A stretch of DNA of 64,000 nt, from assembly GCF_035920445.1 (NCBI RefSeq), contig NZ_CP109162.1, positions 4,898,001 through 4,962,000 on the forward strand. Reading direction: 5' to 3'. Position 1 is the first letter of the stretch; the number at the start of each line of letters is the position of its first letter. Positions 1-64,000 of this stretch are shown here, piece after piece. The notes under the pieces are model-generated. The model saw nothing but the letters and a program-made list of their open reading frames with translations, ran no database searches and had not been told where the DNA came from. This DNA comes from Nocardia sp. NBC_01730 (GTDB taxonomy: Bacteria > Actinomycetota > Actinomycetes > Mycobacteriales > Mycobacteriaceae). A program made the position numbers and the translations under genes.

Positions 1-851
1 CTGGCGAGCAGCGACAGTGCGTCGGCGGAGGGGCTGGCGGGCTCGGGACTGTAGAAGGTCAGAACCAAACCCGGCTCTGCGGGCAACGGCATCGTTTCGT
101 AGGCGACCTCGATATCGCCGACCACCGGGTGATGGAAGCTCTTGGTGCCGGTGTAATGCAGGCGCACATTGTGTTTGGCCCACCGAACCCGGAATTCGTC
201 ACTGCGGGTGGACAATTCGCCGACGAGGTCGGAGATGGTGCGGTCATACGGATCACGTCCGGCGTCGGTGCGCAGCAGGTTGACGGCATTGTCGGCCATC
301 TGGTCCCACTGCGGGTAGAAGTCGCGGGCTTTCGGGTCCAGAAAGCAGAACCTGACGAAGTTGACCGGTGTGCTGATGTCGGGTTGCAGCGGGTCGGGAT
401 ACATCGGCGAGTAGAAGGCGTAGGCGAGCTGGTTGGCGCAGACGAGGTCTTGGCGTGCGTTGCGCACGAACGCGGGCACGGTCGAGGCGTCGAGCAACCG
501 CTGCACCATCGGCCGGGTGGTCTTGGTGCGGCGCGGACGTGCGCGGTGCGGGCCGGTTGTAATCGCCCGGTGCAGATCGAACAGGTGGGAACGTTCGGCT
601 TCGTCAAGTTCCAGAGCCCGGGCGATCGCGTCGAGTACCGGCTCGGACACACCGGTGACCTTGCCGCGTTCGATCTGGGTGTAGTAGTCGACCGAGAGCC
701 CGGCCAAGGTGGCGACTTCTTGACGGCGCAAACCCTTCACGCGGCGCTTGGCGGCGTCGTAGACCGGCAACCCGACCTGTTCGGGAGTGATCTTGGCGCG
801 CCGTGACGCGAGGAACTCCCCGATCTCGGCCGCGCGTTGTCGGCTGTCCAT
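1..851 (-). CDS. XRE-family helix-turn-helix regulator with MmyB-like ligand domain (C-terminus outside window)
   Basis: The gene reads leftward off the window edge, so about 283 residues are visible. The N-terminal 80 residues carry an XRE HTH (GLRRQEVATLAGLSVDYY and a following YTQIERG). The remainder matches the MmyB-like domain, with the typical run LVCANQLAYAFYSP and an aromatic-rich C-terminal half. Proteins of this family are DNA-binding regulators whose C-terminal PAS-like domain is thought to bind a fatty acid or other small ligand. The ATG at 851 follows an AGG-type ribosome site. It is divergent from the MFS exporter at 1000, and an 11-bp inverted repeat lies between them, so it probably controls that exporter and itself; this is inference. 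Confidence 0.88.
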   Translation of the reverse strand, partial: MDSRQRAAEIGEFLASRRAKITPEQVGLPVYDAAKRRVKGLRRQEVATLAGLSVDYYTQIERGKVTGVSEPVLDAIARALELDEAERSHLFDLHRAITTGPHRARPRRTKTTRPMVQRLLDASTVPAFVRNARQDLVCANQLAYAFYSPMYPDPLQPDISTPVNFVRFCFLDPKARDFYPQWDQMADNAVNLLRTDAGRDPYDRTISDLVGELSTRSDEFRVRWAKHNVRLHYTGTKSFHHPVVGDIEVAYETMPLPAEPGLVLTFYSPEPASPSADALSLLA

Positions 852-897
852 ACCTGCGAGGCTACGGCCCAGGTCGGGACGTGTGCCAGGTGTTGCG

Positions 898-922
898 AGA
901 GGGGTGCTGCCAGCACCCCTCT
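898..922. promoter_or_regulatory. Perfect palindrome, probable operator of the XRE/MFS divergon
   Basis: Arms AGAGGGGTGCT and AGCACCCCTCT (11 bp each, exact complements) flank GCC. The palindrome sits in the 148-bp gap between the divergent regulator (start 851) and exporter (start 1000), where an operator would be expected. It has no T-tract, so it is a poor terminator. Confidence 0.5.
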
Positions 923-999
923 AAGCCTCGCCTCCCACGGTCGGCGACTGCCGCTTTGCATGGATACCGAACAGCGATCCAGCGACGAAAGAGGCGACA

Positions 1000-2238
1000 G
1001 TGACGGTGCGGGCAACCTCGGCGACTCGACTGCCCAGCGTGGTGTACGTGCTCGGGGGCGGGATCTTTCTCATGAGCACCACCGAGTTCATGATCGCGGG
1101 CCTGCTGCCCGAGGTCGCCGGCGATCTCGACGTCGACATCGGGCGGGCCGGGCTGTTGGTCACCGCGTTCGCGGTCGGGATGATCATCGGACCACCGGTG
1201 ATGGCCCTGGCCACCGTCCGGATGCCCGCCCGAGCCACGTTGATCGGGGTGCTGGCGGTGTTCGCACTCGGGCATGTCGTGGGCGCGGTGAGCGATTCAT
1301 TCACCGTGGTGACGGCCTCGCGAGTGGTCACCGCGCTGGCGACCGGCACGTTCTGGGCCGTCGGGGCGGTGATGGCGACCCGGGTCGCCGGGCCAGGTGC
1401 GAGCGCGCGGGCGCTGGCGGTGATGTCGGGCGGGTTGAGCCTGGCCGTGGTCGCCGGTGTCCCCCTGGGGACCTTCGCCGGGCAGGTCACGGGCTGGCGC
1501 GGGTCGTTCTGGATGCTCGCGGTCCTGGCCGCCGTGGCGATCGTGGCGGTGGCCAAGTCCGCCCCCGCCGAAGACGGCAAGCTCGGCGCTCGGGCCTCGT
1601 TGCGGGCGGAGTTGTCGAGCGAGGTGGCGGCGGTGCGGCCATGGCGGATGTGGGTCGTGCTCGGTGTGATCGCGCTGGCCCAGGCCGGGTTCCTCGGCGC
1701 CTACAGCTACATCAGCCCGCTGCTCACCGATCGTGCAGGCATCGCTTCCGCGCTGGTGCCGCTGGTGCTGGTCGGATTCGGGATCGGAGCGCTGGGCGGC
1801 ACGGCGCTGGGTGGCCGTCTCGGCGATCGGTTCCCGCTGCCCGTCATCGCTGCCGCGATCACCGCTACTGCCGCACTGCTGCTGGTCCTGGCCGTCACCG
1901 CGTCGCATTCGCTGATCGTCGTCGTGGTGGTCGTGTTGCTGGGCGCCACCGGACTGGGCGCCAATCCGGTGCTCATCGCGCAGACCATGCGTCACGCCGC
2001 GTCCGGCTCGACATTGGCGTCGTCGCTGGCCACCGCCGCGTTCAACCTCGGCACCGCCGCAGGCTCGGCACTTGCCGCGACCACCCTGACCACTGCACTC
2101 GGGGTGGTCAGTCCTGCGGTGCTCGGGGCGGGGCTGACCGCTTCGGCGCTGATCCCGCTCGCCGTGCTCGCAGCCACTACCCGACCCGGTCAGTTGCACG
2201 CCCAATCGCGAACCGATGAGCTCGCCCTCGCCCGGTAG
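1000..2238 (+). CDS. MFS drug exporter, DHA1 family, Cmx/CmlR-like
   Basis: A 412-residue, 12-helix major facilitator protein of the proton-antiport drug-efflux type. Helix 1 carries the STTEFMIAGLLP signature seen in chloramphenicol and related exporters (TEFM after the first helix). The loop after helix 2 is MALATVRMPARATLIG, a degenerate motif A. Motif C-like glycine-rich sequence (GGLSLAVVAGVPLG) lies near residue 150. It acts in the inner membrane and probably exports a hydrophobic drug; the substrate cannot be read from sequence. The start is GTG at 1000, just after a GAGGCGA site. It is divergently paired with the XRE regulator. Confidence 0.88.
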   Translation: MTVRATSATRLPSVVYVLGGGIFLMSTTEFMIAGLLPEVAGDLDVDIGRAGLLVTAFAVGMIIGPPVMALATVRMPARATLIGVLAVFALGHVVGAVSDSFTVVTASRVVTALATGTFWAVGAVMATRVAGPGASARALAVMSGGLSLAVVAGVPLGTFAGQVTGWRGSFWMLAVLAAVAIVAVAKSAPAEDGKLGARASLRAELSSEVAAVRPWRMWVVLGVIALAQAGFLGAYSYISPLLTDRAGIASALVPLVLVGFGIGALGGTALGGRLGDRFPLPVIAAAITATAALLLVLAVTASHSLIVVVVVVLLGATGLGANPVLIAQTMRHAASGSTLASSLATAAFNLGTAAGSALAATTLTTALGVVSPAVLGAGLTASALIPLAVLAATTRPGQLHAQSRTDELALAR

Positions 2239-2309
2239 CCCCGTTCACGGCAACCGAATCGAACCTCTTCCTCTCCACGCACTTCCACACGTCATCAAGG
2301 AGTATCACT

Positions 2310-3446
2310 ATGCGAACGAACCTCTCCCCCGTATCCGGCCGTCACCACCTGCGGAACCTGACCGGCGCCGGTGTCGCCACCCTGGCGCTTCTCGCCGCCA
2401 CCGCCTGCACCACGAGCGAGCCAACCGGCACGAACTCGGCGCCAGCAGTGCGGCCGGTTGCCAACCTCGAACCCGGCGACACCTCCCGCGGAGCCGACAA
2501 CTTCTACACCAGCGACCGAGTCACCATGCAACCGGTGACGTTCAAAAACCAGTATCAGATGGAAATCGCGGGCAACCTGTTCGTCCCCAAGAACCTCGAT
2601 CCCAACACCAAGGCCGCCGCCATGGTCGTCGGCCACCCGATGGGCGCGGTCAAGGAACAAAGCGCCAACCTCTACGCCACGAAGATGGCCGAGCAGGGCT
2701 TCGTCACCCTCTCGCTGGACCTGCCGTTCTGGGGCGGCAGCGAGGGCGAACCGCGCAACGCCGTGGCGCCCGATATCTACTCCGAAGGGTTCAGCGCGGG
2801 TGTCGACTTCTTGCGCACCCAGTCCTTCGTCGATGCCGAGCGAATCGGCTCGCTCGGAATCTGCGGTAGCGGCAGCTTCGTCATCAGCGCCGCCAAGATC
2901 GACCCCCGGATCAAGGCCGTGGCCACGGTCAGCATGTACGACATGGGCGCCGCCGCCCGCAACGGACTCAACCACTCGGTGACCCTCGACCAGCGCAAAG
3001 CCATGATTGATGCGGCCGCCACCCAGCGCGACGTCGAATTCAGCGGCGGGCCAACCGAATACACCAGCGGCACCGTCCACGAACTGACCGCGAACTCCAC
3101 CCCCATCGAGCGCGAGTTCTACGACTTCTACCGCACCCAGCGCGGAGCAGTCACCCCCGACGGCGCGACACCGGAGACGACGACCCACCCGACGCTGTCG
3201 AGCAACGTGAAGTTCCTCAACTTCTACCCCTTCAACGACATCGAGACCATCTCCCCGCGCCCGATGCTGTTCATCACCGGCGAGAAGGCCCACTCGCGCG
3301 AATTCAGCGAAGACGCCTTCCAGCGTGCAGGCGCGGCCAGGGAACTCGTCGTCGTGCCCGGTGCCGGTCACGTCGACCTCTACGACCGCACCGACCTCAT
3401 CCCCTTCGACAAGCTGACCACGTTCTTCCAGACCAACCTGGGGTAA
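2310..3446 (+). CDS. Secreted lipoprotein, dienelactone-hydrolase-like alpha/beta hydrolase
   Basis: 378 residues. The N-terminus has a basic region, a hydrophobic stretch and a lipobox ending ATAC (Cys33), so it should be lipid-anchored outside the membrane. The mature part is an alpha/beta hydrolase. The nucleophile elbow reads GICGSGS around Cys185, so either Cys185 (as in dienelactone hydrolases) or the nearby Ser187 would be the nucleophile. A histidine in GAGHVDLYD near the C-terminus completes a likely triad. An AAGGAG ribosome site precedes the ATG. It follows the MFS gene by 71 bp on the same strand and may be co-transcribed. The substrate is unknown. Confidence 0.85.
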   Translation: MRTNLSPVSGRHHLRNLTGAGVATLALLAATACTTSEPTGTNSAPAVRPVANLEPGDTSRGADNFYTSDRVTMQPVTFKNQYQMEIAGNLFVPKNLDPNTKAAAMVVGHPMGAVKEQSANLYATKMAEQGFVTLSLDLPFWGGSEGEPRNAVAPDIYSEGFSAGVDFLRTQSFVDAERIGSLGICGSGSFVISAAKIDPRIKAVATVSMYDMGAAARNGLNHSVTLDQRKAMIDAAATQRDVEFSGGPTEYTSGTVHELTANSTPIEREFYDFYRTQRGAVTPDGATPETTTHPTLSSNVKFLNFYPFNDIETISPRPMLFITGEKAHSREFSEDAFQRAGAARELVVVPGAGHVDLYDRTDLIPFDKLTTFFQTNLG

Positions 3447-3459
3447 CCCCCGTTACCCC

Positions 3460-3645
3460 AGGGACAAACTGGACCGCCTCGTCGCGGAACTGGCCGAAGA
3501 CGGCATCTCGGCTGGTGATTATGCCGCGGATGCGCAGGACCGGGCAGACAACACCGCGCGACTTGATGCGAACGCCTCCACCAGGGCCCGACTGCAGCGT
3601 CAGATCGCCGTCGACCTCAACCCGTCAGCGCTGCGGTGTGCCTAG
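3460..3645 (+). other. Coding-like fragment of an unrecognised gene
   Basis: Immediately after the lipoprotein stop, an open frame without a start codon reads about 61 residues, including DKLDRLVAELAEDG and TRARLQRQIAVDLN, and stops at a TAG that overlaps the stop of the opposing hydrolase. Its composition is coding-like, rich in Ala/Asp/Arg. It looks like the C-terminal stump of a lost gene. I do not recognise the family. Confidence 0.25.
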
Positions 3646-4505
3646 CTCGCCGCGAGGAATTCCGCGGCAATCGGTGCGAATTGCTCGTGGTATTGGAAGA
3701 TGCCGCCGTGGCCGGAGTTGGGGTAGATGATCAGTTCCGATCCCGCGATGCGCCGATGCAAGTCTTCGGACAGCACAGAGGGCACCATCCGGTCGTGGTC
3801 GCCGTTGGCGATCAGCGTAGGTTGGGTGATCTTCGAAAGATCCGATGGCGTTGACCGACCGAAGGCCTTGATCGCCGCGAGTTGGGATCGGAAGGCACTG
3901 ATCTTGATATCCTTGTCGCGGTCGGTGGTGCGTTCCTCGAGGCGGTGCACGAACTCCTTACCGGCACGCTTACCCACTGCGTCGCGGTTGAAGAACAGGA
4001 ACTCCTTGGGGTCCGAACGGGTCACCGTGGCCCGCAACATGTCCCAGTAGGTGACGCCGACGACCTTGTCCATGTCCTTGCCGCCACGCGGACCGGTCCC
4101 CGTCAGGACGAGCTTGCGTACCAGCTCCGGATGCTCGAGCACCAGGTCCTGGGCGATCATGGCGCCCATCGAGAACGCGAACACATCGATCTTGTCGAAC
4201 CCCAACGCCGTGATGAACGTGTAGGCATCATCGGCGGCCTCCTCGATGGTGGCGGGCACCTTGCCGGTGGACGCTCCCACACCCTTGTTGTCGAAGGTGA
4301 TCACATGGCGAGTCTTGGCGATCGGGTCGATGATTCGCGGATCCCAATTGTCCAGGGTCGCCGCGAGGTGCACGAAGAACACCACCGGGATACCGCCTTT
4401 GGGGCCCAGCTCACGATAGGCAAACGTGGTGCCATCAGCGGTCACGGTACGAGTCGGCGCCTCAGCGTAGGACGAGATGATGGAGTTGTCGCTGGTACTG
4501 CTCAT
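3642..4505 (-). CDS. Alpha/beta hydrolase (downstream of a tandem pair)
   Basis: 287 residues. The fold is recognisable from VVFFVHLAATLDNWDP (oxyanion region), the nucleophile elbow FAFSMGAM and the C-terminal GHGGIFQYH with the catalytic His. It is a clear paralogue of the next gene upstream; both share DNWDPR/DDWDPR, FDNxGVGAS and TGTGPRGG. The ATG at 4505 is preceded by GAGG six bases upstream; a longer open frame upstream of it lies in the neighbour and is not used. Such proteins are haloperoxidase- or esterase-like; the substrate is unknown. It probably forms an operon with 4565-5398 (59-bp gap). Confidence 0.87.
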   Translation of the reverse strand: MSSTSDNSIISSYAEAPTRTVTADGTTFAYRELGPKGGIPVVFFVHLAATLDNWDPRIIDPIAKTRHVITFDNKGVGASTGKVPATIEEAADDAYTFITALGFDKIDVFAFSMGAMIAQDLVLEHPELVRKLVLTGTGPRGGKDMDKVVGVTYWDMLRATVTRSDPKEFLFFNRDAVGKRAGKEFVHRLEERTTDRDKDIKISAFRSQLAAIKAFGRSTPSDLSKITQPTLIANGDHDRMVPSVLSEDLHRRIAGSELIIYPNSGHGGIFQYHEQFAPIAAEFLAAS

Positions 4506-4564
4506 GAGGTCCTCGTTTCTTCGAAGTGGGTACGGGGAAAGATTCGATACCGCCGGGCAGTAGC

Positions 4565-5398
4565 TCAGTCGGCGAGGAACCGAAGCGCGTCGGGAACAAA
4601 AGTCGAATGATGCTGAAATATCCCGCCGTGTCCGGAGCGCGGGTAGATCTTCAGTTCCGCGTTGGGTAGCCGGCGCACCATGTCCGCCGAAAGGCTGCTC
4701 GCCACCATGAGGTCGTCGTCGCCGTTGGCGACCAGGACGGGCACCGTGATCTGTGACAGATCGTCGGGTGCGGCGTTGCCACCGTTGACGATCGCCTCGA
4801 GCTGGGCGAGCCGGGCCTGCGTCGAGATCTTCTTGTCGCGATCGAAGGCTCGCTCCTGGAGTCGGGCGAGATAGGCGGATGCGGCTTGCTTGCCTTCGGT
4901 GGTGCGGGGGAAGAACAGAAACTCTCGTGGGTCCTTGCGCGCCAGGAACGCCTTGATATAAGCGATGGCGACGATCTTGCGCATCGTAGCGATACCGCCG
5001 CCACCTCGTGGTCCGGTACCGGCCAGGATCATTCGCCGGACCAAATCCGGCGACTCGAGCGCGATCAACTGGGCGACGCCGCCGCCGAGGGAAAATCCGA
5101 CCAGGTCCACCTTCTCCAACCCGAGCGCGCGGATGAACGCGATCGCGTCGGCGGCCATCTGTTCGATGGTATTCGGGACGACAGATCCGGAGGCTCCGAC
5201 GCCACGGTTGTCGAAGGTGATCACGCGGTGGTGTGCCGCGATACCGTCGATCACCCTCGGATCCCAGTCGTCGAGCACGGCTGTGAGGTGGTGCAGGAAA
5301 ACGACGGGCACGTCGGACTCGACACCGAGTTCTCGACACGCGAACGGCACCGAGTCGACGTCGATCGTCTTGGTCGGCGTGTCTTTCCAGGTAAGCAT
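4565..5398 (-). CDS. Alpha/beta hydrolase (upstream of a tandem pair)
   Basis: 277 residues from the ATG at 5398, chosen because GGAAAGGA lies just upstream; an in-frame start at 5449 would add 17 residues without a good ribosome site. Motifs: VVFLHHLTAVLDDWDP, nucleophile elbow LVGFSLGGG (Ser), catalytic His in GHGGIFQHH. It is a tandem duplicate of the downstream gene. It is divergent from a TetR regulator at 5537, and the palindrome at 5472-5485 between them is a likely operator, so the pair is probably induced by a ligand of that TetR protein. Confidence 0.88.
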   Translation of the reverse strand: MLTWKDTPTKTIDVDSVPFACRELGVESDVPVVFLHHLTAVLDDWDPRVIDGIAAHHRVITFDNRGVGASGSVVPNTIEQMAADAIAFIRALGLEKVDLVGFSLGGGVAQLIALESPDLVRRMILAGTGPRGGGGIATMRKIVAIAYIKAFLARKDPREFLFFPRTTEGKQAASAYLARLQERAFDRDKKISTQARLAQLEAIVNGGNAAPDDLSQITVPVLVANGDDDLMVASSLSADMVRRLPNAELKIYPRSGHGGIFQHHSTFVPDALRFLAD

Positions 5399-5471
5399 GG
5401 CGGTCCTTTCCGCGCTGGCATGTGGTTCCGGGTTCATCGGATTCCGCACTCGACCCTCATTGAAATTACGA

Positions 5472-5485
5472 TCATACTATTATGA
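5472..5485. promoter_or_regulatory. AT-rich inverted repeat, probable TetR operator
   Basis: TCATA-ctat-TATGA is an exact inverted repeat in the otherwise GC-rich gap between the divergent hydrolase operon and the TetR gene. Position and symmetry suit a TetR operator overlapping the promoters. Confidence 0.4.
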
Positions 5486-5536
5486 CTGTACTACCATGGT
5501 CAAGGATGACCCCCGAGCGAGGTGGAGGTGAGCGCC

Positions 5537-6301
5537 ATGGCGAGATACGGTGTGGAGCACAAGGCTGCGACGCGCCGGCGCATTATCGAGGCGGCCGGTC
5601 GGCGACTCAAGAAGGACGGCATCGACGGCTCGGGAATCGCCGCGGTGATGTCAGATGCGAACCTCACCAATGGCGCGTTCTACGCGCACTTCGGCTCCAA
5701 GAGCGACCTCGTCGCGAAGGTCGTCACCGATCAACTCGAACGGCAGCGCGCCGGTATCGGCGCGTTACCGGCCGGTCGGGACTCGCTGGAAGACTACATC
5801 CGCGGCTATCTGTCTACCGAACACCGAGACGACCACACCGGCAGCTGCCCGACCGCGGCGCTGCTCAGTGAAATCGGCCGGTGCGACGCCACCGTCAGGG
5901 ACGCCTATTCCGAGGGCGCACAGTCGATCGTCGAGGAGATCACCGCGCACCTGCCACCCGGACGATCGGACACGAGCCGACTCCAGACGGCGTTGGGCCT
6001 GTTCAGCATCCTGGTCACGTCCCTGCAACTCGCCCGAGCCATCAGCGATCCCGCGCGGTCGGACCAGGTACTCGACGCCGGAATTCACAATGGCCACTAT
6101 TGGACGCGACAACGCTTCAGCCTAACGTCTTCCATCTGGTCTCACCGAGCTGATTTCGGGCACGCCTTGTCCGACACCACCCGCGCCCGGGTCCCGCTCG
6201 AACTACGAGACAAACCCGCCTATCCGGCAGATCTGGCCGACAGGCTCGGCGTCTCCCGCGCTCGACAGTCGGAATCGTCTTGGCGGCAACCAGTCTGGTG
6301 A
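5537..6301 (+). CDS. TetR-family regulator with an abnormal read-through C-terminus
   Basis: 254 residues from the ATG at 5537, which has GGAGGTGAG upstream; the frame can be extended to a GTG at 5522. Residues 1-60 hold the TetR HTH (IAAVMSDANLTNGAFYAHFGSKSDLV). The ligand domain runs to about residue 190 (LARAISDP...VLDAGIHN), where proteins of this family normally end. The last 60 or so residues are foreign: from about 6148 they match the N-terminus of a CmtR/ArsR metal sensor (GHALSDTTRARV, LADRLGVSRA). The original stop seems to have been lost by a deletion. It probably regulates the divergent hydrolase pair. Confidence 0.8.
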   Translation: MARYGVEHKAATRRRIIEAAGRRLKKDGIDGSGIAAVMSDANLTNGAFYAHFGSKSDLVAKVVTDQLERQRAGIGALPAGRDSLEDYIRGYLSTEHRDDHTGSCPTAALLSEIGRCDATVRDAYSEGAQSIVEEITAHLPPGRSDTSRLQTALGLFSILVTSLQLARAISDPARSDQVLDAGIHNGHYWTRQRFSLTSSIWSHRADFGHALSDTTRARVPLELRDKPAYPADLADRLGVSRARQSESSWRQPVW

Positions 6302-6420
6302 TCATGCCGGTGCTCTCGGCCGCTCAGCGCCGGGCAGGGCGTGAGCTCGGATCCGCGTCGGCGGTGGCTGATTCCAAGCAGACGCTGCTGTGCACGTATC
6401 TCTCGGCCGTGCTGCGGGTC
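6148..6420 (+). pseudogene. Remnants of a CmtR-like (ArsR) metal sensor joined to a cation diffusion facilitator
   Basis: Two protein fragments abut at about 6268 in different frames. The first (in the TetR frame) resembles the N-terminus of CmtR: GHALSDTTRARV then KPAYPADLADRLGVSRA. The second, one frame over, reads VGIVLAATSLVIMPVLSAAQ and RRAGRELGSASAVADSKQTL, typical of the middle of a CDF-type heavy-metal transporter. In intact loci the ArsR gene is followed by the transporter, so one deletion of several hundred bases would give this arrangement. The remaining bases to 6640 show no gene. Confidence 0.6.
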
Positions 6421-6644
6421 GGGCATCGGTGTCGCGATCATCATGTACGCGCCACGCACCTGAGATCAGACGTCGATATGGGACCCCATGATGTCCCAAG
6501 GACACGGGGCAGCACCTCGAACGACTCTGACGCGACGCCCAACTGCCGGGAGCGATTCCCGGCGCCGCCTGCGCGTCCCTCGACGGGACTGGTACTCGGC
6601 TCTCGAAGAGCACCTGGCGGCGGCGTATCCGGATAGAGCTCGCG

Positions 6645-6953
6645 CTACCTCGGCTTGGCGCGTAGTCGATCTCGTTCCACGCGCAGGCGGGCCACGGTGT
6701 CCTCGAGTTCGAGAATCCGGGCCACTGCGGTCAGGTTGACACCCTCGCCGGTGAGGGTGGTGATGCGGTGCAGCCGCGTGAGGTCCTCGCCGCTGTAGCG
6801 GCGGGTGCCGCCGGCGCTGCGTTCGGGTGCGAGCAGCCCATGCTGCTCGTAGAGGCGCAAGGTCTGGACCCCGATACCGGCCAGCTCGGCCGCCACGGAG
6901 ATCGCATACACCGCCTGCGCGGGCGACGGCACGCCGTCGTGCGGGGACACCAT
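6645..6953 (-). CDS. MerR-family regulator, HspR-like
   Basis: 102 residues: a single MerR winged HTH (YAISVAAELAGIGVQTLRLY, then EQHGLLAPERSAGGTRRYS) followed by a short helix. This is the architecture of HspR-type heat-shock repressors rather than metal sensors; no metal-binding Cys is present. The ATG at 6953 faces away from hsp20, with a shared control region of about 150 bp. Regulation of hsp20 is inferred from position. It shares the SAGG(T/H)RRYS core with the second MerR gene at 9318. Confidence 0.82.
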   Translation of the reverse strand: MVSPHDGVPSPAQAVYAISVAAELAGIGVQTLRLYEQHGLLAPERSAGGTRRYSGEDLTRLHRITTLTGEGVNLTAVARILELEDTVARLRVERDRLRAKPR

Positions 6954-7007
6954 CTGCGTCCTCTCCTCGATTCGTTCGATTCCTGATCAGATTACCTGGT
7001 TCCAGTA

Positions 7008-7034
7008 CTTGCACTCATCTGTGTTGAGTGCTAA
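7008..7034. promoter_or_regulatory. CIRCE-like operator (HrcA box) upstream of hsp20
   Basis: The right arm GAGTGCTAA is an exact CIRCE half-site. The left arm CTTGCACTC matches TTAGCACTC at 7 of 9 positions, and the spacer is exactly 9 bp. It lies about 77 bp upstream of the hsp20 start. CIRCE is the binding site of the repressor HrcA, encoded elsewhere. Confidence 0.7.
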
Positions 7035-7041
7035 ATAATAT

Positions 7042-7059
7042 CTCTGTCAGGTGACAGAG
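7042..7059. promoter_or_regulatory. Perfect 18-bp palindrome between CIRCE and hsp20
   Basis: CTCTGTCA-GG-TGACAGAG is an exact inverted repeat 8 bp after the CIRCE box and 51 bp before the hsp20 ATG. It could bind a second regulator, for example the divergent MerR protein, or fold in the leader mRNA. Confidence 0.45.
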
Positions 7060-7110
7060 GTTATCTGATGTCAATCCTACCGAGAATGGAGTGAGTTGGA
7101 GGTGGCGACC

Positions 7111-7536
7111 ATGTTGATGCGCACCGATCCTTTCCGTGATCTGGACCGGTGGACCCAGCAGGTGTTCGGCACAGCAGCACAGCCGGCGGCGATGCCGATG
7201 GACGCCTGGCGCGACGGCGACGAGTTCGTCGTCGAGTTCGACCTGCCGGGGATCGACCCGGACTCTCTCGACCTCGACGTCGAACGCAATGTGGTGACCG
7301 TGCGAGCCTCCAGGCCGGGCCTGGACGCGAATCGTTCGATGATCGCCGCGGAACGCCCGCGCGGGGTGTTCAGCCGTCAGCTGTTCCTCGGCGAGAGCCT
7401 CGATACCGACCAGATCCGCGCCGACTACCGCAACGGGGTACTGCGCCTGTCGATCCCGGTCGCGGAGAAGGCCAAGCCCCGCAAGATCGAAATCGCCCGC
7501 GACCACGACCGCGAACCGGTGGCCATCAACGCCTGA
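7111..7536 (+). CDS. Hsp20/alpha-crystallin small heat-shock protein
   Basis: 141 residues from the ATG at 7111, chosen for the GGAGGTG site just upstream; a TTG at 7096 would add five residues. The alpha-crystallin domain spans roughly residues 35-130: [20 protein letters not shown], the loop with [14 protein letters not shown], and the strand [21 protein letters not shown]. The protein is an ATP-independent cytosolic holdase that binds unfolding proteins. Control by HrcA is suggested by the upstream CIRCE box. It heads a run of short, closely spaced genes on the same strand. Confidence 0.93.
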
Positions 7537-7556
7537 GCCCACGATGGAGGTCGACG

Positions 7557-7817
7557 ATGTCAGCCTCGATCATCAACAGCGACAACGACACCGGCCTCGG
7601 GCGAGCGTGGTGGTACGACACCGAGCTCGTGGCGCTCGATCCCGACTACGCGGCCTTGATCGACGCCATCGGCGCCCGGGTGCGATGGTGCCCGCCCTGC
7701 CTGCGCGAGCCGCCGCGGCACCGCACGACACCACCCTCGGCGCCGGAGCGGCGAACACGAAGGTGGCCGGCGCAGCGGGTAGCGGCAACCCAGCGCAGCC
7801 CTCCGCCTCGCAGGTAG
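7557..7817 (+). CDS. Small hypothetical protein downstream of hsp20
   Basis: 86 residues. The ATG lies 20 bp after the hsp20 stop with GGAGG upstream, so co-translation with hsp20 is likely. The N-terminal half is acidic and aromatic (GRAWWYDTELVALDPDYAAL); the rest is Arg/Pro-rich with a CPPC-type pair (WCPPCLREPP) that could be a redox or metal site. I do not recognise a family. The C-terminal third is low in information and may reflect decay. Confidence 0.5.
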   Translation: MSASIINSDNDTGLGRAWWYDTELVALDPDYAALIDAIGARVRWCPPCLREPPRHRTTPPSAPERRTRRWPAQRVAATQRSPPPRR

Positions 7818-7923
7818 CAGGCGCCCGCTGGTTTCGACCGATCCGGTATCGAAAGTGAGGTGATGGGTATCGACCGATCCCCGAAGAACTCTTCCAGTGA
7901 GCTCGATCCGACTCCCTTCGGTC

Positions 7924-7955
7924 CGGTGGCCGAGCCCTCGGGGGCTCGGCCACCG
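7924..7955. terminator. Strong hairpin between the hsp20 unit and the next small genes
   Basis: CGGTGGCCGAGCCC pairs perfectly over 14 bp with GGGCTCGGCCACCG around a 4-base loop. There is no T-tract, as is common for actinobacterial terminators. It overlaps a 43-codon open frame (7863-7994) that I therefore do not call as a gene. Confidence 0.55.
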
Positions 7956-7993
7956 CTTCCGGACCGTCCGACAGAGATTTCGAGGAGGACCCG

Positions 7994-8203
7994 ATGACCG
8001 TCTTACCGACCGCCTCGCAGGCCGATCGCGCAGACCAGGAGACCTTCGTCTTCGACGCCGACCGCGACCTGGGCCTCGATGTCACCGCGGTGCACGCCGG
8101 CGAGTCCGCGCACAGCATCGACACCACTGATCTGCCCGACCGCATCGACCAAGCATGGAGTGTTCCCTGTGCCGACGACGACTTCTCCTGCCTCGCCTAC
8201 TGA
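7994..8203 (+). CDS. Small acidic protein with a Cys-containing tail (possible orphan peptide precursor)
   Basis: 69 residues with a very strong ribosome site (GAGGAGG, 5 bases before the ATG). The sequence is acidic and Asp-rich, with FVFDADRDLGLDVTAV in the middle and a tail SVPCADDDFSCLAY with two Cys. The layout of an acidic leader with an xLDV motif followed by a short Cys/Ser tail resembles FxLD-type lanthipeptide precursors. No modification enzyme is present in the window, so this is only a resemblance. Its 3' end overlaps the start of the cold-shock gene by 35 bp, so the two are probably translationally coupled. Confidence 0.55.
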   Translation: MTVLPTASQADRADQETFVFDADRDLGLDVTAVHAGESAHSIDTTDLPDRIDQAWSVPCADDDFSCLAY

Positions 8204-8558
8204 CCCGCACACCCATCCGGACCCGCACCATGCAGGAGAATCCCGGTCCTGGCAGCCCGGCCGTGTCGCCTGGTTCGACGCCGAGAAGGGGTTCGGGTTC
8301 CTGACCCCCGACTGCGGCGGGCCCGCGGTGTTCTGCGGCTACACCGCCATCGACGCGCCCGGCTACAAGACCCTCCACGCCGGACAACGCGTGGTCTTCA
8401 CCGTGACCAACCCCGGCCGCGGGCCCGAAGCCGTCCGGATCCTGACCTACGACGAGCCCGCCACCGACACCGCTGCACCGACCCGCCTGCCGTGGGGCGG
8501 CGAACGGTCGCTGTCGTGGTCGCGCCGGACCCGCTGCCGGCGCGCCCAGGCCGCCTGA
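8169..8558 (+). CDS. Cold-shock-domain protein with N- and C-terminal extensions
   Basis: About 129 residues from GTG 8169 (GGAG eight bases upstream); the exact start is uncertain. The cold-shock domain spans roughly residues 33-100: GRVAWFDAEKGFGFLTPD (RNP1-like KGFGFL), then VFCGYTAID in place of the usual RNP2 VFVHYSAI, and GQRVVFTVTNPGRGPEAVRI. Cold-shock domains bind single-stranded RNA or DNA. Canonical family members are 67-70 residues, so the Pro/His-rich N-terminus and Arg-rich C-terminus are unusual additions. Confidence 0.78.
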   Translation: MPTTTSPASPTDPHTHPDPHHAGESRSWQPGRVAWFDAEKGFGFLTPDCGGPAVFCGYTAIDAPGYKTLHAGQRVVFTVTNPGRGPEAVRILTYDEPATDTAAPTRLPWGGERSLSWSRRTRCRRAQAA

Positions 8559-8592
8559 CCCGCTTCCTGATCGACTGTTGCGAGGTAGATCC

Positions 8593-8745
8593 ATGCCCAC
8601 CGAATACGCCACCGCCCGAAAAGACACGGCCGCGGCTGTCGAGCCGAGCGTGGTCTGCTGGCCCGAACCCAGCCCTCTGGACGCGTGGTGGACCGAGATC
8701 ATGGACGGGGTGCCCCCGCCGCACCAACCGCGCCCTCGCCGGTGA
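8593..8745 (+). CDS. Very small hypothetical protein
   Basis: 50 residues from ATG 8593, with GAGGTAG upstream. It contains a tryptophan-rich middle (VVCWPEPSPLDAWWTEIMDG) and a Pro/Arg tail. It lies 34 bp after the cold-shock gene on the same strand. No family is recognised. The ribosome site and position in a run of small genes are the main support. Confidence 0.4.
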   Translation: MPTEYATARKDTAAAVEPSVVCWPEPSPLDAWWTEIMDGVPPPHQPRPRR

Positions 8746-8873
8746 CCGCATCCGACCGTGGCGGCGCAATGGCCATCCATGCCAGTCGGCTGACAGAGCG
8801 TGCCGAGTCTCCCTGGGGGCCGGTGATCGGTGGCCGTTCCCGCCGGAAGAGCACGGGCGGCGTCTGGCGTTGA
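8742..8873 (+). CDS. Very small hypothetical protein overlapping the previous stop
   Basis: 43 residues from the GTG that overlaps the preceding TGA (GTGA), an arrangement typical of coupled genes. The sequence is basic (SRRKSTGGVWR at the end). No family recognised; it may be chance. Confidence 0.25.
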   Translation: MTASDRGGAMAIHASRLTERAESPWGPVIGGRSRRKSTGGVWR

Positions 8874-8936
8874 CCTGCGACGTCACCTCGACCGTTCGGC
8901 AACGACTCCCAGCAGTGGAGTAAATCTATTGTGTCG

Positions 8937-8967
8937 GGTGTAGACATTCTAGATGTAGGGGTATACA
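8937..8967 (+). promoter_or_regulatory. Candidate stress-sigma (SigF/SigB-type) promoter
   Basis: GGTGT (8937-8941), 17 bases, then GGGTAT (8959-8964) fits the mycobacterial SigF-type pattern GGWWT-N16/17-GGGTAY with one mismatch. Alternatively TAGACA (8941) and TATACA (8962) form a short-spaced SigA-like promoter. Either would drive transcription into the 8970-9293 segment. Confidence 0.4.
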
Positions 8968-8969
8968 GT

Positions 8970-9293
8970 CGCTGTCGTTCCGGTTGAGAGATCAGATGGC
9001 CGGGCAGGTGAACTGCCCGGGACGACAGTTCGACCGTCCCCTCCGGCGGAGAAGAGAATCCGGTGCACTCGGCCGGACCGCTGGAGGGGGCGAAGACCGC
9101 GAACCCCATGCAGTACCGCAGGTAGAACCGACAATCTTGGAGGTGGTGGCCACTGAGCAGTCATTTACCAGTCCCGCATCCCAGGAAAACTCGGATGCGG
9201 TGTCTCAGATCGGCCTCCACGGCCGGTGAACGCAAGTGAAACCAATCCCTCAGTGGTAGACCAAGGCCCCGGCGCCCAGCGCGCCGGGGCCTT
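8970..9293 (+). other. Structured segment with promoter and terminator; possible small RNA or leader
   Basis: This 324-bp segment has a promoter-like sequence at its left end and a 13-bp terminator stem at its right end. Inside it are an exact hairpin (CCGGGCAG-gtgaa-CTGCCCGG near 9000) and several GC-rich complementary stretches. The only open frame (8984-9229) has a badly spaced ribosome site (GGAGG two bases before GTG 9146) and an unremarkable sequence, so a small protein is less likely than a non-coding transcript. No known RNA family is recognised. Confidence 0.35.
9263..9293 (+). terminator. Rho-independent-type terminator hairpin
   Basis: AAGGCCCCGGCGC and GCGCCGGGGCCTT form a perfect 13-bp stem around a 5-base loop. 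It ends in a short TT, 24 bp before the downstream MerR start, isolating it from upstream transcription. Confidence 0.75.
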
Positions 9294-9317
9294 CCGGCGT
9301 TGAACCCGAGAGGCCTC

Positions 9318-9671
9318 GTGCAGCACCCGAACATCGATCCCGCCGACGGCCCCAGCGCCGCGGACAAACTCGACGACGACACCTACCCCGCCTACAGCAT
9401 GGGCCGCGCCGCGGAGATCCTCGGCGTCACCCAGGCGTTCCTGCGCGGCCTCGACGCCGCCCAGCTACTGACCCCGCAACGCTCGGCGGGCGGGCACCGC
9501 CGCTACTCACGCTACCAACTGCGCATCGCCGCGCGCGTGCGCGAACTCGTCGACGCCGGCAACGCTCTGGAAGCGTCGTGCCGGATCGTGATCCTCGAGG
9601 ATCAACTCGCCGAGGCCCAGCGGATCAACACCGACCTGCAGCGCGAACTCGACAACCGCGGCGACGATTGA
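9318..9671 (+). CDS. MerR-family regulator (HspR-like)
   Basis: 117 residues from GTG 9318 (GAGAGG upstream); a TTG at 9300 is the alternative. The MerR HTH is YSMGRAAEILGVTQAFLRGL, then QRSAGGHRRYSRYQLRIAAR, followed by a C-terminal coiled-coil-like helix (ILEDQLAEAQRINTDLQREL). It resembles the MerR protein at 6645 in both HTH and helix. Two such regulators flanking the hsp20/cold-shock group suggest a stress-response island. The target is unknown. Confidence 0.82.
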   Translation: MQHPNIDPADGPSAADKLDDDTYPAYSMGRAAEILGVTQAFLRGLDAAQLLTPQRSAGGHRRYSRYQLRIAARVRELVDAGNALEASCRIVILEDQLAEAQRINTDLQRELDNRGDD

Positions 9672-9977
9672 CCGTCCGGAATGCGACCCATCGCGAGGTT
9701 CGCGCCCCGGTCAGGTCAGCCGGACAATACCGCCACCACCTTCGCCCGGGCCGCAGTCCGCTGCGTTCGCCCGCTCGACGATCCGCCGCCAGCGGCGACA
9801 ACACCATCCGAATCTGGTCGACTGCCGCCGGTGAGCGGTCCTTCCTTTGCGAAAAACTTGCGGCAAACATGTGCGAGAAGAGCTGGGCACGTTCGATTTC
9901 ACCGACCATCCCGTACCGGACGCTCTGTCCCGGACTGCAGAGAAGCCAGGACTGAGCAGCTGAGCGATCAGGTGAGA

Positions 9978-10334
9978 ATGAAGTATGCCGCCGCGGACCG
10001 GCTGGACGCGTTGGTCGCGCTGGGCCGCCGAGACGACATCGACGCGGAACTCGAGCGGCTCGCGCGGATCCACATGGAGCCCGGACCCGCGTCTCTGGTC
10101 GCGGAGTTCCTGGAGGAGCAGGGCCAGTACCGGCCAATCGCCGTCCACGCCAGACTGAGCGACCATGGGCACATACCCCACAGGTGCCGAGCTGGATCAT
10201 GGAGCAGAAGCAACAACTTCGGTGACGAATCCTACGATGCTGGTGGCAAGGGGCGACAAAGAGGGTTCGATGTGAGCACCGACAGATCGGCTAGAGATCG
10301 TCAGGCAGCAGGCGGAACGCGGCATGACCAGTGA
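9978..10334 (+). CDS. Doubtful ORF or gene remnant before vapC
   Basis: An ATG-started frame of 118 codons. Its first half reads like real protein (AAADRLDALVALGRRDDIDA, RIHMEPGPASLVAEFLEEQG). The second half changes character around 10155, where another frame takes over (MGTYPTGAELDHGAEATT, ending at 10273). This suggests a frameshifted remnant. The end overlaps vapC on the opposite strand. The preceding 9672-9977 shows no supported gene. Confidence 0.2.
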   Translation: MKYAAADRLDALVALGRRDDIDAELERLARIHMEPGPASLVAEFLEEQGQYRPIAVHARLSDHGHIPHRCRAGSWSRSNNFGDESYDAGGKGRQRGFDVSTDRSARDRQAAGGTRHDQ

Positions 10335-10725
10335 GGGGGGTAACTGCGCGGAAATCACGTCGGTCGAGTGTCAACACCTCCACAGTTTCGTATCGCTCGG
10401 CTAATGAAACATTGGTGGCGTCGGTGAGATCCAGGCGCATGGCAATGTATCTGTTCTGCACCTTGCGCGCGACCCGCAACAGGTCCGCCGAGATCGTGGG
10501 CACTTCGATGCGTCCGGTGTGCTCTTGTGCCAACAACCAATCATTAACCGCATAAGCGGCTTGATGATTGAGATTTCGGGTGGTGATGTGTTCGACTTCG
10601 AGCAAGACGAGTGGAGAAACGATGGTAAGCGCCGCCTGCTGGAGCGCTGCGCGCGCGCCGACGTGCTCGGGATCTGCGGAGTTGAAAGCGGCGACCAGAC
10701 CTGAGGTGTCGCCGATCACGATCAT
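10291..10725 (-). CDS. VapC-type PIN-domain toxin
   Basis: 144 residues. A PIN domain with the expected acidic metal-binding residues: Asp6 (IGDTSGL), Glu43 (LLEVEH), an Asp at 99 or 102 (RLDLTDA) and Asp121 (LTLDRRDF). VapC toxins are Mg-dependent ribonucleases that cut specific tRNAs or rRNA and halt translation. The ATG overlaps the stop of the antitoxin gene by 4 bp (ATGA), the standard toxin-antitoxin coupling. Confidence 0.88.
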   Translation of the reverse strand: MIVIGDTSGLVAAFNSADPEHVGARAALQQAALTIVSPLVLLEVEHITTRNLNHQAAYAVNDWLLAQEHTGRIEVPTISADLLRVARKVQNRYIAMRLDLTDATNVSLAERYETVEVLTLDRRDFRAVTPLTGHAAFRLLPDDL

Positions 10726-10973
10726 CCAGCATCGGCTTCGGTGTTGGTGATCGCTTCTCGCACAGCGCTATCGATCTCATCGGCCGTCACCGCATGCCCG
10801 TAGTCGAGAACGGGGATATCCCATGCCTCATCCCATCGACGAGTGCGTATCGCGGCCAGATGAAAAGCTTCACGAAAATACTCGGACTCCGGCCGCCCTT
10901 CGCGGGCCGCGGCCATCTTCACCAACTCGAGGTCGGCCTCGTCGACCATGACCGTCGTCTTCTTCAGGCCCAT
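10722..10973 (-). CDS. VapB-type antitoxin
   Basis: 83 residues from the ATG at 10973; the open frame extends further upstream but would run through the operator repeat. The N-terminus MGLKKTTVMVDEADLELVKM is a ribbon-helix-helix-like DNA-binding segment. The C-terminal acidic half would wrap the toxin. VapB neutralises VapC and represses the operon. The exact inverted repeat directly before the ATG is the likely operator. Confidence 0.85.
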   Translation of the reverse strand: MGLKKTTVMVDEADLELVKMAAAREGRPESEYFREAFHLAAIRTRRWDEAWDIPVLDYGHAVTADEIDSAVREAITNTEADAG

Positions 10974-10976
10974 AGG

Positions 10977-10998
10977 GTTATGGTACCCGCACCATAAC
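10977..10998. promoter_or_regulatory. vapBC operator
   Basis: GTTATGG-N8-CCATAAC is an exact 7-bp inverted repeat starting 4 bp upstream of the vapB ATG, where autoregulatory VapB(C) binding is expected. Confidence 0.6.
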
Positions 10999-11605
10999 AT
11001 TCTGGCCGACCCATACGCACGGCCGTTCACGATAGACCAGAATCCCCCACATCGGCTGGGCAGCAAGCCTTGGTGGCAGCTCGAAACTGGGACTCACCGA
11101 CCGGACTCAGATGGTCGAATCCCACTTCAACTGTCAGCGTTCACCAGAAGAATCGCCGGTCAGGACGGGTCCCATCCTTATAGAGCCCTGCCTGGGACTC
11201 TAAAGGGATGGATCCGGCTGCATAATCGACGCAGGGCGGCGCGGTACTCAAACCGGGTACGCACCCACGATGACCAGCCGTTTTCCGGTTGCCCATGTTT
11301 GCGTGCCCCGCCGAGGGCACGTCACACAGCTGCGACCGACTAGCCAGCGGACCAGCAGTTCCACTCTTGTGGCGTCGGCGCGCATCGCGGTGTAAACCAT
11401 CCCGATGGCTTTGAAGTGGTATGCCGGTCGTCTCGGTCAGCGCCGCTACGGCGCTGCCGATGCCGATAGGTAGTCGCTGGCCATGGGTTGACGGTTCGAT
11501 GGCGCACACCGGCGCGCGGGTGTCCAACAGGCCGATTGCGGAATCAATCTGTCACACAGTCCGGAGGGCAGTGAGCGCGGGAGTGTCGCGCCGCCGGACA
11601 CGCAG
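10999..11605. other. About 600 bp without a supported gene
   Basis: No intact gene is visible on either strand. A short stretch on the minus strand (about 11430 to 11310) reads HFKAIGMVYTAMRADATRVE before stopping, which looks like protein-coding debris. The segment lies between the vapBC operator and an integrase stump, so it is probably decayed mobile-element DNA. Confidence 0.4.
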
Positions 11606-11827
11606 TTGACGGCCGGTACGCACTACATGCAGGTGTCAAAGTGGTTGGGGCACAGCACTTTCACGCTAACGCTGAACACGTACGGCGATTGGATCCGCGA
11701 AGACGAAGGTGAGGCAGGCAACAACCTCCCCGAACCACCATCGGCTAATCTGGCCGCGGTGCAGGTGGTTCCGACTCCGGATGAGCTGTCGAATGTGGTT
11801 CCGTTTCGTCGCCGATCGGCGGGGTAG
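11606..11827 (+). pseudogene. C-terminal stump of a tyrosine recombinase (phage/ICE integrase)
   Basis: 73 residues remain: TAGTHYMQVSKWLGHSTFTL then LNTYGDWI. The LGHS (catalytic His region) and the Tyr nucleophile in NTYGDW are the end of a tyrosine-recombinase catalytic domain. The tail NNLPEPP...NVVPF is typical of actinobacterial integrases. The N-terminal 300 or so residues are missing. It is one of two integrase stumps within 1 kb of a tRNA gene. Confidence 0.75.
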
Positions 11828-12255
11828 CGGACGAATCCGTCACTTCTGCAGGAGGACTGGTCTCATTTCGAATTAGGTGCGGTGAAGTCCGGCGCAGGAG
11901 GTCGTCTACTCGCCGCTGACTTTCGGCGGCTTCCTCGGCCTCCCGCTGCGCTCGCTCGGCACAAAACTGGCGTTCGTCTTCATCGTGGCTGCGATATACC
12001 CAAATACCTTCGTGTTGTAGTTTCGGTACGCCAGCAGCCATTTCCGCAGACAACTCGGCGAGCGATGGCGGCTCAACCGCGCGCACATACGCACCCCCAG
12101 CGACGCAGCTCAGACAACCCTTCCAACGGGCCGCCCTCCTCGATGAGGTCGCGGTATCGGGTGCCGGTGAGCCGTTCGGGCTCCACACGCAGCACTGGCC
12201 CGGTGAATGAAATAGCGGCCAGAGCCGAAGAGTCCGCGTGCCGCCACGTCGCCAA
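11745..12255 (-). pseudogene. Frameshifted gene remnant of unknown function
   Basis: Two coding-like segments on the minus strand lie in different frames. The upstream one (12255 to about 12110) includes SALAAISFTGPVLRVEPERL and TGTRYRDLIEEGGPLEGLSE. The downstream one (from GTG 12086) reads EPPSLAELSAEMAAGVPKLQ then HEGIWVYRSHDEDERQFCAE and an acidic tail. Joined, they would form one protein with a coiled coil of Arg/Glu. The 3' end overlaps the integrase stump antisense. The family is not recognised; such genes often accompany integrated elements. Confidence 0.4.
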
Positions 12256-12434
12256 AGTGGATGCCAGAACACGCGATCAGAACCAAAATGCGGCCACGGA
12301 CAGCCGTCGCGCTGCCGACGCGCTTGACGCGCTGCGGTGACCGCCGTCCAGGGAGCCGCGCTGCGCGTCGTAGCGCAACGTCTGGCGCGTAACGCCGCCG
12401 TTGCGCCTTGACGGTGTTGTTCAGCATGGCCTAA

Positions 12435-12680
12435 CACCACACTGCGGCATCGTTGGCGATCAGTGCGGGCGCGAACATCAAGGTCGTGCAGAAGATGCTG
12501 GGCCACAAAATGGCGACGCTGACCCTGGACCTGTACGGACATTTGTTCGATGACGACGTGGACCCAGTCGCCGACGCGATGGACCGGGGCGCGATGGCTG
12601 CTGCGGACTCACTGCGGACTGAGGGGGCCGTGCGGGCTGACAAGGATGCGACGGAGGGCCATCTACCTGCGGCGTCGTAG
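12435..12680 (+). pseudogene. Second integrase C-terminal stump, abutting the tRNA
   Basis: The frame has a stop just before the homology, which begins HTAASLAISAGANIKVVQKM and continues LGHKMATLTLDLYGHLFDDD. It contains the recombinase LGH motif and Tyr nucleophile (LYGHLF) but not the N-terminal and core domains. Its stop ends 2 bp from the tRNA 3' end, the expected place of an integrase next to its attachment site. It is a different lineage from the stump at 11606. Confidence 0.75.
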
Positions 12681-12681
12681 T

Positions 12682-12755
12682 GCCCCCAGTCGGACTCGAA
12701 CCGACACTGTGCGGATTTTAAGTCCGCTGCCTCTGCCAATTGGGCTATAGGGGCC
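12682..12755 (-). tRNA. tRNA with anticodon UAA (Leu), short variable loop
   Basis: A 74-nt cloverleaf on the minus strand: acceptor GCCCCTA/TGGGGGC (one G-T pair), D-arm GCC/GGC, anticodon stem GCGGA/TCCGC with loop CTTAAAA (anticodon TAA), a 5-nt variable loop, T-arm GTCGG-TTCGAGT-CCGAC, discriminator A. CCA is not encoded. Bacterial leucine tRNAs normally have a long variable arm, so the class-I shape is unusual; the body is more like tRNA-Lys. It is the likely integration target of the adjacent element debris. Confidence 0.85.
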
Positions 12756-12969
12756 GTCCGGGACAGCGTACCGAGTCGTACGGGTGTACCGGAATCCCGA
12801 GTGTTCGTCGGGTGGCGGGGCGGGGCCGTTGCCGAGGGGTGGTCGGTTCGGTGGTGAGATCGGTGTGGACTGTGGTCGTTTCGGCTCGGTGTTGGCGGGC
12901 GTCCCAGAGAACTAGATCGCTGGCGGCGGCCAAGCGTTAGCGTCGGCGGCCGAATTGGGTGGGGGAAGT

Positions 12970-13887
12970 TCAGCGGCGGGGTGGCAGCGGGATTCGCGCG
13001 AGGTCGGCGGCGATGTGGATTTCGCCGGGAAAGTACTTCGCTGCTTCGGTCAGGTGCTCATCGAGGTCGCGGTAGCGCTGGGAGAAGTGGGTGAGAACGA
13101 GGGTGCGGACGCCTGCGTCGGCGGCGGCCTTGGCGGCCTGGCCCGCGGTGAGGTGGCCGTATTCCGTGGCAAGGTGGGCGTCGGCGTCCAGGAAGGTGGC
13201 CTCGATGACGAGCATGTCGGCGTCGGCGGCGAGTTCCTGGACGCCGGCGCAGAGTCGGGTGTCCATGACGAAGGCGAAGTTCTGGCCGGGGCGCGGCTCG
13301 CTGATCTCGTCCAGAGTGATTGTGCGACCGGCGAACTCGACGCTGCCCTGCTGTTGCAGTTCGGAGATGATCGGACCACGCAGGCCGAGGGCGCGGAGCC
13401 GGTCCGGCAGGATGTGGCGGCCGGGTGGCTCGCTGAGCCGGTAGCCGAAGGTGTCGACCGGATGGGAGAGTCGGACTGCGGTAACCGTGAAAGGCGCCCC
13501 GGGCAGGTCCACCACGCCAGGGCCGGTGATCGGTCGGGGCCGCAGCTCGGCGCGGTGATAGTAGGAGGTCGCGTTGACGAGCCGGTCGTAGTACTCGGCG
13601 CCCGAGGCCGGGAACCACACGTCGACCGGATGCGGCACTCGGTCGAGATTGATCCGCTGCACCACTCCGGCCAGCCCGAGACTGTGATCGCCGTGGAAAT
13701 GGGTGATACCGATGCGGGTGAGACCGGTGACGGTGACACCGGCATACGTCATCTGCCGCTGCGTTCCCTCCCCGGGGTCGAACAGGACCGACTCGTCATC
13801 CCACCGAAGCAGGTAACCGTTGTGGTTCCGCTGTTTCGTCGGGACCTGACTAGCGGTCCCGAGAACAACCAACTCACGCTGTGACAC
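12970..13887 (-). CDS. rnz: Ribonuclease Z (tRNA 3' processing endonuclease)
   Basis: 305 residues, the normal size for short-form RNase Z. It is a metallo-beta-lactamase fold with the zinc motif HFHGDH (about residues 63-68), the early FDPGEGTQRQM, the later FVMDTR and LVLTHFSQRY with the final His ligands. It removes 3' trailers from tRNA precursors lacking an encoded CCA, such as the neighbouring tRNA. It is transcribed leftward toward the tRNA. Confidence 0.93.
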   Translation of the reverse strand: MSQRELVVLGTASQVPTKQRNHNGYLLRWDDESVLFDPGEGTQRQMTYAGVTVTGLTRIGITHFHGDHSLGLAGVVQRINLDRVPHPVDVWFPASGAEYYDRLVNATSYYHRAELRPRPITGPGVVDLPGAPFTVTAVRLSHPVDTFGYRLSEPPGRHILPDRLRALGLRGPIISELQQQGSVEFAGRTITLDEISEPRPGQNFAFVMDTRLCAGVQELAADADMLVIEATFLDADAHLATEYGHLTAGQAAKAAADAGVRTLVLTHFSQRYRDLDEHLTEAAKYFPGEIHIAADLARIPLPPRR

Positions 13888-13972
13888 CGCGCCAGGCTAT
13901 CCCTCGCTCCCGGACCGGGACATGGTGGTGGGGCTTTGTCGTGGTTCACCATCGCCATGTCCCGGTCGCGGG

Positions 13973-15475
13973 CTACTCGACGGTTTGCCGCAGCAGGGAG
14001 TGGCGGCGGGAGTAGGTGAAGTAGATGACGAAACCGATGGCCATCCAGACCAGGAAGCGCAGCCAGGTCTCCACCGACAGGTTCAGCATCAGCCACAGAC
14101 AGGCCAGCACCGCGAGGACCGGGATCAGCGGGACGAGCGGGACCCGGAAGCCGCGCGGCAGGTCGGGGCGCGTGCGACGCAGGATGAGCACCCCGATGGA
14201 GACCAGCACGAAGGCGAAGAGGGTTCCGATGTTGACCATCTCTTCCAGGGTGCCGAAGTCTACGAACCCAGCCAGCAGCGCGCACGCCACGCCGACGAGG
14301 GCGGTGATGCGCACCGGCGTGCCGTTCTTGCCGGTGTGGGCGAGTTTGCGCGGCACAAGGCCGTCGCGCGCCATCGCGAAGAGCACGCGGGTCTGCCCGA
14401 GGAACATCACCATCACGACGGTGGTGAGCCCAGCGAGTGCGCCGATCGAGATGATGTTCTTCACCCAGGTCGCGCCATGGATGGCGAACGCCGTGGCCAA
14501 CGTGGCGTTCTTGCCGGTCAGCTCGGTGTAGGGCACCATGCCGGTGAGCACGAGCGACACCGCAACGTACAGGACGGTGACGATCACCAGCGAGCCGAGG
14601 ATGCCGCGCGGGACCGCGCGCTGCGGGTTCTTGGTCTCCTCCGCGGTGGTGGCGACGACGTCGAAACCGATGAACGCGAAGAACACCAGGCTGGCCGCGG
14701 CGAGCAGGCCGTACCAGCCGAAGTTGCTGTGCCCGGCGCCGGTCAGATAGGAGAACAGCGACTGCCGCAGGCCCTCGCCTTCCTTTCCGTCCTGGGATGG
14801 CGGGATATACGGCGTGAGGTTCGAGGCCTTGAAGTAGGTGCAGCCGACGATCAGCACGAGCGCGATCACAGCGAGTTTGATGGCCACCGCCACCGCCGAC
14901 ACCCGCGAGGACACCTTGGTGCCCGTCGCGAGCAGCACACCGAGCACCGCGATCAGCAGCACCGCGCCCCAGTCGAAGGACACCGGGCCGAAGTGCGCGA
15001 CCGGCGAGGTGGTGCCGAGCACCTCACCGAGGTACTGCGACCAGCCCTTGGCCACCACCGCCACGGCGAGCGCGAACTCCAGGATCAGGTCCCAGCCGAT
15101 GATCCAGGCGACGATCTCGCCGAAGGTGGCGTAGGAGAACGTGTACGCACTCCCCGCCACGGGGACGGTGGAGGCGAACTCGGCATAGCAGAGCGCGGTC
15201 AACCCGCAGGCGATCGCGGCGAAGACGAAGGCGATCGAGACGGAGGGGCCCGCGACGTCGCCGGCGGTGCGGGCGGTGAGGGTGAAGATGCCCGCGCCGA
15301 CCACTACGGCGACGCCGAAGACGGTGAGATCCCAGGCGGTCAGGTCTTTGCGTAGTTTCGAGTCGGGTTCGTCGGTGTCGCGTATCGACTGTTCGACGGA
15401 TTTGGTGCGGAACAGGCCGCCCCATCGAGACGAGACATCACCCGTCGTGCCTGCTCGAGGCCTAGGGTTCGTCAT
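13973..15475 (-). CDS. APC-family amino-acid permease (cationic amino acid type)
   Basis: 500 residues from the ATG at 15475, which has a perfect AAGGAGG site; upstream in-frame starts are ignored. About 12 transmembrane segments are present, including the APC signature in helix 1 (VFGVAVVVGAGIFTLTARTA) and helix 6 (LVFFAFIGFDVVATTAEETK), which form the substrate site. This matches the CAT-like branch that imports basic or other amino acids by proton coupling. It lies head-to-tail after the POT transporter gene and may share its transcript. Confidence 0.9.
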   Translation of the reverse strand: MTNPRPRAGTTGDVSSRWGGLFRTKSVEQSIRDTDEPDSKLRKDLTAWDLTVFGVAVVVGAGIFTLTARTAGDVAGPSVSIAFVFAAIACGLTALCYAEFASTVPVAGSAYTFSYATFGEIVAWIIGWDLILEFALAVAVVAKGWSQYLGEVLGTTSPVAHFGPVSFDWGAVLLIAVLGVLLATGTKVSSRVSAVAVAIKLAVIALVLIVGCTYFKASNLTPYIPPSQDGKEGEGLRQSLFSYLTGAGHSNFGWYGLLAAASLVFFAFIGFDVVATTAEETKNPQRAVPRGILGSLVIVTVLYVAVSLVLTGMVPYTELTGKNATLATAFAIHGATWVKNIISIGALAGLTTVVMVMFLGQTRVLFAMARDGLVPRKLAHTGKNGTPVRITALVGVACALLAGFVDFGTLEEMVNIGTLFAFVLVSIGVLILRRTRPDLPRGFRVPLVPLIPVLAVLACLWLMLNLSVETWLRFLVWMAIGFVIYFTYSRRHSLLRQTVE

Positions 15476-15525
15476 GCGTCCTCCTTCATACTGCTGTTGA
15501 GCATCTGTTCTCTGCCTCGGCGGCG

Positions 15526-16992
15526 CTAATGCACGCCCGCCATGGACCTGCTGATCCACGGCGCCATCGCGGCGACGATCAACCCCGCACACACCACGAC
15601 CGTCCCTGTGATACCGAAGTAGGCGAATTCGTGGCCTGGGTCATAGAACCGAGCCAAAGTACCCGACATCGATGTTCCGAGGCCAACGGAGAAAAAATAC
15701 AACGCCATCATCTGAGCCCGAAAAGCTTCCGGCGCCAGCCGGGTCGTAGCCGCGAGACCGACAGGCGAAAGCAGCAGTTCGGAGATCGCGAACGCCGCCA
15801 TGATCGCCAGCACGAGCAGTGCGGGCACGGCGCGTCCTGTGCTGCCGGACATCGGCACGAACAACCAGAACGCGACACCCATGCCGATCACGCCGAGCGC
15901 GAATTTCCGCGGCGTGCTCGGGGCGCGCTGCCCCAGCTTGGTCCAGAGGAGCGCGAACAGCGGCGACAGCAGGAGGACCCATACCGGCTGAACCGAACCG
16001 ATCCAGCTCGAGGGCGCGGTCCAACCGAAGATGGTCCAGTCCATCCGTTCGTCGGAGTAGACCGCCAGCACCGTGAAGATCTGCTTGAACAGCGACCAGA
16101 ACACCGCATTGGCGAGAAACAGCGGAAGGAACGCGCGCACCCGGCTGCGCTCGAGCTGGGTGACCTTGGCGCTGGTGAGCAGCACAGCGAAGTACCCGGC
16201 CGAAGCCGCGACAATGACGCCGGTCGTCACCTCGGGCAGGTTGTCCAGCGTGACCAGGCCGGTCACCCACACCACCACGACGAGCACCGCGGCCCCGGCC
16301 AGTGCGGCCACCAGCGGCCCGACGGCGTTGCGCGAGAGCGGATTCGGCACCGCGCGGCCGTGCGTGCCGAGGTTGCGGCGGAACACCAGGTACTGGGTGA
16401 GGCCGAGCGCCATACCGATCGCCGCCGCGCCGAAGCCGAAGTGGAAGCCGAGGTTGGTCTGCAGCAGCCCGGTGAGCAGCGGGCCGGAGAACGCGCCGAG
16501 ATTGATGCCCAGATAGAACAGCGTGAATCCGCCGTCGGCGCGTGCGTCCCCCTTCGAATAGAGGGTGCCGAGCAGCGAGGACGCGTTCGCCTTCAGCCCA
16601 CCGCTACCGAGCGCGACCAGCACAAGGCCGACCCCGACGCCGGCCAGTCCGGGCAGCACGGCCAGCGCGATGTGCCCGGCCATCACAACGACGCCGCCGT
16701 AGAGCAGGGTGCGCTCCATGCCGAGCAACCGGTCGGCGATCCAGCCGCCGAGCACCGTGGACAGGTAGACCAGACCACCGTAGGCGCCAACCAGGCCGAC
16801 CGCGGTGTCCTTGGCCAGACCCAGACCGCCGTCGGTCGCCGAATAGTACAGGTAGTACCCGAGGATGGTGACCATTCCGTAGAACGAAAAACGCTCCCAC
16901 AACTCGACTCCGAAGAGGTTGACCAGCCCGATCGGGTGGCCGAACAGGGTCAGGGTCTCCACTGATTTTTGCGATGTTGCCGCTTCAACCAT
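15526..16992 (-). CDS. Proton-dependent oligopeptide transporter (POT/PTR family)
   Basis: 488 residues from ATG 16992. The POT signature is clear in the first helices (FGVELWERFSFYGM, the ExxER-type motif) and in GGWIADRLLGMERT; FYLGINLGAFSGPL marks the PTR2 family. It imports di- and tripeptides with protons across the inner membrane. The protein has about 14 predicted helices. It sits 50 bp upstream of the amino-acid permease gene, so the two probably form a peptide/amino-acid uptake operon. Confidence 0.92.
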   Translation of the reverse strand: MVEAATSQKSVETLTLFGHPIGLVNLFGVELWERFSFYGMVTILGYYLYYSATDGGLGLAKDTAVGLVGAYGGLVYLSTVLGGWIADRLLGMERTLLYGGVVVMAGHIALAVLPGLAGVGVGLVLVALGSGGLKANASSLLGTLYSKGDARADGGFTLFYLGINLGAFSGPLLTGLLQTNLGFHFGFGAAAIGMALGLTQYLVFRRNLGTHGRAVPNPLSRNAVGPLVAALAGAAVLVVVVWVTGLVTLDNLPEVTTGVIVAASAGYFAVLLTSAKVTQLERSRVRAFLPLFLANAVFWSLFKQIFTVLAVYSDERMDWTIFGWTAPSSWIGSVQPVWVLLLSPLFALLWTKLGQRAPSTPRKFALGVIGMGVAFWLFVPMSGSTGRAVPALLVLAIMAAFAISELLLSPVGLAATTRLAPEAFRAQMMALYFFSVGLGTSMSGTLARFYDPGHEFAYFGITGTVVVCAGLIVAAMAPWISRSMAGVH

Positions 16993-17131
16993 CCCCGAAC
17001 CATCGCACGCGGTCCATCGATTCCGCAGGCATCTGACACTGAACGTATTGAACGTTTGTCCCTTCCGCGGCCGGGCATCCTGGAGGCAGCAGGCAAACCC
17101 ACCGCGATCGCGCCCGGAAAGCGTTGCGCTT

Positions 17132-17608
17132 ATGGCCCACGTCGAAATCATGGTGCAGGCATCGGCGGAGGACACCTTCGCCGTCCTTGCCGACGGCTGG
17201 TCGTTCGCGTCCTGGGTGGTGGGCGCCACCCACATTCGTGACGTCGACCCGAGCTGGCCCGCGGAGGGCACCCAGCTGCACTACCGCGTCGGCGTGTGGC
17301 CATTCACTATGGACGACATCACGCAGGTCAGCGCGGTCGATGCGCCGCGACTGCTGGAATTGGAGGCCAGGCTTCGGCCGTTCGGCTCGGCGTGGATCCG
17401 GTTGGAACTGACCGAGACGGCACCCGGCCGGACCCGAATCCGTATGTACGAGCACACCAAGCGCGGCCCGGGCACGTGGGTGCCCGACGTTCTCCAGGAA
17501 CTGCTGCTGATGCCACGCAACCGGGAATCCCTGTCCAGGCTCGCCGATATCGTGGTCGGCAGATCACACGACGCAGCCGACGGCGGCCAGGACATCTCCC
17601 ACATCTGA
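17132..17608 (+). CDS. SRPBCC-family protein (polyketide cyclase/dehydrase-like)
   Basis: 158 residues from the ATG at 17132. The START-like SRPBCC pattern is visible: VEIMVQASAEDTFAVLADGW, then SFASWVVGATHIRDVDPSWP, and a C-terminal long helix with MPRNRESLSRLADIV. This fold forms a hydrophobic cavity that binds lipids or polyketide-like ligands; members without a cluster context have no assigned role. It is divergent from the POT gene and convergent with ppx. The ligand is unknown. Confidence 0.82.
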   Translation: MAHVEIMVQASAEDTFAVLADGWSFASWVVGATHIRDVDPSWPAEGTQLHYRVGVWPFTMDDITQVSAVDAPRLLELEARLRPFGSAWIRLELTETAPGRTRIRMYEHTKRGPGTWVPDVLQELLLMPRNRESLSRLADIVVGRSHDAADGGQDISHI

Positions 17609-17635
17609 GCGCCGCAACCGCTGTTCGGAGGCGGC

Positions 17636-18583
17636 TCAGGCGATGGACAGCGCGATGCCGTCGAGAATGTCGTGCTCGCTGACGACCAGCTCGGAAATTC
17701 CGGCGCGACGGGACAATTCCTCCGCGAGCACCTCGGTGATGACCGCACCGCCGCCGATCACGTCGACCCGGCCCGGGTGCATCGGGCCGAGGTCGGCGCG
17801 CTGGTCGTGGTTCATGGCGACCAGCCGGTCGCAGACGGCGTGGACCTGGTCCAGTGTCAGCCGCGTGAGATGAACCTTCTCCGCGTCGTATTCGGGGAGG
17901 TCGAGCGCGACCGCGGCGAGGGTGGTCATCGTGCCCGCCACACCGACCCAAGTATGTGCCCCCTCCACGGGAACATGCGCGAACGCTTCCGCCAGCCGCT
18001 CGGAGGCGAATGCGCGAGCCGCGGCGATCTGCTCAGCCGTCGGCGGGTTGCCGGTGAGGCAGCGCTCGGTGATCCGGACACAGCCGATGTCGGCGGAATA
18101 GGCGGCCTGCACACCCGCGCCGTCGCCGAAGACCAGCTCGGTCGAGCCGCCGCCCAGGTCTACGACCACGAAAGGTGCTGCCTCGCTCGACAATTCGCCG
18201 ACCGCGCCGGCAAACGACAGCCGCGCCTCTTCGTCACCGGTGATCACCTCGGCTTCGGCGCCCTGCACAACTGTGGCGAGTTCGGCACGCGCCATGGCGA
18301 AGAAATCTTCGCGGTTGGCGGCGTCCCGGGTCGCGGAGGTAGCGACCATCCTTACCCTGCTGGCACCTGCCGCGCGCATCTGCGCCGCGTAGTCGGCCAA
18401 GGCGACGCGGGTGCGTTCGATCGCCTCCGGCGCGAGCGAGCCGGTCGCGTCGACACCCTGGCCGAGGCGGACGATCCTCATCTCGCGGTGCACGTCGGCC
18501 AAGCGGCCGTCGCCGAGCACGTCGGCGATCAGCAGTCGGATGGAGTTCGTGCCACAGTCGACGGCGGCTACCCGGTTACTCAT
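17636..18583 (-). CDS. Exopolyphosphatase / guanosine pentaphosphate phosphatase family (Ppx/GppA)
   Basis: 315 residues from ATG 18583, matching the short mycobacterial Ppx form. Actin-like ATPase motifs: AAVDCGTNSIRLLIADV (phosphate 1), VVDLGGGSTELVFG (phosphate 2) and VIGGGAVITEVL near the C-terminus. The family hydrolyses polyphosphate and/or pppGpp. The start overlaps the DUF501 stop (ATGA), so it is the last gene of the eno-ftsB-DUF501-ppx operon, an order conserved in Mycobacteriales. Confidence 0.92.
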   Translation of the reverse strand: MSNRVAAVDCGTNSIRLLIADVLGDGRLADVHREMRIVRLGQGVDATGSLAPEAIERTRVALADYAAQMRAAGASRVRMVATSATRDAANREDFFAMARAELATVVQGAEAEVITGDEEARLSFAGAVGELSSEAAPFVVVDLGGGSTELVFGDGAGVQAAYSADIGCVRITERCLTGNPPTAEQIAAARAFASERLAEAFAHVPVEGAHTWVGVAGTMTTLAAVALDLPEYDAEKVHLTRLTLDQVHAVCDRLVAMNHDQRADLGPMHPGRVDVIGGGAVITEVLAEELSRRAGISELVVSEHDILDGIALSIA

Positions 18584-19116
18584 GACCGCACTTCCTTGTC
18601 TCGTGGGCCGCTCGGCTCGTACTTCGGCCAGTCTGCCGGAATCGCGGTGCCGCGCAAGCCATGGTCGGCGGCCAGCGCCACCGCCTCGTCGCCGAGCGGA
18701 TTCACTCCCGGCCCCTTGGCCAGCGAGTGCGCGATCAGGACATGCAGGCACTTGACCCGCTCCGGCATCCCGCCACCGGTGAAATCGGTGCCGAGCGAGT
18801 CGATCGCGTCGCGCTCGGCCAAATAGCTCTCGTGCGCGGCCCGATAGCCGGCGGCCAATTCCGGGTCGGCGCCGAGCCGTTCGGTCATCTCGCGCATCAC
18901 ACCGGCGGATTCCTGTCTGCTCGCCTCCGCGGTGAGCCGGGGATCGGTCAGATAGTAGAGGGTCGGGAAAGGGGTACCGTCCGGCAGCCGAGGCGCGGTC
19001 TGCACCACGGCCGGGATCCCGTCCGGCGTGCGGTAAGCGATGGCAAGCACACCGCGCGGTGCACGGCCCAGCTGCTCGGCGATGATCACGAGATCCTGGT
19101 CGTTCGGTGCGGTCAT
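18580..19116 (-). CDS. DUF501 family protein
   Basis: 178 residues from ATG 19116. The family hallmarks are PRGVLAIAYRTPDGIPAVVQ and TPFPTLYYLTDPRL in the N-terminal half, and GTDFTGGGMPERVKCLHVLI with HSLAKGPGVNPLGDEAVAL in the second half. The biochemical role is unknown, but it is found between ftsB and ppx across actinobacteria. The conserved Cys-Leu-His (KCLHVL) and GP-NPLGD suggest an active site. It overlaps ftsB by 4 bp and ppx by 4 bp. Confidence 0.92.
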   Translation of the reverse strand: MTAPNDQDLVIIAEQLGRAPRGVLAIAYRTPDGIPAVVQTAPRLPDGTPFPTLYYLTDPRLTAEASRQESAGVMREMTERLGADPELAAGYRAAHESYLAERDAIDSLGTDFTGGGMPERVKCLHVLIAHSLAKGPGVNPLGDEAVALAADHGLRGTAIPADWPKYEPSGPRDKEVRS

Positions 19117-19712
19117 CTGGGTCCTTCCCGTCCTGGCGGCGCGGCCGCTGGCGTCGGCTGTGGCTCGGAGATGCTGCGCCACAGCTGGGTGTACCAGGGA
19201 TCGGGCTCCCTGAACTTGGTGGGCGCCGCGGGCGGCGCGGGTGCCTCGATGCCGGGGACCTGCACGATGTACGGCGTCTCGCCGGGCAGCACCAGACGAA
19301 GCCGGTCCCGCGCCTCCGAGCGGATATAGGCGGGATCCTGTTGCTCTGCACGGCGATCGCGCAACCGGGCGAGATCGGCTTCCAGCTCGTCGCGCTGCTG
19401 CGCCAGCTGGGTCGCCTCGGCACGCTGGGTGAAGTAGGTGCGCATCGGCACGGCGAGGGTCAGGGCGAGCGCGCACACCACGATCGCGAGGATCACGGCC
19501 TTGCCCGTGGACAGACCGAGGATGGTGTGGTCGTGCTTGTCTGCCGCGGAACCACGTTCGCTCTTGCGCGCCCCCGGCTTCTTCTCCGCGGACTCGGCCC
19601 GCCTTCGGCTGCGCTTGGCCGCGGCGTCGGCCGGGCGCGATCTGGCGGCATGCGACGTGCGGCGGTCTCCGCGTCCGGCTGGACTGGTACCACGCGCACG
19701 TCGCTCCGTCAT
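19113..19712 (-). CDS. ftsB: Septum formation initiator, FtsB/DivIC family
   Basis: 199 residues. An Arg/Lys/Ala-rich cytoplasmic N-terminus (about 65 residues) precedes one transmembrane helix (AVILAIVVCALALTLAVPMR), a short periplasmic coiled coil (QLAQQRDELEADLARLRDRR) and the family motif DPAYIRSEARDRLRLVLPGE. A Pro-rich C-terminal tail follows, as in mycobacterial homologues. It is a bitopic divisome protein that links FtsQ/FtsL to septal synthesis. It lies downstream of eno in a conserved operon. Confidence 0.92.
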   Translation of the reverse strand: MTERRARGTSPAGRGDRRTSHAARSRPADAAAKRSRRRAESAEKKPGARKSERGSAADKHDHTILGLSTGKAVILAIVVCALALTLAVPMRTYFTQRAEATQLAQQRDELEADLARLRDRRAEQQDPAYIRSEARDRLRLVLPGETPYIVQVPGIEAPAPPAAPTKFREPDPWYTQLWRSISEPQPTPAAAPPGREGPR

Positions 19713-19735
19713 GTCACGCCTCTGTCTATTCCGCA

Positions 19736-19835
19736 GCGCTCACGGGGCCCTCCATGGCCATGCAAGCTACCGCTCGCACCGCTGTATCTGATCTGCGGCG
19801 CTCACGGGGCCCTCCATGGCCACGCAAGCTACCGC
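19736..19835. repeat. Two direct copies of a 38-bp repeat between eno and ftsB
   Basis: The unit begins GCGCTCACGGGGCCCTCCAT and ends AAGCTACCGC. Copies at 19736-19773 and 19798-19835 are 62 bp apart and differ at one base. Both are followed at a distance by GCTCGCACCGC. The repeats fill most of the eno-ftsB gap and could form mRNA structure. Confidence 0.7.
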
Positions 19836-19864
19836 CTCCGGGCCCGTCGCTCGCACCGCAGGGG

Positions 19865-21265
<1,401 letters not shown>

Positions 21266-22003
21266 TCACGCTCTGCGCCCGACGCTGTAGACGGCCGCGC
21301 GATCGCGCACCGTGCGCAGGTAGCTGTGCGACTGGTTGTAGGTGAGCAACGCCTGCTGCCAGCCGTGCTCAGAGGTGAGATCGCCGCCGCTGGTGCACAA
21401 GTAGCGGGCCGCGGTGAGCGCCGCGTCGTCGATGCTCTGTGGGTCGGCGACCCCGTCGCCGTTGGCGTCGACGCCCCAGCGCTTCCAGGTTTCCGGAATG
21501 AACTGCAATGGACCGGCGGCCCGGTCGAAGACCGGATCGCCGTCGAGCGCACCCACGTCGGTGTCCTGGACCAGCGCGACGCCGGGCGAGCCGTCCAGCG
21601 CGACCCCGATGATCGGCGGGCGGACCGTGCCGTCGGCGCCCAACTCCGCCCCGCGATGGGCGCCGTGCTTGCTCTCCACGCTGGCGATGCCCGCGAGCGT
21701 CGTCCAGGCGATGCCGCAGTCGGGACGTGCCCTGGCCAGCACCGCCGCCGCGTAGCCGTATGCCTCCAGCGCGACGGCCGGAATGCCGAGCCGATCCGCC
21801 TGATCGTCGGCCCATCCGCGCAGCTGGACGGCAGTGCGCCCGGGCGCGTCCAGATCGATGACGGGCACCGGGGTGCCAGGGCCGGGCGGAATGCCCTCCG
21901 GGATCGGGGTACGGTCGCGATCGATCCCACAACCGGTGAGCACGAGGATCACCATGGCGGCGGCCGTGGCGCCGGTCTTCTTCAGGAACACCTCTTCCAT
22001 CAT
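21266..22003 (-). CDS. lpqU: Lytic transglycosylase lipoprotein (LpqU-like)
   Basis: About 245 residues from the double ATG at 22003/22000. A short N-terminus leads to a lipobox VLTGC, so it is a lipoprotein. The SLT-type domain contains the catalytic Glu region GIASVESKHGAH, then AAGPLQFIPETWKRWGVDAN and GVADPQSIDDAALTAARYLC, ending with LLTYNQSHSYLRTV. It cleaves peptidoglycan glycan strands to anhydromuropeptides. In M. tuberculosis, from memory, lpqU sits between mazG and eno; here it keeps its place next to eno but not next to mazG. Confidence 0.85.
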   Translation of the reverse strand: MMEEVFLKKTGATAAAMVILVLTGCGIDRDRTPIPEGIPPGPGTPVPVIDLDAPGRTAVQLRGWADDQADRLGIPAVALEAYGYAAAVLARARPDCGIAWTTLAGIASVESKHGAHRGAELGADGTVRPPIIGVALDGSPGVALVQDTDVGALDGDPVFDRAAGPLQFIPETWKRWGVDANGDGVADPQSIDDAALTAARYLCTSGGDLTSEHGWQQALLTYNQSHSYLRTVRDRAAVYSVGRRA

Positions 22004-22134
22004 CCAGACAGTGCGGGTGATCGTGGTTTCCGGGCGGCCGAGACCACTGGTTGCGACCGCCGTGGCGGCGATGTTCGACGGCGACCGCGTTGTCGACGGC
22101 GCTGTCCGAATATCCCACTTCCGCGTGGCGGGGC

Positions 22135-23931
22135 TCAGCCGAGCAACTCGCGGGTGGCGGTGTGGATCGGTGCGGCGAGAACGGTTCCGGCCTTGCCCGA
22201 CTCGACGATGCGACCATGGTCCAGGACGAGGAGCCGGGAGCAGCGCTCGGCGACCAGGGCCATGTCGTGGGTGATAACCAGCAGGGCAGTGTCGCTTTCG
22301 GCGCGGATGCGGTCGAGCAGGGCCATGATCGAGGTGGCGGTGGCGTGGTCGAGGGCGGAGGTGATCTCGTCGCACAGCAGCACCGCGGGTTCGGCGGCGA
22401 GGGCCCTGGCCACCGCGATCCGTTGGCGTTGTCCACCGGAGAGTTCGTGTGGGTAGCGGGCGCTTAGGTCCGCGGAGAGTTCCACCGAGGCCAGGAGTTC
22501 GGTGATACGCCGGGGCAGTTGGTGTTTCGGGACGCGTCCGATGCGGCGCAGTGGACGGCCGAGGGTTTGCGCCACCGTCCGGCGCGGGTTGAGAGCCGAC
22601 CTCGGATTCTGGGTGACCAGCTGAATACCGCCTGCGCCATAGGGGATTCGTCGTCCCCGTCCCACCGAAATCGGCGCGTCTCGCAGGTAGAGATATCCGG
22701 TCGCGCAGCGGTGCAGACCCGCGACAACGCGGGCCAAGGTGGTCTTGCCCGCGCCGGACGCGCCGACCACCGCAAGGGCCGCACCCCCGAACAGCTCGAA
22801 GTCGATGTCGGCGAGCACCTGATGACCATCGACCGACGCGCTGATTCCCCGTGCACGCAAGACGAATTCGTCCCGGGCGGGTCCGTCCTCCAGCACGGCG
22901 TCGGACGAGTCGCGGTGACCGTTCCACGCGGGCTCAGCGGCCCGTTCTCGGTCGAATTCGATCGAACCAGGTTCCACCGGGTACGCCACATCAGCCCGCA
23001 TTCGACCGCCGCTCACCACCGACTGCACGTCGGCGCCGATCCGCCCATGATCGCCCGTTTCCGAATCGGCGTCGAGTAATACTGCCGCCTCGGAAGCGCG
23101 CTCGGGCGGCGCGATGGTCGGTGAACCAGGTGCGAATTCGTCGGAGTCACCCGAGGCCATGGTCGGCATGCCGATTTCGGTTCGCAGCTTCGCCGCCCGG
23201 CCCTCGGCGGACAGGTCGTTCGAGGGTGCTTGTGCCAGTGGCGGCCAGGTAGCAGGGGCCGTCGGTAGGTCGGCGACGGCGCCGAGTTCGACGACCTGGT
23301 CGGCGATCGAGTGCACGAGGGTGGTGTCGTGGCCGGACAGCAGGATCGCCGCCGAACGTCGTCGCGCGATGTCGACCAGCTGTCCCGCGATGTCGGTACG
23401 CAGCGCGCCGTGTAGCCCGGCGAGTGGTTCATCCAGCACCAATACACCGGTGTCGCGGATCAGCGCCCTGGCGAGGGCGACTCGACGCTGCTGTCCCCCG
23501 GAGAGCTCGCCAGGGCGGCGGCGCAGGTATTCCGGCGAAAGGCCGACCAGCGCCAGCGTGTCGACCAGGGTGGCCGTGGCGGCGTCCGGCGCGACCTCGC
23601 GCAGGAGGACGCGCACCCGCAGCAGCGGGTTCAGCGCGGACCCGGGGTCCTGCCCGACATAGGCGATGTGTCGACGCCGGAACCGCTGTAGTGCCTCGCG
23701 ATTCAGTGCGAACACGTCGTTTCCGGCGACCGATACCGACCCCGTAGCCCGGGATGTGGCGGACGGCAGCCGGCCGAGCAGTGCGCGCATCAGCGTGGTC
23801 TTGCCCGACCCGGACGGCCCGGTGAGCGCGGTGATCGTGCCCGCAGGTATCCGGAAGGTCGCTGGGCCGGCCAACTCCTCCCCGTTCGAACCAAGCACCG
23901 TCAGCCCGTCGACCAGGACGAGATCACTCAT
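22135..23931 (-). CDS. Fused double ATPase of a peptide/nickel-type ABC importer
   Basis: 598 residues from ATG 23931. It carries two complete ABC domains. Domain 1: Walker A GPSGSGKTTL, signature LSGGQQRRVALARAL, Walker B VLVLDEPLAGL. Domain 2 (about residue 365 on): Walker A GASGAGKTTLARVV, signature LSGGQRQRIAVARAL, Walker B VLLCDEITSAL and the switch His in THDMALV. The linker of about 110 residues is acidic and low-complexity. It corresponds to DppD+DppF fused. It is the last gene of the SBP-permease-permease-ATPase operon and energises the importer. Confidence 0.9.
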   Translation of the reverse strand: MSDLVLVDGLTVLGSNGEELAGPATFRIPAGTITALTGPSGSGKTTLMRALLGRLPSATSRATGSVSVAGNDVFALNREALQRFRRRHIAYVGQDPGSALNPLLRVRVLLREVAPDAATATLVDTLALVGLSPEYLRRRPGELSGGQQRRVALARALIRDTGVLVLDEPLAGLHGALRTDIAGQLVDIARRRSAAILLSGHDTTLVHSIADQVVELGAVADLPTAPATWPPLAQAPSNDLSAEGRAAKLRTEIGMPTMASGDSDEFAPGSPTIAPPERASEAAVLLDADSETGDHGRIGADVQSVVSGGRMRADVAYPVEPGSIEFDRERAAEPAWNGHRDSSDAVLEDGPARDEFVLRARGISASVDGHQVLADIDFELFGGAALAVVGASGAGKTTLARVVAGLHRCATGYLYLRDAPISVGRGRRIPYGAGGIQLVTQNPRSALNPRRTVAQTLGRPLRRIGRVPKHQLPRRITELLASVELSADLSARYPHELSGGQRQRIAVARALAAEPAVLLCDEITSALDHATATSIMALLDRIRAESDTALLVITHDMALVAERCSRLLVLDHGRIVESGKAGTVLAAPIHTATRELLG

Positions 23932-24009
23932 TCTCCGCACCCCGCCGAGGCGGCCGACGACCGCCGGACCGGTATGAATCAACCCTTGACGCAACGGCGA
24001 GGACGAGGT

Positions 24010-24849
24010 TCATGACAATGTCGATGTCCGCTCCTCTCGCCCGAACGCGGACACCGCCAGGTTCACACTCACCGCGACGATCGCGATCACCAGACTCGGT
24101 GCCAGCACCGCCCAGGGGTTGAGCAGCAACCCGGAGGCGTTGTCGCGCACCATGACCGCCCAGTTGCTCGCCCCCAGCGTGGTGGGCAACTGCAGAAAGG
24201 ACGCGGTGCTCACCAGGTAGACCGCCGCGACGAAACGCAGGCCGAGCTGGGTCGCCAGCACGGCACGCAGATTCGGAATCACTTCCCGGAAAACCAGATA
24301 GGGCAGCGACTCACCGCCGGCCTCCGCGCTTTCCACATACCCCGATGCCGCTACCCCGGCGGCCGCAGCCGCGAAAACCCGCCCACAGTAAGGGACCCCG
24401 AACAGCAGCGCCACGACGATCAGCCCATAGGCGCCCGCGTCCGGCCAGGAAGTCAGCACCAGCAGGATGCCGAGCACCGCGGGCAGCAGGATGATGAAGT
24501 CGGTGCCCAGTTCGATCACGGCCCCGATCCGCGGGCGCAGCGCGACGACCGCGCCGAGCACGCACGACAACCCGGTCACCAGCACCGCGATGACCGCCGA
24601 CAGCAGCAGCAATCCCCAACCGCCGTACAGCAGCTGGCTGACCACATCCCTGCCGAGCCGATCGGTGCCGAGCCACGCGCCGTCGCCGGGATCGCCGAAC
24701 GGAATACCCACTGGCTCCTCGGCCGGGCGCGGCGCCAGCGTCGGCCCGAGTACCGCGAGCACAATGACCAGCACGGCGGGCGCGATACTCACCATGCCGC
24801 GCCGTCGCTTCGGCAGACCGGCAATGTCGATCGAACGCAGACCGGTCAT
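24010..24849 (-). CDS. ABC importer permease, DppC-like
   Basis: 279 residues from ATG 24849, which overlaps the upstream permease stop (ATGA). The N-terminus shows the DppC-type first helix followed by the periplasmic motif WLGTDRLGRDVVSQLLYGG. The EAA-like loop ESLPYLVFREVIPNLRAVLA contacts the ATPase. Five to six membrane helices. It pairs with the DppB-like permease at 24846 to form the channel of the oligopeptide/metal-chelate importer. Confidence 0.9.
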   Translation of the reverse strand: MTGLRSIDIAGLPKRRRGMVSIAPAVLVIVLAVLGPTLAPRPAEEPVGIPFGDPGDGAWLGTDRLGRDVVSQLLYGGWGLLLLSAVIAVLVTGLSCVLGAVVALRPRIGAVIELGTDFIILLPAVLGILLVLTSWPDAGAYGLIVVALLFGVPYCGRVFAAAAAGVAASGYVESAEAGGESLPYLVFREVIPNLRAVLATQLGLRFVAAVYLVSTASFLQLPTTLGASNWAVMVRDNASGLLLNPWAVLAPSLVIAIVAVSVNLAVSAFGREERTSTLS

Positions 24850-25775
24850 CGGCTTCCCCGCAATGACCAGGCCCGAATACCGTCGGCGATAGCGAGCATG
24901 CCCATGATGACCACACCGGACAGCGCGACCACCGCGGCGACCACCGCGGTGTCGCGGTCGCCGACCGAACCGGCCAGCACCGCCCCGAGGCCCGGGTAGT
25001 TGAAGATGGTCTCCACCACCAGGGAGCCACCGAGCAGCATCCCGACCGTGGTGGCGAAACTGGCGACGATCGTCGGCAGTGCGAACGGCAGGACATGCCG
25101 CGCGAGAACCGTGCGGGTCGAAAGCCCGTCCAGCACCACGCTTTCCACGTGCGGCGCCTGTGCCGCGTCGGCCAGCGCGGCGCGCACGACCCGGGTGTTC
25201 CAGCCGATCTGCGGCACCGCCAGCGCGAGCACCGGCAGCACCAGCATGTCGGGACGGGACGGGAACCCGGAACGGCCGGTGATGGTGACCGCGGGTAGCC
25301 AGCCGAGCGCCAGCGCGAACACCAGAATCAGCAAGGTCGCGACGACGAACTCGGGAACCGCCACCGCCATCGTCGTCACGGGTTGCAACAGCCGCGTCGA
25401 GGCGCTGCCCTGCCGCACCGCCCACCACGCGCCGAGCGCCAGCGACGCCAGCACGGTCACCGCGAGGGCCGTTCCGCCGAGCAGCAGCGTCGGCGGGAAC
25501 TTGTCGACCAGCAATTCGTTGACCGAACGCCCCCGTGCGGTACGGCCGAAATCACCGGCCGCGACGCCGGATATCCAGTTCCAGAAGCGCACCGCCAGCG
25601 GTCGGTCCACACCGAGTTCGTGCTCCTTGGCCGCGATCTGTTCCGGCGTGGCCTCGCGACCGAGGACGGCGCGGGCGGTGTTGCCCGGCAGCATGTCCAC
25701 GGCCACGAACACAGCCGCCAGCAGCGTCACCAGGAGGACGATGCGCCGGACTAGGAGTCGCGCGAAGGAGATCAC
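24846..25775 (-). CDS. ABC importer permease, DppB-like
   Basis: 309 residues. The N-terminal helix and following domain are typical of DppB/OppB (LGVDRPLAVRFWNWISGVAA, GDFGRTARGRSVNELLVDKF), and the EAA loop reads GLSTRTVLARHVLPFALPTI. Six membrane helices. The start overlaps the binding-protein stop by 4 bp, and the stop overlaps the next permease start, so all are translationally coupled under the iron box at 27352. Confidence 0.9.
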   Translation of the reverse strand: MISFARLLVRRIVLLVTLLAAVFVAVDMLPGNTARAVLGREATPEQIAAKEHELGVDRPLAVRFWNWISGVAAGDFGRTARGRSVNELLVDKFPPTLLLGGTALAVTVLASLALGAWWAVRQGSASTRLLQPVTTMAVAVPEFVVATLLILVFALALGWLPAVTITGRSGFPSRPDMLVLPVLALAVPQIGWNTRVVRAALADAAQAPHVESVVLDGLSTRTVLARHVLPFALPTIVASFATTVGMLLGGSLVVETIFNYPGLGAVLAGSVGDRDTAVVAAVVALSGVVIMGMLAIADGIRAWSLRGSR

Positions 25776-27289
25776 TCCGCCAGCCAGGTCCGTTCCAGCT
25801 GGACCCTGGCGAACCCGCCGAGCGTGGGCAGGTCACGCACCCGGGTGGTGGCGATGTCGATGCCGTCGGCCATCCCCCACACCAGGTACCCGCCGCGGTC
25901 GTATTGGATGCGCTGCACGTCATGACTGGCCGCCACGTACTCCGAGTCTGTGTGCGCGCCAAGCGCTTTGACCGTCGCGGCATCGAATGCGGCGTCTTTG
26001 AAATCGGTTTCGTTGCGGTTGGATCCGTTGGCCATCAGCTTGCTCGCGAAGAACAACATGGAGTCGTTGGTGCCCCAGGAGACCGTGTAGAGCGGGGCTT
26101 TCAGCCAGGTCTGGTCGTAGAAGGTGTTGGGCTCCTGGGGGACGACACCGAGCCGCACGCCGATCTCGGCGAGTTGGGTGGCGATGACCTTCGCCGATTC
26201 GACCTCGCCGGGCGCTTCAGCCTTGGTGAGCAGCGGATAGCTGCGTCCAGTGTCGAAATTCGCGTCGCGTAGCAGGGCTTTCGCGCGATCGACATCCTGG
26301 GTGCGCTGGGCGATCGAGGTGTCGTAATCCGGGTCGCCGGTGCCCAGAATGTCGTTGGCGACCTTGCCGTACCCGGAATGCACCTGGGTGACCAGGGCCT
26401 TGCGGTCGACGCCGAGCCGCAGCGCGGTACGAACCCGCACATCGGCGAAGGGCCCGTCAGAAGTGCGCATGGCTACCCCGACCATGGTGTCGTTCGCGCG
26501 ACGCACCACCGCCAGATCGCCGCGCCCCTCCGCGGCGCGGCCCGCGATGGCGCCGACATTGGAGGCGAGGTCGATCTGTCCGCCGAGCACGGCGTTGCCC
26601 AGCGCGGTCACGCTTTCGAACATGGTGACCTCGATCGCGTCCAGCAGCGGTGGTGTGCCGTGCCACTGGTCGTTGCGCACCAGCCGCGCGTTGCCGCCCT
26701 GATAGGACTCCAGGCGGAACGGTCCGGTGCCGACGGCCGTCGTGAAGTCCGCGGTGTCCTTCTTGACGGTGAAGGTCATCAGTCGGACCAGTAGCGGAAG
26801 CTGGGTGTTCGGCTCGGGCACCGCGAGCACCACCCGATCCGGCCCGTCGGTGGTGATACCCTCCACAGCCACCGGCATTTTCGATGCCCCGCCGACCGTC
26901 CGCAGTCGGCGCAGCGACCACGCCACGTCCTCCGAGGTGACCGGCGTCCCGTCGTGGAAGGTCGCGCCGTCGGCCAGGGTGAAGCTCCAGCGGCGCCGAT
27001 CGGCGTCCGGCTCCCACCGGGTGGCGAGGCGCGGTGCGACATTCGGGTCGGCTCCCGGCACGGTCAAGGCGTCGTAGACCAGCGAGGTGATCAGGAAGTC
27101 GCTGTCGTTGCTGAGGTTGGCGTGCGGATCACGTTCGATGCGCGCCGAGGTGCCGAGCGCACCGACCCGCAGCGTGCCGCCGCGCCGGGCCGGTCCGGAC
27201 GCCTCCGCGCCGTCGGAACACGCCGCGACCAGTAGTACCGCTCCGACCCCGAGACTCGACTGCAAAAGTTGCCGTCGATTCAAACCCAT
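25772..27289 (-). CDS. Family 5 substrate-binding lipoprotein of an ABC importer
   Basis: 505 residues. The N-terminus has NRRQLL (possible Tat motif) and a lipobox LVAAC (Cys24). The SBP_bac_5 fold is recognisable by IERDPHANLSNDSDFLITSL, LADGATFHDGTPVTSEDVAW and VRTALRLGVDRKALVTQV. Family 5 proteins bind peptides, nickel complexes and metal-opine or aminopolycarboxylate chelates. First gene of the leftward operon, with an iron box 63 bp upstream and divergent from a siderophore-type biosynthetic operon. I infer that it binds the ferric form of that product. Confidence 0.9.
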   Translation of the reverse strand: MGLNRRQLLQSSLGVGAVLLVAACSDGAEASGPARRGGTLRVGALGTSARIERDPHANLSNDSDFLITSLVYDALTVPGADPNVAPRLATRWEPDADRRRWSFTLADGATFHDGTPVTSEDVAWSLRRLRTVGGASKMPVAVEGITTDGPDRVVLAVPEPNTQLPLLVRLMTFTVKKDTADFTTAVGTGPFRLESYQGGNARLVRNDQWHGTPPLLDAIEVTMFESVTALGNAVLGGQIDLASNVGAIAGRAAEGRGDLAVVRRANDTMVGVAMRTSDGPFADVRVRTALRLGVDRKALVTQVHSGYGKVANDILGTGDPDYDTSIAQRTQDVDRAKALLRDANFDTGRSYPLLTKAEAPGEVESAKVIATQLAEIGVRLGVVPQEPNTFYDQTWLKAPLYTVSWGTNDSMLFFASKLMANGSNRNETDFKDAAFDAATVKALGAHTDSEYVAASHDVQRIQYDRGGYLVWGMADGIDIATTRVRDLPTLGGFARVQLERTWLAE

Positions 27290-27351
27290 TGCGTTGCCCT
27301 CTTTCTGGACGAATTCCGTACCCTACCGGCATAATTTTCGGGTACGGATCA

Positions 27352-27370
27352 GGACAGGCTAGCCTAATGA
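27352..27370 (-). promoter_or_regulatory. IdeR/DtxR iron box of the importer operon
   Basis: Read on the minus strand, TCATTAGGCTAGCCTGTCC matches the core TTAGGTTAGGCTAACCTAA strongly in its left half and centre. It is 63 bp upstream of the binding-protein start. IdeR/DtxR represses such promoters when iron is sufficient. Confidence 0.6.
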
Positions 27371-27516
27371 GGCGGAAGACTCGCCGATACCGCCATGAAA
27401 CGGCAGCGACAGGGCAGACCCGCCCGCAAAGCCACAAAACAGCTCCACCGAGACCATCGGCGGCCTAACCTCGGTCGCATCGCAGTTATGCAATTCGGCT
27501 ATATTTACGGGCGCGC

Positions 27517-27535
27517 TTAGGTAAGCCTTGCTTGG
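27517..27535 (+). promoter_or_regulatory. IdeR/DtxR iron box of the biosynthetic operon
   Basis: TTAGGTAAGCCTTGCTTGG resembles TTAGGTTAGGCTAACCTAA in both halves (TTAGGT, AGCCT, then CTT). It is 77 bp upstream of the hydroxylase start. A weaker half-site (GGCCTAACCTC) lies at 27463-27473. The remainder of the 322-bp divergent gap carries the promoters and no gene. Confidence 0.65.
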
Positions 27536-27611
27536 CTCTGCGAGAACAGCTAACTTCGCAGATCGAATCGTCACCCTGCTTTTCGAACCTATGCGAAGAA
27601 GGGAATCCCCG

Positions 27612-28754
27612 GTGAAAAGCGTTCTCTCCGAACGTAAGACGCTTCACCCACAAGATATCGAACGACGCGAGCTCCCCGCGGCCGCAGGCCAGGCGGTGCG
27701 CGAACTCGCCAGAGAAATATCCACCACACTCGACGAGACCGACGCCGCGCGAACGCTCACCCATCCGGCGCTGATCGAGCAGATCGATGCCAGGGTCGCG
27801 GAGCTGCCCCCCGAGGTGCGCCATGCCGTGCGCCCGCCCGCCACCGCGCACGGCGCGACCATCGTCAGCTGCCTTCCCTTGACCGACAAGGAATTCGGCC
27901 CTACCCCGCCGAGCTGGCGCGAGGCCGCGCGATGGAGCGGCGAGTCGGTGACTCGCGCGAACTCGTTCCAGTTCGACCTCGTCATGCTGCTGCTCGCACG
28001 CAGCGCGGGTGAGCCGTTCGGCTGGCGAGGCCAGCAGGACGGACGGCTGGTCAACAACATCGTCCCGGCGGCGGGGCACGAGCACGAGCAGTCCGGCGCC
28101 AGCAGCAAGACGCTGCTGAGCCCGCACACCGAGGACGCGTTCCATCCGGAGCGGGCGCACCTGCTGATGCTCGGCTGTCTGCGCAACCCGGATCTGGTCG
28201 GTACCACGGTGTCGTCGGTGCGCCGGGTCGAGCTCTCCGCCGAACAGCGCGGGCTGCTGAGCACACCCATCCTGCCGATCCTGCCCGACGTCTCGTACGG
28301 TGACGGGCACGAAAAGTATTCGGCCACACCGCTACCCACCCTCTGGAGTGCGGCGGGCCCGGACGAGCAGACCCTCCGCTACGACCCGGCATACACCCCG
28401 CTCGACGACGCCGCGCCCGAGTTCCGTTCGGCCTACGCACGACTCACCGCGGAGCTGGAGCGCGTCTGCGTGACCGCCGCGCTCGCCCCCGGCGAGGTGC
28501 TGCTGGTGGACAACGACGTTGCCGTGCACGGACGCGTGCCGTTCACCGCACGCTACGACGGCACCGATCGGTGGCTGAAGCGGGTGAACATCCGTCTCCC
28601 GGAACGACAGCGCCGGGCCGCGGAAGCCGACGAGAATGGTTACGGGCAACGGATCGTCGCCCCGTTCCGAGCGGCAGGCACCCTGCCGCTCGAGCGTGGC
28701 ACTCATGAGTGGGATGCAGTACCGAATGATCGAGGAACCCTTGAGCACTCGTGA
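27612..28754 (+). CDS. Fe(II)/2-oxoglutarate-dependent amino-acid hydroxylase (VioC/AsnO/clavaminate synthase-like)
   Basis: 380 residues from GTG 27612 (AAGGGA eight bases upstream); an ATG at 27591 is the alternative. Iron ligands appear as His172 and Glu174 in SPHTEDAFH, the HxE form of the VioC/AsnO group, with the distal His306 in NDVAVHGR and a 2-oxoglutarate-binding Arg at 320 or 324 (GTDRWLKRV). Relatives hydroxylate the beta carbon of free arginine, asparagine or similar amino acids. First gene of an iron-boxed operon with diaminopropionate-type enzymes; beta-hydroxyarginine or beta-hydroxyaspartate is the likely product, which would give an iron-binding hydroxy-acid unit. Confidence 0.88.
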   Translation: MKSVLSERKTLHPQDIERRELPAAAGQAVRELAREISTTLDETDAARTLTHPALIEQIDARVAELPPEVRHAVRPPATAHGATIVSCLPLTDKEFGPTPPSWREAARWSGESVTRANSFQFDLVMLLLARSAGEPFGWRGQQDGRLVNNIVPAAGHEHEQSGASSKTLLSPHTEDAFHPERAHLLMLGCLRNPDLVGTTVSSVRRVELSAEQRGLLSTPILPILPDVSYGDGHEKYSATPLPTLWSAAGPDEQTLRYDPAYTPLDDAAPEFRSAYARLTAELERVCVTAALAPGEVLLVDNDVAVHGRVPFTARYDGTDRWLKRVNIRLPERQRRAAEADENGYGQRIVAPFRAAGTLPLERGTHEWDAVPNDRGTLEHS

Positions 28755-29726
28755 CCGAAGCACACCCCTGCGGGTGTTGAGCCGCAGCGACCTGGCCGAC
28801 GTGCCCATCACGCCCGCCGATGTCGTGCGCGCCGTAGAAGAGGCGTATCTGGCGTTCGCCGCGGGTGATTCGGACAATCCGCGCAAGCTCAGCGTCGCGA
28901 ACCCAGACGGCTGGTCGGTCGCTTACGCCATGCTCGGCCGGGACGGCCGTAGGCGGGTGGTGGCGATGAAGACCTCCTACAAGTTCGACCCCGGCCACGA
29001 CCGCAGCACCAAGCGGTACTACACGACCATCACGCTCTACGACGACACCACCGGTGCGCCGATCGCGATGATGGACTGCGCCAGGGTCGGCGCGCTGCGA
29101 ACGCCCGCGGTGTCGGCGCTGCTGGTGCGCGAGACCGCGCGCCGCGGAGCCGAGAGCGTGCTGCTGATCGGCACCGGAACGCAGGGCCGCAACGCCCTTC
29201 CGCACCTGCTCGCCGCGAATCCGCAGCTGCGCAAACTGATGCTGTACGGAACGCACCCGGAGGGACTGGAAGCCGTTGGCCGCCAGCTCGCCGAGCATTA
29301 CCCGCACGCCTTGCTCGAGACGGTGCAGGATCCGCGCGCCGCGGCGGCGACCGCCGACGTCGTGCTGGCCACCGCGGGCCCAGGTACCGAGGTCGCGCTC
29401 GAATCCGATGATCTCGCACCGGGTTCGGTGGCGGTGCTGGTCGGCTACGGACTCGCGCCCTCGACACTGGTCCACGCCGATCGTGTGATCGCGACCAGCG
29501 CCGAGCAGATGGCACTGACCGGCACCGACATGGTGGGTCCGGACGGGACGCTGCGCTCAGTGGACGCGGAGCTGCCGCGGATCCTGAGCAGGCGCGCGGT
29601 CGCGCGGCGCACGGACGACGAGCGCATCTTCGTCTACAACAGCGGGCTGGTGCTCACCGACATCGCCGTAGCCCATGCCCTGGCGGAGCGGGCCATCGCG
29701 GAGGGCCGTGGCACGGAGGTGCCCCT

Positions 29727-29736
<10 letters not shown>
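28726..29736 (+). CDS. SbnB-like dehydrogenase (ornithine cyclodeaminase / mu-crystallin family)
   Basis: 336 residues from ATG 28726; the TTG at 28741 has a better ribosome site (GAGGA) and may be the true start. It overlaps the hydroxylase stop. The Rossmann motif is VLLIGTGTQGRNAL, and the active-site segment is MKTSYKF with MMDCARVGALRTPAVSALL. In staphyloferrin B synthesis SbnB oxidises and hydrolyses N-(1-amino-1-carboxyl-2-ethyl)-glutamate to diaminopropionate. Here it could do that or run in the reductive direction to join an amine to a 2-oxo acid; the direction is inference. Confidence 0.87.
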
Positions 29737-31199
<1,463 letters not shown>

Positions 31200-31232
31200 T
31201 CCCATGACCGACACGAACGAGGAGTTCTACCC

Positions 31233-32267
31233 ATGCCGCTCGTCACGCGTGTGACGGATCTGATCGGCCGCACGCCACTGTTCGAGCTCGCGGCCACCTC
31301 GACCGGTACCCGGCTACTGCTCAAGCTGGAGCAGTTCAACCCGACCGGCGCGGCCAAGATCAGGATGGCGCGCGAAATGGTGCTCGATGCCGAGCGCCGC
31401 GGTTTGCTGGCCAGTGGCGGGCATATCATCGAATCCACATCCGGGAACACCGGGCTCGGCCTGGCTGTGGTGGCTGCCGAACGTGGGTATCGCTTCACCG
31501 CGGTGGTCGACCACCACGCATGTAAGGACAAACTGCGCGCGATGCGAGCAATGGGCGCGGAACTGGTGTTCGTCGCCGATGCGGACGACGACACCCTGGC
31601 CACTTCGGCGCGGGAGGATCTGGCCGAGGCGATGGCGGCCGAGCGGGACGATGCGTATTTCACCGAGCAGCACAACAACGACGCCAACGCGGTGGGCTAC
31701 TACGCGGTGGCCGAGGAATTGCTGGAGGACGTCGAGCGGGTCGATATCCTGCTGTCGGCGGTGGGCACCGGCGGTTCCCTGTTCGGCACCGCGACCCGGC
31801 TGCGCCAGCTCGGCTGCACGCCCCATGTGATCGGTGTCGAGCCGATCGGTTCGATCGCGTTCGGTGGACCCGGCGGGCCGTACTGGCAGTCCGGCACCGG
31901 CACGCCGCCGGGCGCCACCATCGGTACCGCCGTGGACTACGCGCTGCTCGACGAGGGTGTGAAGGTCTCCGACGTGGCGGCATTCGCGACCGCGCGCGCG
32001 GTGGCGAACAAGCTCGGCCTGATGATCGGCGGGTCTGCGGGGGGTTCGGTGCATGCCGCGCTCGCCAGGCTCGAGAAGTTCCCGCCCGGTTCCACCGTGG
32101 TCACTATCGTCTGCGACGGCGGGGAGAAGTATCTGGACACCGTCTTCGACGACGACTGGATGAGCGCCCGCGACCTGCTCGACGCCGACGCCGAACACGA
32201 AGTGCTGGACATGCTGGAGCGCTACACCCCCACCACCCGACGTGGCGGGCTCGTGGAGGCTCGATGA
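31233..32267 (+). CDS. SbnA-like PLP enzyme (cysteine synthase family; O-phosphoserine beta-replacement)
   Basis: 344 residues, GAGGAG upstream of ATG 31233. Fold-type II motifs: PLP lysine Lys42 in NPTGAAKIRMA, the substrate loop STSGNTGLGLAVV, the glycine loop in LSAVGTGGSLFGTA, and IGGSAGGSVHAAL. SbnA and relatives exchange the phosphate of O-phosphoserine for an amino-acid amine. Paired with SbnB-like and SbnH-like neighbours, this supplies a diaminopropionate-derived diamine. A true O-acetylserine sulfhydrylase is less likely given the operon. Its last 10 bp form the start of a tandem repeat. Confidence 0.88.
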   Translation: MPLVTRVTDLIGRTPLFELAATSTGTRLLLKLEQFNPTGAAKIRMAREMVLDAERRGLLASGGHIIESTSGNTGLGLAVVAAERGYRFTAVVDHHACKDKLRAMRAMGAELVFVADADDDTLATSAREDLAEAMAAERDDAYFTEQHNNDANAVGYYAVAEELLEDVERVDILLSAVGTGGSLFGTATRLRQLGCTPHVIGVEPIGSIAFGGPGGPYWQSGTGTPPGATIGTAVDYALLDEGVKVSDVAAFATARAVANKLGLMIGGSAGGSVHAALARLEKFPPGSTVVTIVCDGGEKYLDTVFDDDWMSARDLLDADAEHEVLDMLERYTPTTRRGGLVEAR

Positions 32268-32396
32268 GACATAATCGCGCAGCGCTCATCGAGCCGACGG
32301 GGTGCGGGAACCCCCGCAGAACACAGGGCTCGATGAGACATAATCGCGCAGCGCTCATCGAGCCGACGGGGTGCGGGAACCCCCGCAGAACACAGG
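32258..32396. repeat. Two perfect 69-bp tandem repeats with internal hairpins
   Basis: Copies at 32258-32326 and 32327-32395 appear identical, followed by a short partial third. Each contains GGCTCGATGAG pairing with CTCATCGAGCC (11 bp) and a second stem TGCGGG/CCCGCA. The first copy overlaps the SbnA-like stop. The array fills the gap before the exporter and could attenuate transcription or stabilise mRNA. Confidence 0.9.
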
Positions 32397-32508
32397 GTGC
32401 GATGAGTCACCATCGTGTGGCGCCCTCGGTCTGTGTGATCTCGCGCGCGCTGGTAATTCCTGTGACACCGGGCTCGACGATGAGCCCATCGCCCGCCGAG
32501 GAGAGCTG

Positions 32509-33912
32509 GTGAACCTGTCGAGCTTCCGCGCCGACGGACGGCAACTGACCGCGCTCGCGACCCCGATCGCCCTCACCCAGCTCGCGCAGATCGCGGTCTC
32601 TACGACCAACATCGCACTGATGGGCACGCTCGGCGTGCGGCAGGTGGCCGCGGGCGGTTTGGCGATCGTGCTGTTCAACCAGATCCGCACCATGTGCGTC
32701 GGGCTGATCACCGCGAGCGGCAACCAGATCGCCACCGCGGTGAGCGCCGCGGGAAAGCGCGGCGAGGCGCCGGATCGAGAGATCCGGGACCTGTTGCGGT
32801 CGAGCTTCCTGATCGCCACGCTCGCCGGAATCGCCGGTGGAGTGGTGCTGATCGGGCTCGGCTGGGCGCTGCGCCTGCTCGGGCAGGACCCCGGCGTACT
32901 CGCCGACGCGCGACCGCTGATGACGGCGCTCGCGCCGGGTCTGTTGCCCTGCCTGTGGTTCCAGGTGTTGCGCCAATACACCGTCGGCATGCAGCGCCCG
33001 CAGGCACTGCTGCTGGTGACGCTCGGGTCGGTCGTGTTGAATCTGCTGCTCGCGCTCGGCTTCATCCACGGCAAGGCCGGGCTGCCCGCGCTGGGACTCA
33101 CCGGCATCGGTGTCTCGACCTCGCTGGTCTTCCTGATCACCTTCGGTGTGTTCTGGGCGATGGTGTGGCGCGACGACCAACTCGGCCGCACCCTCCCGAT
33201 ACGTCCGCTGCCGGTGCGACCGGCCACGGTCCGCGCCGAACTGAAGCTGGGCGCGCCGATCGCGCTCACCTACGGCTCCGAGGCGGGGATGTTCTCGGCG
33301 CTGGCCCTCGTGATGGGCAGCATCGGACCTGCCGCGCTGGCCGCGCACAACGTCGTGTACCAGATCATCTACATCGTCTTCCAGGTCGCGATCGGCCTCT
33401 CGCACGGTGCGTCGATCCTGGTCAGCCACGCCGTCGCCCGCGACGAATTCGGGCAAGCCCGCGCACTTGCCCGGCTCGCGCTGCGGCATACAGCGGTGGT
33501 CGCGGCCGTGACCGGCGCTGTGTATGTGATCGCCCCGGATCTGGTGCTGCGCCCCTTCCTGGATTCGTCCGACACCGACACCATCCGAATCGCGCATACC
33601 CTGCTGCTGATCGGGATCGTGCTGCAGTTTTTCGACGCCGCCCAGAACATCGGCACCGGTCTGCTGCGTGGGCTCAAAGCGACCAACGCGGGCTTCCGGC
33701 TCTCGCTGATCGGCTACTGGGGTGTCGGTCTGCCTGTCGCCCTGCTGCTCGCCTTCCCGGTCGGTCTCGGCGCCGCGGGCGTGTGGTGGGGGCTCACCGC
33801 GGGCCTGGCCACCACTGCGATCCTGATGCTCCGCCGCTACTTCGCGCTGCTCGACAGCAAGGAGCGCGACCGGCCGCGCCTGCTCCCGGAAACCCTCGCC
33901 GCCCCGAGCTGA
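32509..33912 (+). CDS. MATE-family efflux transporter
   Basis: 467 residues from GTG 32509 (GAGGAG upstream). Twelve membrane helices in two MatE halves; the first half starts ALATPIALTQLAQIAVSTTN and contains the family QxATxxSAAG-type sequence (NQIATAVSAAGK), the second starts LGAPIALTYGSEAGMFSALA. MATE pumps export cationic or zwitterionic small molecules using H+ or Na+. It lies 241 bp after the SbnA-like gene on the same strand, so it is the probable exporter of the operon product. Confidence 0.9.
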   Translation: MNLSSFRADGRQLTALATPIALTQLAQIAVSTTNIALMGTLGVRQVAAGGLAIVLFNQIRTMCVGLITASGNQIATAVSAAGKRGEAPDREIRDLLRSSFLIATLAGIAGGVVLIGLGWALRLLGQDPGVLADARPLMTALAPGLLPCLWFQVLRQYTVGMQRPQALLLVTLGSVVLNLLLALGFIHGKAGLPALGLTGIGVSTSLVFLITFGVFWAMVWRDDQLGRTLPIRPLPVRPATVRAELKLGAPIALTYGSEAGMFSALALVMGSIGPAALAAHNVVYQIIYIVFQVAIGLSHGASILVSHAVARDEFGQARALARLALRHTAVVAAVTGAVYVIAPDLVLRPFLDSSDTDTIRIAHTLLLIGIVLQFFDAAQNIGTGLLRGLKATNAGFRLSLIGYWGVGLPVALLLAFPVGLGAAGVWWGLTAGLATTAILMLRRYFALLDSKERDRPRLLPETLAAPS

Positions 33913-33916
33913 TCGG

Positions 33917-34558
33917 GTACCTGCCGCGGCATCTGCGGTCGTGGCACAGGCGCCCGCCCGGCTGCTCGTCGCCGGCATGGGCGACGCGCTTGCCACCTGG
34001 TTCGAGGCACGCACGTGCAGCGTGGCGCAGGTGCGCAATATGCGTGGCGGCGCGACGACGCGCGGCGCAGGCGCACTCGCCGAACTCTGCTACCACACGC
34101 TGCTCGCCGACGGGCCGCAGGCGCTGACCGCGGTACGCAACCACACCGTCACTCCGGCGCTGGAACGCATCGTCGAGGCCAACACACTGCTGTCGGGACT
34201 CGGGTTCGAATCGTCGGGTCTGGCCGCCGCGCATGCCGTGCACAACGGCCTCACCGCCGCCGCGTGCACGCGCACACGCCTGCACGGCGAGAAGGTCGCC
34301 TTCGGCGTCCTCACCCAGCTGGTGCTGGAAGGGGCGCCCGCGGCCGAGTTCGACACGGTGCTCGATTTCTGCGCCGAGGTCGGACTGCCGACCACCTTTG
34401 CCGCGCTCGGCTTGGACGATCCCGACCAGGAAACGGTCACCACGATCGCAGCCCGCGCGACCGCCCCTGGTGAAACGATCCACAACGAGCCGTTCACCGT
34501 GGACGTTCCGATGGTGGTCGACGCGCTGCGCACCGCCGACGCGCTCGGCAGGCGGTGA
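33917..34558 (+). pseudogene. gldA: Truncated glycerol dehydrogenase (C-terminal half only)
   Basis: The frame encodes about 206 residues from a GTG at 33941, and homology begins just upstream. VVAQAPARLLVAGMGDALAT and WFEARTC are gldA sequence from the start of the helical domain. The metal ligands HNGLTAA and HGEKVAFGVL are present. The N-terminal NAD-binding half (about 160 residues) is absent, so it cannot be a working dehydrogenase unless re-used. It abuts the MATE stop, which suggests that the siderophore segment replaced its 5' half. Confidence 0.75.
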
Positions 34559-34726
34559 CGCCGCCCGTTCGTTCAGAGGCTGATTTCGCACTGTTCGACA
34601 CCGAACTCTCACCGTCCCGCAAGCTTGTCGTCACCAGGCAGCGGGAATCCTGTCCATAGTCCTCGCTATCCTGGCGACGGAATCGAAGCCAATGGCGGGC
34701 AAACCGCCGGGAGGGACGTCGGCCCG

Positions 34727-35680
34727 GTGCCCATCACCAGAGTCGCGGAGCACCCGCGACCGGATCACGTGTTGTTCCACTTCAGTGACACTCATCTCCT
34801 CGCCGGTGACGACGCGCTGTACGGCGATGTCGATGCCGACCTGCGGTTACGGCAATTGCTGGAGCAGGCCGCGTCCAGCCGGATCCGACCGACCGCGATC
34901 GTGTTCACCGGCGACCTCACCGACCAGGGTGAGCCCGCCGCATACGACAAGCTCAAAGCGATCGTCGAACCATTCGCTAGAAGTTTGCGAACGCCGATCG
35001 TGTGGGTCACCGGCAACCACGACGACCGCGCCGCGCTGCGCACCCAGCTGCTCGGTGAGCATGCCTCGACATCCCCGCTGGATCGCGTCCACCTGATCGA
35101 CGGCCTGCGCGTCATCGCCTTGGACACCTCGGTCCCCGGACACCACTACGGCGAGATCACCGACGACCAGCTGGCCTGGCTGCGCTCGGTGCTGGCCGGG
35201 CCCGCCCCGTTCGGCACCATCCTGGCCATGCACCACCCGCCCGTCCCCTGTGTGCTCGATCTCGCCGTCACCGTCGAGCTGCGCGACCAGCGCAGGCTGG
35301 CCGACGTGCTCGACGGCAGCGACGTGCGCGCCATCCTCGCGGGCCACCTGCACTACTCCACCAGCGCCACCTTCGCGGGCATCCCGGTCTCGGTGGCGTC
35401 GGCGACCTGCTACAGCCAGGACCTCGGCGTCGCGCAGGGCGGCACGCGTGGCCGGGACGGCGCACAGGCCTTCAACTACGTGCACGTCTACCCGGACACC
35501 GTGGTGCACTCCGTGGTCCCCATCGACCGTGGTCCTACGGTCGGCACCCCCGCGACGCCGGAGGAAGCGAACCGGAAACTGGTGGAGGAGGGCATCGTGA
35601 TACCGCCCGCCGCGGGCATCCCGCAGGTTATGCGGCGCCGGGCGTCGACTCCGGAATCGGATGACGAGGCGGTGCGGTGA
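34727..35680 (+). CDS. cpdA: Class III cyclic-nucleotide phosphodiesterase, Rv0805/CpdA-like metallophosphoesterase
   Basis: 317 residues from GTG 34727 (GGGAGG upstream), the length of M. tuberculosis Rv0805. Dinuclear metal motifs run in order: [54 protein letters not shown]. The segment [14 protein letters not shown] and the C-terminal [12 protein letters not shown] closely follow Rv0805. Rv0805 hydrolyses 2',3'- and 3',5'-cAMP and associates with the envelope through its C-terminus. The 3' end overlaps the convergent Stealth gene by 53 bp. Confidence 0.9.
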
Positions 35681-37091
35681 GCCGCTCCCACGGCGCGGTG
35701 TCCGGGTAGTACTCGGCGAGGAACTCCGACACCGCCTGGACCCGCTCCGCCTCCGCGATCTCGGGAAAGCTGCCGTCGTTCAGGCAGAAGAAGTCGACCT
35801 CCCGGCGGCGCGCCAACCCCGCCAACAGGGCAAGGCCCCGGTAGCTCGTCGTGTCGACGTAGCGGACCTTCGCCGCCTCCTGTGGCACCGCGCGACCAGT
35901 CAGCAGCGCGTAGTAGTGGTACAGGGAATTGGTTACCGAAATGTCGGTCGCCGAGCGGAATCGGCTCGCGCTGGTTCGCGCGAAATCGGCCGCGAATTCC
36001 CCTTCCATCTCCAGCAGTACGCTGCGGCACAGTGGAACCGGCGTATGTTCCAGATGCCGGGTGATGACATGCCCGAAATGTTCTGCGAGCAGTCTGCGAT
36101 TCACCCGTGCGGCGTTCTCGAATCCGCTGCGCCGCTCGTCGTTCGGTCCAGGGCCGATCCTGGTGTCCGCCTCGATGAATCGGCTCACCCCGGCCGGAGT
36201 GAAGAACATGAACGGACGAACCGGGCGCGCGAAGAACATGTCGTCGTTGGCGTACAGGAAGTGCTCGCTGAGTCCTTCGATGTGCTGCAACTGGCATTCC
36301 ACCGCGTGCGAATTGAAGGTAGGCAAGACCGCGGTGTCACGGAAATGGTCGACCGCGCGCACCACTGTCACCTTCGGATGCGCGGTCAGCCAATCCGGCG
36401 CCGTGGAATCGGTCGCGATGAAGATCCGCCGGATCCACGGCGCGTTCTTGTGCACCGACCGCAGCGCGTACTTCAGCTCGTCGATCTGCCGGATCCTGGC
36501 GTCCGCGTCGTCACCTTCCCCCACCACGACCTGGGCGAGCATTCCGGCTCGACGGGCGCGGAACTCGGGATCAGAGCCGTCCACCCAGGAGAACACCAGG
36601 TCGATGTCGAAGTCGACGTCGGTCGGCTGGGGCGCGAACATATCCACCAAGGTCGGCCAGGCGCGGTCGAACAACCGCACCTGTGTGACCTGGACGTCGG
36701 CGAGGTCGAAGACGGGGCGCGTCAACGCGTTCGGGCGCGGACAGGTCACCGTGTCACCGTGGTATTCCCACAGTTCCAGATCGACGTGGTGGGCCGGGTC
36801 GAGGTCGCGACCGAGCCGGAAGACGTTGTGCCCCAGTTCCATACACGAGAATCCCGCGGACATCGCCGCCGCCGCCACCCGGCGCACCATGAGATGGTGC
36901 GCCGCGTCGGCCGCGAGCACAAACCGGTCTCGACTGTCGCGCACGAGCAGGAACGGCACCTCCGCCGCCGCCAATTCCGCGCGCAGATAGCCGAGATCCT
37001 CGATCATCGCGGTCGATGCGGCGAGATTGGCCGCCGTCGGCCGCGCCACCATTTCTACCGCCCCCGAATTCACTGCTCCCTTGTCCATCAT
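35628..37091 (-). CDS. Stealth-family sugar-phosphate transferase
   Basis: 487 residues from ATG 37091 (GGAG seven bases upstream); a GTG at 37103 is the alternative. All Stealth conserved regions are visible: CR1 [17 protein letters not shown]2 [22 protein letters not shown]3 [20 protein letters not shown] with NDDMFF, and CR4 near FFCLNDGS. These enzymes transfer sugar-1-phosphate units to capsule or cell-wall polysaccharide. An N-terminal domain of about 160 residues precedes CR1. It is monocistronic and convergent with cpdA. Confidence 0.9.
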
Positions 37092-37570
37092 GGCTGTCTC
37101 CACATCTGTCCATACACCGGTTTTCGTTCTTATCCGGGTCCGCGCCGAGGTCGGGCGGCGCCTGGAGTCGATGCCGCGACATCGACTCGAGGTGGCCGCG
37201 CTCGGCGCGACATTCAGAAGTGGGGAAGGGTGCCGAAGCGCAGGAACGAATTGCTCACCTGATATCCAGACGACTGGTAAACCATTTCGTTTTCACCTCA
37301 CTCACGGCCGGACGCCGAAGCGTCATAGATGGAAGCGCTGCACTCGTGCGCGGCGACGCCGACGAGGGCGCGAGCCGCAGCACGCCGAGCCGGACGGTCA
37401 TCGGCCGGCAGCAAAATAGTGGACGGCCCCGAGAAAAACGGGACCCGTTACGAATGATGCAACGCGGGCGGCATTACGTCAATCGGAACGCTCGGTTTCC
37501 ACCTGCCCTTCCGCTGCCCCTCCGCTCCGACCGGCGAACCCCTGGCCGTGACACACCGGAGGCCGCGCAG
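37092..37570. other. About 480-bp intergenic gap between the Stealth gene and the flavodoxin
   Basis: It carries the promoters of two divergent genes. No open frame has a convincing ribosome site or protein-like sequence, and no tRNA or strong terminator is seen. The AT content is locally higher near 37250-37300. Confidence 0.5.
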
Positions 37571-37589
37571 TTAGGATAGCCTCACCATA
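37571..37589 (+). promoter_or_regulatory. IdeR/DtxR iron box of the flavodoxin gene
   Basis: TTAGGATAGCCTCACCATA matches TTAGGTTAGGCTAACCTAA at most core positions (TTAGG, TAG, CT, ACC). It lies 24 bp before the flavodoxin start, overlapping the probable promoter. Confidence 0.6.
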
Positions 37590-37612
37590 TAGGCCTGGAA
37601 GGGGTGGCGCTG

Positions 37613-38068
37613 GTGCGCGTCGTCGTTTTGTTCGGAACCGAGATGGGGACCGCGGAGACCGCCGCGGACAGCATCGCCGACGAGCTCTCGTCGGCGCACG
37701 AGGTCTCGGTCTGCGACATGACCGACTTCGACGTCGACGACCTCGACGTGCACGACTTCTACATCGTGGTCTGCTCGACCTACGGCGACGGCGATCTGCC
37801 GACCGGCGCCGAACCGTTCTCCGACGCGCTCGACCGGCGCCCACCGCAGCTGACCGGGCTGCGGTTCGCCGTGTTCGGGCTCGGCGACACCGTGTACGGC
37901 GACACCTTCAACCGCGGCAGCGAAATCATCGCCCAGAAGCTCATCGCATGCGGGGCCGCCCAGGTCGGCGAGCACGGGCGGCACGACGCCTCGACCGAGG
38001 TCCGCGCCGAGGACATGGCCCGAGAGTGGGCCGCGACGCTCGACATCCCCGCACTCGTCTCGGCCTGA
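37613..38068 (+). CDS. Flavodoxin-domain protein (MioC-like), probably iron-starvation induced
   Basis: 151 residues from GTG 37613, with GGAAGGGG upstream; GTG 37604 is less well placed. The FMN phosphate loop is VVLFGTEMGTAETAAD. The isoalloxazine loops are VCSTYGDGDLPTGAEPFSDA and VFGLGDTVYGDTFNRGSEII. It carries electrons on FMN and can replace iron-sulfur ferredoxin when iron is scarce, which fits the iron box just upstream. It may also donate electrons for ferric-siderophore reduction. Confidence 0.88.
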   Translation: MRVVVLFGTEMGTAETAADSIADELSSAHEVSVCDMTDFDVDDLDVHDFYIVVCSTYGDGDLPTGAEPFSDALDRRPPQLTGLRFAVFGLGDTVYGDTFNRGSEIIAQKLIACGAAQVGEHGRHDASTEVRAEDMAREWAATLDIPALVSA

Positions 38069-38071
38069 AAA

Positions 38072-38515
38072 TCACGAGAACAGTCCACGGTCACTGACGA
38101 TTCCGTGGATCTCCAATCGCGGGAATTCCTCGCCGATCCACTCGATCGCAGCACGCAGGGCAAATTCGGAGACATCCTGGGGCACGAACGATCGCACAGA
38201 CCCACAACCGCTCAACGCATTCAGCAGCAGGCGCGTCGTCTCCCGCGAACCCGACCCGAGCTCCACCAGCTCGGTGGCGCCGCCCACTGCGACCGCGATC
38301 TCGTCCGCGTTGTCTTACAGCAGCGCACGCTCGATACGGGTCGGATAATACTCGGGGAGCTCCGTGATCGCCTCGAACAGCTTGCTGCCCTGCGCATCGT
38401 AGAACCACTTGGACGGCAACCATTTCCAACGCGTGGCCAACCCCGGCAGAACGTCCTCGGACAGCTGGCCGCGGAAATCGGCGGCGGTGAGCTGAATATC
38501 GATCGTGGATCCCAT
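38072..38515 (-). pseudogene. egtD: Broken paralogue of egtD (histidine methyltransferase)
   Basis: From ATG 38515 the frame gives EgtD N-terminal sequence (LATRWKWLPSKWFYDAQGSK, EAITELPEYYPTRIERALL) and then stops at 38315. The homology continues in another frame (GGATELVELGSGSRETTRLL, then VRSFVPQDVS) to a stop at 38072, where the protein is cut at about 45% of the usual length. The intact egtD at 57733 shares these motifs. There is no catalytic C-terminal domain. This is a decayed duplicate or a lost biosynthetic gene. Confidence 0.8.
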
Positions 38516-38577
38516 GTCGACCGTGAATTCCTTTCGTGCGGATACTCGACCGCTATTCCGGTGGAGAAGCGCTCGAA

Positions 38578-39132
38578 TTACCAGAATCTGGACGAACGGC
38601 GTCCGCCGTGTGGCCGCATGGACAAGGTGTGCGCGCCGAGACACACCGGATTCGCGGGAACATGACCGGAGCCGGTGCCGTCGGCGGACAGCTGGAGGAC
38701 CTGCCGTGCTCGCGGTCCCGCGATGGCATCGACGCGGCAGGTCTTGTGCCAACCGAAAGGCATCAGATGGACTCGTTCGCCGCGTTCTTCCAGGCGTTCG
38801 GCGAATTCCGCCAAGACGTCGAGGGTGTCGGCGAGCTCCGAAAGCACATCCACTTCCGCAGGGGCATTCGCGATGTCACCGGATACCGGCAGGTGGGCTA
38901 CGCCGTCGACGACAACCTGCCACGCATCGGTCTCGTCGACGATGTGCCGAACTACCTGTACCGCCGCGCCCGCCAAGGTGAGATCACCGTGGCCGACGCC
39001 GACGGTCACGAGTAGGCAATCGTGGAAATACCTGCGCACCCAGACGGCCGACGGCTCCAGGTCGACCGCGCACGGGCTCGGCTCCGTCACCATGTATTCG
39101 AACGTGTGGCAGCGATTACTGATGATCTGCAC
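38578..39132 (-). CDS. Hypothetical protein coupled to a kinase gene
   Basis: 184 residues from GTG 39132, three bases after the kinase stop, with GGGG upstream. Third-position GC is strong on this strand, unlike in the opposing frames. Sequence features: VRRYFHDCLLVTVGVGHGDL, VVRHIVDETDAWQVVVDGVA, an acidic helix AEFAERLEERGERVHLMPFG. No family is recognised. It lies between the egtD pseudogene and the kinase in one leftward operon, so it may have belonged to a small tailoring pathway. Confidence 0.6.
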   Translation of the reverse strand: MQIISNRCHTFEYMVTEPSPCAVDLEPSAVWVRRYFHDCLLVTVGVGHGDLTLAGAAVQVVRHIVDETDAWQVVVDGVAHLPVSGDIANAPAEVDVLSELADTLDVLAEFAERLEERGERVHLMPFGWHKTCRVDAIAGPRARQVLQLSADGTGSGHVPANPVCLGAHTLSMRPHGGRRSSRFW

Positions 39133-39135
39133 GGA

Positions 39136-40341
39136 TTACCCCGCTTCCTCGATCGCTTTCACGGCATCGAGGTCGAGCACCGCGCCGGCGGTGCGCTCGA
39201 TGATGCCGAGGCAGATCTCGTCCGGTTGGTATTTCGGCTGAATGGCGCTGTGGCCAATGGTCGCCAACCAGATGAAATACGGATACAACGCCTGCTGTCG
39301 GTAGGATAGCCACGCCGTGTCGAAATCGGGTGCCGGAGCACCGCAGGCCGCCAAACGCTCGAGATAGACGGCCAGCAGGTCACGCTCCCAGTCCCGCCGG
39401 TCGTGCACGCTGAGGCCGGAGCCCACCACATAGGCGAAGTCATACGCCCAACTGCCGCGCAGCACGACTTGCCAGTCGGTGAACCCCATGCGACCGTGGG
39501 AGGTCATGTAGGTGTTGCCGATGTGACTGTCGCCATGCAAGAAGGTCTGTGCACCGGTGCTGGCGATCTCCAAGGATCGTTGCAGCGCCCGATACAGCCG
39601 ATCATGGTCGGCCAGCAGCGTTTCCGGTAGCACCGCGGCTGCCCGCCGGGCTCCCACCCGTGCTCGTTTCGACATACCGATCAACCGGTCGAGATTGGCG
39701 AAGTGCGCCCGCGGCGGCTTGAGCCACCGATGCTGCTCGAGCTCGGCATCGTTCCAGTGCTGGGCATGCCAGGTCGCCATGGTGCGCAGCAGATCCTCCA
39801 TCTGCGTGCGGTCGATCGGGGTCTGCGGCGTGCTGAAGGTGGCGCCCTTGGTGCTGACGATGTCCTCGAGCAACGAGATCGTCCGGCCCGACCGATAGTC
39901 GATCGCGCTGTGGTAACCGCGCGGCGCTTCGATGTCCAGCGCCGGCCGCACGTGGCTGAAGAAACCTGGCTCACCGCCGAGGATTCCGGCCAGCTCCAAG
40001 GTGAGGCGCTGTTTGAAGCCCGCGGTGGTCTTCGCGAACAGTTGCTCCGGCAGGCCTGCTGCCCGTCCGGCGTCGTTGTAGCTCACGCTGAGCTTCCAGC
40101 GGGTGGACGTGCCGGCGCTCACGTCTTGCGTATCGAACGCTTCGACATCGGCGCCGGGATGCCCGGCACACAGCACCGCCGTCAGCCATTCCGCTGTCAC
40201 CTCACGGCCGGTCACCGGGACGTCGGTCGCGGCACGGGCCCGAGGCCCGGTGAGCGATTCCTTGGCGACATGACCACCTATGCGGATGATCCCCCGCATC
40301 ACCTCTAGTACGGGGTTACGGGTGGCAGCACTGGACGCCAA
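39136..40341 (-). CDS. Aminoglycoside phosphotransferase-fold kinase
   Basis: 401 residues. The APH/EcKinase signatures are the catalytic loop TFLHGDSHIGNTYMTS (Asp and Asn) and the metal-binding FTDWQVVLRGSWAYDFAYVV. The N-terminal lobe has a lysine-containing strand (LPEQLFAKTTAGFKQR). It phosphorylates a small-molecule hydroxyl; the substrate may be a steroid-, sugar- or aminoglycoside-like compound and cannot be fixed from sequence. It is divergent from the large LuxR regulator at 40519, with a 177-bp gap. Confidence 0.85.
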   Translation of the reverse strand: MASSAATRNPVLEVMRGIIRIGGHVAKESLTGPRARAATDVPVTGREVTAEWLTAVLCAGHPGADVEAFDTQDVSAGTSTRWKLSVSYNDAGRAAGLPEQLFAKTTAGFKQRLTLELAGILGGEPGFFSHVRPALDIEAPRGYHSAIDYRSGRTISLLEDIVSTKGATFSTPQTPIDRTQMEDLLRTMATWHAQHWNDAELEQHRWLKPPRAHFANLDRLIGMSKRARVGARRAAAVLPETLLADHDRLYRALQRSLEIASTGAQTFLHGDSHIGNTYMTSHGRMGFTDWQVVLRGSWAYDFAYVVGSGLSVHDRRDWERDLLAVYLERLAACGAPAPDFDTAWLSYRQQALYPYFIWLATIGHSAIQPKYQPDEICLGIIERTAGAVLDLDAVKAIEEAG

Positions 40342-40518
40342 CGAATATCTCCTCGACTCGGTGGTTTTCGATTGCTGTGCCCGACGGAGTTCTGGGTATC
40401 GGGCCGCTTTCAGGCACGCTATGGCACGTGCGGGAGCGGAACATCCGTCGCACCGGAAAGAAATATCCGTACGGTCAGGCCCGCCAGAGGACAGTTCGAC
40501 CGGCCGCCTTCGCTCGAG

Positions 40519-43347
40519 ATGTTTAAGCTCACCTGCATGCAGGAGCCCTTCGCGACAGTCTTCGTCGGTCGTGACGCCGAGATCGAGAACCTGGCGGCCC
40601 TCGCGGGCCGAGTCGCCGCGGGGCAGGGCGCCGTGGTGCTCGTGGAAGGCGAACCCGGTATCGGCAAGACCTCGCTACTCGAGGCAGCCAGGATCCGGTT
40701 TGCCGCGGCGGGCCTGCATGTGCGCATCGGCGCCGCCATGGAACTGCAGCGGGACGTGCCGTTCGCCGCGGTGCACTCCTGGCTGGATGTCGACGGCACC
40801 CCATCCGGCTCGGGGTCGGATCCGATTCGCGCGCTGCTGCACAGCGGGGATCGGGCGGGCGACGCGGCGGCGACCCACGAGTTCACCATCACCGAGGCGA
40901 TTCTGGATCACATCGATACCTGGTGTGTCGCTACTCCGGTCGCACTGATCATGGACGACGTCCACTGGGCAGACACGTCGAGCCTGTTGGTGTTGCGTCG
41001 GCTCTGCGCCCTCATCACACCGCTGCCGCTCCTGCTACTGCTCGCGGCCCGCCCACGGCCTCGAGACCAGGCATTCACCGCGCTGTCGGCGGAACTGGTC
41101 GAACGTCGCGCCCCGATGATCCGACTGGACGCACTCCCCGACTCGGCTGCGGCGACACTGGTGCGACACATGGTCGGTGCCGCCCCCGGCCCTGGCTTGC
41201 TGCGAAGGGTGGCTGGTGCGGGCGGCAATCCGCTCCACATCACCGAATTGGTGGCCGCGTTGTTGCGCGATGAGGCGATCACGGTGATCGCCGAAACCGC
41301 CGCCGCGATGGAAACGGCTGCCGACGACGGTCCGACCGCCTCGCTGGCGGGCGCGATCGCACAGCGGCTGGAATTCCTGTCCCGCCCGACGCGAGACGTG
41401 CTGCCGATGGCGGCCGCCCTGGGACCGGCCATCAATGTCGCGGAACTGGCGGCAGTGCTGAACAGCCCCCTCCTGGATGTCTGGAGCGCCGTCACCGAGG
41501 CGATGGATGGCGGGCTGCTTACTCGGGTGAATTCCGAACTGGTGTTCCGGCACGATCTGATACGCGATGTACTGTCCGATCAGGTACCTGCTTCGCTGCG
41601 CTCGGATCTGCTCAGGCGGGCGGGGCAGGTCCTGCAGGCAACCGATGCGCCGATCGAGCGAGTCGCCTACTATCTGTCGACCGGCGGCCACGAGCTCGAC
41701 AAGACAAGTCTCGACTGGCTGGTGGCCGTGGCCGACAAACTGATCGTGCGAGCGCCCGAGCTGGCCGTGCAGCTGCTGAACCGCGTGGCGACCGCGACGG
41801 ACCTCGACGGCGCCATGCGCTCGGTGCTGATCCGCTGGCAGACCCGGGCATTGCTGTGGAACGGCCGCGCCGCGGAGGCCGAGTCCGTCGTGCGCGCCGC
41901 GCTGCACACGCGACCGGAACACAGCCACGACGTCGAACTGCGGTGGTTGCTCGTCCAAGTCTGCCAAGCGCAGGGCCGGTTGGCAGACGCTGTCGTCGTC
42001 GCCGAAACAGCGCTGTCCACCATGGATCTCGGTGCCGAAGACGCGGGCCGATTTTTGGGAATGTGCGGACTGGACAATTTCTTCCTCGAGCGGTTCGAGG
42101 CGGCGGAGCAAGCAGGCCGACGGGCGATGTCGATGGGGCAGAACAGTGGGAACCCGCTCGCCACCGGATACGGTCTCATGGCGGTGGGTGCGGTGCGCTA
42201 CACCCAGGGCCACCTCGACGAGGCGATGGATCTGAGCACTCGGATCCTCACCATCTTCGAGGACGGGACCGGATCGGACCAGTTCGATCCCTATGTGCTG
42301 TACGCACACTGCCTGATCGAGCTCGATCGGCTCACCGACGCCGAAGAGACACTGAAGAAGGCCATCGGGCACAACCGCCGGATGCACGGGGTGTACCTGT
42401 CCCCGAACCTGCTTGCCAAGGCGCGACTGTACCTACTGGACGGCCGCTGGGACGATGCGCTGGCCGAATGCACGGCGAGCATGGAGGGGCCCGACGCGCT
42501 CGGATACGCGCCGGTCGCGCACAGCCTGGCGGCACTCATCGGAATTCACCGCGGCACCTTCCTGCCCGACCCGGACGGTATTCCCGCGCCGGACGACCGC
42601 TTGGGCAGCACCGGCTATGCGCAGGTCCACCCCTGGGTCAAGGCCTTGACGCACGAGGCCCGCGGTCACCCGGACGTAGCGCTGAAACTGCTCGCCGGCA
42701 CCCATCAGCGGCTGGCCGATGGCATGACCGCGTCCACGCTGCACTACATCTTCCCGGACATCGCCCGGCTGGCCGCGGATGTCGGTGACAAGGATGCGGC
42801 CCAGTCGGTGGTAGCCGCCGCGGACGAGCTCCTGGCGCGACGGGCGACCGCAGGCAGAAAGGGAACGGCCCTGCTCTGCCGAGGTCTGGCCGACCACGAT
42901 CCCGACGCCCTCTTCATGGCCGTCAACGCATTCCAACAGTCCGGGTGGCCGCTCTACGAAGCGCAGGCCCACGAGAACGCCGCCGTGCTGCTCGCTGCCG
43001 CGGGACGAGATGCCGACGCCCGTAGCGCGCTGGAAGCCGCGATAGGGCTCTACAGCCGGCTGGGCGCATCGTGGGATACCGGCCGCGCGGTCGCACGCGT
43101 GCGGCCATATGGAATTCGGCTGGGTGTCCGCGGTCCGCGCAACCGCCCGAAGTCCGGGTGGGCCGCCCTGACGGATACCGAGCGCAAGGTCGCCGCGCTG
43201 GTGACCGAAGGCTGCTCCAATTCCGACGTCGCGGCGCAGATGTTCCTGTCGCGTCGCACGATTCAGTCACACGTGTCGAATATCCTGGCGAAACTCGACC
43301 TACGGTCACGGCGCGAGATCGCTGCGGCCATGCCACGTACTCGATGA
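40519..43347 (+). CDS. Large ATP-binding LuxR-family regulator (LAL type)
   Basis: About 942 residues; ATG 40519 or ATG 40537 is the likely start. The N-terminal AAA/NTPase domain has Walker A VEGEPGIGKTSLLEAAR and Walker B ALIMDDVHWADTSS. The middle 500 residues are helical TPR-like repeats. The C-terminus carries a LuxR/NarL HTH: LTDTERKVAALVTEGCSNSD, VAAQMFLSRRTIQSHVSNIL. LAL regulators often activate pathway-specific clusters in actinobacteria. It is divergent from the kinase/unknown/egtD-remnant operon, its most likely target. Confidence 0.9.
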   Translation: MFKLTCMQEPFATVFVGRDAEIENLAALAGRVAAGQGAVVLVEGEPGIGKTSLLEAARIRFAAAGLHVRIGAAMELQRDVPFAAVHSWLDVDGTPSGSGSDPIRALLHSGDRAGDAAATHEFTITEAILDHIDTWCVATPVALIMDDVHWADTSSLLVLRRLCALITPLPLLLLLAARPRPRDQAFTALSAELVERRAPMIRLDALPDSAAATLVRHMVGAAPGPGLLRRVAGAGGNPLHITELVAALLRDEAITVIAETAAAMETAADDGPTASLAGAIAQRLEFLSRPTRDVLPMAAALGPAINVAELAAVLNSPLLDVWSAVTEAMDGGLLTRVNSELVFRHDLIRDVLSDQVPASLRSDLLRRAGQVLQATDAPIERVAYYLSTGGHELDKTSLDWLVAVADKLIVRAPELAVQLLNRVATATDLDGAMRSVLIRWQTRALLWNGRAAEAESVVRAALHTRPEHSHDVELRWLLVQVCQAQGRLADAVVVAETALSTMDLGAEDAGRFLGMCGLDNFFLERFEAAEQAGRRAMSMGQNSGNPLATGYGLMAVGAVRYTQGHLDEAMDLSTRILTIFEDGTGSDQFDPYVLYAHCLIELDRLTDAEETLKKAIGHNRRMHGVYLSPNLLAKARLYLLDGRWDDALAECTASMEGPDALGYAPVAHSLAALIGIHRGTFLPDPDGIPAPDDRLGSTGYAQVHPWVKALTHEARGHPDVALKLLAGTHQRLADGMTASTLHYIFPDIARLAADVGDKDAAQSVVAAADELLARRATAGRKGTALLCRGLADHDPDALFMAVNAFQQSGWPLYEAQAHENAAVLLAAAGRDADARSALEAAIGLYSRLGASWDTGRAVARVRPYGIRLGVRGPRNRPKSGWAALTDTERKVAALVTEGCSNSDVAAQMFLSRRTIQSHVSNILAKLDLRSRREIAAAMPRTR

Positions 43348-43612
43348 TTCCGTGGCCCGCCCGGGTACGGCGCGGTCCGGCCGAACAGCAGACCTCCACG
43401 AACCTTCTCCGGAGCACACCAGAGCGCCGCGCGCGAAAGTCATGGCCGAAGGACATGAGCAATGCTGAGCGGGTAACCAGCTCGGCCACAATACGATCCA
43501 GCACCATATGTCAGACCGACCAGGACTAACTCAGGCAGGCGCCGTCGCAGTACTAGACTGCTATGAAGCGCGGCACAGCCCGCCGCGCGCGACGATCCAT
43601 GAGGTGACGCAG

Positions 43613-44098
43613 ATGGCATCCGGAGCGAGCCCCGTTCAACGTCAAGACCCCTTGTTAGATCATCCCGAGCTGGACGTGCTCCCGGAATGGCCCTTGGAGA
43701 CAATCGGCGTGCTGGTCACGACCGATCCCGCGCCACACGCGATCCCGGTGTCCTGGCCGGTGCGTGCGGGCGATCGGCAGATCTTGATCAGCCTCAAGTT
43801 CGACCGCGGCTCGCTGGCCCGGCTCCAGGAGCGGCCCGAGGTCGCACTACTGATCCTCGGTGCGGGCAACGTGGCGATGTGCGCGCGGGGCACCGCGCAC
43901 GTCGTCGCCGAGGAGATGCCGGACGCCACCGATTACGTGGCGGTCCGGATCGACGTCGAGGTGATCGACGACCACCGCCAGTCGGCCTTCGCCGTGGCGC
44001 AGGGCATTCAGCGTACGGTGCTCGACGACGAGAGCGAGCTGCGTGCACTGAAAGGGCGTGTGGCCACGCTGCAATCCTGGATAGACAACCAGAACTGA
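43613..44098 (+). CDS. Pyridoxamine 5'-phosphate oxidase-like (flavin-binding split barrel) protein
   Basis: 161 residues from ATG 43613 (GAGGTGA upstream). The split-barrel pattern is VLVTTDPAPHAIPVSWPVRA, ILISLKFDRGSLARLQERPE, VALLILGAGNVAMCARGTAH. Members bind FMN or F420 or heme and act as reductases or binding proteins. The final residues include a possible coiled helix. It is 66 bp upstream of terD. The cofactor is not resolvable by eye. The preceding 265 bp (43348-43612) show no supported gene. Confidence 0.8.
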   Translation: MASGASPVQRQDPLLDHPELDVLPEWPLETIGVLVTTDPAPHAIPVSWPVRAGDRQILISLKFDRGSLARLQERPEVALLILGAGNVAMCARGTAHVVAEEMPDATDYVAVRIDVEVIDDHRQSAFAVAQGIQRTVLDDESELRALKGRVATLQSWIDNQN

Positions 44099-44164
44099 AC
44101 CGGTACAACAGTTCCCGATAGCAACGGAGACAGGCGGCACCGGTGTGCCGCGCGGAAGGGGATC

Positions 44165-44740
44165 ATGAGCGTCACTTTGGCCAAAGGCGGCAACGTTTCG
44201 CTGTCCAAGCAGGCGGCGAATCTCACCAAGGTGTCGGTGGGTCTCGGTTGGGACGTGCGCACCACCACCGGCACCGACTACGACCTCGATGCGAGCGCGC
44301 TCGCGTGCGGACCGAATCTGAAAGTGCTGTCCGACCAGCACTTCATCTTCTACAACAACCTGCGTTCGCCCGAAGGATCGATCGAGCACACCGGCGACAA
44401 TCTCACCGGCGCGGGCGAAGGCGATGACGAGATGATCAATGTCGACCTCATGGCGACCCCGCCGACCATCACCAACATCTTCTTCCCGGTGTCCATCCAC
44501 GACGCCGATGCGCGGGGACAGTCGTTCGGCCAGATCCGCAACGCGTTCATCCGGGTGGTCGACGCCGCCACCGGCGTCGAGTTGGCCCGCTACGACCTGA
44601 CCGAGGACGCCTCCGTCGAGACCGCGATGGTGTTCGGCGAGTTGTACCGGCACGGCAACGAGTGGAAATTCCGCGCCATCGGCCAGGGGTATGCGTCGGG
44701 TCTCGGGGGTATCGCCCGCGACTACGGCGTGAACGTCTGA
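44165..44740 (+). CDS. terD: TerD-family tellurite-resistance/stress protein
   Basis: 191 residues. It is a typical TerD domain with calcium-binding features: VSLSKQAANLTKVSVGLGWD, TTTGTDYDLDASALACGPN, HTGDNLTGAGEGDDEMINVD and GQSFGQIRNAFIRVVDAATG. TerD proteins bind Ca2+ and take part in envelope stress and tellurite resistance modules. Only this one ter gene is present here. A ribosome-site-like GGAAGGGG precedes the ATG. Confidence 0.93.
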   Translation: MSVTLAKGGNVSLSKQAANLTKVSVGLGWDVRTTTGTDYDLDASALACGPNLKVLSDQHFIFYNNLRSPEGSIEHTGDNLTGAGEGDDEMINVDLMATPPTITNIFFPVSIHDADARGQSFGQIRNAFIRVVDAATGVELARYDLTEDASVETAMVFGELYRHGNEWKFRAIGQGYASGLGGIARDYGVNV

Positions 44741-44913
44741 CGGCTCTCGAATTCCGCGATCGCGGCGCGGATCTTCCGCTTGATGGAGTGCGACGCATCG
44801 AGTTCCGGAAGATCCGCCCAGCGCGGCCGAGCACATCGGGCAGGTCCGAGTAGTGGTGCTCGCGGCGCCACTGATGCCGGCCGGACGTGTGCTGTGCGGG
44901 GTCGCACTCGCGG

Positions 44914-45798
44914 TCAGCCGAAGTAGCCGTCGAACAGGATTTCACTGATCCTGGTTGTGGTCTCCATGCCGACCTTGTCACCGCCCTCGATCACCCGAGT
45001 GTTGTCCATGATCGCCAACGTGTACCGCTCGTCCTGGCCGACAAACCCCACTGAATTCATCAGCCAGGAACCGTCGTCGTTGTCGTCGGACCAACCGTTC
45101 TTGTTCCCCGGCCGCGCCTTCGCGCCCGCGCCCCAGACCCCCCACTGCTGGTTGACATCGACCGAACGCATCTCATCGACGATGTAGTCCCGATGCCGCG
45201 CAGGCAGCTGCTCCAGCACGTAGTTGATCAGACGGTCGAGATCGTTCGCCGTGGTCAGGATCCAGCCCCAGTAATGCTTGTGTTGGTCGGTGAACTTCAT
45301 GTCCGTCATGCCGTAGGACGGAAACCGCGTCGGGTACTCCGCCTCACCGCCATAGCGGTCCCACATCGTCGTGGCCGCCTGGTCGTCGCTGGAGTTCAGC
45401 ATCCTGCGCATCAGCTCACGGTCCTCCGCGGTCAGCGTGATCGCGCCCGAGTCGTTGCGTAGCAGCAAATCCACCACCATGGCCAACTTGGGCGTGGAAC
45501 ACGCCCAGACGAGCGCGCCCGCTTCCGCGCTGCGCCATACGGCACCGGTCATACGGTCGCGGACCACGATTCCCGCGAACCCGGGACGAGTCCTTGCGTA
45601 CGCTTCGGCCTGCTCGATGCGGACCAGCAGCGCTGGATCGAACCCCGTGCCGTTCTGGGAGAACTGCGCGTCGTCGGTTGCGGAGTGAGCCCCGATCGTC
45701 ACCGCGGTCACGGTCAGCAGCACTGCCGACAACACACCGGACAGCACCACGAGGAATGGTCTTCTCCCTCGGTGCCCGAAGATCGCAATAGAACGCAC
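44914..45798 (-). CDS. Exported serine hydrolase of the beta-lactamase/penicilloyl-hydrolase fold
   Basis: 294 residues. The N-terminus has a signal anchor (PFLVVLSGVLSAVLLTVTAV). The serine beta-lactamase-like motifs are degenerate: SxxK as CSTPKLAM, SDD in place of SDN (NSSDDQAA), and KNGWS in place of KTG. Trp- and Asp-rich segments (WGAGAKARPGNKNGWSDDND) follow. Mycobacterial homologues are membrane-anchored and of unknown substrate. Beta-lactam hydrolysis is possible but not shown. Confidence 0.8.
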   Translation of the reverse strand: MRSIAIFGHRGRRPFLVVLSGVLSAVLLTVTAVTIGAHSATDDAQFSQNGTGFDPALLVRIEQAEAYARTRPGFAGIVVRDRMTGAVWRSAEAGALVWACSTPKLAMVVDLLLRNDSGAITLTAEDRELMRRMLNSSDDQAATTMWDRYGGEAEYPTRFPSYGMTDMKFTDQHKHYWGWILTTANDLDRLINYVLEQLPARHRDYIVDEMRSVDVNQQWGVWGAGAKARPGNKNGWSDDNDDGSWLMNSVGFVGQDERYTLAIMDNTRVIEGGDKVGMETTTRISEILFDGYFG

Positions 45799-45840
45799 AG
45801 GCTTTCCTTCCGTCCCTGATCTAGCGAACCGAGAGGGCTG

Positions 45841-46662
45841 TCAGCTGCCGGTCCCCATCCGCCAGATCGCATTGTCATGAACGTTTCGGTGTGCGACCAT
45901 CCAGAACGCACGCCAGTCATCGAAAGTGAGCGGAAGACGTTCGCCACGTACATTTTCGGCCGCGTCCTCGGCCGCGCGGATGACGGAGGCGAAGGTGAGG
46001 GTTGCTTTGCGGAGGCGTTCCTCGGCGCTGTCCAGGCCGCCGAGATGAACTACGCGCAGCCCTTCCGGGATGAGGTCGGGTGGGAGGCCCGCTTTGGTGC
46101 TGCGGGAGATGATCTTTTCCGCCAGAGCCAAGGCGGGTTGGGCCATGGCGATGCCGTCCAGGCAAGAGCCGCGGGACTTCTCGGCGGATTTGCGTTCCTC
46201 CCAGGCGCGTTCCTGGGCGGCGATCTTCTCCTCGACGGTCGCGTCGGGGGCGAAATCGGCGTCGCTCAAATGGGGGCTGCGGTTGACGAGTTTGGCGACC
46301 AGGGCGGCGGCTACGTCGTTGACAGTGAATTCGCCTGCGGCTTGGGCTATTCGAGAGTGGAAAAGGACTTGGAGGAGCAGGTCACCGAGTTCTTCCTTGA
46401 TGGTCTCGGCGTCCTCGTGCTGGATGGCGTCGAGGAGTTCGTAGGTTTCCTCGAGCAGGTATGGGCGCAAGGAGTCGTGCGTCTGGGTGACCTCCCAACC
46501 ACCGAAATTCCACAGGCGGTCCATGACTTCGACAGCTCCGGCGAGACCGGCCGCGACAACCGCCGTGTCGCTCGGCAGATGCCGATCACCGTTGGGCGGC
46601 GTGCGGCCGGAGGCGGCGTGCCGTGCGGCACGCAAGACGGATTCGTCGCGAGTCGAACTCAT
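45841..46662 (-). CDS. mazG: Nucleoside triphosphate pyrophosphohydrolase MazG
   Basis: 273 residues. The MazG all-alpha NTPase motif is [20 protein letters not shown] followed by [12 protein letters not shown] (EExxE...ExxD). A second, degenerate half lies toward the C-terminus. It hydrolyses (d)NTPs, including aberrant ones, to the monophosphate and limits mutagenesis under stress. Its start overlaps the mfd stop by 4 bp (ATGA), and the mfd-mazG order matches M. tuberculosis Rv1020-Rv1021. Confidence 0.92.
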
Positions 46663-49600
46663 CGGACCGACATCTCGGTGGCGACGGTGAGATCGACCGC
46701 GCCCTGGGCCTTTCCGTCCAGGGCGAGCAGCAGGTCGGCCACGAATTGGAGCAGCACCACGTCGCGGACCCGCTCGGCCCCGACGCTGTCCTCCACCCGC
46801 GGCAACGGAAGTTGCACCACGCCGGAGACGGCGCGGTATCCCGCGCTCGGGTAGATCCGCTTGAGGCGCAGTTGTTTGGAATCCGGCAGATGAAGCGGTG
46901 AGATCTTCAACGTCGTTCCGGTGACGGCGATTTCGGCGACCTCGTACGCACGGGCGAGCAGTCGCAGCTTGGCCACCGAAACGAGGCGTCCGACCTCGAC
47001 CGGCAGCGGACCGTACCGGTCGACGAGTTCCTCGACGACCAGCGCGAGCGCCGCATCATCCTGCGCGGCGGCCAGTTTCCGATACGCCTCCAGGCGGAGG
47101 CGGTCGCTGGCGACGTAATCGGGCGGGATGTGCGCGTCGACGGGCAAGTCGATGCGCACCTCTTTGATCTCCTCGGTGGTGATCGGCTTGCCGTCGGCGG
47201 CGGCGCGATAGGCCTCGACCGCCTCGCCGACCAGACGGACGTAGAGATCGAAGCCGACGCCCGCGACATGGCCGGACTGTTCGGCGCCGAGCACGTTGCC
47301 CGCACCGCGGATCTCGAGATCCTTCATCGCGACGGCCATGCCCGCACCCAGATCCGAATTCTGCGAAATCGTGGCCAGGCGGTCGTAGGCCGTCTCGGTG
47401 AGCGGCTTCTCCGGCGGGTACAAGAAGTAGGCGTAGCCGCGCTCCCTGCTGCGCCCGACCCGGCCGCGCAGCTGGTGCAGCTGCGAGAGGCCGAGGGCGT
47501 CGGCGCGTTCCACGATCAGTGTGTTGGCGTTGGAGATGTCCAGTCCGGTCTCGATGATCGTGGTGCAGACCAGCACGTCGAACTCCCGCTGCCAGAAGCC
47601 CTGCACGGTGGACTCCAGCGCGTCCTCGTTCATCTGCCCGTGCGCGACCGCGACCCGCGCCTCCGGCACGAGATCGCGAATCCGCTTGGCCGCCTTGTCG
47701 ATCGACGACACGCGGTTGTGCACGTAGAACACCTGGCCGTCGCGCAGCAGCTCGCGCCGAATGGCGGCGGTGACCTGCTTGTCGTTGTACCCGCCGACGT
47801 AAGTGAGCACCGGGTGGCGCTCCTCGGGCGGCGTGAGGATCGTGGACATCTCGCGGATGCCGGCCAGGCTCATTTCCAGGGTGCGCGGAATCGGCGTCGC
47901 GGACATGGTGAGCACATCGACATGGGTGCGCAGCGCCTTGATGTGTTCCTTGTGCTCGACGCCGAACCGCTGCTCCTCGTCGACCACCACCAAGCCGAGG
48001 TCCTTCCAGCGCACGCCCGTCTGCAGCAGCCGGTGGGTACCGACCACGATGTCGACGCTGCCGTCGGCCATGCCCTCCAGCACGACGCGGGCATCGGGCG
48101 GATCGGTGAAGCGGGAAAGCCCCCGCACGGTGATCGGGAAGCCGGAGACGCGCTCGGTGAAGGTCTGCAGATGCTGTTGCGCGAGCAGTGTGGTCGGCAC
48201 GAGCACGACGACCTGCTTGCCGTCCTGCACTGCCTTGAAGGCGGCGCGCACGGCGATCTCGGTCTTGCCGTAGCCGACGTCGCCGCACACCACTCGGTCC
48301 ATCGGGACCGGCTTCTCCATGTCCGCCTTCACCTCGGCGATGGCGGTCATCTGATCGACGGTCTCGGTGAACGCGAACGCATCCTCCATCTCCTGCTGCC
48401 ATGGCGTGTCCAGCCCGAACGCGTGTCCCGGCGCCGCCTGGCGGGCGGCATACAGCTGCACGAGCTCGCCCGCGATCTCGCGAACGGCCTTGCGCGCCTT
48501 GCGTTTCGTATTGGCCCAGTCCGAGCCTCCGAGCTTGGACAGGCTCGGCATCTCACCGCCGACGTAGCGGGAGAGCTGATCGAGCGACTCCATCGGCACG
48601 AACAAGCGGTCGCCGGGCTGACCGCGCTTGCCCGGCGCGTATTCGATAACCAGGTATTCGCGACGCGCGCCGCCGACGGTGCGCTCGATCATCTCGACGA
48701 ACTTGCCGATGCCGTGCTGATCGTGCACCACCATGTCGCCCGCGTTGAGCGCCAGCGGATCGACCTGGTTGCGCCGCTTGGCGGGCATCCGCTTGCCCTC
48801 GGCAGGGGCGGTGACCCGGTTGCCGGTGAGATCGGATTCAGCGACGACCACGAGCCCGGCGTCGTCGAACACCAGACCGTCGTGCAGCGAGCCGCACAGC
48901 ACGCCGACGACGCCCGCGCTCGGCTCAGCGCCCGATTCCAGCGCCGCCGCGGGCACGTCGGCATCGGCGAGCCGTTCCAGAACGCGCTGCGCCGTACCCT
49001 GTCCCGCGACGACCACGACCGCCATGCCACCAGTGGATACGTGCGCGCGCAGCGAGGCGAAGATAGTCGCCACCAGCTCGTCGGAACCGCGCGCAGCGGG
49101 ACCGGTCAGCACCGGGAGGACGACCTCCGCCGGGTCACCGGAGGTGAGGGGGCTCAGCGTCCACCAGGGCAGGCCATGCCGGTCGGCGCTGGCGTGGATC
49201 TCAGGCAGCGGACGGTAGGCCGAGGCCGCAAGGTCGAGCCCGTGCCCACCGAGCGGAGCGGCGCCGCCGAACGAGGCCGCCGTCCAGGATGCCTCCAGGA
49301 ACTCCTCGCCGGTGCGCACCAGATCGGCCGCGCGGGTGCGGATCTTCTCCGGATCGCACAGCAGCACGTGGGTTCCCTCGGGCAGCACCTCGGTGAGCAG
49401 GCGCAGCTGCCCGGGTTGCAGTACCGGCAGCAGCGCCTCCATGCCGTCGACCGGGATGCCCTGCGCCAGCTTCTCCAGCATCTCGACCAGCGCCGCGTCC
49501 GCCGCGTTGGCGACGGCGACCTCGGCGGCGCGCTCGCGCACCGCCGTGGTGAGCAGCAATTCCCGGCACGGCGGCGCGACGACGACATTCGCCGCGACGT

Positions 49601-50270
49601 CCGGCAGCGAGCGCTGGTCGGCGACCGCGAACGGCCGCAGCTCGGCGATCTCGTCGCCCCAGAACTCCACGCGCACCGGATGATCGGCGGTCGGCGGGAA
49701 GACGTCCAGGATGCCACCGCGCACCGCGAACTCGCCGCGCTTGCCCACCATGTCGACCCGGGTGTAGGCGAATTCGACCAGGCGTGTGAGCAACTCGTCG
49801 AAGTCGAATTCGACACCGACGCGCAGCACGATCGGCTCGATGTCGCCGAGCCCGCCCGCCATCGGCTGCATGAGCGACCGCACCGTGGTCACCACCACGC
49901 GCAACGGCCCCGGGAAGGTCGAATCGTCGGGGTGTGCGATCCGGCGAAGCACCTCGAGCCTGCGCCCCACCGTGTCGGCGCCTGGCGAGAGTCGCTCATG
50001 CGGCAGCGTCTCCCAAGATGGGAACTGCGCCACGGCGGCGCCGAGCATCTCCTCGAGCTCGACGGTCAGATCGTCGGCCTCGCGCCCGGTCGCGGTGACC
50101 ACCACCAACGGCCGCTCGGCCGCGACGGTCGCCGCCACGAACGGCCGCACCGCGGACGGCGCGACCAACTCGACCGACGCAGTGCCGATCAGCTCCGCGA
50201 CAGTCCGTAGCGAGGTATCGGCACCGGCCGCGGCGGCCAGTCCCGCCAACGGCGGGCGGTGGGTGGACAT
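46659..50270 (-). CDS. mfd: Transcription-repair coupling factor Mfd
   Basis: 1203 residues from ATG 50270. In order: UvrB-homology region near the N-terminus, the RNA-polymerase-interaction domain ([20 protein letters not shown]), helicase motif [25 protein letters not shown] (motif II), [13 protein letters not shown] and [19 protein letters not shown] (motif VI), then the C-terminal TRCF domain. Mfd is a DNA translocase that removes stalled RNA polymerase and recruits UvrA. A large antisense open frame over this gene is only a shadow. Confidence 0.97.
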
Positions 50271-50748
50271 CGACAACTCCTGAGCGCAGGCGGGCGTTAT
50301 GGTGTTGATTTTTGCAGCGCCTGCGGCGCTGCGGGTTCGCGGCCCCTGGATGGCTCGCATCCGAGCGTCCGAGACTCACCCCCGGCAGAGCGGGAAGAGG
50401 GTCGACCAGGCGTTTTGTGGTTTGGCCTGGCGAGAGCGAGCGCTGATCGGGGTGGTTCGCCGCTTGGTCCAGCCGCCTCCGCGACGAAGTCACCAGTGGC
50501 AGTACCCAGCCACGAGCCACCCAATGCGAGCCATCCAAGGGTGGCGCACCCCAGTGCCGCCGATACCGCCTCACACAACCACACCGGCCGAACCCCCATT
50601 TCCGAGCGCAGCGAGACCGAGCATTCCCCTGTTCGCGGCCCGGCTCGCGTCCGAGCGGCCGACGCGTCCGCGACGAAGTCGCCAGCGTCGGTCGCTCGGA
50701 CGCGAGCCAAAAGGGGGCCGCGAACCCGCCGCGCCCGCGCGGCCAAAA
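50271..50748. other. Non-coding gap of about 480 bp with a long inverted repeat
   Basis: No frame looks like protein. GCTCGCGTCCGAGCG (50643-50657) and CGCTCGGACGCGAGC (50693-50707) are exact complements, giving a 15-bp stem with a 35-base loop. CGCGACGAAGTCRCCAG occurs twice (about 50480 and 50670). The hairpin lies between the mfd promoter and the 3' end of the TetR gene and could terminate the latter. Confidence 0.5.
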
Positions 50749-51396
50749 TTACGGCACGTAGCGGCGGAGTCTGCGGGCGGCGAACTCACGGAAGTACGAC
50801 AGCTTCTCCGCGGGGACGAGCGACGGCAGCAGGAAGAACCAGGCGCGTTCCATCCTGATCGCCATCTGGTCGATCGTCTCGGTGCCGACTGCGGTGATGT
50901 GCACGCCCGCGGTCACTTCTTGCAGCAGTAGGCCGATGACCTCAGGGTCGAGGTGGGACTCCAGATCGCCCTGGGCGACGGCCCGCTCGGAGAGCAGGCG
51001 GTAGGTGTCGCCCCAGGTTTTGGCGATGTTGTCGCCCTGCGCGCCGCGGTAGTCGCCGATCTGGTGGGTCAGCTTCAGCATGGCGCCGACCATCGGGTCG
51101 TTCATCGATAGGTCGGCAACGACGTAGGTGATGCCGATGCACGCTTCCAGCGCGGGCACTCTGGGATCGAAGAAGCCCTGGCACGAGCTGATCAGTCGCT
51201 CGTTGCCCTGGTCGACCACGGCGCGCGCCAGCTCTTCCTTCGAGCCGAAGTGAAAGTACAAGGCGCCCTTGGTTACGTTGGACTGCGCGATGATCTCGCT
51301 CAGGCTCGCATTCGCATATCCCAAGCGCAGAAAGACATCGGCAGCGCCAGCAAGGACGGAATCGCGCGTGATCTCCGCGCGCGCTTGCCTAGCCAT
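50749..51396 (-). CDS. TetR regulator of the ScbR/gamma-butyrolactone-receptor type
   Basis: 215 residues. HTH: FLRLGYANASLSEIIAQSNV, TKGALYFHFGSKEELARAVV, which is typical of the ScbR/ArpA subgroup. The ligand domain includes the region GAMLKLTHQIGDYRGAQG and a Trp (AKTWGDTY) like the one that contacts the butyrolactone ring in CprB-type receptors. No AfsA-type synthase is in the window, so the ligand is uncertain. A repeated GAAGTAGACCGA lies upstream of the start and may be its operator. Confidence 0.82.
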   Translation of the reverse strand: MARQARAEITRDSVLAGAADVFLRLGYANASLSEIIAQSNVTKGALYFHFGSKEELARAVVDQGNERLISSCQGFFDPRVPALEACIGITYVVADLSMNDPMVGAMLKLTHQIGDYRGAQGDNIAKTWGDTYRLLSERAVAQGDLESHLDPEVIGLLLQEVTAGVHITAVGTETIDQMAIRMERAWFFLLPSLVPAEKLSYFREFAARRLRRYVP

Positions 51397-51430
51397 CAGA
51401 TCCGCCTGTCATCCCAAAACCAGCCATCCT

Positions 51431-51460
51431 GAAGTAGACCGAAATCCCGAAGTAGACCGA
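51431..51460. promoter_or_regulatory. Direct repeat upstream of the ScbR-like gene
   Basis: GAAGTAGACCGA occurs at 51431-51442 and 51449-51460, an 18-bp period, 35-64 bp upstream of the TetR start at 51396. A regulator could bind both copies on one face of the helix. Confidence 0.4.
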
Positions 51461-51576
51461 CTTACCGCTCGAACAGCACCCAGAGGATGGGTGAACCGTA
51501 CCATCAGCTGCCCGCCCGGCAGCGGATTCGAGCATTCGATCAGACCTACAGCGCAATTTGCTGGTTAACATCCGAG

Positions 51577-52230
51577 TCACTCCCCGGTGCTCGCGCGCCA
51601 TTCCGAGCTGAGTCGCGGATGGGCTTCCAGATGGCTGAGTCCGTTCCAGCAGAGGTTCACCAGATGTGCCGCGACAACCTCTTTCGACGGTGTGCGCTCG
51701 TCGAGCCACCAGGTGGCGGCGGTGGCGACCTGACCGACCAGTGCCTGCGCATAGAGCGTAGACAGGCTGGTGTCGAAACCGCGGCGCTCGAAATCGTCCG
51801 CCAGTATGTGCGCCACTTGGTTGGTCGCCTCGTTGAGGAGGCTGGAATACCGGCCTTCGGCAGCGGCGGCGGGCTGATCGCGCACCAGAATTCGAAACCC
51901 GTCGGTCCGTTCTTCGATATAGGTCAGCAGTGCTAGCGCGACCTGTTCCAGCCGAATTCGGGACCGATTCTGGGTGAGCGAGGACGTGATCATGTCGAGC
52001 AGCATCGACATCTCGCGATCGACGACGACCGCGTACAACCCCTCTTTGCCGCCGAAGTGTTCGTACACGACAGGTTTCGAGACCTGGGCACGTTGCGCGA
52101 TCTCCTCGATCGAGGTCGCGTCGTATCCGCGTTCGGCGAACAGCGCGCGACCGATCTCGATCAACTGCTGACGCCGCTGGGTACCGGTCATCCGCGGCCG
52201 GGACACCCGATGCGACTCACCCGAAGACAC
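51577..52230 (-). CDS. TetR-family regulator (position of mycobacterial Rv1019)
   Basis: 217 residues from GTG 52230, preceded by GAGGCGG; an upstream start at 52299 is weaker. HTH: ALFAERGYDATSIEEIAQRA, QVSKPVVYEHFGGKEGLYAV. The ligand domain is of ordinary size and ends ...HLEAHPRLSSEW. In M. tuberculosis a TetR gene (Rv1019) lies between glmU and mfd, as here, so this may be the orthologue. Target genes are unknown. Confidence 0.85.
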   Translation of the reverse strand: MSSGESHRVSRPRMTGTQRRQQLIEIGRALFAERGYDATSIEEIAQRAQVSKPVVYEHFGGKEGLYAVVVDREMSMLLDMITSSLTQNRSRIRLEQVALALLTYIEERTDGFRILVRDQPAAAAEGRYSSLLNEATNQVAHILADDFERRGFDTSLSTLYAQALVGQVATAATWWLDERTPSKEVVAAHLVNLCWNGLSHLEAHPRLSSEWRASTGE

Positions 52231-52302
52231 AATTCCGCCTCTCCGCGTTTTTTGCCGGTCGTGGGTGCCTCGACGATTTCGCACCGGGCCGACGGTCACC
52301 TG

Positions 52303-52372
52303 CCCGGCTGGGTTTTGGGCGTACCCGACGAGTTACCCATGTGCGTGCGAAATCAGCCGTCACGTTCAGGAA
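52303..52372 (+). repeat. Partial copy of a dispersed intergenic repeat
   Basis: It shares GCTGGGTTTTGGGCGTACCC, then GAGTTACCCATGT and CGAAATCAGC, with the fuller copies at 52603 and 55548. This copy lacks the left half of the element. Confidence 0.6.
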
Positions 52373-52410
52373 GCTCGCGTACCTGGCTGCCCTCCCGCAC
52401 GCATGACATT

Positions 52411-52460
52411 ACCGTCCGGCGACAACTGCTCCACAGCCGTCCGGCGACAACTGCTCCACA
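52411..52460. repeat. 25-bp tandem duplication
   Basis: The unit CCGTCCGGCGACAACTGCTC-CACAG occurs twice back to back (52411-52435 and 52436-52460) without visible differences. It lies in non-coding DNA between two copies of the dispersed repeat. Confidence 0.85.
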
Positions 52461-52602
52461 GCCCCCGCCACCCGCCTGGCAACGCGGCGGATACCGAGCC
52501 CACTCTGGACCCCGGTGACCACGAGGCCGGCAGGACACCTCGGGCACGTCCGGTCCGAACGACGAGATCCGAGATCACCAACCCAGGCGGTGTGCACAGA
52601 TC

Positions 52603-52745
52603 TCCCCAACGCGACGACTGATCTCGCACGTACATGGGTAACTCACCGGGCACGCCCAGAACTCGAGCAACACCCAACGCAGGACCCGAACGCGAATCTC
52701 GCGGCACCCGACCAGTACGGCCTAAAGACCCGGAGAGGCGGGGGA
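52603..52745 (-). repeat. Dispersed intergenic repeat, inverted copy upstream of tRNA-Gln
   Basis: Read on the minus strand it runs CCGCCTCTCCGGGT, AGGCCGTACTGGTCGGGTGC, CGTTCGGGTCCTGCGTTGGG, GAGTTACCCATGT, CGAGATCAG, in the same order as the copy at 55548-55678 on the plus strand. The region 52231-52841 contains no other supported gene. Confidence 0.75.
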
Positions 52746-52841
52746 GCGGGGGAGCATTCGCGAGGAAGCGGGGGAGTATGCGAGGATCTTTCCCGTGCCG
52801 TGGCACAGCGGCGGGGGTTTCCCGAACCGCCGATGTGGTAA

Positions 52842-52912
52842 TCCGCCGTGGTGTAATGGCAGCACATCTGATTTTGGTTCAGAGAGTTCAGGTTCGAGTC
52901 CTGGCGGCGGAG
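52842..52912 (+). tRNA. tRNA-Gln (anticodon UUG)
   Basis: A 71-nt cloverleaf: acceptor TCCGCCG/CGGCGGA, anticodon stem TCTGA/TCAGA with loop TTTTGGT (anticodon TTG), T-arm around TTCGAGT, discriminator G. CCA is not encoded. It precedes glmU by 89 bp on the same strand. Confidence 0.95.
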
Positions 52913-53001
52913 CTCGACAGCACGATGACTATCGTTGGCCGCACATCGCTGACCATGCACGACGACAGCCCCGCACGAGGACAGGCAGCCGAGGGAGATC
53001 C

Positions 53002-54492
53002 ATGCCACAGCAGACCGCCGTCGTCGTTCTCGCAGCCGGTGCCGGGACGCGAATGCGGTCGAAGACCCCCAAGGTGCTGCATTCGCTGGCCGGTCGGAGC
53101 ATGCTCGCGCACGCGCTGCATGCGGCGAACGAGATCGACCCCGCGTACCTCATCACTGTGGTGGGGCACGACCGTGGCCAAGTCGGCGCGGCGGTGTCCG
53201 CGATCGCCGACGACCTGGGCCGGGGCATCACGACTGCCATCCAGGAGAAGCAGCTCGGCACGGGGCACGCGGTGCAGTGCGCTCTGGCCGCGCTGCCGGT
53301 CGGTTTCACCGGCGATGTCCTGGTCACCTCCGCCGACGTGCCGCTGCTGGACGGGCACACGCTCTCGGCTCTGCTCGACGAGCACCGCAGCTACGCCGAA
53401 CGCTCGGCGGTCACCGTGCTGACCTTCGTGCCCGACGACCCGAACGGGTACGGCCGCATCGTGCGTGACGCGAACGGCCAGCTGGTCGAGATCGTCGAGC
53501 ATGCCGACGCCTCTCCGAAGCAGGCCGCGATCCCCGAGGTGAACTCCGGCGTCTACGCGTTCGACGCCGCGATACTGCGGACCATGATCAGCAGGCTCTC
53601 CACCGCCAACGCCCAGCACGAGCTGTATCTGACCGACGTGCTGCGACTGGCACACGAGGCAGGCCACCCCGTGCACGGAGCGCGCCTGCTCGACGCGGCC
53701 AAGGTCACCGGCGTCAACGACCGCGTGCAGCTGGCTTCGGCGGCGAGCAGGCTCAACCGCTACATCCTGGAACGGCACATGCGCGCCGGCGTCACCATCA
53801 TGGACCCGGCCTCCACCTGGGTGGATGCCAGCGTGCGGATCGGAAGGGACGCGGTGCTGCGCCCTGGCGTGCAGTTGCTCGGCACCACCGTGATCGGCGA
53901 GGACGTCGAGGTGGGCCCGGACAGCACGCTCACCGACGTCATCGTGGGCGACGGCGCCAAGGTGGTCCGCACCCACGGTGAGGGCGCGACCGTCGGGCCG
54001 CACGCCAACATCGGCCCGTTCAGCTATCTGCGTCCCGGCACCGTGGTCGGCGATTCGGGCAAGCTGGGCGCCTTCGTGGAGACCAAGAACGCCTCGATCG
54101 GCGCGCATTCCAAGGTGCCGCATCTGACCTACGTCGGCGATGCCACCATCGGTGAGCACAGCAACATCGGTGCTTCCAGCGTTTTCGTCAATTACGACGG
54201 CGTGACCAAGCACCACACGACAGTTGGCTCGCACGTGCGCACCGGCAGCGACACCATGTTCGTCGCGCCGGTGACGGTGGGTGACGGCGCGTACACGGCG
54301 GCGGGTACTGTACTGCGCAGAAGTGTTCCGCCCGGGGCTCTCGCGGTGTCCGGCGGACCGCAGAAGAACATCGAGGGCTGGGTGCAGCAACACCGTCCAG
54401 GGACGGACGCGGCGCTCGCGGCGGCGGAATCCATCGCGGCCAAAGAGATGTCGGGTCAGGCAATCGAGCAAAAGGATGGCAAACAGCAGTGA
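53002..54492 (+). CDS. glmU: Bifunctional UDP-GlcNAc pyrophosphorylase / GlcN-1-P acetyltransferase
   Basis: 496 residues from ATG 53002, GAGGGAG upstream. The N-terminal uridyltransferase domain has [20 protein letters not shown] and [14 protein letters not shown]. The C-terminal half is a left-handed beta helix of hexapeptide repeats ([37 protein letters not shown]), carrying the acetyltransferase. It makes UDP-GlcNAc for peptidoglycan and arabinogalactan linkers. The C-terminal extension is like that of mycobacterial GlmU. Its stop overlaps the prs start. Confidence 0.97.
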
Positions 54493-55469
54493 CCGCGTCA
54501 TGGATCGACAACCAGAAGAACCTGATGCTCTTCTCGGGACGCGCCCATCCTGAGCTGGCCGAGCAGGTCGCCAAGGAACTCGACGTGCACGTCACGCCGC
54601 AGACCGCCCGCGACTTCGCCAATGGCGAGATCTTCGTCCGATTCGAGGAGTCGGTACGCGGATCCGACGCCTTCCTCCTGCAGAGCTTCCCCGCGCCGCT
54701 GAACCAGTGGCTGATGGAGCAGCTCATCATGATCGACGCGCTCAAGCGCGGCTCCGCCAAGCGGATCACCGCGGTGCTGCCCTTCTACCCCTACGCCCGC
54801 CAGGACAAGAAGCACCGCGGCCGCGAACCGATCTCGGCCCGCCTGGTCGCCGACCTGCTGAAGACCGCAGGCGCGGACCGGATCATCACCGTCGACCTGC
54901 ACACCGATCAAATCCAGGGCTTCTTCGACGGCCCGGTCGATCACATGCACGCCCAGCTGCAGCTGGCGGAGTACGTGCGCAACAACTACAGCCTGGAGCA
55001 CATCACCGTCGTCTCCCCGGACTCGGGACGTGTGCGCGTCGCCGAGAAGTGGGCAGACTCGCTGGGTGGCTCGCCGCTGGCGTTCATCCACAAGACGCGC
55101 GACCCGCTGGTGCCGAACCAGGTGAAGTCCAACCGCGTGGTGGGTGAAGTCGAGGGACGCACCTGCATCCTGATCGACGACATGATCGACACCGGTGGCA
55201 CCATCGCAGGCGCGGTCAATGTGCTGAAGGAGGCAGGCGCCGGTGACGTGGTGATCGCCGCGACCCACGGCGTGCTGAGCCCGCCCGCCGCCGAGCGCCT
55301 CGCCTCCTGCGGCGCCAAGGAGGTCGTGGTGACCAACACCCTGCCGATCAGCGAGGAGAAGAAGTTCCCGCAGCTGACCGTGCTCTCCATCGCGCCGCTG
55401 CTGGCCCGCACCATCCGTGAGGTCTTCGAAAACGGCTCGGTCACCGGCCTTTTCAACGGCAACGCTTGA
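54489..55469 (+). CDS. prs: Ribose-phosphate pyrophosphokinase (PRPP synthetase)
   Basis: 326 residues from GTG 54489, overlapping the glmU stop by 4 bp. Signatures: [20 protein letters not shown], the flexible loop with [49 protein letters not shown], and the PRPP loop [18 protein letters not shown]. It makes PRPP from ribose-5-phosphate and ATP for nucleotide, His/Trp and decaprenyl-phospho-arabinose synthesis. glmU-prs is the conserved actinobacterial order. Confidence 0.97.
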
Positions 55470-55470
55470 C

Positions 55471-55680
55471 CGCCTCTCCGAGTATTCAGGCCGTACTGGT
55501 CGGGTGAGACGGGGTTTGCGTTCAGGTCCTGCGTTGGGTGCTCTCCCGCCTCTCCTGGGTTTCAGGCCGTACTAGTCGGCTGCCGCGTGATTTGCGTTCA
55601 GGTCCTGCGTTGGGTGCTGGTCGGGTTCTGGACGTACCCGGTGAGTTACCCATGTCCGCACGAGATCAGCTGTTGCGTTG
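55471..55680 (+). repeat. Two tandem copies of the dispersed repeat downstream of prs
   Basis: Copy 1 (55471-55542) and copy 2 (55548-55678) share CGCCTCTCC, TTCAGGCCGTACT, TTTGCGTTCAGGTCCTGCGT and TGGGTGCT. Copy 2 continues through GTACCCGGTGAGTTACCCAT and CACGAGATCAGC, matching 52603-52745 in inverse orientation. The gap 55470-55744 holds no other feature. Confidence 0.8.
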
Positions 55681-55744
55681 GAAGTGTTGGGTTGTTTGCG
55701 TTCTGCACCCGTTAGTCCCTGCGATCGGTGGGGATACTAGGGGT

Positions 55745-56005
55745 ATGGACCGTGACCCGTTGGATACCGACATGGGGGACGACGACCAGGCGGACGAGAT
55801 CCGCGAGTACGAGCGCAACGTCGAGGATCCGCCCGACGACCTGCTCATCCCCTATCGCGAGAACGACGACGACGGCAGGCTCGGCATCGAAGACGAGCTC
55901 GATCAGGAGTGGACGCGGCGCGGGCAACGTGCCGAAGCCGCCGAGGAAGACGACCGGCCCGCCGAGGTGGCCGCCATCGAGATCGTGCACGACGAGGATC
56001 TCTGA
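55745..56005 (+). CDS. Small, very acidic hypothetical protein
   Basis: 86 residues from ATG 55745, highly acidic (DTDMGDDDQADEIREYERNV, PYRENDDDGRLGIEDELDQE). No signal peptide or membrane segment. A cytosolic, probably disordered protein; no family name is recalled. Longer in-frame starts upstream lie in the repeat and are rejected. Confidence 0.6.
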   Translation: MDRDPLDTDMGDDDQADEIREYERNVEDPPDDLLIPYRENDDDGRLGIEDELDQEWTRRGQRAEAAEEDDRPAEVAAIEIVHDEDL

Positions 56006-56101
56006 GACCCGATGTGCGCCACGCTGCCGCAATCGGCGATGGCGAAGAGTTTGCCGTGGTACGCATAGGTGGCGTGACCGGGACGATACGAGGAGGGTGC
56101 G

Positions 56102-56983
56102 ATGAGCACGCCGAAGGATCCGGAACCCACGAACAACGCGCCGGAGCAGGAGGCTGCGTCACCGTCGCTGTCGAAGAACGCCGGGAACGCACCCGGCGAG
56201 GAGCCCGCACCGCCGACCTCCGATGACGCGTCGGCCGCTCCCGACGACGAATCCGGCGCGCCGCCGCCACCCACCGAGCAAGCACCCGGCTCCGCGGCAG
56301 GTCAGCCCGTCGAGCAATGGTGGCAGCCCGCCGATACTCCGCCCGGGGGACCGCTGGGTGGGCAGTGGGGCGCGGAACCGAGCGGGCAGCAGGCCGAACC
56401 TCGAGCATGGGGAGCCGACAGCGGGCAGCAGTCGTGGGGCGCGGAACCCGCCGCACCCGGCCAGCCGTGGGGCGCCGCCGCGTCGGGCAGCTCGGCACCG
56501 CAGATGCCGCCCGGCGAATCCACCCGGCCGTTCACACCCGGCGACCATGCGCAGTACGGGTCGGCTGGTCAACCGCAGTATCCCCCGGTCGGGCAGCCAC
56601 CGCAGGATGCCCAGCAGCAGTACCCGCCCAGCGGTCAACCGCAGTACCCCGCGGGCGGCGTCTACAACTACCCGCCGACCACAGGACCGCAAAATTCGCA
56701 GTCCGGCGGCTATCCGTCCTATCCACAGCAGGAGTATCAGCCGTACGGCGAGCCGCCGCGGCAGCCGGGCAGTCAGGTGTACTCGATCATCGGATTCGCC
56801 TGCGCGGCGATCGCGGTACTGTTCTGCCCGATCCTGTTCGGGCCTGCCGGGATCGTCCTCGGCGTGGTCGGGCACAACAAGGGCGAATCGCTCGGCAAAT
56901 GGGCGGCCATCGCGGCGGCCATCGGCACGGTGATCGGCTTCATCGTCGGGTTCGTCGTATTCTCCGGAGACTTGACGACGTAG
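56102..56983 (+). CDS. Proline/glutamine-rich membrane protein with C-terminal DUF4190 domain
   Basis: 293 residues with GAGGAGG upstream of the ATG. The first 220 residues are disordered and rich in Pro, Gln, Gly, Ser, with repeats of the form QWGAEPSGQQ/QSWGAEPAAPGQ and YPP. The C-terminus has two membrane helices in a DUF4190 pattern (SIIGFACAAIAVLFCPILFG, AGIVLGVVGHNKGESLGKWA, then VIGFIVGFVVF). The function is unknown; such proteins are common in Mycobacteriales envelopes. Confidence 0.8.
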   Translation: MSTPKDPEPTNNAPEQEAASPSLSKNAGNAPGEEPAPPTSDDASAAPDDESGAPPPPTEQAPGSAAGQPVEQWWQPADTPPGGPLGGQWGAEPSGQQAEPRAWGADSGQQSWGAEPAAPGQPWGAAASGSSAPQMPPGESTRPFTPGDHAQYGSAGQPQYPPVGQPPQDAQQQYPPSGQPQYPAGGVYNYPPTTGPQNSQSGGYPSYPQQEYQPYGEPPRQPGSQVYSIIGFACAAIAVLFCPILFGPAGIVLGVVGHNKGESLGKWAAIAAAIGTVIGFIVGFVVFSGDLTT

Positions 56984-57048
56984 ATTCTCGGTATGCGTCG
57001 ATTCGGTGGATTCTCACGGGCCGCTGCCAACGTGGCTGGGGGCCGGTC

Positions 57049-57696
57049 ATGACCGGATTCGCGGGCTTTCCACTGGCGGGCCTGGACTTCTACGAGGACC
57101 TCGAGGCCGACAACTCGAAGGCATTCTGGACCGCGCACAAGGACATCTACGCGCGAGCGGTGAAAGAGCCGATGACCGCACTGCTCGCCGGGCTGGAGTC
57201 GGATTTCGGAGCGGCCAAGATCTTCCGCCCATACCGCGATGTCAGATTTTCCAACGACAAGTCGCCATACAAGACTGCCCAGGGCGCGGTGGTCGGCGCC
57301 GCGCAGAGCGTCGGCTGGTACGTCCAGATCGGCGCCGCCGGGCTGTACGTCGGCGGCGGTTTCTACCAGGGCTCCCCCGCCCAGATCGCGCTGTTGCGCG
57401 CCACCATCGACGACGACGTGCGCGGGCCCGAGCTCGCGGCGATTCTCGCGAAACTCACCAAGGCAGGCTTCACCGCCAGCGGCGAGAAGCTGAAGACCAA
57501 GCCGAAGGGCTACGCCGCCGACCATCCGCGCATCGACCTGCTGCGGCACAAATCCCTCACGTGCGGCAAGGAATTCGGCGCACCGGCCTGGCTGGACACG
57601 CCGCGCGCGGCCGAAGAGGTCCGCGCCGCGTGGGAGACGACACGGCCGCTGATCGAATGGCTGGCGGCGGTGGTCGGCAGCCCGCCGTCGTGGTGA
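57049..57696 (+). CDS. DUF2461 (TIGR02453) family protein
   Basis: 215 residues from ATG 57049. Family signatures: LDFYEDLEADNSKAFWTAHK, FRPYRDVRFSNDKSPYKTAQ and a C-terminal KGYAADHPRIDLLRHKSL. The family is widespread with no established biochemical function. It is convergent with egtD, separated by 36 bp. Confidence 0.9.
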   Translation: MTGFAGFPLAGLDFYEDLEADNSKAFWTAHKDIYARAVKEPMTALLAGLESDFGAAKIFRPYRDVRFSNDKSPYKTAQGAVVGAAQSVGWYVQIGAAGLYVGGGFYQGSPAQIALLRATIDDDVRGPELAAILAKLTKAGFTASGEKLKTKPKGYAADHPRIDLLRHKSLTCGKEFGAPAWLDTPRAAEEVRAAWETTRPLIEWLAAVVGSPPSW

Positions 57697-57732
57697 CACA
57701 GCGTCGGCTCGCCCCGTCGAGGATGTGCGCCG

Positions 57733-58704
57733 TCAGCGCCGTCGGGCGAGCACCAGCGCGAAGCGATCGTCCGGGTCGGTCCAGACGTGTTCGGTGCCGA
57801 AACCGGCGGCCGTGAGTTCGGTGCTCAGGCCATCGACCCGGAACTTCGCCGAGATCTCGGTGCGCATCTGGTCGCCGCGGGCAAACCGCACGGTGAGGTC
57901 GAGCGCGCGGACCGTGACCGTCATATCCTCGGTGGCCTCCAGGCGCATCTCGATCCACTCGTGCGCCGAATCCCAGATCGCGATATGCCGGAACTTCTCC
58001 GGGGGGAAATCGGCGTCGAGCCGGGAGTTCAGCACATGCAGCACGTTGCGGTTGAACTCGGCGGTGACGCCCGCCGCGTCGTCGTAGGCGGGGACGAGCA
58101 CCGCGGAGTCGATGACCAGACCCGCACCGAGCAGCAACTGTTCGCCCGGCTCCAGCACGTCGCGGATGGCCGCCAGGAATTCGGCCCGCTCTCCGGGGAC
58201 CAGATTGCCGATGGTGCCCCCAAGGAAAGCGATCATCCTGCGGCCTCCGCGCGGCAGGTTGTGCAGGGTGTCGGTGAAATCGCTGACCACACCGTGCACG
58301 GCCAACCCGGGGAACTCGGCCGCGACGGCATCCGCCGCCGCGCGCAGCGCTGCCGCCGAAACATCCTGCGGAACATAGGTTTTCAGTGGGGCACGCGCGG
58401 TAAGGGCGGTGAGCAGCAGCCTGGTCTTTGCCGCAGAACCGGCGCCGAGCTCGACCAGCACCTCGGCCTGCGCAGCGCGCGCGATCTCGCCGACCACGCG
58501 CTCCAGCAGCGCGCGCTCGGTGCGTGTCGGGTAGTACTCGGGCAGTTCGGTGATCCGCTCGAACAGCTCGCTACCCCTGGCGTCGTAGAACCACTTGGGC
58601 GGTAGCCACTTCGGGTTCGCGGTGAGGCCGAGCCGGGCGTCCGAGCGCAACGCCGCGGTCAGGTCGTCGTCGGATAGGTGGATCTCCAGCGTCGGTGCGG
58701 TCAT
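57733..58704 (-). CDS. egtD: L-histidine N-alpha-methyltransferase EgtD
   Basis: 323 residues, the family length. Visible parts: PKWLPPKWFYDARGSELFER, ELPEYYPTRTERALLERVVG, the SAM motif VLVELGAGSAAKTRLLLTAL, TYVPQDVSAAAL and LGGTIGNLVPGERAEFL, with the histidine-binding region toward the C-terminus (ESxDR-type residues not checked). It trimethylates histidine to hercynine with three SAM. Last gene of the leftward egtABCD operon. A truncated copy lies at 38072. Confidence 0.95.
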   Translation of the reverse strand: MTAPTLEIHLSDDDLTAALRSDARLGLTANPKWLPPKWFYDARGSELFERITELPEYYPTRTERALLERVVGEIARAAQAEVLVELGAGSAAKTRLLLTALTARAPLKTYVPQDVSAAALRAAADAVAAEFPGLAVHGVVSDFTDTLHNLPRGGRRMIAFLGGTIGNLVPGERAEFLAAIRDVLEPGEQLLLGAGLVIDSAVLVPAYDDAAGVTAEFNRNVLHVLNSRLDADFPPEKFRHIAIWDSAHEWIEMRLEATEDMTVTVRALDLTVRFARGDQMRTEISAKFRVDGLSTELTAAGFGTEHVWTDPDDRFALVLARRR

Positions 58705-58722
58705 AGCACGGGCCTTTCGGTG

Positions 58723-59532
58723 TCAGAGGAGGGCGTCGACGGATAGCGCGCCGGGCCTTGCGGTGACCAGGCTGCGGTCCGGGATCGACCGCCATCGGGG
58801 GTCGTCGTCGAACGGTTCGGACGACAGAATCGCGAAAGTGTCGGTGACCAGCACGGACAACGAGTGGTGGCAGGTGGTCGCCCACAGCTGCGCACCGTCG
58901 CACAGCAGGAAATTCAGGCGCGCGTCCGGTACTCGGTCGAGCACCGCGCCGGCGAGCAGCTTCAGTGCCGCCGGGGCGGCCGACCACGCACCGTCCGGCG
59001 ATCCGGTCGCCAGCAGGTCGCACAGGATCACCCAGAGCGTGGCGGTGTCGGTGGCGGATTCTGCCTCGAGCAACCGGCTCGGGGCGAACAGTCCCTCGGC
59101 GCCGAGTTCGACTGCGGTGTGCGCGAACTCCGAGGCCACCGCGCTCAGCGTGTCGCGCCAGTCCGGCACGACGCCGTTGTGGCTGAAGGCCCAGCGCCCG
59201 CGGGTGAACGGCGCGCACGCGGACCGCTCCACCGGCATCCCGACGGTCGCCGAACGCACCGCGCCGAGCACCGCCCAGGATTCGAGTTGTGGCAATACCT
59301 CGTCCACGGCCGGATCGGTCCAGATCGGCGCCGCATTGCGGTAGCGGCTGACGGCGACCGAGTCGTCCTCGGTCTCGCGCCACCACGCGACACCGAAACC
59401 GTCGGCGTTGATGGTGCCGCCGCGGCGCATGTCTCGGGGAGCCCATGCCTGAGCGCGCAGGGAATGCGCTCCGAGGGTCAACATGTCGCCGACCCGGACC
59501 GGCGGGCCGATATAGCCCAGATGTCTACACAT
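58723..59532 (-). CDS. egtC: Gamma-glutamyl-hercynylcysteine sulfoxide amidohydrolase EgtC
   Basis: 269 residues. ATG 59532 is chosen because Cys2 (MCRHLGYIG) must become the N-terminal nucleophile after Met removal; an upstream GTG would bury it. Class II glutamine-amidotransferase motifs follow: RRGGTINADGFGVAWW, and WAFSHNGVVPDW. It removes the glutamate from the EgtB product. It is 18 bp upstream of egtD. Confidence 0.94.
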   Translation of the reverse strand: MCRHLGYIGPPVRVGDMLTLGAHSLRAQAWAPRDMRRGGTINADGFGVAWWRETEDDSVAVSRYRNAAPIWTDPAVDEVLPQLESWAVLGAVRSATVGMPVERSACAPFTRGRWAFSHNGVVPDWRDTLSAVASEFAHTAVELGAEGLFAPSRLLEAESATDTATLWVILCDLLATGSPDGAWSAAPAALKLLAGAVLDRVPDARLNFLLCDGAQLWATTCHHSLSVLVTDTFAILSSEPFDDDPRWRSIPDRSLVTARPGALSVDALL

Positions 59533-59610
59533 GGGCACCCACTCTCGTTCCCGGACGGATCGCCACGTCGCACGGCCCCCAGATCCGTGCCCCGCCAGGA
59601 CGAACGTCGC

Positions 59611-60957
59611 TCACTCGCCTTCCCCCGGTCGCAGATCCCGCGCCAAGCGGAAACCGGCGAAGATCTGGCGGCGGATCGGGTGGTCCCAATTGCGAAAAGT
59701 GCCGCGACAGGCGACCGGGTCGGTGCCGAAAGAACCCCCGCGCAGGACGCGATAGTCACCGCCGAAGAAGACCGCGGAGTACTCCTTGTACGGGAAGGCG
59801 CGGAAACCCGGGTAAGGCTCGAAGCTCGACGCGGTCCACTCCCAGACGTCGCCGATCAACTGGTGCACACCTGCCGGGGACGCACCGGCCGGATAGGCGC
59901 CGACCTCCGCGGGTTCCAGATGACGTTGACCGAGATTAGCGGTGCCGACATCGGGATCGGTGTCGCCCCAGGGGAATCGACGGGACGCGCCCGTCGCCGG
60001 GTCGAACCTGGCCGCCTTCTCCCATTCGGCTTCCGTGGGTAGTCGCTTGCCCGCCCAGTTCGCGTACGCCTCGGCCTCGAACCAGCACACATGCACCACC
60101 GGCTGGTGTCGGCGTAGCGGGGTCATCACGCCGAACACCCGGCGCCACCAGTGCCCGGCCGGGTCGCGCTCCCAGAACTGTGGCGCGACCAGACCCGCTT
60201 CCGTGCGGTGCGCCCAGCCGCGCACGGACCACAGTTCGGGACGGTCGTAGCCGCCGTCGTCTATGAAGGCCAGATATTGCTCGTTGGTCACGGGCGCGGC
60301 ATCGATCGCGAAGCCGGGCACCGACACCCGGTGGGCGGGGCGCTCATTGTCGAGCGCCCACGCGTCGGTCGAGGTGCCCATCGTGAATTTGCCTGCGGGA
60401 ATGACGATTTCACCGGCGACCGGAGCCGATGTGGTCGGCACGGCCGCTCCGGAGAGCACGGCGGCACCGGTGCGCAGCTGGTGGGTGGCCAGCATGGTCT
60501 CGTCGTGCTGCTGCTCGTGCTGGGCGATCATTCCGAACGCGAAACCACCGTCGACCAACGGCCTGCCCTGTAACTCGTTGCGCTCCAGCACATCCCATAC
60601 CCTGTCACGAACCACGCCGACGTAGTCGCGGGCCTGGGTGGGATCGAGCAGGGGCAGCGCGGGACGGCTCGCGCGGGCGTTTTTGAAGGCGTCGTAGAGT
60701 TCGTCGAGGTCGGCGCGCACAGGTTCGCGACCGCCAACATCGCGGACGAGCCACAGTTCTTCCTGGTTGCCGATGTGCGCGAGATCCCAGACCAGCGGGC
60801 TCATCAGACGCGAATGCTGGGCCACCAGCTCGGCTTCGTCGACACAGCCGGTGAGAGTCAGGGTGCGCTGTCGCGCGCGGGCGAGTACGTCGGCGATCCG
60901 GTCCCGTAGCTGTTCGGTGCCGGAACTGTCGGTCGGGGTGGGGTACTGAGTGGTCAC
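59611..60957 (-). CDS. egtB: Hercynine oxygenase (sulfoxide synthase) EgtB
   Basis: 448 residues from GTG 60957. The N-terminal DinB-like domain holds the iron triad (SPLVWDLAHIGNQEE and HEQQHDETML). The C-terminal formylglycine-generating-enzyme-like domain has PAGKFTMGTSTDAWALDNER, PVTNEQYLAFIDDGGYDRPE, RLPTEAEWEKAARFDPATG and VLRGGSFGTDP. It joins gamma-glutamylcysteine to hercynine oxidatively, using O2 and Fe(II). Confidence 0.95.
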   Translation of the reverse strand: MTTQYPTPTDSSGTEQLRDRIADVLARARQRTLTLTGCVDEAELVAQHSRLMSPLVWDLAHIGNQEELWLVRDVGGREPVRADLDELYDAFKNARASRPALPLLDPTQARDYVGVVRDRVWDVLERNELQGRPLVDGGFAFGMIAQHEQQHDETMLATHQLRTGAAVLSGAAVPTTSAPVAGEIVIPAGKFTMGTSTDAWALDNERPAHRVSVPGFAIDAAPVTNEQYLAFIDDGGYDRPELWSVRGWAHRTEAGLVAPQFWERDPAGHWWRRVFGVMTPLRRHQPVVHVCWFEAEAYANWAGKRLPTEAEWEKAARFDPATGASRRFPWGDTDPDVGTANLGQRHLEPAEVGAYPAGASPAGVHQLIGDVWEWTASSFEPYPGFRAFPYKEYSAVFFGGDYRVLRGGSFGTDPVACRGTFRNWDHPIRRQIFAGFRLARDLRPGEGE

Positions 60958-61086
60958 GATAAACGTCTCCGAGATCGGTTCTGATCGGCGTCGTCACGCT
61001 CGCGAACGAGTCCGCGGGCGCGACGATTCGGCCCTTGTCGGCCAGGTCGACCGGCGCGCAGTCGACGATGCGCGGCAGGTACGCCG

Positions 61087-62424
61087 TCACGCGCCGGCTT
61101 CCGGTCGATCCGGCCCTGTGCCGTTCCCGGCGCGGTCTTCGGTCGGGGTGCGGCCGCTGCGACATCGTTCGGCGGCGGATTCGATCTCCGTGGCGCAGGC
61201 CGCGGTGGCCGCGTGGGCGGCGGCGAGCCGCAGCAGGTCGACCGCGGCGGAACGGATGTCCCGGTCGGCCAGGCCATAGCGGGCGGCGTCGAGCCAGTGG
61301 CCCGCGAGCGGCGCGGCGACCGTTGTCGCCTCGGCGACCACGGACGGGCTCGACATGAGCGCTTCGATCACCTGGACCGGCGTGGTCCAGGTGTCGCCGG
61401 GCTGGGCGTCTATGTAGCGGACCTCCAGATGCCCCGACGCGCGCACCGGCGGGAACATCGTGGTCAGGTGGTAGTCCAGGTCGCTGACGTCGGGGCGGCG
61501 CCCCACCTCATCGTCCAGTCCGCCCGACAGCCAGTCGGCGAACGTCGCGCCGGGCGGAGCCAACCACCCGGTCTCGCGGCCGTCCCTACTTCCGTCGGGA
61601 CTTCGCACGCACAGCAGCGGGACGTCCAGCGCCCATTTGCTGTACCCGGCCACCGGGTCGGTCCAGTCCATCACGGGCGGGCGGGTGCGCACGTTGTCCA
61701 GCCGCAGCCAGGCTCGCATGCGCTGCGAAGCCCAGGCGCCGGACGGAGCCCCGCGCAGGGCAGGCGAGCAGGCGAAAGCAGCCAGCAAAGCCGGACCGAC
61801 GGCATACAGTGCCGTCCACCGCGCGGTCACCTCCGCGCGGTGGGCGCCCGCGTCGACACTGACCTGGGCGGCCGCGGTATTGCACATCATCAACTTACCG
61901 AACGGGCCGACACCACCGAAGGCATGCTCCATGGCGCGGTAGCGCGGCAGCCGCAGGATTCGTTTGGGGCGGCGGTCCGCGTCGGCGGCAAGGGAAACGG
62001 TACGGATGGACCGGGTTTCGAGGAGTTTCCGCAACAAGCGGGCATCGTCGCGCAGTCGGTCGCACAGCCGCGCGGCATCAGCGTAAGGAGCGCTGGAGAG
62101 TTCTATTTGACCACCGGGTTCCAGGGTGACCCGGCTGCCCCCCGGCAGTGCGAGCGCCGGAGAATCGGGGGCGATGGATCGTGGTGCGTACGGTCCGAGA
62201 GCATCCGCCAGAGCAGCCAGCGGCGGACGCGGGGCGGACGCGGGGCCTGACGCCGAACACTCACCCTGCACGGTAAGCCACTCGAGTTCGGCACCGATCA
62301 GACGGGGCGGTCCGAGCTTGAAGCAGACGCCGCCGACATAGGCCTCCGCCGCCGCGCGGGAAGATAGTTCTCCCTGCTCCGGGGCACAATGGGCCGACTC
62401 AGGTGTATCGAGCGTGACCGCCAT
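61087..62424 (-). CDS. egtA: Glutamate-cysteine ligase EgtA
   Basis: 445 residues from ATG 62424 (GGAGGTTGCC upstream; GTG 62436 would place the ribosome site inside the gene). GCS2-type sequence: RLIGAELEWLTVQ (ATP/metal site), PGGQIELSSAPYADAARLCD, MMCNTAAAQVSVDAG and SGHLEVRYIDAQPGD. It makes gamma-glutamylcysteine for EgtB. First gene of the egtA-B-C-D operon. Confidence 0.94.
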   Translation of the reverse strand: MAVTLDTPESAHCAPEQGELSSRAAAEAYVGGVCFKLGPPRLIGAELEWLTVQGECSASGPASAPRPPLAALADALGPYAPRSIAPDSPALALPGGSRVTLEPGGQIELSSAPYADAARLCDRLRDDARLLRKLLETRSIRTVSLAADADRRPKRILRLPRYRAMEHAFGGVGPFGKLMMCNTAAAQVSVDAGAHRAEVTARWTALYAVGPALLAAFACSPALRGAPSGAWASQRMRAWLRLDNVRTRPPVMDWTDPVAGYSKWALDVPLLCVRSPDGSRDGRETGWLAPPGATFADWLSGGLDDEVGRRPDVSDLDYHLTTMFPPVRASGHLEVRYIDAQPGDTWTTPVQVIEALMSSPSVVAEATTVAAPLAGHWLDAARYGLADRDIRSAAVDLLRLAAAHAATAACATEIESAAERCRSGRTPTEDRAGNGTGPDRPEAGA

Positions 62425-62620
62425 GGCAACCTCCACTGTGCGTTCCGAGTTGTAGTGGTGTAGTGGTTTCGAGTCCGCTGTTATTCAGTTATCCCCATAC
62501 CGCTCGGTCCTATTCCACTCCGATGCCGGATTCCGAGCGCGGCGATCCATCCAGGGTAGCCACGGCAGCTGACAAGAAATCGACGAGAAGCCGAACTTCA
62601 CACCGGATAAGGTCGGCGGC

Positions 62621-63805
62621 ATGCTGGATGACGATCGTGTACGAGCCGACACTCCCGGATGCGCGTCCGGATCCGAACTCGGTCCGGTGTTCCTCGACAG
62701 CGCCGGGTCCTCGCTGCCGCCGCGGGTCGTCACCGACACTGTCATCGGTCACCTGCTACGCGAGGCGGAGATCGGTGGCTACCGTGCCGCTAACGAGAGG
62801 CTGGGTGATCTCGCCGCGGTGAAGACCGCGATCGGCACGCTGATCAACGCCGCGCCGACGAGCATCGCGCTCAGCGACAGCGCCACCCGCTCCTGGGCGG
62901 ATTTCTTCTACTCGGTTCCGCTGGCGCCCGGCGATCGCATCCTGGTCTCCGAGGCCGACTACGCGAGCAATGCCATCGCCGCCCTGCAGCGCGCCCGCGC
63001 CACCGGTGCGACGGTGCAGAAGATTCCGAGCGACGGCAGCGGGCAGATCGACCTCGACGCACTGGCCGCCATGGTCGACGAACGGGTCAAGTTGGTCTCG
63101 GTACTGCACGCGCCGACGAACGGCGGCCTGGTGAACCCGGCCGCCGAGGCGACGAGAATCGCGCATTCGGTCGGCGCGCTCGTGCTGCTGGACGCCTGCC
63201 AGTCCGCAGGACAGCTGCCACTGGACGTGGCCGACCTCGGTGTCGACGCGTTGTCGGCGACCGGTCGCAAGTGGCTGCGCGGCCCCCGCGGAACCGGATT
63301 CCTGTACCTGCGGCCCGAGTTGGCACAGTCCATGGAGCCCGAGCGGCTCGACCTGCACGGCGCGAAGTGGACCGGCCCGGACGACTACCGCCTAGCGCCG
63401 GATGCCAGCCGTTTCGAGTTCTGGGAGTGCGACGTCGCAGGACGACTCGGTCTGGGCGCCGCGGTGCGGTACCTGCTCGACCTGGGTCCGGACAACGTGT
63501 ACGCCGCGGTCGCGGCTCGCGCCGAGCACCTGCGCAAGACACTGCCGGAGATCCCCGGCGTCACGGTGCACGACATCGGCGTCCGGCACAGCGGCATTGT
63601 GTCGTTCACCGTCGACGACATCGAATCCACCGAGGTGCGCGACCAGCTGCTGGCGCAGGACATCACCGTCACGGTCAGCCACGCCGGCTCGACCCTGCTG
63701 GACATGACGGGCCGCGGCCTGGCATCGGTGGTCCGCGCCTCTCCGCACTGTTACGTCAGCTTCGACGAACTGGACCGGTTCGTCGCCGCGGTCGCGGCGC
63801 TCTAG
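62621..63805 (+). CDS. egtE: PLP-dependent C-S lyase EgtE
   Basis: 394 residues. It is an aminotransferase class V fold: FLDSAGSSLPPRVVTDTVIG at the N-terminus, VSVLHAPTNGGLVNPAAEAT, LVLLDACQSAGQLPLDVADL (PLP Asp) and the Schiff-base lysine in ALSATGRKWLRGPRGTGFLY. It cleaves the sulfoxide from EgtC to ergothioneine. It is transcribed divergently from egtA across a 196-bp gap, unlike the single-direction operons of many mycobacteria. Confidence 0.92.
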   Translation: MLDDDRVRADTPGCASGSELGPVFLDSAGSSLPPRVVTDTVIGHLLREAEIGGYRAANERLGDLAAVKTAIGTLINAAPTSIALSDSATRSWADFFYSVPLAPGDRILVSEADYASNAIAALQRARATGATVQKIPSDGSGQIDLDALAAMVDERVKLVSVLHAPTNGGLVNPAAEATRIAHSVGALVLLDACQSAGQLPLDVADLGVDALSATGRKWLRGPRGTGFLYLRPELAQSMEPERLDLHGAKWTGPDDYRLAPDASRFEFWECDVAGRLGLGAAVRYLLDLGPDNVYAAVAARAEHLRKTLPEIPGVTVHDIGVRHSGIVSFTVDDIESTEVRDQLLAQDITVTVSHAGSTLLDMTGRGLASVVRASPHCYVSFDELDRFVAAVAAL

Positions 63806-63845
63806 GACTCCGATGCGCCCCGAAAGCACCGCGAAGTAGCCCCTT

Positions 63846-64000
63846 TCAGACCAAATGCACGTCAAGCGCCCTGGCCACCAGTGCGGCGACGTCGGCGCCC
63901 TGGCCGACCAGGCGCAGGCTGCGGTTGGCCTGCAAAGCGGCGATACCGTGAACTGGCAGCACAGTCCGGCCGGTGCTACGTCGACCGCTACGCGGCCACC
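63846..64000 (-). CDS. C-terminal end of a gene running off the window
   Basis: The last 50 codons are visible: TGRTVLPVHGIAALQANRSL, RLVGQGADVAALVARALDVH, then a TGA at 63846. The sequence is protein-like on this frame only. The family cannot be named from this fragment. It is convergent with egtE (40-bp gap). Confidence 0.55.
   Translation of the reverse strand, partial: WPRSGRRSTGRTVLPVHGIAALQANRSLRLVGQGADVAALVARALDVHLV

Follow-up and report, generated by a model that had tools for sequence, protein, structure and literature searches.

A predicted EDHA siderophore cluster in Nocardia sp. NBC_01730 and the patchy distribution of its importer within the genus

What might be made by a set of genes that resembles part of the staphyloferrin B pathway but is without the usual peptide-assembly enzymes? 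The question is raised by a locus of Nocardia sp. NBC_01730, which we analyzed within a window of 64,000 nt (NZ_CP109162.1, positions 4,898,001 to 4,962,000, forward strand) from the single-contig genome of 8.68 Mb. Open reading frames and family profile searches place nine genes at window positions 22135 to 33912, four reading leftward and five rightward, in divergent operons that meet at 27290 to 27611. The leftward set encodes a family-5 solute-binding lipoprotein (SBP), two permeases, and a fused double ATPase; the rightward set encodes a VioC/GntD-like hydroxylase, an SbnB-like protein of the ornithine cyclodeaminase (OCD) family, a LysA/Y4yA-like decarboxylase, an SbnA-like PALP protein, and a MATE protein. 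The profile searches bore out the genes and families named in the original prediction, which was made from the DNA letters alone. The features, in window coordinates, are as follows.

22135..23994, minus strand: fused double ABC ATPase of the importer (two ABC_tran stretches; start at TTG 23994 or ATG 23931)
24010..24894, minus strand: permease of the DppC/NikC type (BPD_transp_1; start uncertain)
24846..25775, minus strand: permease of the DppB/NikB type (BPD_transp_1 and its N-terminal domain)
25772..27289, minus strand: family-5 solute-binding lipoprotein, presumed ferri-EDHA binder (SBP_bac_5, 2.6e-66)
27349..27367, no strand assigned: IdeR/DmdR-like box on the importer side, TCAGGACAGGCTAGCCTAA, 15/19
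27517..27535, no strand assigned: IdeR/DmdR-like box facing the biosynthetic operon, 95 bp upstream of the hydroxylase start, TTAGGTAAGCCTTGCTTGG, 15/19
27612..28754, plus strand: VioC/GntD-like Fe(II)/2-oxoglutarate hydroxylase, presumed arginine hydroxylase (TauD; GntD and VioC models)
28726..29736, plus strand: SbnB-like dehydrogenase of the ornithine cyclodeaminase family (OCD_Mu_crystall, 2e-23; inferred start)
29727..31199, plus strand: PLP decarboxylase, LysA/Y4yA-like (Orn_Arg_deC_N, 2.2e-22; start uncertain, conserved part from about 29859)
31233..32267, plus strand: SbnA-like PLP synthase (PALP, 4.9e-65; SbnA is the best model)
32371..33912, plus strand: MATE exporter (MatE, 1.6e-32)

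The locus had been predicted to specify EDHA (ethylenediaminesuccinic acid hydroxyarginine), and published clusters allow a direct comparison. Of 163 loci confirmed in named genomes, 80 were kept, among them those of Streptomyces scabiei 87.22 (L087) and Streptomyces sp. MA5143a (L139). The 11-kb S. scabiei cluster scab_5231-5311 has been associated with EDHA in a paper that itself describes metabolomic data on EDHA as lacking (PMC8914351), and MA5143a is an EDHA reference, with genes AesA-D (PMC10702961). In both strains the nine genes recur with order and orientation unchanged, spanning about 11 kb, and IdeR-like boxes lie 5' of the hydroxylase gene there as in Nocardia. Identities over the best segment (S. 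scabiei/MA5143a) were highest for the SbnA-like protein (67/69%) and the OCD protein (60/62%), followed by the SBP (56/55%; 56% over 99% of the length in S. scabiei), the NikC-type permease (55/59%; 79% of the length in S. scabiei), the NikB-type permease (55/55%; 90% of the length in S. scabiei), the hydroxylase (53/51%), the decarboxylase (53/50%), and the MATE protein (51/52%); the ATPase matched at 50/55%, but over only 39/37% of its length. The four biosynthetic genes are homologous to the MA5143a genes that we provisionally take to be AesA-D (hydroxylase 51%, OCD 62%, decarboxylase 50%, SbnA-like 69%). All nine genes (bit score above 80) were present in 58 of the 65 kept named loci of at least 20 kb; six had the five rightward genes only and one lacked the MATE gene. 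In a comparison of eight loci from the Nocardia sp. NBC_01730 genome, those SbnA-like paralogs that matched the S. scabiei protein did so at 28 to 35%, versus 67% for the protein of the window. Differences from the references consist of the divergence of the segments (50 to 69% identical), a (PT)n insert in the decarboxylase of Nocardia sp. NBC_01730, and the absence of an SBP ortholog from many Nocardia genomes. The best 120 of 1225 matches to the decarboxylase were headed by one at 88%, and the named organisms among them were all Nocardia.

The assignment to EDHA therefore holds gene by gene against two strains tied to that compound in print, and the locus is very probably the EDHA aminopolycarboxylate siderophore cluster of a Nocardia, with EDHA as the presumed product of Nocardia sp. 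NBC_01730. The novelty that the original prediction implied is not supported, because this type of cluster has already been published, as has its presence in Nocardia (PMC8914351, PMC11888242, PMC10702961), so that the system is a known one. A paper that credits Spohn et al. 2018 with the report of EDHA in Nocardia brasiliensis names this species, S. scabies, S. avermitilis, and two corynebacteria as carriers of EDHA (PMC10702961); a 2025 preprint assigned 1,450 windows of its own, 328 of them from Nocardia, to the EDHA family BGC0002567 (PMC11888242); and for N. mangyaensis a DmdR1-controlled cluster for an aminopolycarboxylic acid metallophore, with a MATE gene, was described in 2024, though not under the name EDHA (PMC10920908). 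What we have is the Nocardia copy of a described cluster, ordinary for the genus, and no new class is needed to accommodate it. The useful remainder is comparative and lies in genus-wide retention and a patchy importer.

The locus would work as follows. Going by the conserved boxes, IdeR would vacate its two sites when iron is scarce, allowing expression in both directions. The hydroxylase, judging from its family and conserved residues, would act on arginine or on the arginine arm. The SbnA-like enzyme, if it follows sbn chemistry, would join an O-phosphoserine-derived unit to the amine of an amino acid; the LysA-like enzyme would decarboxylate the coupled unit to yield an ethylenediamine; and the SbnB-like enzyme, acting reductively in the manner of an opine dehydrogenase, would use a keto acid to install the second arm. 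The order of these steps is presumed, since Arg-first and Asp-first routes look alike in sequence. Linkage suggests that the chelator leaves through the MATE protein and that the family-5 binding protein and its ABC transporter reimport the iron complex. The binding lipoprotein begins, as judged by eye, with a twin-arginine motif (RRQLLQ) and a lipobox (VAAC).

The enzymes stand at some distance from their namesakes. The best NCBIfam models for the hydroxylase were GntD (235.8 bits) and VioC (203.6 bits, where the equivalog TIGR03946 has a cut-off of 418.6 bits), and the SbnB model scored 99.6 bits against the OCD protein, LysA 111.4 bits against the decarboxylase, and SbnA 239.8 bits against the PALP protein. 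Because no enzyme attains the VioC, SbnA, SbnB, or LysA cut-off, the "-like" naming is the right one. The MA5143a enzymes match the same four models and likewise stay under the cut-offs, and the low scores are therefore a hallmark of the family and no objection to the assignment. A point against the assignment is that, for the MA5143a PALP protein, a cystathionine beta-synthase model (233.6) slightly exceeds SbnA (231.4). Among solved structures, the best relative of the Nocardia hydroxylase is an L-arginine beta-hydroxylase (4m23). The PALP lysine is retained in all 93 loci, and the lysine block of the decarboxylase in all 95 loci, with alignment cover. The hydroxylase metal triad (H172, E174, and H306) is invariant in 100/100 loci, as are the positions that count as VioC Q137 and D268, which we take to be arginine contacts, whereas, as a point against the assignment, the position that counts as VioC D270 holds Ala in 97 loci and Asp in just 3; these equivalences were counted along the chain from the triad using VioC numbering, VioC itself standing outside the alignment.

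These scores bear on the most serious alternative, namely, that the product is a close congener of EDHA, built by the same scaffold chemistry with another basic amino acid (e.g., enduracididine, capreomycidine, or lysine) or with another keto acid arm. The enduracididine hydroxylase model GntD outscores VioC; CmnC is among the solved relatives of the hydroxylase; and the divergence across the cluster, including a hydroxylase that reaches only 51 to 53% identity with its S. scabiei and MA5143a counterparts, leaves room for such a change. However, the MA5143a hydroxylase also prefers GntD to VioC (250.6 versus 213.7), and this preference therefore does not separate a congener from EDHA. Moreover, no enduracididine or capreomycidine synthase is found among the nine genes, the two putative arginine-contact positions do not vary, and N. 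brasiliensis has been cited as an EDHA carrier (PMC10702961). We consider a congener unlikely, and EDHA itself remains our preferred product.

The original prediction also placed two IdeR-like boxes in the divergent promoter region, and both were found. Scoring of 19-mers against a degenerate IdeR consensus gave 15/19 for each of the two sites between the operons (starting at 27349 and 27517), a score attained by three 19-mers in the window as a whole. On the evidence of the window, the boxes are suggestive as IdeR sites and no more, because an IdeR pattern allowing up to 3 mismatches recovered only a site at 37571 and neither promoter box, and because shuffled sequences can score 13 or 14: when the 322-bp stretch between the operons was shuffled 2000 times at first order, the best site reached at least 13 in 311 and at least 14 in 56, and two sites of at least 12 occurred in 442. 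What makes the boxes convincing is their enrichment upstream of the hydroxylase gene across 100 loci (L057-L156), which are related, some being two copies from one genome, and whose counts are not independent: within the 480 bp 5' of the gene, 196 positions out of 48,000 scored at least 15, versus 21 of 1,813,181 elsewhere. At least one such box lies 5' of the gene in 99/100 loci and at least two in 77/100, the latter including 75 of the 84 loci with an adjacent SBP gene. The biosynthesis-side box sits at −94 to −99 in the main-cluster loci of Nocardia, the copy in L070 scoring only 12, and at −136 to −141 in the second-type clusters L061 to L063. This conservation supports a predicted iron control of both divergent operons. 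A second locus of the Nocardia sp. NBC_01730 genome had no match to a Zur-like pattern and contained one weak iron box (14/19).

Could the locus instead encode a zincophore of the EDDS type, controlled by Zur? The boxes bear on this as well. [S,S]-EDDS of Amycolatopsis japonica is zinc regulated, has two succinate arms, and is made by related SbnA, SbnB, and decarboxylase chemistry; the aes genes that make it are related ones, and metal-opine complexes too are carried by family-5 importers. The EDDS cluster is not known to include an arginine hydroxylase and is controlled by Zur, whereas in Nocardia the first gene of the operon encodes a VioC/GntD-like hydroxylase, and IdeR-like boxes precede it in 99 of 100 loci. 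An EDDS zincophore is thus very improbable. Going by family names alone, the genes might pass for primary metabolism (cysteine synthase, ornithine cyclodeaminase, and diaminopimelate decarboxylase) beside a peptide importer. This reading is barely credible, given that loci tied to EDHA have all nine genes in the same order, that the iron boxes are conserved, and that the enzymes score far under the cut-offs of those primary enzymes.

Two other known systems share parts with the locus. The sbn cluster for staphyloferrin B has SbnA-, SbnB-, and SbnH-like enzymes in common with it but uses NIS synthetases (IucA/IucC), which are absent from the ten proteins scanned, and the SbnA and SbnB models stay under their cut-offs here. 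As predicted, no NRPS, NIS synthetase, or ATP-grasp family was reported for these ten proteins, for some of which the search covered the best 25 NCBIfam families. The staphylopine (cnt) system has a similar family-5 SBP and ABC importer and presumably similar opine-type reductive amination; it differs in that the Nocardia locus has a MATE exporter and is without a nicotianamine-synthase-like gene. Both systems were rejected, since neither NIS synthetases nor a CntL-like family turned up among the ten proteins; the CntA model scored 57.3 bits against a cut-off of 800.

How general is the EDHA cluster in Nocardia? The hydroxylase gene is present in 147 of 148 Nocardia genomes, Nocardia sp. NBC_01730 included, and the lowest identities among the matches listed, with G397 left out, are 61% (G507) and 52% (G506, which carries the second-type cluster L063). 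Across the family, matches came from 26 of 151 sampled genomes: ten Nocardia, five of other genera at 48 to 60%, and eleven at 29 to 35%. The 13 matches in a phylum sample of 396 genomes comprised three Nocardia, two others at 52 to 54%, and eight at 29 to 40%. Among siderophore traits, EDHA may be the one most widely shared within Nocardia. A survey from 2025 covering 263 genomes, a sample that differs from our 148-genome set and permits no direct comparison, reported nocobactin NA in 5 species (45 genomes), and its accessible main text contains no word beginning aminopolycarbox- (PMC12153302).

The importer is distributed less evenly. An SBP match at 1e-60 was obtained in 104/148 Nocardia genomes, in four of them at only 34 to 37%, and an SBP ortholog of at least 55% identity in 100/148, in five of them at 56 to 57%; some of the assemblies are drafts, and at most ten candidates were scored per genome. 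Since one of the 100 SBP-bearing genomes (G407) is without the hydroxylase gene, 48 of the 147 hydroxylase-bearing genomes have no such ortholog. The five rightward genes were present in all five genomes examined that lack it (L067, L068, L070, L071, and L072), and the box upstream was kept. In other genomes, e.g., G050, the SBP ortholog is sited away from the operon. Three single-contig genomes without an ortholog encode 29 family-5 SBPs, of which the best is 32% identical to that of the window and nine gave no match; the fetched 4-kb loci of these 29 genes contained no iron box of at least 14/19, although more distant boxes, at the head of a longer operon, could have escaped this search. The hydroxylase and, by extension, the biosynthesis-export operon appear to be nearly universal in Nocardia, and the third or so of the genus without a cognate SBP would secrete the chelator in the absence of its recognized importer, pointing to an unrecognized uptake route outside family 5 or to some other purpose. 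We offer this reading tentatively, at somewhat less than an even chance. No report of genus-wide retention or of the missing SBP was found in the literature searched, most subscription journals lying outside its scope. The genomes without an SBP ortholog raise the concrete question of how the iron complex is recovered.

No replacement ABC importer was seen among ten open reading frames beside operons that have no adjacent SBP gene, in the five loci just named and in L076, whose genome has an SBP elsewhere. These frames encode POT-family transporters (three), MazG (two), TerD, a helicase, a TetR protein, a DUF7373 protein, and one protein without a family. The POT genes stand beyond enolase.

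The highest-scoring IdeR-like site in the window, found by scanning against a degenerate IdeR consensus, lies outside the main EDHA siderophore cluster at 37571-37589 and matches at 16 of 19 positions. It ends 14 bp upstream of the GTG start codon of a flavodoxin-like gene, which is plausibly a second iron-regulated gene.

37604-38068, flavodoxin-like gene, GTG start
33941-34558, glycerol-dehydrogenase-type protein, C-terminal part only (profile positions 158-361)

The glycerol-dehydrogenase-type fragment sits immediately downstream of the MATE gene, and at the corresponding place in a relative (locus L065) there is an open frame of 481 codons. The fragment looks like a decayed neighbor. Within the decarboxylase gene, a hexamer repeat (CCGACA, 7.8 copies, 30930-30976) encodes a (PT)n stretch that was absent from all four of the other decarboxylase orthologs compared.

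Across the Nocardia genus sample, 48 of the 147 genomes bearing the hydroxylase gene had no binding-protein match of at least 55%. Examination of loci L076 and L061 of one Nocardia genome did not reveal the OCD gene in its main cluster; this genome also carries a second cluster with five of five genes, at 52 to 69% identity to those of the window, a level found in Streptomyces as well.

A separate compact gene row lies in the genome of the present strain.

L186:7609-13041 (G000:C1, about 417.6-423.0 kb), whole row
SufS-like aminotransferase
protein with a copper-chaperone-like (HMA) domain at its C terminus
decarboxylase, 32% to the S. scabiei decarboxylase
PALP-rhodanese fusion, 34% to the PALP of the window and 31% to that of S. 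scabiei

From its predicted gene content, this row could perhaps direct the synthesis of another small metal-binding compound.
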